This document shows, piece by piece, positions 1 through 36,236 of a stretch of 36,236 bases of DNA. The stretch lies in assembly GCA_021795465.1 (NCBI GenBank), contig JAJYPK010000018.1:1-36236 (forward strand). The letters are read 5' to 3'. The notes beneath the pieces are model-generated. The model did not search any database and was not told where the DNA came from. It was given only the letters and a program-made list of their open reading frames with translations. The first letter of the stretch is position 1, and each line of letters begins with the position of its first letter. The DNA is from Bacillota bacterium. GTDB lineage: Bacteria > Bacillota > Sulfobacillia > Sulfobacillales > Sulfobacillaceae. Made by a program: the position numbers and the translations under genes.

Positions 1-329
1 GTGCCAAGTATCTGGTGCGCCAGCAACTTTGGACGGCCCTCTGGTTCATTGAGAGTCGCCGCACGTTGTTTCTGAAAGCCTGGCGATTGGCGTACGCACC
101 GACCCACACTGACTGGGGCTGGTCCACAGTCGACGAGGATTTGCCGAGGACTGTTCTTGATGACCTCGCGCAAACGGTCACACCACTGGAGTATCCCACG
201 ATGGCCCAATCCTTGGTCGATCTCATGACCATGATGCAGCACTATGGGCCACAATTAGCCAAAACCTATGGTGTGGCGTCCCCAGAAGGGACCGCGACCA
301 CCGTGGCCCACATGCTTGGACGGGAGTAG
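1..329 (+). CDS. C-terminal part of an unrecognised protein (5' end outside window)
   Basis: The reading frame is open from base 3, so the gene very probably starts upstream of the window. A GTG at 15 is only an internal codon candidate, because no ribosome binding site can be seen in the few bases before it. About 108 residues are visible, mostly predicted alpha-helical and rich in Trp, Leu and Thr. The composition and the helical tail recall the C-terminal domain of small-molecule nucleotidyltransferases, but I see no catalytic motif and do not assign a function. It ends with TAG at 327-329. No terminator is evident behind it. I am confident that it is coding and unsure what it is. Confidence 0.5.
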   Translation, partial: AKYLVRQQLWTALWFIESRRTLFLKAWRLAYAPTHTDWGWSTVDEDLPRTVLDDLAQTVTPLEYPTMAQSLVDLMTMMQHYGPQLAKTYGVASPEGTATTVAHMLGRE

Positions 330-672
330 CCCGATCGCTCTAGCACCCTATATCCCGCACCCGAACGCAAGACATCAACGAGACGGACGCCCTCGCCGCG
401 GTCATCGGCACGCGCGCATACCGCTCCCAATGGTCCGGTTATGCGCTCTCTGGCGCGTTGTCAAGGGGTTCAAGCGTAATGACGGGCGATGCTTTAGCGT
501 CGAGTTCTCATAGAACATTGGCCCCCGAATGTTTGTCAAACACATTACTTACTAAAGCACCATAGTAGTCCTGGGGATGTACCGAAAGTCGTTGGTCTGC
601 ATCGGTCATCTTTGAATGGGAGGCACTGTGGCCCCGAGACAGTCAACTCGACCGTTGTCCTGGAGAGACCGG
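330..672. other. Gene-free stretch with a possible remnant ORF (365-565)
   Basis: No intact gene is seen in these 343 bases. The plus frame from 365 to the TAG at 563-565 is open for about 66 codons and begins with T-Q-D-I-N-E-T-D-A-L-A-A-V-I-G-T-R. This weakly recalls a segment of type IV secretion coupling proteins (VirD4/TraG type), in which a TQ-containing strand is followed by a short helix and G-T-R. It has no convincing start or ribosome binding site, and its C-terminal part looks like noise. It may be a decayed gene end. The VirD4/TraG resemblance is a guess. Confidence 0.25.
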
Positions 673-1608
673 TTATCCCAGCTTCTCGATCATCGTGCGA
701 AAGGTCGCCTCATTATCCGCCACGCGGTCTAAGGCGTCAGCAAAAGTCGCGTCGTTGGCACCCAATAGCGTTTGGCACAGTCCCATAAGGTTCGCTTTGG
801 TCATCAAAGTTTTGGCTAGCTCGGGGTGGTACGGGTTCAGAAAAACAGCATGATCGAGGGCTCGACGAGCGGCCAAGGGTAGCGAGAATCCGATGAGGAA
901 TTCGCGCCCTGTCGCTGACATCTGACCTTCACGATATCGCTGGGCCACGCGATGTAAGGCGTCGGCGCCAATAGCTACGCCAGCCTGCTGTACCACAGTT
1001 TCCGCATCGCTATAGACCACGCGAAACACTCCTATCGCCCGATCAACGAGATCACGTGCAGAGGGGCGTTCCCTTTGTTTGGGTTGCGTCCATGAGCGAT
1101 AGTATCCCCGCTTATACGCAATATCGGGTGCCTCCCATGCGCGCCGAAGATCCTCGATACTCATGCGAATGCAAGGAAACCCCCACGGATCATGGAGGAC
1201 AATGAAGTCGACATCTGCCGCGTAGGCTAGCACATAATGATCCGCTCCTTGCTCACCATGGGTGTATGGATTATACGGCAAGAGTCCCAACGAAAGGGGT
1301 CCCACTATGACAGGGCCATCACTCAACGCCGCGACCAATCCCGGTATCGGGTCGCGATCACGGGTCGATTGGGCCGTTTCTTGCACGGCGTAGCCCAATG
1401 CCTCGAACGCCCGAGTGATGCCGACATCGGGGGTCGATAAGCTAAAGAAAAGGGCATCACTCGCCTCAATCCACGCAGCCCCGACACCCATCCCGGTGAA
1501 CACCTCGATGGTGCCGGGAGGTACCGTGTGACCTGCGGAGGCCAACAACATGGCAACCGAGTTGGCGTAGCAATATTCGGCTTTCCCAATGTAGATGGGA
1601 AGACTCAT
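673..1608 (-). CDS. BtrH-like / C39-peptidase-fold protein
   Basis: A 311-aa protein whose N-terminal half resembles the butirosin biosynthesis protein H N-terminal domain, a papain-like (C39-type) fold used for acyl or peptide transfer. A Cys sits early at residue 13 in an E-Y-C-Y-A-N-S context. It is followed by D-H-Y-V-L at 123-127 (His124) and L-H-D-P-W-G at 138-143 (Asp140), giving a plausible Cys/His/Asp triad. The C-terminal half (about 180-311) is helical and unrecognised. There is no signal peptide or transmembrane segment, so it is probably cytosolic. The ATG is preceded by AAGGGG with good spacing. It stands alone with no biosynthetic neighbours, so the substrate is unknown. The fold is fairly secure and the function is not. 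Confidence 0.6.
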   Translation of the reverse strand: MSLPIYIGKAEYCYANSVAMLLASAGHTVPPGTIEVFTGMGVGAAWIEASDALFFSLSTPDVGITRAFEALGYAVQETAQSTRDRDPIPGLVAALSDGPVIVGPLSLGLLPYNPYTHGEQGADHYVLAYAADVDFIVLHDPWGFPCIRMSIEDLRRAWEAPDIAYKRGYYRSWTQPKQRERPSARDLVDRAIGVFRVVYSDAETVVQQAGVAIGADALHRVAQRYREGQMSATGREFLIGFSLPLAARRALDHAVFLNPYHPELAKTLMTKANLMGLCQTLLGANDATFADALDRVADNEATFRTMIEKLG

Positions 1609-1846
1609 TCAGATTGCCCCTTACGTATAACGCACTCTTGAGACCTACACCGCATACAGACAGCGTACCGTTTTAAGATACCACAGGCCGACCATTCGGT
1701 GCATTCATTGGTTCGAATGGGCGTTAAGCCCAAACTTGTGCTTCCAAATTGCGGTTTTGGCCGCGATATGATTCCAAACGGTGGACAAGATATGGGTAAA
1801 ACCAAAGACTGTACTGGCTGGCTATGTAGTCGGGTACGCGCCTGCA

Positions 1847-2347
1847 TCATTGCTTGCGTCCCCGATGGTCGGCACCGTAGCGTTCGGCGACCTCGTCAAT
1901 CCTTTCATCTACCGTGAAGGTCTCGCCATGCGGCCCCGTTGTCCCATCAATGCCATCCACGAACAGTTGGTGAAGAGGGTGTGTTGTGAGCGGAATGGTT
2001 TGTAGTTCGGCGAGGAGACCAAGCCCGGTCGCCTGTTCCCGCGCGGCACTATACCCAATATCATGGAGCCACACGGAGGCGACCATCAACTCCTGTTCGG
2101 CCTTGTCAGGGAACAGGCGCCGCGGTGCCAACTTCTTCGCGTTCTCTCCCGCACTGCGAATTTGAGTCATTCGGGGTTCTAGTCCGTCGAGTAACCGACG
2201 GCAATCTCTGTCGCTTCGATAATCGACCATCTCATGTGAAGCTCTCTCCGCTTGTGAAAACATGCGAAATCTTGAAGTGCCCACGGCGACTTCTCGATGA
2301 AAGCTCTGGTGACCCACTCCGCAAAAGGCGAAATCATTGTGTATCAA
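1847..2347 (-). pseudogene. HD-domain phosphohydrolase, internally deleted remnant
   Basis: The minus frame shows parts of a small HD-family protein. A segment around residues 85-101 ends in W-L-H-D-I-G-Y-S, the HD core. A later segment, T-T-G-P-H-G-E-T-F-T-V-D-E-R-I, matches the usual C-terminal helix region of this family. The pieces between are wrong: the normal T-G-x-H-P-L-D-G-A helix and the following conserved histidines are replaced by unrelated sequence. The first metal-binding His expected upstream of the core is also absent. The TTG at 2347 has no ribosome binding site. I read this as a gene that lost an internal segment and probably part of each end. A divergent functional HD protein is the less likely alternative. 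Confidence 0.45.
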
Positions 2348-2443
2348 CGGATTAGAGACTTATTGCCATATTCGGCTGAATGCTACAGGAACCCCGATCT
2401 TGGGGAGAATCCGCCAAGATGTGAAGAGACAGCCTGGTTACCT

Positions 2444-2473
2444 TTGACTTTTTCGGACAGGGGATGCTATATT
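2444..2473 (+). promoter_or_regulatory. Sigma-A-type promoter of the cold-shock gene
   Basis: TTGACT (2444-2449) is followed after 18 bases by TATATT (2468-2473), close to the vegetative consensus. The predicted start near 2480 leaves a leader of about 50 nt before the cold-shock ATG at 2533. The leader is short compared with the long thermosensing leaders of enterobacterial cspA. Confidence 0.6.
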
Positions 2474-2532
2474 ACGGTGCCACTTCTCCACGCAAAAGTT
2501 GGCTTTTAACCAGAAAGGGGAACACCTCGAAC

Positions 2533-2730
2533 ATGACAGGTCGTGTCAAATGGTTTAGTGCGGAAAAAGGGTTCGGATTTCTCGAGCGGGAAGACGGCGG
2601 CGATGTTTTTGTCCATTTTAGTGCCGTTAATGGCGAAGGATTCCGTACGCTCAATGAAGGCGAGCGTGTCGAATTTGACGTGGTTGATGGTGACCGCGGT
2701 CCTCAGGCGGCTAACGTCGTTCGTCTCTAA
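2533..2730 (+). CDS. csp: Cold-shock protein (CspA/CspB family)
   Basis: A 65-aa single cold-shock (OB-fold) domain, the usual family length. It carries RNP1-like K-G-F-G-F-L (residues 12-17) and RNP2-like V-F-V-H-F (about 25-29), preceded by V-K-W-F. Such proteins bind single-stranded RNA and DNA and act as RNA chaperones in the cytosol. The frame is open further upstream, but the ATG at 2533 is chosen because it gives the canonical M-x-x-x-V-K-W-F start and has AAAGGGG at good distance. A good promoter lies about 60 bases upstream and a hairpin follows the stop, so it is probably monocistronic. Confidence 0.93.
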
Positions 2731-2754
2731 CAGGTAGGGGTAATCCTTTTGATG

Positions 2755-2785
2755 GCTCACCGATAGCATGTGGCTATCGGTGAGC
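2755..2785 (+). terminator. Perfect 13-bp inverted repeat after csp
   Basis: GCTCACCGATAGC at 2755-2767 and its exact reverse complement at 2773-2785 enclose a 5-base loop. It lies 24 bases after the csp stop. Only a weak T-rich tail (TTATA) follows, so it could be an inefficient intrinsic terminator or an mRNA-stabilising hairpin. Confidence 0.6.
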
Positions 2786-3006
2786 TTATAGCGTCAGAAG
2801 AACAGTGCCCTTGCCTCGCGCCTCGGCAACCTTCTTTAAGGAGCGGATCACCACCTAAGTACGTTGGCTCGTGGAGCTGGCCGTTTGGACAGGACGGGTC
2901 ACCTACGCACGGCCTGTCACGACATTCGGCGTCGCGTGGGCCGGGCCGTATTAGGGATTCGGTAGTAAAATAACGAATAGTGTCAGGTGCCAATAATCGT
3001 GCGCGA

Positions 3007-3583
3007 ATGATCTGCATTTCGGGTGGAGTGAATGATCAGTATCGGCAAGGTCTCACGTTGAGACTTGGCGGAAGAGGGTATGGGTGGTTGACCTACGACC
3101 CAACTGAAGAAATACAAATACGTCGGTTTCGATTAGAGGTTGATGACATCGACGAGTTGACAGAGCTCGTGCACCGGGCATATCGGCAACTTGCCAACAT
3201 GGGACTCAATTACACGGCCGTGGACCAGGATGCCATTGTGACACGTCGGCCTCATCGCCGAGGTGAATGGCACTGTGGTGGGGACCGTAACCTACTACGG
3301 TGTGAAAACGTATTGCGATTGGTATGCTCGTGACGGGGTGGGCCACATCGGTCAGTTTGGCGTGCTCCCAGATTACCAAGGTTTCGGAATTGGTGAACGA
3401 TTGCTGGGTGCTGTCCAAGCCCTCGCGCTCAACGATGGTGGGACAGAGTTGGCCTTAGACACGGCCGAATCCGCCGCACATCTCCGGGGATATTATGAAC
3501 AGCGAAGATATCAATTCGTGAGCTATGTCCAGTGGGAGGGTAAAACCTACCGAAGCGTGATTATGAGCAAGCCACTCCGTTAA
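3007..3583 (+). pseudogene. GNAT-family N-acetyltransferase with a frameshift
   Basis: Two consecutive plus-strand frames together make one GNAT acetyltransferase. The first frame (ATG 3007, or a nearby alternative) carries the N-terminal beta1-alpha1 region I-Q-I-R-R-F-R-L-E-V-D-D-I-D-E-L, up to about 3245. The second frame carries L-I-A-E-V-N-G-T-V-V-G (beta3/beta4). It continues with the acetyl-CoA loop Q-F-G-V-L-P-D-Y-Q-G-F-G-I-G (matching Q/R-x-x-G-x-G/A) and the C-terminal Y-Y-E-Q-R-R-Y-Q-F motif, ending at 3583. The join needs a +1 shift near 3240-3250. A TGA at 3239-3241 closes the second frame immediately upstream, so the second half has no plausible start of its own at full length. 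A sequencing error cannot be excluded. Confidence 0.65.
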
Positions 3584-3979
3584 CCGCACACGTCAGATCG
3601 TTGGCTGAGTGAGGCCCAAGTGTCTTGACTGGCGCGAGGGTTTGATGTTGCCAGGAAAAATTATTTCACACCACTAATCATCAGCTCGTGGGGGCGTTAG
3701 CGTATCAAGCCCAACCTAGTTTGGCAAGCCGCCTCGGCCTGCCTAACAACGATCAGACATGAGGGTACAACCAGCCGATTGTACCATCGCTAGGTGCCCA
3801 TAATTTTTCGCAATCACAGCTTCTATATATCCGATCATAAAGAATGACAGATCTAGTCGTCATATAATGACCATGACACTCTTTAGTTCAACCGCTCGGC
3901 CTTTATGAACCTTTATGGCCGCATATATATAGTTCGACCCGTGTTCTGTCGCAGGTCTTTGATCTCGCTGCGGTCTTTA
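3584..3979. other. Gene-free stretch with one hairpin
   Basis: No coding frame with family-like sequence is visible. A 7-bp inverted repeat, GGTACAA (3764-3770) and TTGTACC (3779-3785), encloses an 8-base loop. There is no T-tract behind it, so I do not call a terminator. The rest is AT-richer than the flanking genes and looks non-coding. Confidence 0.4.
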
Positions 3980-4513
3980 CTAGCACCATCCGTGCCCACT
4001 GAGGACGCTGCTCATAATCATAAGAGACATCGCCAATGTCACTAAGAGACCAAGCCAAGACTGGCGGTCCAAAATGGCAAACCAAGACGCACCCGATAAG
4101 GTACCCATGGCGTAAAGGATGACATCCACTTCTACTAGTAAGGGTCGATGTAGATCGATAAAGACATTAAGACGGGGGATGACCCAAAGAAAGTCTATGG
4201 CCATGCCGAGTAAAATGAAGCTTATCGCGACAGCTCGGATCCGGTGCCAGCGGGATGCCTCATCTACCTGGGTCATGAAGGCGCGCGTGCCGCGGCGGGC
4301 CCAAGAGACCAGCCACGGACCTACGGCAAGGCCTGCGATGACACCGGTTAAAAGGATCCAGCTATATTGAAGGGCGTGGGGGTCTACGCACCCTCTTTGA
4401 TCCGATTTAGTGCTCACCTGTTGAACTCGATAGGAGACAGCGAGTGCATAACTGACCAAGGATAACAAAAAGGTGATAAGTCGGGGCGAAGCAGGTCGAT
4501 ACGCGGAATCCAT
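3980..4513 (-). CDS. Small multi-pass membrane protein of unknown function
   Basis: A 177-aa protein with four or five hydrophobic segments: about residues 10-28 (L-I-T-F-L-L-S-L-V-S-Y), 49-66 (W-I-L-L-T-G-V-I-A-G-L), 88-110, 120-138 and 150-168. Basic residues lie between the second and third. The ATG at 4513 is preferred over the longer frame because it has GGGGAGTG upstream and removes a polar, non-membrane N-terminus. The layout resembles DUF2269/DUF2214-type four-helix integral membrane proteins, but no diagnostic motif is visible. It stands alone between two long intergenic regions. Confidence 0.6.
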   Translation of the reverse strand: MDSAYRPASPRLITFLLSLVSYALAVSYRVQQVSTKSDQRGCVDPHALQYSWILLTGVIAGLAVGPWLVSWARRGTRAFMTQVDEASRWHRIRAVAISFILLGMAIDFLWVIPRLNVFIDLHRPLLVEVDVILYAMGTLSGASWFAILDRQSWLGLLVTLAMSLMIMSSVLSGHGWC

Positions 4514-5067
4514 TCGGATCACTCCCCTATTCTGCCGTGTCGCGGGCCCGAGGTGACAGTTCTGTCCCCGGCCCAGGTTTCGGGAACCACGTAAGTTACC
4601 GCACCGCGGCATGTTCTCGGGCCGACTCGGCTCACAGCTCGGATCGGCAGCCTGGCCATCCGCGTCATGCGAGTGATGACCTGTTGCCCTTGCGGCCCAG
4701 GCTGAACCTTGAAGATTGGTGGTGACGACCAGAAAATTCCACGGTTTTGGGGGATGGCAAGGGGGCTGCAGCTACGGGGTGTTGTCCATGTCCACCCCTG
4801 ATCATGAACTCGCTGATGGCTATAAGATGAAGTGTTATTGTTGATGGGCGCATTCTCGGTTCCCCCTACCCTCGATGCTAGGTATTAATGGCCACATTAT
4901 ATCGGACAACGGGATAGAGAGAAAATCAGCCGACCAGAGGTCGAGCGATTCGTCACGGCGCAATATCTGCCAAAACAGTGTGAAGAACGGTCTATGGTGG
5001 ACTTCAGTAGGATAAACCTTCTCGGGCATGATAAGATGCGGATAAGACTGTTGGTGGAGGGGAACGG
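4514..5067. other. Long intergenic region, no recognisable gene
   Basis: These 554 bases separate the membrane-protein gene from the dehydrogenase operon. The short frames here lack ribosome binding sites and family-like sequence. The dehydrogenase promoter should lie in the last 100 bases, but I cannot pick out a convincing -35/-10 pair. No strong hairpin or repeat was seen. Confidence 0.4.
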
Positions 5068-5946
5068 ATGACGGCTCAAGATATACGCCTGGGGTTTATT
5101 GGAACAGGCATTATGGGGAGACCGATGGTCGAGCATCTTTTAGCTGAGCAAGCCGTCACGGTGTATAACCGGACTCGGGATAAAACCGCCGGGCTGGAGC
5201 CACTCGGGGCCGATATCGTTCAAACGCCAGGCGAAGTGGGTCGACGCGCCAATCTCATCTTCATTATGGTAACCAACGATGTGGCACTCGAATCGATTGT
5301 ACTGGGCCAGGATGGGCTAATGGACGCGGTGCGTCAGGGAACCGTTATTGTCGATCATTCCACGGTATCCGTTGGGTTGACGCGACGGTTGGCGGATTTG
5401 GCTCACGCACGTGGTGCGGTCTGGTGTGATGCGCCGGTCACCGGTGGCGATATTGGGGCGCAAAACGCGACGCTTACGATTATGGTGGGGGGGCCGAAAG
5501 AGGCATTTGAGCGGGTGCATCCCTATCTGAAGAGCCTGGGTCAGAGAATTGTGCATGTGGGCGACGTCGGTCAGGGGCAGGCCTTAAAAGTGGTATCCAA
5601 TTTGGTGTCGGCCCTAAACCTCATGGCCGCCGCCGAAGGGATTCGCTTGGGACGTGAAGCGGGCTTGCCGCTAGACGCCATGGAGGCGGTGATGACCCAT
5701 GGGTCCGCGGCATCCTTTGAAGTGTCCAAGATGCTCGATCGTTATCGGCGGCAAGATTATCAGCCGGGGTTTTCGGTGGCCAATCGCTTCAAGGATCTGG
5801 GGCTGGCGCGAGAATTGGCGCGGTCACTTAACCAATCGATTCCGCTCGGGGACCAAGGGTATGACTTGTACCGGGAACACCTTAACGGTGGCCACGAGAA
5901 GCTAGACGAATCGAGTTATATCATGCGGTGGCCGGCCCATGATTAA
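5068..5946 (+). CDS. 3-hydroxyisobutyrate dehydrogenase-family reductase
   Basis: A 292-aa beta-hydroxyacid dehydrogenase, the normal family length. The N-terminal Rossmann fold has G-F-I-G-T-G-I-M-G (residues 9-17). The substrate-binding signature D-A-P-V-T-G-G is at 121-127, the catalytic Lys174 lies in G-Q-A-L-K-V-V-S-N, and K-D-L-G-L-A follows in the C-terminal helical domain. Members reduce or oxidise small beta-hydroxyacids with NAD(P), for example 3-hydroxyisobutyrate or tartronate semialdehyde/glycerate. The exact substrate cannot be read from sequence. The ATG has GGAGGGG upstream. Its last 8 bases overlap the next gene, so translation is probably coupled with the HAD phosphatase. 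Tartronate semialdehyde/glycolate metabolism would fit that pairing, but this is inference. Confidence 0.85.
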   Translation: MTAQDIRLGFIGTGIMGRPMVEHLLAEQAVTVYNRTRDKTAGLEPLGADIVQTPGEVGRRANLIFIMVTNDVALESIVLGQDGLMDAVRQGTVIVDHSTVSVGLTRRLADLAHARGAVWCDAPVTGGDIGAQNATLTIMVGGPKEAFERVHPYLKSLGQRIVHVGDVGQGQALKVVSNLVSALNLMAAAEGIRLGREAGLPLDAMEAVMTHGSAASFEVSKMLDRYRRQDYQPGFSVANRFKDLGLARELARSLNQSIPLGDQGYDLYREHLNGGHEKLDESSYIMRWPAHD

Positions 5947-6610
5947 CCGGGTATTGTGCGACTTAGATGGAACCTTAGTCGATACCATGGACCTGATTTT
6001 AGCGAGTTTCCACCATGCCTTTGAGCAGGGGTTGGGCGAGACGGTTACGGACCAGGAACTTCTGGTCTACTTTGGGCAAACCTTAGAGGACCAATTTGGG
6101 CGCATGCGCCCTCATTTGAGCTCAGAAGACATTGCCCGAGTGGTGGACATCTACCGTGAACATAATCATCGGGAACACGATGCCCGGGTTTTTTTGGTCC
6201 CTGGTGCCGATCAGGCACTCGAAAAGCTTCATCGTGAGGGGTATGATTTAGGCGTTGTCACATCCAAGCGGCTCGATCTGGCACAACATGGGCTGGAGTT
6301 ATTCGGCCTCTGGCAATATTTTTCGGTGGTGGTGCACGAGGCCAGTACCCGTCAGCATAAGCCGCACCCAGCTCCGATCTTGCGGGCGCTTGAAGAGTGG
6401 CACGTCTCATCAGATCACGTGGTTTATGTAGGCGACAGCCCTTATGACATGATGGCCGCTAAGGCGGCCGGGTGTGTTGGGTTAGGGCTGGCATACAATA
6501 CCTTTTCCGTGGAGGACTTGATTAAAGCGGGGGCGGATACTGTGCATACCACGTGGGATAGCGCCGTAGCCTGGATTATGGCACAGCGTGAAGAAAGTAA
6601 AAAAGCGTAG
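5939..6610 (+). CDS. HAD-superfamily phosphatase (phosphoglycolate phosphatase / PpaX-like)
   Basis: A 223-aa haloacid dehalogenase-type hydrolase. Motif I is D-L-D-G-T-L-V-D-T with nucleophile Asp8 and acid/base Asp10. An alpha-helical cap (about 15-80) follows. Motif II is V-V-T-S-K-R, motif III has a Lys in H-K-P-H-P-A-P, and motif IV is V-G-D-S-P-Y-D-M. This arrangement is typical of Gph and of the pyrophosphatase PpaX. It starts inside the stop region of the upstream dehydrogenase (ATGATTAA overlap), so the two are an operon. If the upstream enzyme works on C2/C3 hydroxyacids, a phosphoglycolate-clearing role is reasonable. The substrate is not proven. Confidence 0.85.
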   Translation: MINRVLCDLDGTLVDTMDLILASFHHAFEQGLGETVTDQELLVYFGQTLEDQFGRMRPHLSSEDIARVVDIYREHNHREHDARVFLVPGADQALEKLHREGYDLGVVTSKRLDLAQHGLELFGLWQYFSVVVHEASTRQHKPHPAPILRALEEWHVSSDHVVYVGDSPYDMMAAKAAGCVGLGLAYNTFSVEDLIKAGADTVHTTWDSAVAWIMAQREESKKA

Positions 6611-6623
6611 GAGGTGTAGACCA

Positions 6624-7343
6624 ATGAATTTGGATGGATCCGAAATCACCTGGCTCGGACACGCAAGCTTTCTTGTAAAATCACCCGGGGGTAAAGTTTT
6701 GGTGTTTGACCCCTGGCTACAACGCGAGGGCAATCCCAAGGCACCCCCATCTTATGACACACTTGGCACCGACACGGACATCGATTACATTTTGGTCAGC
6801 CACGGCCACTTCGACCACATGGGGAGTGCCGTTTCGCTAGCCAAAGAAAGCGATGCCGTGGTCATCAGTAATTTTGAAATTGCCCAGTACATAGCCGATC
6901 AAGGCGTGACCAACACGATTGGGATGAACAAGGGAGGAACCCTAGAACTGGGGGAAATCCGGGTTACCATGGTGTTTGCCGATCATAGTTCGGGGATCTC
7001 GACGGATACTGGCATCGTCTATGGTGGGGAGCCTGCAGGTTTTGTGGTCACCTTGGAAAATGGTATGACCATTTATCATGCGGGCGATACAAATGTCTTT
7101 GGGGATATGGCGCATATTCGATCTTTGTATGCTCCAGATGTCTGTCTCTTACCGATTGGGGGACATTTTACCATGAGTCCCAAAGAAGCCGCGTATGCGA
7201 CGCGGCTCTTGGCGCCAAAAGTTGTCATCCCCATGCATTATGGGACCTTTGATGTCTTAAAAGGAACGCCAGAAGCCCTACGGGACCTCTTGGAGAACGA
7301 TGCGGTCGAGGTCCGAGTGTTAACCCCTGGCGATCATCACTAA
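6624..7343 (+). CDS. UPF0173-family metal-dependent hydrolase (YtkL-like)
   Basis: A 239-aa metallo-beta-lactamase-fold protein. The first metal site is H60-G-H62-F-D64-H65. Further motifs are Y-H-A-G-D-T-N (metal-bridging Asp) and V-I-P-M-H-Y-G near the C-terminus. The short N-terminus beginning with I-T-W-L-G-H-A-S-F is characteristic of UPF0173, a conserved hydrolase family of unknown substrate. The start at 6624 is set by GGAGGTG at 6610-6616; the frame opens earlier, inside the HAD gene. It follows the HAD gene by 13 bases and is likely in the same transcript. Confidence 0.88.
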   Translation: MNLDGSEITWLGHASFLVKSPGGKVLVFDPWLQREGNPKAPPSYDTLGTDTDIDYILVSHGHFDHMGSAVSLAKESDAVVISNFEIAQYIADQGVTNTIGMNKGGTLELGEIRVTMVFADHSSGISTDTGIVYGGEPAGFVVTLENGMTIYHAGDTNVFGDMAHIRSLYAPDVCLLPIGGHFTMSPKEAAYATRLLAPKVVIPMHYGTFDVLKGTPEALRDLLENDAVEVRVLTPGDHH

Positions 7344-7401
7344 GAGGCCATTCCTGGGACGCGGATTACGGCATGAATTGAGAGAGGCGGGCGCAAAAGA
7401 G

Positions 7402-8085
7402 ATGGCGAATACCAAGACCGTGAAGAAACCACGTTCCTTCCCCCCATCGTTAGCGGGTCACTGCCTACGGTACAGCGTGATGGAACTCTTGGGCTTTGGC
7501 CGTCTCTTGTCACCCGAGACGCTCCAAGCGATGCAAGAGGGCACCCGTTATCATAAGGTGTATCAAAATGAACTCCTCCAAACCCAGATCGTCCGGTCCA
7601 TCGAGGCCCCGATTAAGGATTTAGAGCGGGGCATCTCGGGTCGAATTGACGCGATTATCGACGGCGATTTCGGCCCGATCGCCATCGAATATAAGAGCGT
7701 AAACCCAGAAAAGTTTCTTTCGATCGCCGAGGAAGGTCCTTTGGTCCTACATTGGGCGCAATTGCACGTATACTTGGCCATCGGCACTTTTCACGAGGGA
7801 TGGCTCGTCGTGGAATCGCGGGAAAATCATGCGCGCCTCACCTTTCGAGCCGCAGCGGATCCCCTGTGGGAAAAGTGGGTGTTAACGCGCGTGGCGCTGG
7901 CTCGGCATTACCAGGCGACGCGAAAGTTGCCGCCTCGGGAGATTAGTGAGGCGTGCTTGCAGTGTGATCGATGGCAAAGATGCTTTAAGACCGAAAGCGA
8001 ACGCGACGCGGCGGTGACTAGCCACCCCATGTGGAGTCCCGAACCACCCATCCCTGAAGAATTCGGAGTGAGTATCGTATCTTAA
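7402..8085 (+). CDS. Solo Cas4/RecB-like PD-(D/E)XK nuclease with Fe-S cysteines
   Basis: A 227-aa protein with all hallmarks of the Cas4/RecB-type nuclease fold. These are His51, then Asp83 in S-G-R-I-D-A-I, E96-Y-K98 (the ExK), and Q120-L-H-V-Y124 (the QxxxY motif). Four cysteines are placed as in Fe-S members: Cys21 near the N-terminus and Cys185, Cys188 and Cys194 near the C-terminus, expected to bind a [4Fe-4S] cluster. Cas4 enzymes trim DNA ends with 5'-3' exonuclease activity. No CRISPR array or other cas gene is seen nearby, so this looks like a stand-alone version, perhaps for repair. A TTG at 7378 in the same frame is an alternative start. I prefer the ATG at 7402, although its ribosome binding site is only fair. 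Confidence 0.75.
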   Translation: MANTKTVKKPRSFPPSLAGHCLRYSVMELLGFGRLLSPETLQAMQEGTRYHKVYQNELLQTQIVRSIEAPIKDLERGISGRIDAIIDGDFGPIAIEYKSVNPEKFLSIAEEGPLVLHWAQLHVYLAIGTFHEGWLVVESRENHARLTFRAAADPLWEKWVLTRVALARHYQATRKLPPREISEACLQCDRWQRCFKTESERDAAVTSHPMWSPEPPIPEEFGVSIVS

Positions 8086-8106
8086 TTTTTTGAAAGGAGA
8101 CTCGTT

Positions 8107-8553
8107 ATGCCGATTGCGACAGTAAAATTTGAAACAGGCATGAAATTTACCGGAGAATCCGGATCCGGCCACACCGTGATGATGGACTCTGCGCCAGAAT
8201 CCGGAGGCCAAAACCAAGGGGTGCGACCCATGGAGTTGTTGCTACTCGCCTTGGGCGGGTGCACGGGAATTGACGTGATATCGATTCTGAACAAGATGCG
8301 GATCAAGGTTGAAAACTTTCAAATGGACTTGGATGGAACGCGACAAGAGGAGCATCCCAAAATCTTTCGGACGATCCAGTTGAATTACCGGTTCACGGCC
8401 GAGCCAGACACCGTGGAAAAATTGTCCCGCGCGGTCCACTTGAGCCAAGAAAAATATTGCAGTGTCTCGGGCATGTTGAGCCAGGCGGCCCGAATCGAAG
8501 CGCGCATCTATTTAAACGATGAATTGGTGGAAACCTTGCAGCCGGTCTCCTAA
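8107..8553 (+). CDS. OsmC-family peroxiredoxin-like protein
   Basis: A 148-aa OsmC/Ohr-fold protein. The two redox cysteines are Cys52 in A-L-G-G-C-T-G and Cys118 in K-Y-C-S-V, each in its expected context. Members reduce organic hydroperoxides through this thiol pair. The subgroup with P-M-E-L-L-L-L-A-L-G-G-C is often annotated simply as OsmC family. The ATG has GAAAGGAG eight bases upstream. It lies 21 bases after the nuclease gene and may be co-transcribed. Confidence 0.9.
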   Translation: MPIATVKFETGMKFTGESGSGHTVMMDSAPESGGQNQGVRPMELLLLALGGCTGIDVISILNKMRIKVENFQMDLDGTRQEEHPKIFRTIQLNYRFTAEPDTVEKLSRAVHLSQEKYCSVSGMLSQAARIEARIYLNDELVETLQPVS

Positions 8554-8629
8554 AATTCACAATAACTGAGTGATTCCAGCGGCACGATACGGCGCACACT
8601 AGCCCTGCGAGAGGCAGGAGGTGAATAGT

Positions 8630-8800
8630 GTGCCCGAGAAAAAGCAGTCTTTACGAGGGTTTAACCAAAAGCGTTTTCAGGAAGAAGTGGCTCGGGAACT
8701 GGGGATTGACCTCAATGTCGATGATGCCACACGACCCGAAGCTAACAATCGCTTGCAGGAAAACGCGTTCTATGAGGAATCAGAAGACACGACCGAGTGA
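8630..8800 (+). CDS. Small alpha/beta-type SASP-like protein (56 aa)
   Basis: A 56-codon gene with a GTG start, an excellent AGGAGGTG at 8616-8623 and six bases of spacing; it ends in TGA at 8798-8800. The centre reads F-Q-E-E-V-A-R-E-L-G-I-D-L-N-V-D-D-A-T-R. This matches the first conserved helix of alpha/beta-type small acid-soluble spore proteins, (Y/F)-E-(I/V)-A-x-E-(L/F)-G-V-x-L, including the region cut by the germination protease GPR. The second conserved block (G-G-x-M-V-K-R) is not present, and the tail is acidic. It is therefore a SASP relative or a divergent minor SASP. A strong terminator follows directly, so the gene is probably independent. The coding call is strong and the family call moderate. 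Confidence 0.6.
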   Translation: MPEKKQSLRGFNQKRFQEEVARELGIDLNVDDATRPEANNRLQENAFYEESEDTTE

Positions 8801-8817
8801 GGTTATGACTGCCACGT

Positions 8818-8851
8818 ACGACGCCGGGCTGGAGCTCGGCGTCGTTTTTTT
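8818..8851 (+). terminator. Intrinsic terminator after the SASP-like gene
   Basis: ACGACGCCG (8818-8826) pairs with CGGCGTCGT (8837-8845). The stem can extend inward to 13 pairs with one G-T, and a run of seven T residues (8845-8851) follows. It separates the SASP-like gene from the ychF operon. Confidence 0.88.
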
Positions 8852-8854
8852 AAA

Positions 8855-8883
8855 TTGGCTTGACCTCTGAGGTTCGGTATAAT
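8855..8883 (+). promoter_or_regulatory. Promoter of the ychF-hemL-lgt operon
   Basis: TTGGCT (8855-8860), a 17-base spacer and a perfect TATAAT (8878-8883) lie directly after the upstream terminator. The predicted start is near 8890, leaving a leader of under 20 nt before the GTG at 8907. Confidence 0.65.
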
Positions 8884-8906
8884 CGGAACAGAAATGGAGG
8901 AACACT

Positions 8907-9974
8907 GTGGACGTAGGACTTATTGGATTACCGCGATCGGGGAAAACCACCGTCTTTAACTTATTGACCAAATCCCATGTGGAAGTGAACCAGTTCGGGG
9001 GGAGTAAAGCAGAGTCGCGTCAAGCCTTGGCGCCAATTTCCGACCAACGCTTGACGTGGCTCTCGGATCATTATCACCCGAAGAAATTGACCCCGGCGAC
9101 CCTTTCCGTCGTCGACGTTCCGGGCCTATCGCGATCAGAATCGGGAGGACCCAATCGATTTCTCAATGACGTGCGGTTGGTAGACGCCCTTATTTTGGTG
9201 GTGCGAGGCTTTGCGGCGGACACTGGGGATCCGGCGCTCCCGTTACAGGATATCGAGGAAATGGAACTCGAGTTGATGTTGTCCGATCTGGATTTGCTCG
9301 AGAAACGTAAAGAGCGGATCCGTACCGGGAAAAAACTGACTCAGGAACATCAGAGGGAACTCGATCTGATTGACCGCCTGACACAAACCTTAGAAGCCAA
9401 TCAGCGGCTTACCCAAGTCGAGTTAACCGAAGACGAATCGCGGATGATTCGTGGGTATCAATTCCTGACCCTAAAACCCCTCGTCTGGCTCATCAATCTC
9501 GATGAAGACCAATTTATGCGTCGCGATTATGAAGAACATACCGCCATTGGTGATTTGGCTCTGGCCAAAGATGTCCCGGTGGTCCCCATGGCGGCCCAGA
9601 TAGAACAAGAGATTGAAGAATTATCGGAGGCCGATCGGGACGTTTTCATGAGGGACTTGGGTATCGATGATACGGGGCTGAGTCGGGTCGCCACCGCCAT
9701 CTACCAAAAGCTCGGTCTCATTTCTTTTCTCACCGCGGGGGAGGATGAGGTCCGGGCGTGGACCATTACGGAGGGCACCTCGGCCAAAAAGGCGGCAGGA
9801 AAAATCCATTCGGACATCGAACGGGGCTTCATTCGTGCTGAGATTGTTGCCTTTCAAGATCTGGCCAGTGCGGGGTCTATGGTTAAGGCGAAAGAGTTGG
9901 GGACGGTTAGGTTGGAGGGCAAAGATTACCGGATGCGGGACGGCGATGTGGTGAACTTTCGATTTAATGTATAA
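8907..9974 (+). CDS. ychF: Redox-regulated ATPase/GTPase YchF-like (OBG family)
   Basis: A 355-aa Obg-like P-loop NTPase. The Walker A is G7-L-P-R-S-G-K-T-T15, differing slightly from the usual G-L-P-N-V-G-K-S-T. Walker B/G3 is V-V-D-V-P-G-L. The base-specificity loop reads W-L-I-N-L-D-E (N-x-D-E type, which in YchF favours ATP). A coiled-coil insert lies around 110-170, and the C-terminal TGS domain ends F-R-F-N-V. YchF binds ribosomes and responds to stress. The GTG start has TGGAGG six bases upstream and a strong promoter. It is the first gene of an operon with hemL (18-base gap) and lgt. The altered Walker A suggests a divergent clade, so the orthology is slightly uncertain. Confidence 0.82.
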   Translation: MDVGLIGLPRSGKTTVFNLLTKSHVEVNQFGGSKAESRQALAPISDQRLTWLSDHYHPKKLTPATLSVVDVPGLSRSESGGPNRFLNDVRLVDALILVVRGFAADTGDPALPLQDIEEMELELMLSDLDLLEKRKERIRTGKKLTQEHQRELDLIDRLTQTLEANQRLTQVELTEDESRMIRGYQFLTLKPLVWLINLDEDQFMRRDYEEHTAIGDLALAKDVPVVPMAAQIEQEIEELSEADRDVFMRDLGIDDTGLSRVATAIYQKLGLISFLTAGEDEVRAWTITEGTSAKKAAGKIHSDIERGFIRAEIVAFQDLASAGSMVKAKELGTVRLEGKDYRMRDGDVVNFRFNV

Positions 9975-9992
9975 AAGAAAGCAGGCGATAGG

Positions 9993-11261
9993 ATGACGGA
10001 CTGGTGGGCAAGAGCACAGGCGGTGATACCTGGGGGCGTGAATAGTCCGGTGCGCTCCTTTCGGGGAGTCGGGGGAACGCCCTTTTTTGTGAAAGAGTCA
10101 CAAGGCCCTTACCTCAGGACCGAAGACGGCAAGACCCTGATTGACTATGTGATGGGATACGGCCCCTTTATCTTGGGGCACAGCGCTCCACCGGTCATTG
10201 AGGCGGTGGTGAACCAAGCACAAAAGGGACTAGGTTATGGAACACCGACCACTCAAGAAGTCCTCTATGCCGAGTTGTTAAGCCGCTCAGTACCGAACCT
10301 CGACGTGGTCCGGTTAGTAAACTCGGGCACCGAGGCGACCATGTCGGCATTGAGGGTTGCGCGTGCGGTGACCGGACGCCGTCGGGTGGTGAAGTTTGCC
10401 GGTTGCTACCATGGCCACCACGATTCACTCTTAATCAAAGCGGGATCCGGTGCGGCAACGTTAGGGGTTCCAGATTCCGGGGGAGTGCCGGAAGAAGTGG
10501 CGGCCCTGACCATCACGGTTCCCTACAATGATGTGACGGCGTTTCGCGCATTGTTTGACCGCTTCGGATCCGAGATTGCGGCGGTAATCCTTGAACCTGT
10601 GGCCGGGAATATGGGTACCGTACCGCCGAGTCCAGGCTTTCTCGAGGCCGTACAAGCGGTTACGCATCAACACGGGGCGCTTTTGGTGGTGGATGAGGTC
10701 ATGACGGGATTTCGGGTGGCTTGGGGCGGGGCGAGTAAACTCTTTGGTTTGGATCCTGACCTCGTCTGTTTAGCCAAAGTCGTGGGCGCGGGCATGCCTT
10801 TAGGGGCCTACGGAGGCAAACGGGAATATATGTCCTGGGTGGCGCCGTTAGGGTCGGTGTATCAGGCGGGGACCTTCTCGGGGAATCCCCTAGCGGTGGC
10901 CGCTGGTTTCGCCCAATTGAGCACCATTGGGGGACCCGAGTTTTATGGGGGTCTTAGAGAGCGTACCCAGTATCTGGCGCATCAACTGGTGGCTCTAGGC
11001 CAACGGCATGGAATCGACGTATCCACCAACGTCATCGGGGCCATGTTTACGCTGTTCTTCAGTGACCGGGCACCGTCCGAGTTTACGGAAGTGGAGGCAA
11101 CGAACCGGGAGCGATATCGCGCCTTTTTTCATGGCATGCTGGCACGCGGAGTATTTTTCCCACCGTCACCGTTTGAGACGGCGTTTCCCTCATCCCAACA
11201 TGATGATGTTGTCATTGAAACGACCCTCAAGGCTGCTGACGAGGTGTTTCGTACGCTATAG
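9993..11261 (+). CDS. hemL: Glutamate-1-semialdehyde 2,1-aminomutase
   Basis: A 422-aa fold-type I PLP enzyme, full length. The start carries P-G-G-V-N-S-P-V-R, a hallmark of GSA aminomutase. S-G-T-E-A binds the PLP phosphate, V-V-D-E-V-M-T-G-F-R contains the PLP-contacting Asp234, and Lys262 in A-K-V-V-G-A-G-M-P forms the Schiff base. It converts glutamate-1-semialdehyde to 5-aminolevulinate in the C5 pathway of heme synthesis. The other C5 genes (hemA, hemB and so on) are not in this window. The ATG is preceded by a modest GATAGG-type site, and the gene is co-transcribed with ychF and lgt. Confidence 0.93.
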   Translation: MTDWWARAQAVIPGGVNSPVRSFRGVGGTPFFVKESQGPYLRTEDGKTLIDYVMGYGPFILGHSAPPVIEAVVNQAQKGLGYGTPTTQEVLYAELLSRSVPNLDVVRLVNSGTEATMSALRVARAVTGRRRVVKFAGCYHGHHDSLLIKAGSGAATLGVPDSGGVPEEVAALTITVPYNDVTAFRALFDRFGSEIAAVILEPVAGNMGTVPPSPGFLEAVQAVTHQHGALLVVDEVMTGFRVAWGGASKLFGLDPDLVCLAKVVGAGMPLGAYGGKREYMSWVAPLGSVYQAGTFSGNPLAVAAGFAQLSTIGGPEFYGGLRERTQYLAHQLVALGQRHGIDVSTNVIGAMFTLFFSDRAPSEFTEVEATNRERYRAFFHGMLARGVFFPPSPFETAFPSSQHDDVVIETTLKAADEVFRTL

Positions 11262-11272
11262 GAGGTTTGGTC

Positions 11273-12106
11273 ATGCTTTTACCGCAGCTTAACCCGTTCG
11301 CCTTTAAAATTGGACCGATAGGAGTCCATTGGTATGGAATCTTCATGGTCATGGCGATTTTGGGAGGCTCCTGGTATCTCATTGAACGCGGTCGTCAATT
11401 GGGAGAGGACCCTGATCGTCTGTCTACGATTACGCTGTGGACGGTGCTTTGGGGGGTCATCGGTGCCCGATTAGTGTTTGTCTTGGCGAACAAGCCCGAG
11501 TGGATATGGACCGATCCGGTGCAAATTTTTAAGATTTGGGATGGAGGACTGGCTTTCGATGGGGCGGTGGGTGTGGGGATCCTCGCGTTCTGGTACCAAC
11601 TCCGTAAGAAGCCGTTGGTTTTTAATCACCTAGTAGACTGGGCGGTGCCAGGGATTGGGCTCGGAATCTTCATGGTGCGGATTGGTAACATCTTTAACCA
11701 CGAAGTCATCGGGCGGATGACCGCTTTTTCCTTCGGACGTTGGCCCGAGCAACTAATCGGATCGTCGATCGGCGTCATCCTTATCATCCGCTATTTCTGG
11801 ATTGAGCGATATCGCACACCGCCCCCTGGCTACCAGTTTTGGTCTGCCATGTTTTATTATGCGATTTTGCGGGGATTTATTGGCGAGACGACACGTGCCA
11901 ATCCGCTTTACATTTGGACCTATATCAATCCGCACTGGGGCATTGGGTTTACCACGTTAATGCAACTCTTTACGCCTCCCATCATGATATTTACGGGTTT
12001 AATGATGCGTCGGACTTGGCGGAAGTCGGCGCGCGTTTTGGAGGGACCTGGCGTGGATACTGTAACGGCCGTGTCGCAGTCGGAGGCGTCGTCCCCACAA
12101 CGATGA
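11273..12106 (+). CDS. lgt: Prolipoprotein diacylglyceryl transferase
   Basis: A 277-aa polytopic membrane enzyme with about seven hydrophobic segments. It transfers diacylglycerol from phosphatidylglycerol to the lipobox cysteine of prolipoproteins. The Lgt signature R-I-G-N-I-F-N-H-E-V-I-G is complete. H-W-Y-G near the N-terminus, G-A-R-L and the C-terminal R-G-F-I-G-E-T-T-R also match. The ATG at 11273 is chosen over a TTG at 11267 because GGAGG (11261-11265) sits 7 bases before the ATG but only 1 before the TTG. It is the third gene of the ychF operon. Its last 116 bases overlap the end of the convergent L,D-transpeptidase gene, and no terminator is seen between them. Confidence 0.93.
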   Translation: MLLPQLNPFAFKIGPIGVHWYGIFMVMAILGGSWYLIERGRQLGEDPDRLSTITLWTVLWGVIGARLVFVLANKPEWIWTDPVQIFKIWDGGLAFDGAVGVGILAFWYQLRKKPLVFNHLVDWAVPGIGLGIFMVRIGNIFNHEVIGRMTAFSFGRWPEQLIGSSIGVILIIRYFWIERYRTPPPGYQFWSAMFYYAILRGFIGETTRANPLYIWTYINPHWGIGFTTLMQLFTPPIMIFTGLMMRRTWRKSARVLEGPGVDTVTAVSQSEASSPQR

Positions 12107-12890
12107 CGGGCGTACCCATATCGGTGAAATGGTAAAGCCACTTGGCATCATCGGTGGAAGTTTGTGGGCCCAGATTGTGGGTTGCTGTGGCCAATTGAAT
12201 ACAGCCATGGCTTCTCGGGATGCCGAGTCGGCGATTCCACCAGGCCCCGTGGATCGCGATGCCTCCGTAAATATATTGGGCCCACGGCACATGCTGAACG
12301 TCCCAAGAATCGGGGGTGCCGGCAATCCCGCCTTTCATATGGTCATCGGGGACTTTTTTGTAGATCCAAAAGGTTCCCGTGGGCGTGGTCCAATCCGGGG
12401 CCACGCCCGTCGACGTAGGCATGCTACGAATCAGGTGACCGTTTTTATACGCGAGAACCCTTTGGTGGGTTAGGTTGACGGTGACGGATTTATTGGCGTC
12501 CGTCGTAAACTCGATGGTTGTCGAGGCGATACCATAAGGGGTGACCGTGACGCGGATCTCTCGGTGGGCTGGCCATCCAACGTCAGGTTGAATCCAAAAT
12601 CGGTGAGCGCTTAAGGCACTCACGTGCCAAGCCAAGTGCGGGCTCACCGCGATGTGTTTTAACAGAATGCTCGGCGACTCGGGGATGGGACTGGTGTAGA
12701 GGACGGGGTCCAAAACCCCTACAGCACTTCTCCCGGAATCGTTCCATACGGTGAGATGCCCCGTGGGGATCGCAAATCCGGCCGGGGTTCGAATGACGGG
12801 GGGGTGTGAGGTTCTTGTGTAGACAAAGAGAGCCGTACTGGTTAGGATCAGGCTAACGAGGAACGAGAGAAGTATTCTAGGGGCCTTCAC
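11991..12890 (-). CDS. L,D-transpeptidase (YkuD domain), membrane-anchored or secreted
   Basis: A 299-aa protein with an N-terminal signal peptide or anchor (about residues 5-24). A linker domain follows, then a YkuD catalytic domain with the full motif H214-G-x(n)-S-H-G-C230. It forms 3-3 peptidoglycan cross-links or attaches proteins to the wall, outside the membrane. The GTG at 12890 is selected because GGAGG lies 7 bases upstream and the hydrophobic segment then starts the protein; the frame opens 66 bases earlier. The last 38 residues are Pro- and basic-rich and overlap lgt in antisense, so this tail is probably dispensable. The gap to the divergent moaD start is only 43 bases, so its promoter probably lies within moaD. 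Confidence 0.9.
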   Translation of the reverse strand: MKAPRILLSFLVSLILTSTALFVYTRTSHPPVIRTPAGFAIPTGHLTVWNDSGRSAVGVLDPVLYTSPIPESPSILLKHIAVSPHLAWHVSALSAHRFWIQPDVGWPAHREIRVTVTPYGIASTTIEFTTDANKSVTVNLTHQRVLAYKNGHLIRSMPTSTGVAPDWTTPTGTFWIYKKVPDDHMKGGIAGTPDSWDVQHVPWAQYIYGGIAIHGAWWNRRLGIPRSHGCIQLATATHNLGPQTSTDDAKWLYHFTDMGTPVIVVGTTPPTATRPLQYPRQVPPKRAPTSAKSDASLNP

Positions 12891-12933
12891 ACGGGAACCT
12901 CCTTTTCCGGATCGTGGGCAGAGAGGAGAATCG

Positions 12934-13185
12934 ATGGAGAAAAATATTACGGTCACGACGTTATTTTTTTCATTTGCGGCCGATCGTATGAATGCGCGTC
13001 AGATCCAGGTTCCACTCGCTCCAGGGAGCACCCTGGGCCAACTCATCGAGGAGCAGTTTGTGGCGCGTTTGGGGCCGGAAAGCCAAAACTGGCTTTTTTC
13101 GGTGAACCAAGAATGGGCATCCAGAGATCTACCATTGCAGGATGGCGATGAAGTGGCCGTGATTCCACCGGTCAGCGGAGGTTAG
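12934..13185 (+). CDS. moaD: Molybdopterin synthase small subunit MoaD
   Basis: An 83-aa ubiquitin-like protein ending in V-S-G-G. The terminal Gly-Gly is thiocarboxylated to donate sulfur to molybdopterin. P-L-Q-D-G-D-E-V-A-V-I-P-P-V-S-G-G is the diagnostic C-terminus. The ATG has GAGAGGAG upstream. moaE follows after two bases, and together they form the synthase that converts cyclic pyranopterin monophosphate to molybdopterin. The product could feed the CoxL-type molybdenum hydroxylase encoded at 23772-26117. Confidence 0.93.
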   Translation: MEKNITVTTLFFSFAADRMNARQIQVPLAPGSTLGQLIEEQFVARLGPESQNWLFSVNQEWASRDLPLQDGDEVAVIPPVSGG

Positions 13186-13187
13186 CG

Positions 13188-13625
13188 ATGAATATCACCC
13201 GTCTGATAACAGACCCGATTGACGTCAACGAGGCGTTGGGGGCGATTGCGGATCCCGAATGCGGAGCCCAGGTGTTTTTCTTGGGGGTAGTCCGCAATGA
13301 ATTTGAGGGACGTGCATCGCAGGGGATTTTTTACGATGCCTATGTGAGCTTGGCCGAGAAGGAGTTGGCGCGCATTGCCACGGAGCTTCACGATGCGTTT
13401 GACATCCGGCATCTCGTGTTGGTTCACCGCATCGGAGACTTGCCGGTGGGGACCGCTAGTGTCCTGGTGGCCGTGGCAGCGGGGCACCGTCCTGACGCGT
13501 TTCGGGCCGCCAAAGAGGGCATTGATCGGATTAAGGCACGGGTCCCGATCTGGAAACGCGAACATTGGGTCAAAGGTCCCGATACCTGGCACGATGATGC
13601 GTCGGCGTCACATGATGTTGAATAA
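13188..13625 (+). CDS. moaE: Molybdopterin synthase catalytic subunit MoaE
   Basis: A 145-aa MoaE, the usual length. Recognised motifs are F-F-L-G-V-V-R-N-E (substrate Arg), the H-R-I-G-D-L-P-V-G-T-A-S-V central strand, and V-P-I-W-K-R-E-H-W with the catalytic Lys and Arg. Its ribosome binding site (GGAGGT) is inside the end of moaD, giving tight coupling. The last 18 bases overlap the end of the convergent LytTR regulator gene. Other Moco genes are elsewhere. Confidence 0.93.
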   Translation: MNITRLITDPIDVNEALGAIADPECGAQVFFLGVVRNEFEGRASQGIFYDAYVSLAEKELARIATELHDAFDIRHLVLVHRIGDLPVGTASVLVAVAAGHRPDAFRAAKEGIDRIKARVPIWKREHWVKGPDTWHDDASASHDVE

Positions 13626-14342
13626 TTCTTTGACGCGTCGGACATTGGTTCGGCTCACGATGACTTCACTCTGAAGTTTGTCCTTCATTTTGAGCAAATA
13701 GGTGCCGTTAAAATACGGCATGATTTCTTTTACATGATGGAGGTTCGCAATAAAGCTACGGTGGGTCCGTAGAAAGGTTTGGGCGGGTAGACGCTCCTGA
13801 AGTTCTTGAAGTGTAAATCGCGTGGGGAATCGATCTTGCACGGTACAGACGTAAATCATATCGCTTTCGGCCGTGGCGTAAACAATATCCGGCACCGCAA
13901 TGGGAATGGTGTGACCATTCACCTCACAAGGAACCCAAGACCAGGCTTCGATGGTCTCTTTGGCCTTTTCGGAAGGATCTTCAACCCCTAATAATCGCCG
14001 CATAGTTTCGGCGATCCGATCGCTGCTAACTGGTTTTAGCAGATAGTCGACGACTTGAATCGCGAAGGCTTCGACGGCATAGTTTTCGTAAGCCGACACA
14101 AAAACCACCCGTAAGCGTGGCTTGGTGGTCTTGACCCGGCGTGCGAGTTCAATCCCGTTGACCCCCGGCATTTGAATGTCGAGAAAAATGACATCGTAAT
14201 CCATGGCTTCGATCAGCAGCAGGGCTTCCTTGGCGGTTGCCGCTTCGCCGACCACCTGCAATTCATTCTGATACGGCTCCAATAAAAAGCGTAATTCCTG
14301 TCGCGCGGGATACTCATCTTCGATGATGAGGGCCTTCAACAT
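13608..14342 (-). CDS. LytTR-family response regulator
   Basis: A 244-aa two-domain regulator. The receiver (about 1-120) has acidic residues E8-D9, phosphoacceptor Asp55 in F-L-D-I-Q-M-P-G, and K-P near 104-105. The LytTR DNA-binding domain (about 140-244) has V-Y-A-T-A-E-S-D-M-I-Y and F-L-R-T-H-R-S-F-I-A-N. LytTR regulators bind direct repeats upstream of targets, classically lrgAB (murein hydrolase control) or, in pathogens, virulence genes. The ATG is chosen for GGAGG at nine bases and the clean M-L-K-A-L-I-I-E-D-E start. It is the last gene of the minus-strand operon with its cognate kinase. lrgAB is not in the window. Confidence 0.92.
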   Translation of the reverse strand: MLKALIIEDEYPARQELRFLLEPYQNELQVVGEAATAKEALLLIEAMDYDVIFLDIQMPGVNGIELARRVKTTKPRLRVVFVSAYENYAVEAFAIQVVDYLLKPVSSDRIAETMRRLLGVEDPSEKAKETIEAWSWVPCEVNGHTIPIAVPDIVYATAESDMIYVCTVQDRFPTRFTLQELQERLPAQTFLRTHRSFIANLHHVKEIMPYFNGTYLLKMKDKLQSEVIVSRTNVRRVKELFNIM

Positions 14343-14464
14343 GATGGGTGTCCTCCTCTGCCTGGGATGATAGAAACTCATCGTAGGACTGTAGTGTGTC
14401 GAGTGGGGCTGAAGCGCATCTTTAGCATACACCGAATGCCCTCGTCACGACTAGCGCTCGGTCT

Positions 14465-15739
14465 TCAGTGGGGGATCGCAATGGGAATCACCAAACGGAT
14501 GGTGGTGCCGCGATCTTCTTGGGAGCGGAGTCGCAAATGGTATTTATTACCGTAAATACCCACCAGCCGTTCGGCCACGTTGCTAAGGCCCACGCCTGTC
14601 CCTTCCCCGACCCCCATTTCAAATATTTCGTACTGCTTGGATTTTGGAATGCCCGAACCGTTATCAGAAATATAGATGAGGATATCGGTCTCTCGATAGC
14701 GCACGGTGACGCTGACCATGCCGGGTTCTTCTTTATCTGCAATGCCATGCAACACCGCATTTTCCACCAGGGGTTGGATCATTAAAATCGGGACGGGGAT
14801 ATTAAGGGCTTGGGGTTGAATGCGGATCCGGTAGCGGAGCTTATCTCCATAACGCGCCTTTTCCAAGCGAAGATAGGTTTCTACATAATCGAGTTCATCT
14901 TTTAGAAGAATGGTCGGGCCGCGATGGGATAGAGAACGTCGAAAGAATGAGGCCAATTGGATTAAGAGATCCCGGGCCTTGTCTGGATCGGTACGCGAAA
15001 ATGAAATAATCGTATTCAACACGTTGAAGAGAAAATGTGGGCGGATCTGCGCCTGCAATGCCTCTAACCGTGCCGCCGAGGCTAAACTTCGCTGACGGTC
15101 GACTTCGGCCACTTCTAGTAAGATAGACAGTAATTGGGCCGTACCCTCCGCAAACCGACTCGTGCGATGGGGCAAAAGACTTTCCTCGGCCACATAAAGT
15201 TTTACGGATCCGACCGGCTGATCGTGGGACACCAAAGGGGTGATGACCACCACGCCGAGTTGACAATCTTCGTAGGAGCCTTGCAACGCGTCGGTATGCA
15301 ATACGCGGGTCACCCGATCCCGCATGACTTGACGTGTGGTTAATGACAAGAGGCTTCCCGGTTCATGTCCGGGGCAGGGTTTGCCCGCCCAACCGAGCAC
15401 GATATTGGTGTCGGTAATGGCTACCGCTTCGACTCCCACCGTGGTTTGGATGATGTCGGCAATATGTTGTGCGGTTTCCCGGTTGAGCCCTTGCCGCAGG
15501 TGCGGCAACGCCGCACTCCCAATATCAAAGGTGGCCTGCGCCGAATCGTCGATGGGACCGGGTGCGAGGCTAGGGTCCTCGGATGGGGTTTGGCGTCGCC
15601 TGTGAAACCCATATGCGACAGCGCCTAATACCAAGAGCCCGGTGGTTACCAGGGGACGATAGATGCCTGTAAAACTCCAAAGGGCAATCAACATTACTCC
15701 CGCCCATACGGGGATGAGACGCTGATAGAGGTTATCCAC
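14465..15739 (-). CDS. LytS-like sensor histidine kinase
   Basis: A 424-aa kinase. Two closely spaced hydrophobic segments (about 8-25 and 29-44) anchor it. Residues 70-215 form a GAF-like sensor with Cys122 and Cys159. A His_kinase domain follows (phosphoacceptor His235 in Q-I-R-P-H-F-L-F-N-V-L-N), then an HATPase domain with P-L-V-E-N-A-V-L-H-G and D-N-G-S-G-I-P. It lacks the long 5TM-LytS membrane domain, so it is a short variant whose signal is probably sensed in the cytosol through the GAF-like domain. The GTG start has GGAGG upstream and overlaps the end of the isochorismatase-fold gene by 8 bases, so translation is coupled. The partner regulator is the next gene, 122 bases on. Confidence 0.9.
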   Translation of the reverse strand: MDNLYQRLIPVWAGVMLIALWSFTGIYRPLVTTGLLVLGAVAYGFHRRRQTPSEDPSLAPGPIDDSAQATFDIGSAALPHLRQGLNRETAQHIADIIQTTVGVEAVAITDTNIVLGWAGKPCPGHEPGSLLSLTTRQVMRDRVTRVLHTDALQGSYEDCQLGVVVITPLVSHDQPVGSVKLYVAEESLLPHRTSRFAEGTAQLLSILLEVAEVDRQRSLASAARLEALQAQIRPHFLFNVLNTIISFSRTDPDKARDLLIQLASFFRRSLSHRGPTILLKDELDYVETYLRLEKARYGDKLRYRIRIQPQALNIPVPILMIQPLVENAVLHGIADKEEPGMVSVTVRYRETDILIYISDNGSGIPKSKQYEIFEMGVGEGTGVGLSNVAERLVGIYGNKYHLRLRSQEDRGTTIRLVIPIAIPH

Positions 15740-16316
15740 GTGGCTTGGCGCCTCCTTTGCTTGTGCCGAGCCAGTTGACGAGCTCCGTTGAGGTCATCAC
15801 TCGGCTGATCCGGGGGAAAATCCGGGTGATGGTGAAATAGTGTTCATCCTTTGATGTGCCGAGCATACCATCTGAAATGGTGATGACGTGAAATCGGTGG
15901 TCATAGGCATCCCGCACGGTACTTTCCACCGAAAGATTGGTGGCGATGCCCGTGACGACGAGCGTATGAATATCTAAACGTGCCAAATAATGACCGAGTG
16001 CAGTGAAATTAAATGCACTCCATCCGGGTTTGGTTACCACAAAATCTTTGGGTAGGACTAACAATTCTTCTAACAAGCCATCCTCAAGCGTGGTTGGTAA
16101 GGGTTTGGCTGGTCGGTCCACCATGGGGGCACGCGTGTCGCGACTGACGTCTAGGGTCGGGGTCCAAACGTAGCCAACCGGAATGCTGTAAAATTGTGCT
16201 TGTCGCACGAGAACCCGAATGGTGGATAAAAGACGCACCCGGGGATCGCCTGGCGTTTGAGACCGTGCCATGCTTTCTTGCATGTCGATGACTAGAAGGG
16301 CGATCCCATCCGCCAT
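15732..16316 (-). CDS. Isochorismatase-fold hydrolase lacking the catalytic Cys
   Basis: A 194-aa cysteine-hydrolase-superfamily protein. Asp11 (V-I-D-M-Q) and Lys96 (T-K-P-G-W-S-A-F) of the usual triad are present. The position of the nucleophile in the T-G-x-x-T-N-x-C-V-E-S-T loop is Ser129 (T-N-L-S-V-E-S-T). True isochorismatases such as PhzD/EntB also lack the Cys and hydrolyse vinyl ethers, so the protein may be an isochorismatase-type enzyme or an inactive relative rather than an amidase. It lies 17 bases after pncA and overlaps the kinase gene by 8 bases, all in one operon. The link between these hydrolases and the LytS/LytTR pair is unexplained. Confidence 0.85.
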   Translation of the reverse strand: MADGIALLVIDMQESMARSQTPGDPRVRLLSTIRVLVRQAQFYSIPVGYVWTPTLDVSRDTRAPMVDRPAKPLPTTLEDGLLEELLVLPKDFVVTKPGWSAFNFTALGHYLARLDIHTLVVTGIATNLSVESTVRDAYDHRFHVITISDGMLGTSKDEHYFTITRIFPRISRVMTSTELVNWLGTSKGGAKPRG

Positions 16317-16333
16317 GACTATCCCCCTTACTC

Positions 16334-16936
16334 TTAGATAATCTCGGCCCCACGGGCCTCCAATACTAACACGGCTAAGTTGCTATCATTGGGGTGAACG
16401 TTAACTCCCCGAATGGCGTCGCCAATGAGGACCACTTTATAACCTAGGTCTAAGCCATTGAGTCCGGTAGCTTTGACGCAATAATCGGTCGCCAAGCCCG
16501 CGAGATAAATAGTGTGGACGTGCAGACTATCTAACAAGGACTGGAGCGACTGGTCGGTACGGGTTCCATCGGGCCCCATCACCAATCCTTCAAAGCCACT
16601 ATAGGCATCCACGTCGGCTAAGAATCCTTTTTCAACATGAAACGCGTTGTGAGGAATCTCGAGTGCCTCATGATACGCCGCGCCCCAGGTGCCTTTTACG
16701 CAGTGTGCGGGCCACAGTCCCTGACGCTCCTGAAAGGATACGTGGTCTCGCGGGTGGGCGTCACCGGTAAAGATAATGGGGCGATCCTGTGCTTGAAAGG
16801 TATTAACCCAATTTTTCACCACGGGAATAACATGATCGCCGTCGGGCACCGCCAGGGCGCCCCCTGGGCAAAAATCATTTTGCACGTCGACCACGATCAA
16901 GGCCGCGTCTGACAGGTCGAGCGTGGGTTGATGCAC
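16334..16936 (-). CDS. pncA: Nicotinamidase
   Basis: A 200-aa nicotinamidase with a complete active site: nucleophile Cys153 in L-A-T-D-Y-C-V-K-A-T, Asp17 in V-V-D-V-Q-N-D-F, and Lys103. The metal ligands are Asp59, His61 and His65 in T-G-D-A-H-P-R-D-H. It converts nicotinamide to nicotinate in NAD salvage. The GTG at 16936 is preferred over the ATG six codons upstream because AGGAGA lies eight bases before the GTG, and the ATG would overlap that site. It is the first gene of the minus-strand operon ahead of a second isochorismatase-fold gene and the two-component pair. Confidence 0.9.
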   Translation of the reverse strand: MHQPTLDLSDAALIVVDVQNDFCPGGALAVPDGDHVIPVVKNWVNTFQAQDRPIIFTGDAHPRDHVSFQERQGLWPAHCVKGTWGAAYHEALEIPHNAFHVEKGFLADVDAYSGFEGLVMGPDGTRTDQSLQSLLDSLHVHTIYLAGLATDYCVKATGLNGLDLGYKVVLIGDAIRGVNVHPNDSNLAVLVLEARGAEII

Positions 16937-17066
16937 AGTATCATCTCCTAGCAATCTGATTCATCCCCGTTGGAAATCATAAATAGCTCGAATGTTATAC
17001 ATAAAGAAATAATGGCCACTCTATCGAAGAAGTAGATACCGCCAAACCTGTTCGAGGAGGACCATT

Positions 17067-17312
17067 TTGTTTAATTTGCAGTCTAGCACAACACTCATTG
17101 CGACGCACGATATTTTGCCAAAATCCCAAACTATAGGCACTGATGCGCCATCCTGTAAGACATTGTGTGAAACGAAAAACCGGTGCAAAATGGTGGGTCT
17201 TTGCTTGGAGCTATTCTTGACTCAACGTCGTCGAGTGGGATGTGTACGTTCGAGGGCCTGGATCGCTATTGCTAGGCCAACGCGACCAAAACTTCGCATC
17301 CACGCCTTCTGA
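17067..17312 (+). CDS. Possible small Cys-rich protein (81 aa), unrecognised
   Basis: A TTG start with a near-perfect GAGGAGG at 17054-17060 and six bases of spacing opens an 81-codon frame. The middle contains four evenly spaced cysteines (C30-x3-C34-x5-C40-x5-C46) plus C59, with Lys and Arg between them. There is no signal peptide or known domain. The last 34 codons run antisense to the end of the methyltransferase gene, so the real product may be conserved only in its first half. The strong ribosome binding site is the main support. It could be a short metal- or thiol-reactive peptide, a RiPP precursor or a chance ORF. No maturation enzyme is seen nearby. Confidence 0.35.
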   Translation: MFNLQSSTTLIATHDILPKSQTIGTDAPSCKTLCETKNRCKMVGLCLELFLTQRRRVGCVRSRAWIAIARPTRPKLRIHAF

Positions 17313-18230
17313 CGCTGTGAGCTCTGAATCGGGGCGGGGCCATCGGAGGTCCCAGATCCTCTTGTGGCGGATGAAACGCTGAGAGCATCCCCAACAAACC
17401 ATCGTGTCTTCCTCGAGCCGTTCCAGGGAGCCCTGGCATTGTGGGCAGGCGAGCACCTCGCTTTCGACAGGTGCTGGGGTGTCGATTGATTCGAGCCGGG
17501 ACAGCGCATACCAGAGATTGGGACCGAATCGGACCGACGCGAGCCGCGACTGAAGCCATGACTCCAGACTGACAAGCCGATTCAGGCCAACCCGTTGTTT
17601 CAGCCATGGGGACCGCAGGTTGGAAGTACTGCGCACGTCACGTATCAACCATCCGAGTTTCGTGACTTGGTGCTCAATCGATTGAGGATGGTAATTTAAA
17701 AAGACCTGGGTGGCTTTACGCGACAAAGTCACGGGGGCAGGATCCCGCAAGGTGCGCCACTGGCCTCGGAGAAGACCGCGCGCTTGCGCGACGGCATGGA
17801 GTTTCTGAGGAACATCGAGAATCCATTCTCTTTGGGCAATACGGCTGACTTCGCGGAGCACCCGATTGTACGAAGGAAGATGATGCATGACCCGGATCAG
17901 GAGTGTAGTGTCGATACTTCCCGTGCGAAATGGCAGGTGGTTGAGATTGGCCGCTACATAGAGACGTGTGGAGTGTGGGGGCCCATATCGTGCTTGGGCC
18001 TGGTCCAGTAGTTTCAGTGAATGGTCCACGAAAACCACTGGACGGGCTGACGCTAGGTATGCCGGAGCGAGTCGACCGAATCCGCATCCTAAATCGGCAA
18101 TCCATCCGTCTGAGCCGGAACGAAGCAACGATCGCATGGCATGCAATTCCGCTTGGTGTTCGTAATCACGCCCCTGCCAATAATCTTGGTACGAATACGC
18201 ACCGTCATCATAGTCAGTAATTAGGAACAT
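17211..18230 (-). CDS. SAM-dependent methyltransferase with C-terminal zinc ribbon
   Basis: A 339-aa class I methyltransferase. Motif I is A-D-L-G-C-G-F-G-R (residues 45-53), the post-motif acidic residue is in V-F-V-D-H-S, and R-V-M-H-H-L-P is the Methyltransf_11-type motif. The C-terminus carries a zinc ribbon, C262-P-Q-C265 and C279-W-G-C282, like Trm112/YcaR pieces that partner methyltransferases in trans in other systems. The start overlaps the end of asnB by 17 bases, so the two form an operon. The combination with an AsnB-type amidotransferase and a nearby glycosyltransferase suggests modification of a surface glycan. The target is unknown. Confidence 0.82.
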   Translation of the reverse strand: MFLITDYDDGAYSYQDYWQGRDYEHQAELHAMRSLLRSGSDGWIADLGCGFGRLAPAYLASARPVVFVDHSLKLLDQAQARYGPPHSTRLYVAANLNHLPFRTGSIDTTLLIRVMHHLPSYNRVLREVSRIAQREWILDVPQKLHAVAQARGLLRGQWRTLRDPAPVTLSRKATQVFLNYHPQSIEHQVTKLGWLIRDVRSTSNLRSPWLKQRVGLNRLVSLESWLQSRLASVRFGPNLWYALSRLESIDTPAPVESEVLACPQCQGSLERLEEDTMVCWGCSQRFIRHKRIWDLRWPRPDSELTASEGVDAKFWSRWPSNSDPGPRTYTSHSTTLSQE

Positions 18231-20040
18231 GTGCTACCTCCTCTTCGTCATAAGATGGTCGTGTTTGCATCGCAGTAAGCCAGGATTCCAAGGCCAGGAT
18301 TGCGAACAATTGCCGGCCTTGGGGACGTTGTCCGCTGGGATCAAGGTGTTCCAGGAGTTGGCGAATTCCGGTCATCTTCCAAAGGGAGCGCCGGGTTAGC
18401 GGACCATTCACCATATCATCCACCCATTCCCGCCATGGTCCTGCCAGCCAACTGCTGACCGGTGTCGGGAATCCAGATTTTTCGCGGTAGGCCACCGCCC
18501 GAGGAATGCTTTGACTCGCCAGATTGCGCCAGAGGGGCTTGTCCCCTCGCGTACCAAGCCATCGGTCGGGTATCGACCATACCCATTCCACCAACCTGTG
18601 ATCCAGAAAGGGAACCCGAAGCTCCATCCCCCAAGCCATGGCCAGGCGATCGGATTTCGTCAACACATCGTCTGGCAAACTGTAGGTGAGGTCGATGAAT
18701 TGCAACGTCCGAATCGGTGAGGAGGCTGGCGGTATGGCCAGAGTGGCTCTGGCGGCCCAGATCGGATCCTCGACCACCTCGCGGGTCCCCGATGGCGTAA
18801 ACGTACCGCCGACACCATAATATGTTTCCTGTAGGGCTTGACCCAAGAGACCCCAGACGCGGGCTCCTCCGAGACGGCGAGCCCATTGATGCCATCGCGC
18901 GCGACGGTAGACGGAATATCCAAGAAAGAGTTCGTCGGCGCCTTCGCCAGAAAATATGACACGCCCGTAGTTCTTAGCCTCCTGGAGCACTAATCCCAAA
19001 CTAACCGCGGTGGGGTCGCCGAGGGGTTCGTCCAGGGCTTTCAGGACGTCGATCAAATGATGGATAGACGGGGTGCCGACGCGTGTGGGGATGACAGGAA
19101 TCCCCAAGAGACGAGCAGTGGCTTCAGCGTTTTCGCGCTCGCGCACATCATGCGGATCGTCCAAAGTCATGGCGGGTCCCATGGCTGCGGCTTCCCGCAC
19201 GGCTAACGTGGTCATCAACGACGAATCCACTCCGCCGCTGAGGAGAAAAGCGGACGCCATCCCCAAAGGGACTCGATGGTCCCAGATGACCCTGCGTAAA
19301 AGCGCATCCAGTTCTTCTCGGGCTTCTCCATAAGATGCTGCACGGCTTCTATAAGAGTTTTCCTGCCCCAGAACCCAATATGATACGATATCCGGGGCAT
19401 TAGACCCGTAAGAAAACGTCACCGCGGTACCGGGACTCACCTTCCAGACGTTTTCCAGCAGTGTATGCGGATGGGGAACAAAACGAAAGTGGAGATAGGG
19501 AACCATCCACTGGTATGCAATGGCCGGCGGAAACTGGTCCCAGGTTCGGAATGCTTGCATCTCTGAGGCAAATGCTACCCGTTCGGCGTTCCGCCACCAA
19601 AATAGCGGTTTAATGCCCAGCCGGTCCCGAACTAAGGTGAGCCGGTTCCACCGGGCATCCCAAATCGCCAATGCAAACATTCCCACCAGGCGCTCGAATA
19701 AGGATTCTCCCAACACTTCAAATAAATAGGGCAAAACGGCTCCGTCGCTCCAATCTTTTCGTGCAAATTCAGGGCCCAAAAATTCTTGGGCCAGTTCGCG
19801 CCAGTTGTAAATCTCCCCGTTCAATGCGACGACAATTCGCTTGTCGGCATTCGCAAACGGGAGTTCTGGCGCCTGACCCACAATCGCCAATCGATTCATC
19901 CCTACCGAAATCCGGCTTCCTTGATACACACCTTGCCCGTCGGGTCCCCGATGGGCCATCAAGTCAAGCATGCGAACCGTTTCCCGTTGGGGTGCAAGGC
20001 CCGTCATTTCGGTGGTAATCCAGCCGGCAATGCCACACAT
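18214..20040 (-). CDS. asnB: Asparagine synthetase (glutamine-hydrolysing) family protein
   Basis: A 608-aa two-domain enzyme. The N-terminal class II glutamine amidotransferase has nucleophile Cys2 (M-C-G-I-A-G-W), H-R-G-P-D-G and the N-G-E-I-Y-N motif. The synthetase domain has the PP-loop L-S-G-G-V-D-S-S and later motifs including F-S-G-E-G-A-D-E-L-F-L-G-Y. Housekeeping AsnB makes asparagine. Copies inside polysaccharide clusters are thought to amidate sugar acids, and the methyltransferase and GT2 neighbours favour the second role here (inference). The ATG start is fixed by the need for Cys2, with GGGGAGA upstream. It is the first gene of the pair with the methyltransferase. Confidence 0.87.
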   Translation of the reverse strand: MCGIAGWITTEMTGLAPQRETVRMLDLMAHRGPDGQGVYQGSRISVGMNRLAIVGQAPELPFANADKRIVVALNGEIYNWRELAQEFLGPEFARKDWSDGAVLPYLFEVLGESLFERLVGMFALAIWDARWNRLTLVRDRLGIKPLFWWRNAERVAFASEMQAFRTWDQFPPAIAYQWMVPYLHFRFVPHPHTLLENVWKVSPGTAVTFSYGSNAPDIVSYWVLGQENSYRSRAASYGEAREELDALLRRVIWDHRVPLGMASAFLLSGGVDSSLMTTLAVREAAAMGPAMTLDDPHDVRERENAEATARLLGIPVIPTRVGTPSIHHLIDVLKALDEPLGDPTAVSLGLVLQEAKNYGRVIFSGEGADELFLGYSVYRRARWHQWARRLGGARVWGLLGQALQETYYGVGGTFTPSGTREVVEDPIWAARATLAIPPASSPIRTLQFIDLTYSLPDDVLTKSDRLAMAWGMELRVPFLDHRLVEWVWSIPDRWLGTRGDKPLWRNLASQSIPRAVAYREKSGFPTPVSSWLAGPWREWVDDMVNGPLTRRSLWKMTGIRQLLEHLDPSGQRPQGRQLFAILALESWLTAMQTRPSYDEEEVAHVPNY

Positions 20041-20482
20041 GCGCGTAATCTCTCCCCTACAGATTTTTTGGCAAACCTCTTACCCAAGAAAGCCTCTCAG
20101 AACGCGTCGGGTAAGTCCGACAGCGGCGACAATCCGGGGTTCCCCCGAAGGCCCGTCAATGGACAGGATAACGCTGAGAGGTGACGCCATCTGAACTAGC
20201 GGATAACAGAATGATGACAAATGATGGGCTCGACTATTAGGTGGAGCGGGATAGCGTGTTAAGCAGGCACGACCCAGGGGAAAGACATGGTCAGGCGTGA
20301 TGCGATCTTTACCCTGCTCACGATGCAGGGGGACGTCGCAGAGATTCAATGGAGTGAGTCGGCCCTAAAGAGCATGCACGTCGACGGTCGTTGACAACCC
20401 GTGTATCATGTCTATAAACTATCGTCGGCCTCTTCCGGCGCTGGCCGTACGAGTAGCCCTTCCCCAAAAGGATGCGATATGC
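20041..20482. other. Divergent intergenic region with a possible 35-codon ORF
   Basis: This region carries the promoters of asnB (minus) and the glycosyltransferase (plus). One short frame, ATG 20287 to TGA 20392-20394, has AGGGGAAAG just before it and encodes 35 residues containing G-D-V-A-E-I-Q-W-S-E-S-A-L-K-S. I cannot assign it and rate it low. Its end overlaps the -35 box of the glycosyltransferase promoter. No asnB promoter stands out. Confidence 0.3.
20391..20418 (+). promoter_or_regulatory. Promoter of the GT2 glycosyltransferase gene
   Basis: A perfect TTGACA (20391-20396), a 16-base spacer and TATAAA (20413-20418). Transcription should start near 20425. This excludes the in-frame ATG at 20408 as the start codon and points to the GTG at 20483. 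Confidence 0.65.
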
Positions 20483-21430
20483 GTGAGCACGGTAAGCGTC
20501 ATAATCCCCGCGTTCAATGCGGCTAGTACCATTGGTGCGGCTATTGAATCCGTCTTATCCCAATCCCACCCTGCAGATGAGGTACTCGTGGTGGATGACG
20601 GATCCACGGACAATTCCGTTAAGGTGGCCTCCAGATATGGTCGGTTTGTGGACATAATACGCACGCCTAACGGAGGACCGTCGCACGCTCGAAATGAAGG
20701 ACTCATGAGGGCTCGTGGTGATTGGGTGGCATTTTTGGATGCCGACGATCGATGGCACCCCGACAAGCTTAAGGTTCAATTAAGGGTGGCAATGTCTAGC
20801 CCTGGAACCCAGGTTGTCGCGGCCGATTGGCGGCGTGGAGCGGATTTTCGTCCGGTGCCAGCAACACCGAGGACCCTCCAGGTGTCTTATGATAACTTGT
20901 TGGCCATGAACCAATTCCAAACCTCGACCGTACTCATGGTCCGATCGTTGACCCTTCAATTGAGGGGTTTTGACTCCAGCATGAATGGTGCCGAAGACTG
21001 GGATTTTTGGCTCCGCGCAGTACGCCAAGCGAACATTTTAAAGGTGGACTGGCCCTTGGTGCAATATCGGGACGTAAGCGGGGGTTACAGCAAAGACTTG
21101 GCCCGGTCCTACGACGCTCTGCAGCGGATGTGGAAGAAACACACCCAAAACTCCGACATCCCACCTTTTCGGTACGCGCGTCTGGAAACCTGGCACCACA
21201 TACGCTTTTGGTTGGCATTCACCCTTCAAAAAGACCAGAAACACGCTCGCCTGGCCTGGAATATGACCTGGCAGTCCCGCTTGCGGCGCCACGTTCCGTA
21301 TGCAGCCACGAAATATCTGTTGCCCTATTTGACCCGGCGTTTCCTCGAACGCCGTAAGCGTCGGACGAACCCTCATGGCCGCCATGGCCAGCCCACTGAG
21401 AACTCGACGCTTAGACGTTCTAAGACCTGA
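20483..21430 (+). CDS. Family 2 glycosyltransferase
   Basis: A 315-aa GT-A-fold glycosyltransferase. V-S-V-I-I-P-A-F-N starts the fold, V-V-D-D-G-S-T-D follows, then G-P-S-H-A-R-N-E-G and the metal-binding F-L-D-A-D-D (DXD). A-E-D-W-D-F-W-L-R is the acceptor-side E-D motif. No membrane segment is evident, and the last 25 residues are strongly basic. It transfers a sugar to a growing glycan. The frame opens at an ATG (20408), but that codon lies inside the promoter. The GTG at 20483 has AAAAGGA upstream and gives the canonical short N-terminus. It faces the asnB-methyltransferase pair across a divergent region. Confidence 0.85.
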   Translation: MSTVSVIIPAFNAASTIGAAIESVLSQSHPADEVLVVDDGSTDNSVKVASRYGRFVDIIRTPNGGPSHARNEGLMRARGDWVAFLDADDRWHPDKLKVQLRVAMSSPGTQVVAADWRRGADFRPVPATPRTLQVSYDNLLAMNQFQTSTVLMVRSLTLQLRGFDSSMNGAEDWDFWLRAVRQANILKVDWPLVQYRDVSGGYSKDLARSYDALQRMWKKHTQNSDIPPFRYARLETWHHIRFWLAFTLQKDQKHARLAWNMTWQSRLRRHVPYAATKYLLPYLTRRFLERRKRRTNPHGRHGQPTENSTLRRSKT

Positions 21431-21440
21431 ATTTAGGCGT

Positions 21441-22442
21441 TTAGGAGAGGATTAGGGACGCATCTAATATTTTTTGAATGGCTCTGACGTTTTGGGCGAC
21501 AAGTTTCGGGTCGCTCTTTAGGTCCACGTTGGGTGGGGCGTCGGTAAAGAGGGATGTCAGGGCATAGTGGATACTCGTCTGGTAGATTTTGATTAGGGGG
21601 AGTAAGTTAGGGTGACCAGGACTAATCCACCGACTCATGTCGAATGCCAGATCGGCGGGGCCTAACTCCAAAGCGTGAGGAGCGGTTGCTAACGTTATGC
21701 CGGTTTTCAGGGCGGGAATGATGACGTGATCGACGTGGCTCGAGTCCCATTCGCAGTGATAGAAGTCGACGTCATATCCAGCGAACGCGGCCCGTTCACC
21801 AAACCAGCGGATAAGGTTCGTGTGGTCAAGACCAAACGTTCCATGAAAATAAATTCTTCGATCGACGTCATCGAATGCTTCTCGCAAAAAATTGACCCAT
21901 CCGTTGGAAGTCAGGCTTCCTCCAAAAAAATGTCGAATTTGACCACCCTGGACCGGTGTTGATGGAGGAATGAGGTCTATGAGTTGGTGGCGAACCGAAG
22001 CGACGTAGCCTTCCCGTACGTATGGTTTTATGAGATCTTCCATTTCATCACGGGCAAACTTGGCCATCGCGAGAAGACGTGAAGTCCGATGAGACGCGCG
22101 GGGCCAAGCAATAAGGGAACTAGGAAGGTCTAATGAGGAGACTCTGGCGGGGAGCGACCCCATGATATCTTGCTCGATAATGGGACGGGGAAAGATCGTG
22201 ACGCGGTGGGTTAGGGACAGCACGCTGATAATCGCGAATGGCGACCAAATCGAATGGTAGACCTCAAATTGATCGTGGGGTGCGTCGATGATTAGCCGCT
22301 CGAGCACATCGGAAACAGATTGAGGGGAGCCGCCATTCAGGACAATCAGCCGCGAACTTTGAGCTAGCACATCGGAATAAAAACTACGTCGCCCCCACGG
22401 TGTCAGGGCTTCAGCAAAACGGTGCCGTATTTGGTGCTTCAT
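21441..22442 (-). CDS. PRK06851-like protein with degenerate P-loops
   Basis: A 333-aa protein with the duplicated layout of the PRK06851 ATPase family. In each half there is a (T)-x-x-G-x-x-(S/N)-F motif, then a strand and P-loop, then a Y-H-x region; I-I-P-A-L and A-T-A-P-H follow in the second half. In that family each half normally has a G-x-x-G-x-G-K-S P-loop. Here the first reads N-G-G-S-P-Q-S-V-S (36-44). The second reads H-G-T-F-G-L-D-H-T (200-208), so the G-K pair is lost in both. It is probably unable to hydrolyse ATP in the usual way. The ATG start overlaps no neighbour. The family call is from memory of the motif layout. Confidence 0.6.
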   Translation of the reverse strand: MKHQIRHRFAEALTPWGRRSFYSDVLAQSSRLIVLNGGSPQSVSDVLERLIIDAPHDQFEVYHSIWSPFAIISVLSLTHRVTIFPRPIIEQDIMGSLPARVSSLDLPSSLIAWPRASHRTSRLLAMAKFARDEMEDLIKPYVREGYVASVRHQLIDLIPPSTPVQGGQIRHFFGGSLTSNGWVNFLREAFDDVDRRIYFHGTFGLDHTNLIRWFGERAAFAGYDVDFYHCEWDSSHVDHVIIPALKTGITLATAPHALELGPADLAFDMSRWISPGHPNLLPLIKIYQTSIHYALTSLFTDAPPNVDLKSDPKLVAQNVRAIQKILDASLILS

Positions 22443-22518
22443 CCAGACTCATCCCCTCGGTCCGCGCTGTGTTCTGTCATCATACGAACGGGGCGGTCGG
22501 AAGGTTCCAGCCAATTCG

Positions 22519-22527
22519 TGGTATACT
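22519..22527 (+). promoter_or_regulatory. Extended -10 promoter of the seleno-glutaredoxin gene
   Basis: TG-G-TATACT (22519-22527) forms an extended -10 element with no clear -35. Transcription would start near 22534 and give a leader of about 32 nt containing GGGAGG at 22550-22555. Confidence 0.45.
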
Positions 22528-22565
22528 ATGGGCGTTAACCCTGACCGATGGGAGGATTCGAAGTT

Positions 22566-22802
22566 ATGGCCGTAGTGGTTTACACAACCCCGACGTGACC
22601 CCATTGCCGGACCGCTAAGAAGTTCTTACAGGAACGTAATGTCCCCTTCAAAGAAGTCGACGTAACTAAGAGTGCCACCGGGGCACAAGAACTTCAGCGG
22701 AAATCTGGACAGACCGGCGTGCCGGTTATTGTGGTGAATGGTAGTGTTATTGTCGGGTTTGATCGTCAGAAGTTAGTGCGTGCATTGGGTGTAAGAGATT
22801 AG
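22566..22802 (+). CDS. Glutaredoxin-like protein with in-frame TGA (candidate selenoprotein)
   Basis: A 78-aa glutaredoxin/NrdH-like protein if the TGA at 22596-22598 is read through. It starts M-A-V-V-V-Y-T-T-P-T, then codon 11 is TGA, then P-H-C14-R-T-A-K-K-F-L. The rest contains T-G-V-P-V-I-V-V-N-G (the cis-Pro loop) and V-G-F-D (the glutathione/thioredoxin-fold end), stopping at TAG 22800-22802. The TGA replaces exactly the first Cys of the C-P-H-C active site, as in known seleno-glutaredoxins. The ATG is preceded by GGGAGG and an extended -10 promoter, and an intrinsic terminator follows, so the unit looks intact and functional. The product is probably a cytosolic thiol-disulfide reductase with a Sec-Cys pair. 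A nonsense mutation is the alternative. Confidence 0.8.
22612..22632 (+). promoter_or_regulatory. Possible bacterial SECIS hairpin (glutaredoxin)
   Basis: TAAGA (22616-22620) pairs with TCTTA (22624-22628) around the three-base loop AGT. Two outer C-G pairs are possible across a 2x2 internal loop (22612-22613 with 22631-22632). The apical loop begins 23 bases after the TGA and has a G among its first two bases, within the spacing known for bacterial SECIS elements. The stem is short, so support is modest. Confidence 0.4.
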
Positions 22803-23249
22803 CCCAAAACGTGTAGCACTTCATCGCATGGCATCTCTATCGGTGAAGTGGATATGGTGGTGGACCATTCCTAAACGTTCCGTGAGCGCTGGAGCCTTCA
22901 GAGGCCCAGCGCGTATTTTTTGAGATGATTTACAGCTCGTAGCGATTTCCAGTGCAGTGAGGGTCAATCTCTGTCGATGTTCCAACCGTGGTCGGTGATG
23001 ATTCGCCCAAGTTAATCGCGGACATTCAGTCGTTCGGCGTGAGCGATGAGGTCTTGGTGGATTAACTCACCATAGTTGGCCGATGGGTATCAGTCGATTC
23101 GCGCCTCGTCGAAAACGAACATTCTGGGAAATGAAAAAATAATAGCAGGATCCCGGGTATCAGATGGCGAAATGAAAAAAGAGGCCGAGCGGTAGGGTGC
23201 GTTACGGACATCAGTAGGCTCATGTGGTGTGAAAGGAGAAACGTAGCGT
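22803..23249. other. Intergenic region between seleno-glutaredoxin and coxS
   Basis: The first part holds the terminator described separately. A short open stretch at 22961-23065 reads S-V-D-V-P-T-V-V-G-D-D-S-P-K-L-I-A-D-I-Q, then continues to a TAA. It has protein-like composition but no start or ribosome binding site, and may be the tail of a decayed gene. The coxS promoter must lie between about 23070 and 23240, but I cannot define it. Confidence 0.35.
22886..22921 (+). terminator. Intrinsic terminator after the seleno-glutaredoxin gene
   Basis: GCGCTGG (22886-22892) pairs with CCAGCGC (22906-22912), followed by GTA and six T residues (22916-22921). It sits about 85 bases after the TAG stop and marks the end of that transcript. 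Confidence 0.75.
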
Positions 23250-23756
23250 ATGGAAAACCATCTCACGGAGATCACGATGACGGTCAATGGCGTTTCGGTG
23301 TCTCGCAACATAGAACCTCGCGTGCTTTTGGCGCATTTTCTTAGGGAAGAGTTAGGACTTACCGGAACCCATATTGGTTGCGACACCTCGCAGTGTGGGG
23401 CTTGTACGGTGCTTATTGATGGGGAAGCGGTGAAATCGTGCACGGTGTTGGCGGTGCAATGCATGGGCCAATCGGTCACCACCATTGAGGGATTGGCGCA
23501 AACCACCTTGCATCCGATGCAAGCAGCCTTTAGAGAAAAACATGGCTTACAGTGTGGCTTTTGCACATCCGGTGTTATGATGACCGCGATCGAACTCTTA
23601 AAACAGTATCCGAATCCAACCGAGTCTCAAATTAGGCAGGGACTTGATGGCGTGTTGTGTCGGTGTACCGGCTACGAAACCATCGTGCGTTCGGTGCAAC
23701 ATGCGGCCAGTTTGATGTCAAAGCAGGAATTGCCACAAGAAGAGGAAGTAGGGTAG
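23250..23756 (+). CDS. coxS: Molybdenum hydroxylase [2Fe-2S] small subunit (CoxS-like)
   Basis: A 168-aa iron-sulfur subunit with both clusters. The plant-ferredoxin-type site is Cys44, Cys49, Cys52 and Cys64 (G-C-D-T-S-Q-C-G-A-C). The second helical domain has Cys102, Cys105, Cys137 and Cys139 (C-G-F-C and C-R-C-T-G-Y). It passes electrons from the molybdenum site in CoxL to FAD in CoxM. The ATG has AAAGGAG upstream. It opens a coxS-coxL-coxM operon, the gene order typical of form II (non-canonical) CO dehydrogenase-like enzymes. It lies downstream of the seleno-glutaredoxin but behind a terminator. Confidence 0.93.
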   Translation: MENHLTEITMTVNGVSVSRNIEPRVLLAHFLREELGLTGTHIGCDTSQCGACTVLIDGEAVKSCTVLAVQCMGQSVTTIEGLAQTTLHPMQAAFREKHGLQCGFCTSGVMMTAIELLKQYPNPTESQIRQGLDGVLCRCTGYETIVRSVQHAASLMSKQELPQEEEVG

Positions 23757-23771
23757 AAAGGAGGACCATCA

Positions 23772-26117
23772 ATGTTGGACGTCTTAGGGCAACCGGTAAA
23801 ACGGCACGAGGATGATCGCCTGATTCGTGGCAAGGGTCAATACACGGACGATATCCGCCTCCCGGGCATGGTTTATGCCCATATGGTGCGAAGTCCCCAT
23901 GCTCATGCCAAAATCAAGGCGATAGATATCAAAGCCGCACAAGCACTTCCCGGCGTGCTAGCTGTCTTTGTAGGAGACGATTTGAAGGATAGTGTGGGCA
24001 TGATCCCGACGGCCTGGATTCCACCCAATGCGGACATGAAGATGACTCCGCATCCCGCTTTAGCCTATGATACCGTCCGGTATGTCGGAGATGGGGTAGC
24101 GGTGGTGATTGCGGAAGACCCGTATACGGCATCGGATGCCGCGGACCTGGTGCGGGTTACGTATGCGCCACTCGAGGCTATGACCCATCCCCGCGACGCC
24201 ATGGGTCCCGACAAACCCTTGGTGCATCAAGAAATTTCCGATAATGTCGCATTTCATTGGAGTGTGGGGGAGAACTTGGACGAGGTTTTTGCTTCGAGTG
24301 AGGTGGTGGTGCGTCAAGAATTTCGCCAACAGCGCCTCATTCCGAGTGCGATGGAACCCCGATCGGCGGTGGCTCAATATAATGCAGCGACGGAAGAATT
24401 GACCCTTTGGGCCACGACACAAAATCCCCACATTCACCGATTCCTGATGTCGGGGATCCTGGGCATTCCCGAGCACAAGCTGCGCGTGGTCGCGATTGAC
24501 GTAGGCGGAGGATTTGGCAGTAAGATTGCCTGTTACCCGGACGAGGTGGTGGTCGCGTATGCGTCACGTGCCTTGGGACGACCAGTGAAGTGGACCGAAA
24601 CCCGCCAGGAGAATTTTATCGCCACTAGTCATGGGCGGGACCATGTGCACGAAGTGGAATTAGCAGGCACCCGTGATGGGGACATTAAAGCCATTCGCGT
24701 CAAAGCGTTTTCCAACTTGGGGGCTTACCTGTCCACCGCAGCGCCTGGGGTACCCACCATCTTATTTGGACTCGTTGTAAATGGAGCCTACAAGATTCCT
24801 CAAGCCTCTGTGGATGTGTATGGAGTCGTGACGCACACCACGCCGGTGGATGCGTATCGAGGAGCGGGACGTCCTGAAGCCACCTATTTGATCGAGCGCA
24901 TGGTGGACTTGTACGCACGTAAACTAGCGATGGATCCCGTCCAAGTGCGTCGGAGGAATCTGATCCCCAAAGAAAGTTTTCCCTATACCAACCCCATGGG
25001 GTTGGAATACGACAGTGGGAATTACCAGGGCACGTTAGACAAAGCGCTGCAACTGGTGGACTACCCGCAATTTCGGCGGGAACAGGAAGCCTTGCGAAAA
25101 CAAGGCAAGTACATTGGGATTGGGTTTAGTACGTACGTCGAAATGTGCGGTCTCGGCCCATCAGAAGTTGCGGGTGCCGTGGGCTTTCAAGGGGGGCTTT
25201 GGGAAAGTGCGACGGTCCGTGTCCATCCGACGGGGAAAGTGACGGTCTTTACCGGAGCGTCGCCTCACGGACAAGGCGAAGAAACCACGTTTGCTCAAAT
25301 TGTTTCCCACGAACTAGGGATTCCGGTCGAAGACATTGAAGTGGTTCATGGAGACACCGCCAGAATCGCGATGGGCTGGGGCACCTATGGATCGCGCAGC
25401 ACGGTGGTAGGTGGGGCGGCACTCCATAACGCGACCCAAAAAATCATTGCGAAAGCCACTAAAATTGCGGCTCATAAGCTGGAAGTGAGTGAATTAGACG
25501 TCACTTTCGAGGCGGGTCAGTTTCGCGTCGCAGGCGTACCGGACCGCGGAATGAGCTTTGCTAACGTTGCGCTTGATGCCTATCTGGCTTGGAGTCTGCC
25601 AGAGGGTGTAGAGCCGGCGTTGGAGGAGACGGCATTTTATAATCCCAAGAACTTTACGTACCCGTTTGGGGCCCACGTGGCGATTGTTTCGGTGGACGCA
25701 ACGACCGGGGATGTAGAACTGATGCGCTATATTGCGGTGGATGATGTGGGAAACATCATCAATCCCATGATTGTCGAGGGGCAGATTCATGGAGGGCTGG
25801 TACAAGGCATTGGGCAGGCTCTATATGAAGGCGCCGAATTTGATGATCAAGGGCAGTTGGTCACCGGATCCTTCTTGGACTATGCGATGCCCAAGGCCAG
25901 GTTCTTTCCGCGATTCGAGACGGATCATACCGTAACCCCATCTCCGCATAACCCGCTGGGTGTCAAGGGAGTCGGGGAAACCGGAGCCATTGCTTCGACC
26001 CCGGCGGTTGTCAACGCGGTATTGGACGCCTTAGCACCTTTTGGCATCCGCGATCTGAACATGCCACTCACTTCGAAGAAGGTGTGGACTGCGATCCAAG
26101 AACGAGGGGGGATATAA
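23772..26117 (+). CDS. coxL: Molybdenum hydroxylase large subunit, form II CoxL-like
   Basis: A 781-aa xanthine-oxidase-family molybdopterin subunit. The a/b hammerhead is at the N-terminus (K-R-H-E-D-D-R-L-I-R-G-K-G-Q-Y). The molybdopterin-binding part has G-G-G-F-G-S-K and the active-site Glu736 in G-V-G-E-T-G-A. The diagnostic loop reads A361-Y-R-G-A-G-R367, which is the form II sequence. Form I CO dehydrogenases have A-Y-x-C-S-F-R, whose Cys holds the Cu of the Mo-Cu site. It therefore probably oxidises another small aldehyde, heterocycle or CO-like substrate; CO oxidation is doubtful. The ATG has AAAGGAGG upstream and follows coxS by 15 bases. Confidence 0.93.
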   Translation: MLDVLGQPVKRHEDDRLIRGKGQYTDDIRLPGMVYAHMVRSPHAHAKIKAIDIKAAQALPGVLAVFVGDDLKDSVGMIPTAWIPPNADMKMTPHPALAYDTVRYVGDGVAVVIAEDPYTASDAADLVRVTYAPLEAMTHPRDAMGPDKPLVHQEISDNVAFHWSVGENLDEVFASSEVVVRQEFRQQRLIPSAMEPRSAVAQYNAATEELTLWATTQNPHIHRFLMSGILGIPEHKLRVVAIDVGGGFGSKIACYPDEVVVAYASRALGRPVKWTETRQENFIATSHGRDHVHEVELAGTRDGDIKAIRVKAFSNLGAYLSTAAPGVPTILFGLVVNGAYKIPQASVDVYGVVTHTTPVDAYRGAGRPEATYLIERMVDLYARKLAMDPVQVRRRNLIPKESFPYTNPMGLEYDSGNYQGTLDKALQLVDYPQFRREQEALRKQGKYIGIGFSTYVEMCGLGPSEVAGAVGFQGGLWESATVRVHPTGKVTVFTGASPHGQGEETTFAQIVSHELGIPVEDIEVVHGDTARIAMGWGTYGSRSTVVGGAALHNATQKIIAKATKIAAHKLEVSELDVTFEAGQFRVAGVPDRGMSFANVALDAYLAWSLPEGVEPALEETAFYNPKNFTYPFGAHVAIVSVDATTGDVELMRYIAVDDVGNIINPMIVEGQIHGGLVQGIGQALYEGAEFDDQGQLVTGSFLDYAMPKARFFPRFETDHTVTPSPHNPLGVKGVGETGAIASTPAVVNAVLDALAPFGIRDLNMPLTSKKVWTAIQERGGI

Positions 26118-26981
26118 ATGCGGACAGCACCATTCGAATACCATCGTGCACATGACATCGATGATGCGCTAGAATGGTTGACACGTGACGGGGACCGCGA
26201 AGTGAAGATCTTGGCTGGGGGTCATAGCCTCCTACCACTGATGAAGCTCAAACTGGCGACGCCCACCGTCCTCTTGGATGTCCAAGGGGTATCAGAATTA
26301 AAGGGAGTGACGATGGAACCGGGCTGGATTCGGATAGGGGCTTTGAGCCGCTACGTCGATCTTACCCGAGACCCAACAGTGGCAGAGGCGCTTCCCTTAC
26401 TCAGTCAGGTTGCCGCCACCGTGGCGGACATGCAGGTGCGTAACCGGGGAACTATTGGGGGGAGCCTTTGCCATGCGGATCCTCAAGCGGATATCCCGGC
26501 TGCGGTGTTAGCACTAGACGGGCGTCTGATCGTGGTAGGGCCGCGGGGAGAGCGTCGGATGACACTAGACGAGTTCATCGTGGCACCGTTCTTGACCGTG
26601 TTGGAACCCACCGAAATATTGTCCGCCGTCGAATTTCCGATCCCATCGGGACCACAACAGAGCGTGTATCTCAAACGGCCGCATCCGGCCTCTGGGTATC
26701 CGATTGTCGGTGTGGCGATCACGGCCAATGTGCCAACCCCCGGACACTTGTCGAATGTGCGGGTGGTGGTGGGGGGTATGGGGTCGAAAGCCTACAGAGC
26801 CTATGCCACAGAAAGCACGTTGAACGAGAAAGAACTGTCTCCAGAGACGCTGCGGCAGGCGGCCGAGGTAGCCATTACGGAAGCCCAGTTGAGCGACGAT
26901 GCGGACGTTCCGTATCACTCCCAACTCATTCGGACGTATGTCGAGCGGGCATTACATCGACTCTATGGAGGCGTTGCCTAA
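26118..26981 (+). CDS. coxM: Molybdenum hydroxylase FAD subunit (CoxM-like)
   Basis: A 287-aa FAD-binding subunit of the same complex. The two FAD-binding motifs are A33-G-G-H-S37 and T112-I-G-G-S115, the latter within R-N-R-G-T-I-G-G-S-L-C-H-A-D-P. The CO_deh_flav_C domain occupies the C-terminal third. It receives electrons from the CoxS clusters and passes them to the acceptor. The ATG follows the TAA of coxL directly. A bidirectional hairpin separates it from the convergent disulfide oxidoreductase gene. Confidence 0.93.
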   Translation: MRTAPFEYHRAHDIDDALEWLTRDGDREVKILAGGHSLLPLMKLKLATPTVLLDVQGVSELKGVTMEPGWIRIGALSRYVDLTRDPTVAEALPLLSQVAATVADMQVRNRGTIGGSLCHADPQADIPAAVLALDGRLIVVGPRGERRMTLDEFIVAPFLTVLEPTEILSAVEFPIPSGPQQSVYLKRPHPASGYPIVGVAITANVPTPGHLSNVRVVVGGMGSKAYRAYATESTLNEKELSPETLRQAAEVAITEAQLSDDADVPYHSQLIRTYVERALHRLYGGVA

Positions 26982-27020
26982 GAGCTAGAAACACCCATGG
27001 GCTTGCCTTCGATCAAAGAG

Positions 27021-27054
27021 AGAGGACGCACCCCAATCTTGGAGTGCGTCTTCT
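27021..27054. terminator. Bidirectional terminator-like hairpin between coxM and the minus operon
   Basis: A 16-bp stem (27021-27036 with 27039-27054), with one mismatch and one G-T, around a two-base apex. The tails are pyrimidine-rich rather than pure T on either strand. Its position between two convergent operons fits a shared terminator. Confidence 0.55.
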
Positions 27055-27069
27055 CGTGTGCGGTCGTCT

Positions 27070-27723
27070 TTATGGGTTTTGTGAGTCCATAACAAGCTTC
27101 AGTAATTGCGCTTCGGGTACAGCTCCCGTGACTTCCAAGGTTCCATTGACCATGGATTTTGGCACGCCGTAGACGCTGTATTTATTGGATAGGTCGGGAA
27201 ACTCTCCCGCGTCGACCATATCTGCAATGATATGGGGTGACGCTAGTGCCATGCTGTGTGCCAGGCGTACAGCCCGGGGACAGTATGGTCACGTAGGGGT
27301 CGTAAACACCTGAATGTGCACTGGTTTTTGAATCCCGGCCAGTGACGCCTCGGCTGCTTTAGAAAGACCTGACGTGTGGGTTGACACCGATTTAATCCCT
27401 TCTAACAGGGTGCCAAACTCATGACCACTCGGAATTCCGACGAATCGAATGCCGGTGCGGTTGCCATCTTTGTCTAAGAGCTCCGCGATGGGCCCTGTCA
27501 CCGTTTCGGTTCCCCCATGGCCGGGTTCGAGTTCGGGTTCTTGCGATCCCTCTTGAATCATGATGAGATCCGACAAATCGGCGACTTCGTTGACAAGATC
27601 CTTAAAGGTTGTCGCGGTGTCCGCATCGGGTCCTCGATACCATTGTAGGGTTACCGGATCTTGCAGGCCTTGGAAAAATTCGGTGACCTGCGCCGTGATT
27701 TGGCTGTCTAATAAGGCCATCAT
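27070..27723 (-). CDS. Two-domain protein disulfide oxidoreductase with in-frame TGA (candidate selenoprotein)
   Basis: A 217-aa tandem-thioredoxin-fold protein of the thermophile PDO type if the TGA at 27289-27291 is read through. The N-terminal domain (about 1-125) has L-Q-W-Y-R-G-P-D-A-D where a CxxC would be, so it is redox-inactive, and the G-I-P-S-G-H-E-F motif typical of PDO. The C-terminal domain has V-F-T-T-P-T, TGA as residue 145, then P-Y-C148-P-R-A-V, and the cis-Pro strand Y-G-V-P-K-S-M-V-N-G. The TGA replaces exactly the first active-site Cys. The frame is open through to TAA, and a good SECIS-like hairpin follows the TGA. The ATG has GGGAGGTG upstream. It is the last gene of the MBL-rhodanese operon, so a Sec-based persulfide or disulfide reductase is likely. 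Confidence 0.82.
27254..27283 (-). promoter_or_regulatory. Bacterial SECIS-like hairpin (disulfide oxidoreductase)
   Basis: On the minus strand, CCGGGC pairs with GCCTGG (six pairs, one G-T) around the five-base loop TGTAC. After a small internal loop, CTGT pairs with ACAG for four more. The apical loop starts 18 bases after the TGA and has a G at its second position. This matches the known bacterial SECIS geometry well. Confidence 0.6.
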
Positions 27724-27760
27724 TTACACCTCCCGCAATATGTTATGATCGGTGGTCCGG

Positions 27761-28384
27761 TTAGACGCGCTCCACAGGATGGCGGCCGCCCATCCAGAGC
27801 GACATACCTCCAACCACGTTGGCCACCTCAAGTCCTTGTTGCGACAACCATGATGCAGCAGATGCACTACGGTTGCCCGAAGCACAGATGATCGCGTGTG
27901 GCTTGGAGCGGTCGAGTTCGCTGGCCCGACCTTGCAATTGCCCGATGGGAATATTGATCGCGCCGGGTACGATGCCGGATCGTAGCTCATACGGTTCTCG
28001 CACATCGACGACCACATAATTGTCAAGATTTCTTGCTAATTCGTCAACGGTGAGATCCTTCACGCTCTCTACCGGTAAGCCCTCCTGGTCCCAGCCCTTG
28101 ACGCCCCGATCGAAGGTAAACGGCACCGACAATCCTGCAGCGGTGAGGCTCTCCTTGGCTGCTTCGGCAATCACGGTATTATCTGCAAACACGCCAAGGG
28201 GAGGGGTCTGACCATTGAGTGCGCGCTTAATTTCTTGTCCCCATCCCCGTCGATGGAACGGCACGTTATAGCTTCCCGCAGGATGTGCCTTCGAATACGC
28301 ATGAGCCGGGCTCACATCGAGTAGTAACGCGCTGCCATCTTGAACTTGTTGAAAAAAATCTTGTGCAGTGAGTGAGGTAGACAT
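27761..28384 (-). CDS. Tandem-domain rhodanese (thiosulfate sulfurtransferase family)
   Basis: A 207-aa protein with two rhodanese domains. The N-terminal domain (about 1-105) keeps the fold (L-D-V-S-P-A-H-A-Y, H-P-A-G-S-Y-N-V-P) but its active loop is F-A-D-N-T with no Cys, so it is structural. The C-terminal domain (about 112-207) has the D-V-R-E-P-Y-E start and the active loop I-C167-A-S-G-N-R-S. It carries sulfane sulfur as a cysteine persulfide. It lies 15 bases behind the ETHE1-like gene and 37 before the disulfide oxidoreductase gene. The three probably handle persulfides together. Confidence 0.88.
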   Translation of the reverse strand: MSTSLTAQDFFQQVQDGSALLLDVSPAHAYSKAHPAGSYNVPFHRRGWGQEIKRALNGQTPPLGVFADNTVIAEAAKESLTAAGLSVPFTFDRGVKGWDQEGLPVESVKDLTVDELARNLDNYVVVDVREPYELRSGIVPGAINIPIGQLQGRASELDRSKPHAIICASGNRSASAASWLSQQGLEVANVVGGMSLWMGGRHPVERV

Positions 28385-28399
28385 GAAATTCCTGCCTTT

Positions 28400-29161
28400 C
28401 TAGTGAGATTGCTGACTCCCGAGATTGTGGTCTCGAATGAGGGATGCGTCAACGGGTGGTGGTTTTAAGAGGCTAAGCACCTCCGTAACGAACGCCTGAG
28501 GGTCCGTAATCTGGGCGAATCGATTCCATCGCCGTTCATAGCCCACCGTAGAGATGGGTTTGGGACTTAAAAACAATCCGCCACAGGCCGACGCCCCGTA
28601 ATGGGCGGGATAGAGCTCTGTGGTGTCCGGCAAGCTAAGAATTTTATCGTGTACCGAATGAAATTGATCTAACGCGGCCCGCTCAGTCGACTCGGGAGTC
28701 GGGTCCACCAGATCCGGGCGGCCCACATCCCCCACAAAGAGCGAGTCTCCACTGAGGACCAACCATGGATCTGAACTCCGCGTTTTATCTGTCACCACCA
28801 GCGATATGCTGTCAGGGGTATGGCCTGGGGTTTCCCAGACCGTCACCTGGACTCCGCCGAGGTCAAATTGGTCCCCGTCATGCAGGGGATTAAAGGCGTC
28901 TCTTAGGGGGGCCTTATGGCCCATAGAGACAAGGAGATCGGTTTTCTGGGCAAGCTCTCGGGCAATCGAGTGATGATCCGCGTGGACATGGGTCTCGATC
29001 ACACCAACAATCTTGAGGCCCACTTCTGCCGCGGATAAAATATAGGTATCGGCACCAATCGCCGCGAGTGGATCTACGACAATCGCGCGGCCGTCCGCAT
29101 CGTCTCCGACGATAAACGAGGCACAGCCGTGAGAACCATCCCATATCGGTATGAAAATCAT
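28400..29161 (-). CDS. ETHE1/persulfide dioxygenase-like metallo-beta-lactamase-fold hydrolase
   Basis: A 253-aa MBL-fold protein. The metal motif is T-H58-V-H60-A-D62-H63. T-P-G-H-T-P-D-S, G-D-S-L-F-V-G-D-V-G-R-P-D-L and Y-P-A-H-Y-G follow. Together these are typical of the ETHE1/PDO clade and of the sulfur-oxidising MBL partners of rhodanese. Such enzymes oxidise glutathione- or low-molecular-weight-thiol persulfides to sulfite using a mononuclear iron. The ATG has AAAGGAG nine bases upstream. It is the first gene of the operon and its start lies 21 bases from the CstR-type operator. The substrate is inferred from context. Confidence 0.85.
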   Translation of the reverse strand: MIFIPIWDGSHGCASFIVGDDADGRAIVVDPLAAIGADTYILSAAEVGLKIVGVIETHVHADHHSIARELAQKTDLLVSMGHKAPLRDAFNPLHDGDQFDLGGVQVTVWETPGHTPDSISLVVTDKTRSSDPWLVLSGDSLFVGDVGRPDLVDPTPESTERAALDQFHSVHDKILSLPDTTELYPAHYGASACGGLFLSPKPISTVGYERRWNRFAQITDPQAFVTEVLSLLKPPPVDASLIRDHNLGSQQSH

Positions 29162-29174
29162 CTGTAATAGCTCC

Positions 29175-29203
29175 TTTCAATCATACCCCATGGGGTATAT
29201 AAT
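29175..29203 (+). promoter_or_regulatory. Promoter of the CstR-like gene (plus)
   Basis: TTTCAA (29175-29180), 17 bases, then a perfect TATAAT (29198-29203). The operator palindrome fills the spacer, so a bound repressor would block it directly. The transcript would have a leader of about 110 nt before the GTG at 29320. Confidence 0.5.
29183..29198. promoter_or_regulatory. 16-bp perfect palindromic operator of CsoR/CstR type
   Basis: ATACCCCATGGGGTAT is a perfect palindrome. The TACCCC-N2-GGGGTA pattern matches known operators of the CsoR/CstR (DUF156) repressor family. It lies in the divergent region of the CstR-like gene and the ETHE1-like operon and overlaps both promoters, so autoregulation and co-repression are expected. 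Confidence 0.75.
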
Positions 29204-29227
29204 GAGTCTTAGGCGTCGGAATGTCAA
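29199..29227 (-). promoter_or_regulatory. Promoter of the ETHE1-rhodanese-PDO operon (minus)
   Basis: On the minus strand TTGACA (29227-29222), a 17-base spacer and CATTAT (29204-29199). The predicted start falls inside the operator (about 29192), giving a leader of about 30 nt before the ATG at 29161. Confidence 0.55.
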
Positions 29228-29319
29228 CGGTATGTCGGTGCGGGCATCTCGGCAGACTATCTTCAGGATAGCCATAGGGGGAGATTATTATTATTGGCGA
29301 TAATGAACCGAGTGAGCCC

Positions 29320-29592
29320 GTGATAAGCCAGTTTTGGGACATCGCGGAACTCAAACATCGGATGCGCCGTATTGAGGGCCAAGCCCGGGGGATTCAAGCC
29401 ATGTTGGACCGCGGAGAAGATTGTAAAGCGGTCTTGACCCAGTTGGCGGCGATGTCGGGGGCACTAGGTAAAGTCTCTCGGGTCATTGCCGCGTGCGGAC
29501 TAGCCGACACGTTGCGACGCGATGCGACCGGGCTCAGCAATGAAGAAATTCGCAGCGTGCTCCAGAGTCTTCATGAAACGGGCAGACTGTAA
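29320..29592 (+). CDS. CsoR/CstR-family (DUF156) thiol-sensing repressor
   Basis: A 90-aa all-helical repressor. M-R-R-I-E-G-Q-A-R-G-I opens the family helix. Cys35 (E-D-C-K-A-V-L-T-Q-L-A-A) is the conserved sensor Cys. The second metal or thiol position, His in CsoR/FrmR, is occupied by Cys59 (I-A-A-C-G-L), and no third ligand is visible. A Cys-Cys pair without His favours persulfide or electrophile sensing, as in CstR, over copper sensing. It is divergent from the sulfur operon and shares its palindromic operator. The GTG start has only a weak site (GAGTGAG). The frame is open upstream to a stop at about 29273, with GGGGGAG just before four ATT codons, so a longer N-terminus is possible. 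Confidence 0.85.
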   Translation: MISQFWDIAELKHRMRRIEGQARGIQAMLDRGEDCKAVLTQLAAMSGALGKVSRVIAACGLADTLRRDATGLSNEEIRSVLQSLHETGRL

Positions 29593-29610
29593 CCAGAAGA
29601 AAGCGAGGGG

Positions 29611-30000
29611 ATGTTTAACGTGTTAGGATATACGAAAGCCACGAAGAAGAGTGTGGACCAGGCCGTAGCAGACTTGGGGACGTCGGTCGAATCGAACGGC
29701 TTTAAGGTGTTGAACCAACTCGATATTGCGGGGATTTTAAACAGCAAAGGATTTGATTGTGAACCGACTCGCATTTTAGAGGTCTGTCACGCCCCGTCCG
29801 CGGCGGTCGTGTTAGAGGCTAACGTCGACATTAGTCTTTTGTTGCCCTGCAAGATTAATGTGTACCAAAGAGATGGACAGACCTATGTATCGGCGCTGGA
29901 TCCTGCCATGATGAAACAATTTTTCGCAGAACCCGAAATCCTCAAGATCGCGAACGAAGTAGAAGTTTCCATTAAACGAATCGTGGATCAAGCCGTCTAA
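29611..30000 (+). CDS. DUF302-family protein
   Basis: A 129-aa DUF302 protein. The family pattern is seen in S-V-E-S-N-G-F-K-V-L, then a Gly- and Asp-rich turn, R-I-L-E-V-C-H-A-P, and L-L-P-C-K-I-N-V-Y with Cys71- and Cys88-region residues. DUF302 folds as a small alpha/beta domain of unknown function that often accompanies sulfur or heavy-metal genes. GAGGGG abuts the ATG at 29611, so the GTG at 29620 may be the true start. It follows the repressor gene by 18 bases and is probably co-transcribed. Confidence 0.82.
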   Translation: MFNVLGYTKATKKSVDQAVADLGTSVESNGFKVLNQLDIAGILNSKGFDCEPTRILEVCHAPSAAVVLEANVDISLLLPCKINVYQRDGQTYVSALDPAMMKQFFAEPEILKIANEVEVSIKRIVDQAV

Positions 30001-30021
30001 TCCGACGAGGATGGAACACCT

Positions 30022-30053
30022 CTCTACGGATTAGCCAATATGGGTCCGTAGAG
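30022..30053 (+). terminator. Hairpin after the DUF302 gene
   Basis: CTCTACGGA (30022-30030) and TCCGTAGAG (30045-30053) form a perfect 9-bp stem around a 14-base loop. No T-tract follows. It directly precedes the next promoter and is probably a terminator or insulator of the repressor-DUF302 transcript. Confidence 0.45.
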
Positions 30054-30056
30054 TGC

Positions 30057-30084
30057 TTGCCTGGCACGAATATTTTGTCATAAT
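30057..30084 (+). promoter_or_regulatory. Promoter of the CAP-domain gene
   Basis: TTGCCT (30057-30062), 16 bases, then CATAAT (30079-30084). Transcription near 30091 would exclude the upstream in-frame start codons and favour the ATG at 30122. Confidence 0.5.
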
Positions 30085-30121
30085 GATACATACGTGTTTG
30101 AACAAGCGACGGGGATTTCCC

Positions 30122-31729
30122 ATGCGGAGATGGGGAAGACAGCTCCGGGAGGTGAGTTGCATAACGCTTTGGGCCAAACCACGAAAGAGGCAAATCTTGG
30201 CCCATCTCGCATGGGCTTTTCCACTCATCTTGGCCTTTATGGGACTCGCCTCGGGGATCGCCCCGAACACCCTCACCGCCCCTATTTCTGGGTACTGGCC
30301 GATACATCTAGTGCCGTCGTTGTTTGGCCCTTATTCCACCCTACAGAACTTCGGATATGAATCGGGAAACCAGATAAGCCCCATCATCCCCACTTCCTAC
30401 ACGGCTTGGCGGTCTCCGAGAATCTTGGGGGTTCAGTTTGTCGGAGATGCTCCCACAAATCTTCGAGCGGATCGGTTTTCCTTGTCGGTGACAGGACCTG
30501 GTGGAACCATCCGAGGTCTTGCTGTGCATTTTTCGTCAACAGGATTCGTGGGTTGGAGCATCCCGCGGCTGAGTCCCGGAACCTACCACGTCACTTTTCA
30601 CACCCCTCTCTTTAAACAAACCCAGTCGAGTTGGACGCTGACAATCCTAAAACCCAAGACTCCCTGGGTCTCGGTGCAGGAGACCACCAACGATCGAATC
30701 AGCCTTGACACCATAAATGCCTACCGGTCGGTTCTGGAGGAACCACCGGTGACCTGGAGCACGTCCTTGGCGGATGCAGCCGAGACCCACGCTGGCTATC
30801 TAAAAGTCAACGGGTATAGCGCACCATCATTTCATATGGAAACCCAGGGGCGTAAAGGATTTAGTGGGCGAACACCCTGGGCCCGTGACTTGCGGTTCGG
30901 CTGGAGGAGTGTGTTGGACGGCGAGGTGGGAATTGAATGGGCCTCACCCATTCCTCCCGTGCAAGTCGTCCAAGACCTGATCGATACCGTTTTCCATCGG
31001 TTGTCGTTGTTATCGGGGAACCTCTTGGCGAGTGGAGAAGGCACCAGCGTGGGGAAGACGGGAGCTGTCGTCATGGACCTCGGGTTTGGGTACAATCCCG
31101 AGCTTCCCTTGGCGATTGCATATCCTCGCCCCGGACAGAGCGGGGTACCCATAAGCTGGGTGGATCTGGAAAGCCCAAACCCCGTGCCTCACGGGTTTGG
31201 GCTGCGCTATGGGTACCCGCTAACCGTGGACTTTCCTACCATCCAACACTTAAAGGCCGTACGCTTTGGGCTTTTTTTGGGACATCAAACTGTGCCCGCG
31301 TATCCGGTGCCACCCGGTGTCAACTCCATGTCCGATAACCAAATTGGGATGGTGCCAAAGCGTCCGCTATTTCCCAACACGGTGTATACGGTGAGTGTCC
31401 AAGGGAATGCCGTGTTTAACAGTGGGGCGCTTAAGCCTATTGACCTGCAATGGTCATTTCAGACAGGAGGCGGATCCGAGTCGTTGGCGGCAGCTCCGGT
31501 ATCCTCCCATAAAGTCTTGGTTTCGGTAGTTCGGGCGGGTGGGGGCAACCCGATGATCGATACGGCGGTGCGGCTTTATCGGGTGATCGCCCAGGGCCGT
31601 TTGAAGTTAGAAGCGACCGGACACACTAATCGTCGGGGGATGTGGGAGGCTGCCCGGATGAGTGTGCGAAAACATGCCCTGTATGAGGTGTCTTCGGCAA
31701 CCGGAAATAGCCAACAATTCTGGTGGTGA
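30122..31729 (+). CDS. Secreted CAP/SCP-domain protein
   Basis: A 535-aa exported protein. After a basic N-region, a hydrophobic segment (about 28-45, A-W-A-F-P-L-I-L-A-F-M-G-L-A) acts as signal peptide or anchor. An immunoglobulin-like beta region (about 100-190) follows. A CAP (SCP/PR1, YkwD-type) domain starts at I-N-A-Y-R-S and includes A-A-E-T-H-A-G-Y and H-M-E, the His/Glu cavity residues. The C-terminal 200 residues are beta-rich and unrecognised, with a Big/SLH-like feel but no clear motif. Bacterial CAP proteins are usually found in the wall or spore coat. The ATG at 30122 has GGGGA at 30111 and lies after the promoter. The next gene begins 5 bases after its TGA. Confidence 0.75.
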   Translation: MRRWGRQLREVSCITLWAKPRKRQILAHLAWAFPLILAFMGLASGIAPNTLTAPISGYWPIHLVPSLFGPYSTLQNFGYESGNQISPIIPTSYTAWRSPRILGVQFVGDAPTNLRADRFSLSVTGPGGTIRGLAVHFSSTGFVGWSIPRLSPGTYHVTFHTPLFKQTQSSWTLTILKPKTPWVSVQETTNDRISLDTINAYRSVLEEPPVTWSTSLADAAETHAGYLKVNGYSAPSFHMETQGRKGFSGRTPWARDLRFGWRSVLDGEVGIEWASPIPPVQVVQDLIDTVFHRLSLLSGNLLASGEGTSVGKTGAVVMDLGFGYNPELPLAIAYPRPGQSGVPISWVDLESPNPVPHGFGLRYGYPLTVDFPTIQHLKAVRFGLFLGHQTVPAYPVPPGVNSMSDNQIGMVPKRPLFPNTVYTVSVQGNAVFNSGALKPIDLQWSFQTGGGSESLAAAPVSSHKVLVSVVRAGGGNPMIDTAVRLYRVIAQGRLKLEATGHTNRRGMWEAARMSVRKHALYEVSSATGNSQQFWW

Positions 31730-31733
31730 ACAC

Positions 31734-32573
31734 ATGAAAAATTCTCGGCATCGAATGCATAAGATGGCGGTGCGGGTCCACGGAGAGCTTGTTCGTCTTG
31801 CCTATAGCGTCTGTCTCTCCCCGGATGCCAATCCGCCGGTTATCCTCCTTCATGGCATGGGATCGTCGCGCCTGGCGTATCAACCCCTAATGGATGCGTG
31901 GCCGTTTCCGGGTTCGGTGTATGCGTTAGACATGCCTGGATTTGGTGCCTCAGGACATTTAAGGCAACGCCATACGCTCTCCGACTATGTCGAGGCGGTA
32001 CATGCCTTTATTGTCGCCTTAGGGCTAGATTCGGTGGTGCTCTTGGGCCACTCATTCGGGGGGATGGTGGCGGGTGAGGTGGTCGCCCACCATCCCCAGC
32101 AGGTTAGGGGAGCCGTCCTGGTTTCTAGTGCCGGCCTGGTGCCCCCGTCCAACGTCTTCGTGCCCTCACGATATATTTGCCTCAATCGCATCGGAATATG
32201 GGTTACGGGATTGTCATATTTTGGAGATCGGATGGTTACTGCTCTCGGCATGGATTCTCTGCAACTGACAGCGGAAGACCGTTGGCGTCTCCGGTACGGT
32301 TGGCGCAAAGCCATCGAAATGGCGCGAATGGGTCAGTTTTATGAGGATGCGGCCTTTTTTAGGGGCGTCGTCCGAAGTGGGCGTCCCGTTGTCTTGATTC
32401 ATGGCGAGCGGGACCCGGTGTTTTCCTATGCGGCCGTCCGCGACGTGGTGGGTGTGCACTTTCCCATTTTGACCATGCCTCAGGTAGGGCACCTCCCCTT
32501 TGATCAGAATTTCCCCAGATTTTGCGAATTGTTGGTCGACGCGATGGCGATAATCCAAACCGAAACCTCCTAA
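31734..32573 (+). CDS. Alpha/beta hydrolase
   Basis: A 279-aa alpha/beta-hydrolase-fold protein. The oxyanion strand is V-I-L-L-H-G-M-G, and the nucleophile elbow is L-G-H-S107-F-G-G. The acid Asp is in H-G-E-R-D-P-V and the catalytic His in V-G-H-L-P-F-D. A cap region lies between about 130 and 215. No signal peptide is seen. Fold and triad are clear, but the substrate (ester, lactone or epoxide) is not. The start at 31734 is chosen because the longer frame overlaps the CAP gene. It begins 4 bases after the CAP gene stop and may be co-transcribed. Its end overlaps the convergent FMN-protein gene by 4 bases. Confidence 0.85.
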   Translation: MKNSRHRMHKMAVRVHGELVRLAYSVCLSPDANPPVILLHGMGSSRLAYQPLMDAWPFPGSVYALDMPGFGASGHLRQRHTLSDYVEAVHAFIVALGLDSVVLLGHSFGGMVAGEVVAHHPQQVRGAVLVSSAGLVPPSNVFVPSRYICLNRIGIWVTGLSYFGDRMVTALGMDSLQLTAEDRWRLRYGWRKAIEMARMGQFYEDAAFFRGVVRSGRPVVLIHGERDPVFSYAAVRDVVGVHFPILTMPQVGHLPFDQNFPRFCELLVDAMAIIQTETS

Positions 32574-33949
32574 TTACGGAAATCGCCGGCATAATGTACG
32601 CCGGTAATCCGCGCAATTTCAGGGTCTAAGGCCGATAGGTCGGATGGTTTAAGGTCGGAGACCTTGGTATATCCCATGGTACGAATGGCGATTTCCATCT
32701 CTTTACGGCAACTGGTGAGAAAGTTGACGACGCCTTTGGCGGCCAGCGTGGAATCGAGCGGGACATGTGGGTTGGCCCGATAGAACACTAAATCGGTTGG
32801 AGGTAGCGTCGGGACGGTCCGGGTAATTTCTCTATGGGCCAAGGCAAACATCACGATGGTACCGAGACCCACGGCCCGGGCTCCTAACGCATAGGCCTTG
32901 AGGAAGTCGCCGGGTTCCCGAAACCCTCCCGAGATGACCAGATCGATGCGATGATCGGGATCGTGTTGATCGAGGTAACGACGGGCTCGGACCAAGGCAT
33001 ATAGAGACGGGATACCAAAATGATCCGATAGCGTGATGGGCGCGTTACCCGTGGCACCTTCGGTTCCGTCGATGACGATCACATCCACCTTAGCTTTTAG
33101 GGCGACCGCGAGATCTTCTTCGAGACGGCCACCCGCACCCATTTTAAGTGCTATCGGGATCCCGTCGGTGACGGAACGCAGATACGCGACGACTTCGGAC
33201 AAGGGGGTCGGATGCCGAGGATCTTCCAAAAATAAATCGGCATGAATGGTGGGAGATTGACCCTCTTTAAGATGCATCAAGTTCCGTATTTCGGGTCCGA
33301 TTTCAGTGGGTGTTGAGAGTACTGCGTTGCCGGGCATGGCTCCTTGACCGACTTGGACTTCAATCATGTCAGCCTGTTTTAAGATTTCGGGCTCCCGGTT
33401 CCAGGTCCAGCGACCAAACTGGAGAATATAGCGAAACGCCCGTTCCCGCTCAGCCGCTAAGAATGGACCTTGACCGGAATTGAGGGGGATCTCCGTCCGC
33501 CCAGAGGCTTCGGCCAGGGCAATTCGCGATGCGTGGTTGAGTGCGAGTCCGTAAGCCATCCCGGAAATGAACAGAGGCATCGAGAACTTTAGAGGAGATG
33601 GGCAATGCCTGCCGAGGACCGTTTCCAAACTCACTGCTTCCGATTCCAGCACCGGGTGGCGTGAGAGTTGACCCGATACTAAGGCCAGATCATCAAATCC
33701 ATGGACCGGTTTGGCGGAACCCATGGGGCGGATGACCACTTCTCCACTTTGCGCCCGCAGTGATGAATAGAGAAAGTCCATCAGGGGAGTCGATTTTAAT
33801 GAAACATAAAGTTCGGCTAAGGTGTCACTCATAGGCCGTGTCAATAACGCCCAAAGCATGCGGCGAGCAATGGTGGGCAACAACCAGACTAAAACCAAAA
33901 TCACGATGCCTAAGGCGAGCAAGGTGCCGAATAACGCGGTCCAGAACAT
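32570..33949 (-). CDS. Membrane-anchored FMN-binding glutamate synthase-family protein
   Basis: A 459-aa protein with an N-terminal hydrophobic segment (about 4-30) and a glutamate synthase-type FMN barrel. Recognised motifs are S-G-M-A-Y-G-L-A-L (loop at start of barrel), N-S-G-Q-G-P-F, V-G-Q-G-A-M-P-G, K-M-G-A-G-G-R-L-E-E-D, V-I-D-G-T-E-G-A-T-G and S-G-G-F-R-E-P-G-D-F. The last includes the FMN phosphate site. The single-domain form lacks the glutaminase half and the FAD subunit. Its reaction is unknown; such GltB-like proteins (DUF-type archaeal GltB) may act on other substrates. The ATG has GGAGG upstream. It lies between two alpha/beta hydrolase genes. Confidence 0.85.
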   Translation of the reverse strand: MFWTALFGTLLALGIVILVLVWLLPTIARRMLWALLTRPMSDTLAELYVSLKSTPLMDFLYSSLRAQSGEVVIRPMGSAKPVHGFDDLALVSGQLSRHPVLESEAVSLETVLGRHCPSPLKFSMPLFISGMAYGLALNHASRIALAEASGRTEIPLNSGQGPFLAAERERAFRYILQFGRWTWNREPEILKQADMIEVQVGQGAMPGNAVLSTPTEIGPEIRNLMHLKEGQSPTIHADLFLEDPRHPTPLSEVVAYLRSVTDGIPIALKMGAGGRLEEDLAVALKAKVDVIVIDGTEGATGNAPITLSDHFGIPSLYALVRARRYLDQHDPDHRIDLVISGGFREPGDFLKAYALGARAVGLGTIVMFALAHREITRTVPTLPPTDLVFYRANPHVPLDSTLAAKGVVNFLTSCRKEMEIAIRTMGYTKVSDLKPSDLSALDPEIARITGVHYAGDFRN

Positions 33950-34003
33950 AGGTGGGTGACCTCCTTCCCATGAACCTCAGAGTGCCCGTTATGGGGATGG
34001 GGT

Positions 34004-34999
34004 ATGCTATCCGCTATGAATACCCGCACACAATGGGCGCGACACCGCATAAAACGCATAATGGTCATGGGGGGAATGGTCTTCCTTATCGTGGTGGGCA
34101 CTTTCATGGGTCTCAGTTATTGGGTGGGATTTAAGCTAGCCCATCCCGATCATCTACCGTTGTCGAGCAATCCCGCATGGTGGGGAATGGGTTTTCGGAA
34201 TGTGGCCTTCACAGTTCCAGCCGATTCGTTAAGCCTTAAAGGATGGTGGATTGGGGTGTCCGGTAGTCGCCTCACGGTGATTATGACCCATGGCTATCGC
34301 AATAATCGGGTGGGGCACTCGGTACCCCAATTGGCGGTGGCACGTGCCCTTCATGAGATGGGAGCCAACGTCTTGATGTTCGACTTTCGCGGGTCCGGGG
34401 ATTCCGATGGGCATTTGACTTCAGTCGGCGTCTTCGAGCAGCGGGATATCCTGGCTGCCACCCAAGCGGTCTCCACAAAGTGGGCGCCACAATCCACGAT
34501 TGTGATCCTCGGTTATTCGATGGGGGCTTCGACCGCCCTGATGGCGGCGGCGGACGATCCCGAGGTGGCGGGGGTCATCGCGGATAGCCCGTTTGCCGAC
34601 CTCTCTCAGTATCTTAATACCCACCTATCGGTGTGGACGCATTTGCCGCACTATCCTTTTACGCCCATCGTGCTGTGGATGTTGCCCCGGATGACTGGGG
34701 TGCAGTTAGATGGTGCCAGTCCCTTAAGTTTGGCGAAGAAGTTGGGGAAACGACCCATCCTCCTCATCGCGGGTGATCGCGACACGATCATCCCCCCACA
34801 CAATAGCGTGGCGTTATATCGACGCATGAGAGCCTCGGACCCGGAAATTACGCTCTGGACGGTGCCGTGGGCGCAGCATATTCAGGCCTATAAGGTGCAG
34901 CCGATTGCCTATGTGGACCACTTATATCAATTTCTGGTCCGATGGGATGCCCAACTGAAGAAGCCCGGAACAACCGGTCAGGTGGGTTTTTACCCGTGA
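34004..34999 (+). CDS. Alpha/beta hydrolase with N-terminal membrane anchor
   Basis: A 331-aa protein. A hydrophobic segment (about 18-40, I-M-V-M-G-G-M-V-F-L-I-V-V-G) anchors it, with the hydrolase domain probably outside. The nucleophile elbow is L-G-Y-S-M-G-A-S, the oxyanion region is M-T-H-G-Y, the acid Asp is in A-G-D-R-D-T-I-I-P, and the His is in W-A-Q-H-I-Q-A. This layout matches the YqkD/BEM46-like subgroup found in Firmicutes. The ATG at 34004 has GGGGAT at about eight bases; an ATG at 34016 is an alternative. It ends with TGA. No terminator is evident. Confidence 0.85.
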   Translation: MLSAMNTRTQWARHRIKRIMVMGGMVFLIVVGTFMGLSYWVGFKLAHPDHLPLSSNPAWWGMGFRNVAFTVPADSLSLKGWWIGVSGSRLTVIMTHGYRNNRVGHSVPQLAVARALHEMGANVLMFDFRGSGDSDGHLTSVGVFEQRDILAATQAVSTKWAPQSTIVILGYSMGASTALMAAADDPEVAGVIADSPFADLSQYLNTHLSVWTHLPHYPFTPIVLWMLPRMTGVQLDGASPLSLAKKLGKRPILLIAGDRDTIIPPHNSVALYRRMRASDPEITLWTVPWAQHIQAYKVQPIAYVDHLYQFLVRWDAQLKKPGTTGQVGFYP

Positions 35000-35223
35000 A
35001 CACCATCAGTGTGGGCTCGGCTACCCTGGCAAATTGTTGAGGCTAAAGCGCGTGACAGTTTTTTGCATCCGAACGAAAAATTGGAATAAGACTTAGACGT
35101 TAACGGCTATAACGCGTGGTTTAGGGGATCACATAATCCACGGGCTAATCGTACCGTGACACCTGGGGTACTTGTTCCCGGTCCCGCTTCGAATCACCAT
35201 TGGGGATCCCGCCTCGGCTTATG

Positions 35224-35659
35224 TTATTCGCGAAGGATATGCAGTTCACGTTCCAAAAATGCCCAGCCTAGGTCCGTAATCGAGATTCCGCGTCCAGAGC
35301 TCCTTCGATATGGTATTGCCGTTGATTCCAATCGAGGCAGGCGGTCGCAAACTGCCGGCGTTGTTGGTGGAGCCCGGTCATGTCCAGCCCCCACGCACCC
35401 AGTACTGTTTCTCCGGTGGGGGTGGCTGCATAATCCGTCCCAGTCGCCACGGTAAGCCAGCCGCGGCGCTCGGGATTGCTCCGATTCTCGTAATGACCGA
35501 ATCGGTCGTGCTGGCTGCCGAAGGGGTTACCCGTGCGATCTGCGCGAGTTCGCTCGCTGTTAGCGTATGGCGTTCTATCATCATGGCATCCACGAATACC
35601 GCCCGCGTTCGGTCGGCGAGCAACGACGCCACGAGCGACACATCGACGTCTCCATCCAT
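35224..35659 (-). pseudogene. ArsR-family regulator with two frameshifts and internal loss
   Basis: Three minus-strand frames must be joined. The first (ATG 35659) carries the ArsR start A-S-L-L-A-D-R-T-R-A and the HTH T-A-S-E-L-A-Q-I-A-R-V-T-P-S-A-A-S. The second carries Y-A-A-T-P-T-G-E-T-V-L and C-L-D-W-N-Q-R-Q-Y-H-I-E-G-A-L, which match the C-terminal half of the larger ArsR proteins. The third ends L-G-W-A-F-L-E-R-E-L at TAA 35224-35226. The wing and dimer helix between the first two are shortened. Loss of function is likely. It is divergent from the MFS gene at 35868, the usual arrangement of an ArsR repressor and an exporter, so the exporter may have lost its control. Confidence 0.55.
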
Positions 35660-35867
35660 GCTTCAATCGTAGTTGAAATGTCGGGGCGGTACAATGGTAA
35701 AGTAGTACAAAGGGATGCAACAAGGAGACGACGGCAATGATGTATAAGGTGATCCCTCGACCGATGGCACGAGACTGCGACGCACCCATAGGATCCGACA
35801 GAAAACACGGTACACGTCGCGGGTAGGGAGAATTCGAGTCAACGGGGCGAAGGTGTGGGGTAGACGC

Positions 35868-36236
35868 ATGAACGGCACCGCGTGGACTATTGTGGGTGCC
35901 CAAGGGTTGAATTCCGCTGGCGATCAGATTGTGTTAATCGGCCTCAGTTGGTTCTTAGTGCGCACGTATGGCAGCGGCTTCTTGGGGCTCACCTTAGCGG
36001 TTTGGGCCATCACCCGCGGGGCTTTGTTATTGTGGGGCGGGGTGGTCGCGGATCGGCACGACCGTCGACGTATCAGCGTGGTCAGTGGCTTGTTTTTAAG
36101 TGCGCTGATTCTCAGCGTCGCCTGGTGGGACCCTTCGTATGAAGCGGGCAAATGGGTGTGGTTCGCCGTAGCGTTCGGTCTAGGAACCCTCGATGGGATC
36201 CGGATTCCTATTGCGGGCAGTCTAATCCCCTTCGTG
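35868..36236 (+). CDS. MFS transporter, N-terminal part (runs off the window)
   Basis: 123 codons are visible from the ATG at 35868 (GAAGGTG upstream), with no stop before the window ends. The first three or four transmembrane helices are present, and the loop between TM2 and TM3 has V-A-D-R-H-D-R-R-R-I, the MFS motif A. The start W-T-I-V-G-A-Q-G-L-N-S-A-G-D resembles the EntS/multidrug-type exporters. It is probably a drug or metabolite exporter; the substrate is unknown. The divergent ArsR-type gene upstream is damaged. Confidence 0.8.
   Translation, partial: MNGTAWTIVGAQGLNSAGDQIVLIGLSWFLVRTYGSGFLGLTLAVWAITRGALLLWGGVVADRHDRRRISVVSGLFLSALILSVAWWDPSYEAGKWVWFAVAFGLGTLDGIRIPIAGSLIPFV

Follow-up and report, generated by a model that had tools for sequence, protein, structure and literature searches.

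The window, i.e. the whole stretch of DNA that was analysed (36,236 nucleotides), carries on its minus strand a gene of the protein disulfide oxidoreductase (PDO) family with a TGA in its reading frame. The features of the gene and its surroundings are the following.

27070..27723, minus strand: gene for a predicted selenocysteine (Sec)-containing PDO with two thioredoxin folds, 217 amino acids with U145 when translated through the TGA
27289..27291, minus strand: in-frame UGA, predicted to encode Sec as residue 1 of the UPYC active site; Cys homologues have a Cys codon (TGC/TGT) at the aligned position
27280..27282, minus strand: codon of Cys148 (TGT), which would pair with Sec145 as the second redox residue of UPYC, an invariant alignment column
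27616..27633, minus strand: GPDADT (residues 31-36), the degenerate counterpart of the N-terminal CxxC of canonical PDOs
27247..27291, minus strand: bSECIS-type hairpin, recognized by folding, stability rank, pair conservation and codon constraint
27277-27272 and 27266-27261, minus strand: apical stem of the hairpin, beginning about 12 nt after the UGA
27271-27267, minus strand: apical loop UGUAC of the hairpin, beginning 18 nt after the UGA
27761..28384, minus strand: upstream gene of the cluster, for a protein with a rhodanese domain (PF00581, 80.8 bits), adjacent in related loci
28400..29161, minus strand: ETHE1-like metallo-beta-lactamase-fold protein, putative persulfide dioxygenase (PF00753; weak match to NF040641, the dioxygenase part of Blh), adjacent in related loci
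29320..29592, plus strand: CsoR-family repressor, divergent to the cluster (PF02583, 67.4 bits)
29611..30000, plus strand: DUF302 protein (PF03625, 59.8 bits), a recurrent neighbour in related loci

The original prediction described a candidate selenoprotein whose frame runs through one TGA, with VFTTPT before it and PYCPRAV after it. Translation of the minus strand from 27723 to 27070 gave exactly this picture: the only TGA is that at 27289-27291 (U145), the surrounding residues are VFTTPT-U-PYCPRAVRLAH and the frame is terminated by TAA. A plausible ribosome-binding site (GGGAGGTGTAAATG) is located 5' of the gene. The expectation that a conventional annotation would call two unrelated short ORFs did not hold, since the mechanical ORF list (at least 80 amino acids) contains a 144-residue N-terminal ORF as the sole entry on this frame and the C-terminal half is unlisted. 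When the window was scanned by codon usage for other read-through TGAs, no convincing candidate emerged; the true Sec site itself ranked only 6th out of 402, which makes the scan too insensitive to exclude others.

With the TGA read through, the protein matched the NCBIfam model TIGR02187 (PDO_seleno_TRX) with 205.4 bits against a cut-off of 185, residues 8-212 aligning with positions 3-207 of the 209 of the model. The AhpF model gave 92.4 bits, below its cut-off of 502.9, for this protein of 217 residues. Alignment with the Pyrococcus PDO structures extended over nearly the full length. An AlphaFold2 model built from nine sequences (pLDDT 90.6) was superimposed on Pyrococcus PDO 1a8l with a Z-score of 29.5 over 204 residues, which indicates tandem thioredoxin folds. 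The same two folds are shared with the archaeal and Aquifex PDOs (1j08, 1a8l and 2ayt; Z 29-30, 31-33% identity) and with the AhpF N-terminal domains (4o5q, 1zyn and 5h29; Z about 26).

Canonical PDOs, a subset of TIGR02187, possess two redox centres, although a CxxC in the first fold is not demanded by the model score; the window protein would have one. In its second fold, the UPYC motif at positions 145-148 aligns with the CPYC of the outgroups, and the Pyrococcus PDOs likewise display CPYC there, with Cys in place of Sec. In the first fold, the loss of the CxxC that had been predicted was verified: GPDADT is found where homologues have CxxC. The motif is missing in the window protein and in the relatives of its family, whereas the outgroups examined, among them Chloroflexota and the other Firmicutes, possess it. 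In the TGA-bearing PDOs inspected from further Firmicutes families, the first fold has CPYC, which is absent here, and the second has UPYC. As a consequence of this loss, Sec145 and Cys148 would form the only redox pair. The AhpF N-terminal domain also has a single active CxxC, located in its second fold; the window protein differs from AhpF in being unfused to a flavoprotein and in having Sec instead of Cys.

Taken as a whole, the gene very probably encodes a full-length selenoprotein of the PDO family, in which the UGA at 27289-27291 is decoded as Sec, the Sec-Cys pair is the sole redox centre and the likely function is the reduction of persulfides or disulfides. SelB and tRNA-Sec would decode the UGA with the help of the hairpin directly downstream, and the resulting Se-S pair would act as the only centre in an arrangement like that of the AhpF N-terminal domain. 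Sec145 would attack the substrate (a disulfide, a persulfide or a polysulfide), Cys148 would resolve the intermediate to give a selenenylsulfide, and a partner, presumably of the thioredoxin reductase type, would re-reduce it. The substrates would most likely be persulfides or disulfides arising from sulfane-sulfur handling, in view of the neighbouring ETHE1, rhodanese and divergent CsoR-family repressor, which may regulate the cluster.

The ETHE1 and rhodanese neighbours had been predicted, and profile matches placed both genes 5' of the PDO gene. ETHE1 and/or rhodanese genes were found close to the PDO gene in eight genera of the family. The order ETHE1-rhodanese-PDO recurs across genera whose PDOs share only about 40% identity (L047, L049, L074, L077, L079), and CsoR and DUF302 genes are often located near such loci in the relatives. 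A comparable cluster has been described in B. licheniformis, where a CstR-like repressor responding to sulfane sulfur controls a rhodanese, a persulfide dioxygenase and a hypothetical thioredoxin (PMC9918477). The window shares with this CstR/YrkD-regulated cluster a CsoR-family repressor, a rhodanese, a persulfide dioxygenase and a thioredoxin-like protein, but the counterpart of the thioredoxin is here the predicted selenoprotein PDO. Because the ETHE1-rhodanese-CsoR neighbourhood recurs and is paralleled in B. licheniformis, a role as persulfide/disulfide reductase is slightly favoured over that of a general reductase.

The same selenoprotein could alternatively serve as a general cytosolic disulfide reductase or electron carrier, e.g. 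one supplying peroxiredoxins in the manner of the AhpF N-terminal domain. This function is a strong contender, with a probability somewhat short of even. The closest folds of the window protein are those of general PDOs and of the AhpF N-terminal domain, and in genus g8 the orthologue keeps the UPYC motif with neither ETHE1 nor rhodanese within the loci inspected, so that the persulfide link is not obligatory. The preservation of the ETHE1-rhodanese-PDO order between genera, at the low PDO identity given above, speaks against a purely general function.

Some further observations were made in and around these clusters. In the CsoR-family protein (29320-29592, plus strand), the second Cys is located, as judged by eye, about 5 residues earlier than usual, and the protein might accordingly respond to a different inducer. 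A large CAP/SCP-domain protein is encoded beside the sulfur cluster (30053-31729, plus strand), and a relative of it occupies the same place in the Sulfobacillus sp. locus L052. On contig 55 of genome G022 (L076, 2450-7711), an ETHE1-rhodanese pair is followed by a UPRC paralogue, with a UPYC PDO, CsoR and DUF302 nearby.

Decoding of the UGA as Sec was predicted to depend on selA, selB, selC and selD, and all four functions were identified in the genome to which the window belongs (3.58 Mb, 252 contigs, 100% complete). The tRNA-Sec scored 71.9 bits, above the Rfam cut-off, and was also identified by ARAGORN as tRNA-SeC with anticodon tca. SelA, SelB and SelD were found with 477, 346 and 352 bits, respectively. 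Both SelD (SGUGCKL, L017) and FdhA (CNRTUHAPSV, L110) of this genome contain an in-frame TGA as Sec, which brings the number of UGA-Sec genes to at least five, including three UGA-PDOs. Recoding of the UGA is near-certain as far as can be judged from sequence, and Sec would be inserted in vivo.

It is very improbable that the UGA is read as another residue, such as Trp in a reassigned code, or that the truncated product of 144 residues is functional. The N-terminal part forms an open ORF on its own, as such a product would require, but the product would lose the only active site. Among 30 window genes picked by eye from the ORF list, 7 have TGA as their terminator, so that it also serves as an ordinary stop in this genome, and the site aligns with a catalytic Cys and not with Trp. 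Translation of TGA as Trp was rejected on these grounds, together with the presence of the complete Sec machinery.

Alignment of homologues, which had been suggested as a check of residue 145, revealed either UGA or Cys at exactly that position. The UGA was found at the identical residue in 44 sampled sequences (41 distinct) from many genera, down to a protein identity of about 25-40%, and the half of the PDO downstream of it is conserved as protein. Chance is excluded by these two findings. At the loci inspected, the C-terminal UxxC begins with the TGA. Among named relatives, the nearest is a Sulfobacillus sp., which has the same gene cluster and a PDO 89% identical (L052). CPYC occupies the site in outgroups from Chloroflexota, Spirochaetota and Elusimicrobiota, and also in two relatives with no strong SelA match.

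Across the family, PDO matches with a single TGA were detected in all but two of 34 genomes. A TGA-PDO is present in all 29 family genomes with a strong SelA match (hand count), while G003 and G004 have no strong SelA match and none of the PDO matches listed for them contains a TGA. Genome G002 is an exception, with TGA-PDOs and no SelA match (a draft of 400 contigs, 96% complete); TGA-PDOs without a SelA match also occur in G032 and G033, which are 63% and 71% complete. In a gene tree calculated with the Sec/Cys site masked, about 10 changes of the Sec/Cys label would be required, at least 6 of them on well-supported branches, the deep branches being poorly resolved and some rows very long.

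A hairpin had been proposed 18 bases after the TGA. It was recovered with its apical loop beginning at that distance and its apical stem at about 12 nt, and its geometry fits the bSECIS model, which describes a small apical loop located 16-37 nt downstream of the UGA, with a G at its position 1 or 2 (PMC13188914). Here the loop UGUAC has its G at position 2 and starts 18 nt past the UGA. The minimum free energy (MFE) of the 50 nt from the UGA is -19.3 kcal/mol, and the hairpin ranks first in stability among the 203 segments of 45 nt in the PDO gene, although its z-score against dinucleotide shuffles is modest (about -1.6 to -2.0). The six pairs of the apical stem are preserved in 37-41 of the 41 distinct Sec forms. 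In the UTFC paralogues, a C-G pair is changed to U-A on both sides of the stem. Most apical pairs are preserved less often in Cys forms than in Sec forms. In several relatives, the bSECIS motif is absent from the MFE structure.

The clearest sign of the hairpin is codon choice. At the hairpin positions of Sec genes, Pro is encoded by CCC in 38 of 42 cases (33% elsewhere in the same genes), Arg by CGG or CGC in 73 of 74 (61% elsewhere) and Leu by CTG in 40 of 42 (22% elsewhere), counts which, like their Fisher P-values, ignore shared ancestry. Cys genes show no such preference at these positions. Synonymous codons are hence under strong constraint in Sec forms, a constraint that is absent in Cys forms. 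Although a TGA is one base away from TGC or TGT, a nonsense mutation, a pseudogene or a sequencing error at an ancestral Cys codon has a negligible probability, given the same TGA in 44 sequences from many genera, the intact coding sequence downstream and the constrained hairpin. A pseudogene or sequencing error is effectively excluded by the independent genomes with the same TGA. Every computable test proposed along with the selenoprotein reading was favourable to it.

This gene belongs to an already catalogued selenoprotein family. TIGR02187 has been listed as a predicted UxxC family (PMC9312934, PMC13188914), and a 'homolog of AhpF N-terminal domain' was reported in Carboxydothermus and Symbiobacterium (Zhang et al., 2006; PMC1794560). 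The window protein resembles the TIGR02187 members annotated as 'homolog of AhpF N-terminal domain (Grx-like domain protein)', e.g. ABB15282.1, in having UxxC at the second thioredoxin unit. What is added is lineage-specific variation, the less usual traits being the loss of the N-terminal CxxC, the radiation of UGA paralogues and the recurrent ETHE1-rhodanese-PDO neighbourhood. A role of TIGR02187 selenoproteins as persulfide or polysulfide reductases is unreported in the selenoprotein literature examined. A search on selenoproteins in Sulfobacillus retrieved no relevant paper, and Sulfobacillus-type bacteria are not named in the selenoproteome literature searched. For such a bacterium, an ORF apparently truncated by UGA would become a selenoenzyme, and, owing to its association with ETHE1 and rhodanese, a role of selenium in persulfide chemistry can be tested directly.

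Two further UGA-PDO paralogues are encoded in the genome of the window, one with UTFC on contig 150 and one with UPRC on contig 10 (L061, L062), besides one Cys-form PDO, CPHC, on contig 37. Relatives have as many as six UGA-PDO loci in one genome (G014, hand count), and the active-site position was checked in 20 further loci (L090-L109). The motifs across the family include UPYC, UPHC, UTFC, UTRC, UFRC, UMAC, UAFC, UPRC, UPQC, UPKC and UGHC, among others. From its affiliation with Sulfobacillus, the lineage is presumably aerobic and sulfur-oxidising. Selenoproteins are rarely retained by aerobic bacteria according to a 2026 review (PMC13188914), and several UGA-PDOs per genome would be a notable exception among aerobes if this lifestyle applies. 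It is tentatively proposed, at odds clearly below even, that in an aerobic, sulfur-oxidising lineage single-centre Sec-PDOs have multiplied to form a set of paralogues, of which at least the ETHE1-linked one may be a selenium-dependent persulfide/polysulfide reductase. One genome (G018) with otherwise UGA forms harbours a Cys paralogue with an unusual CRWC motif (L071).
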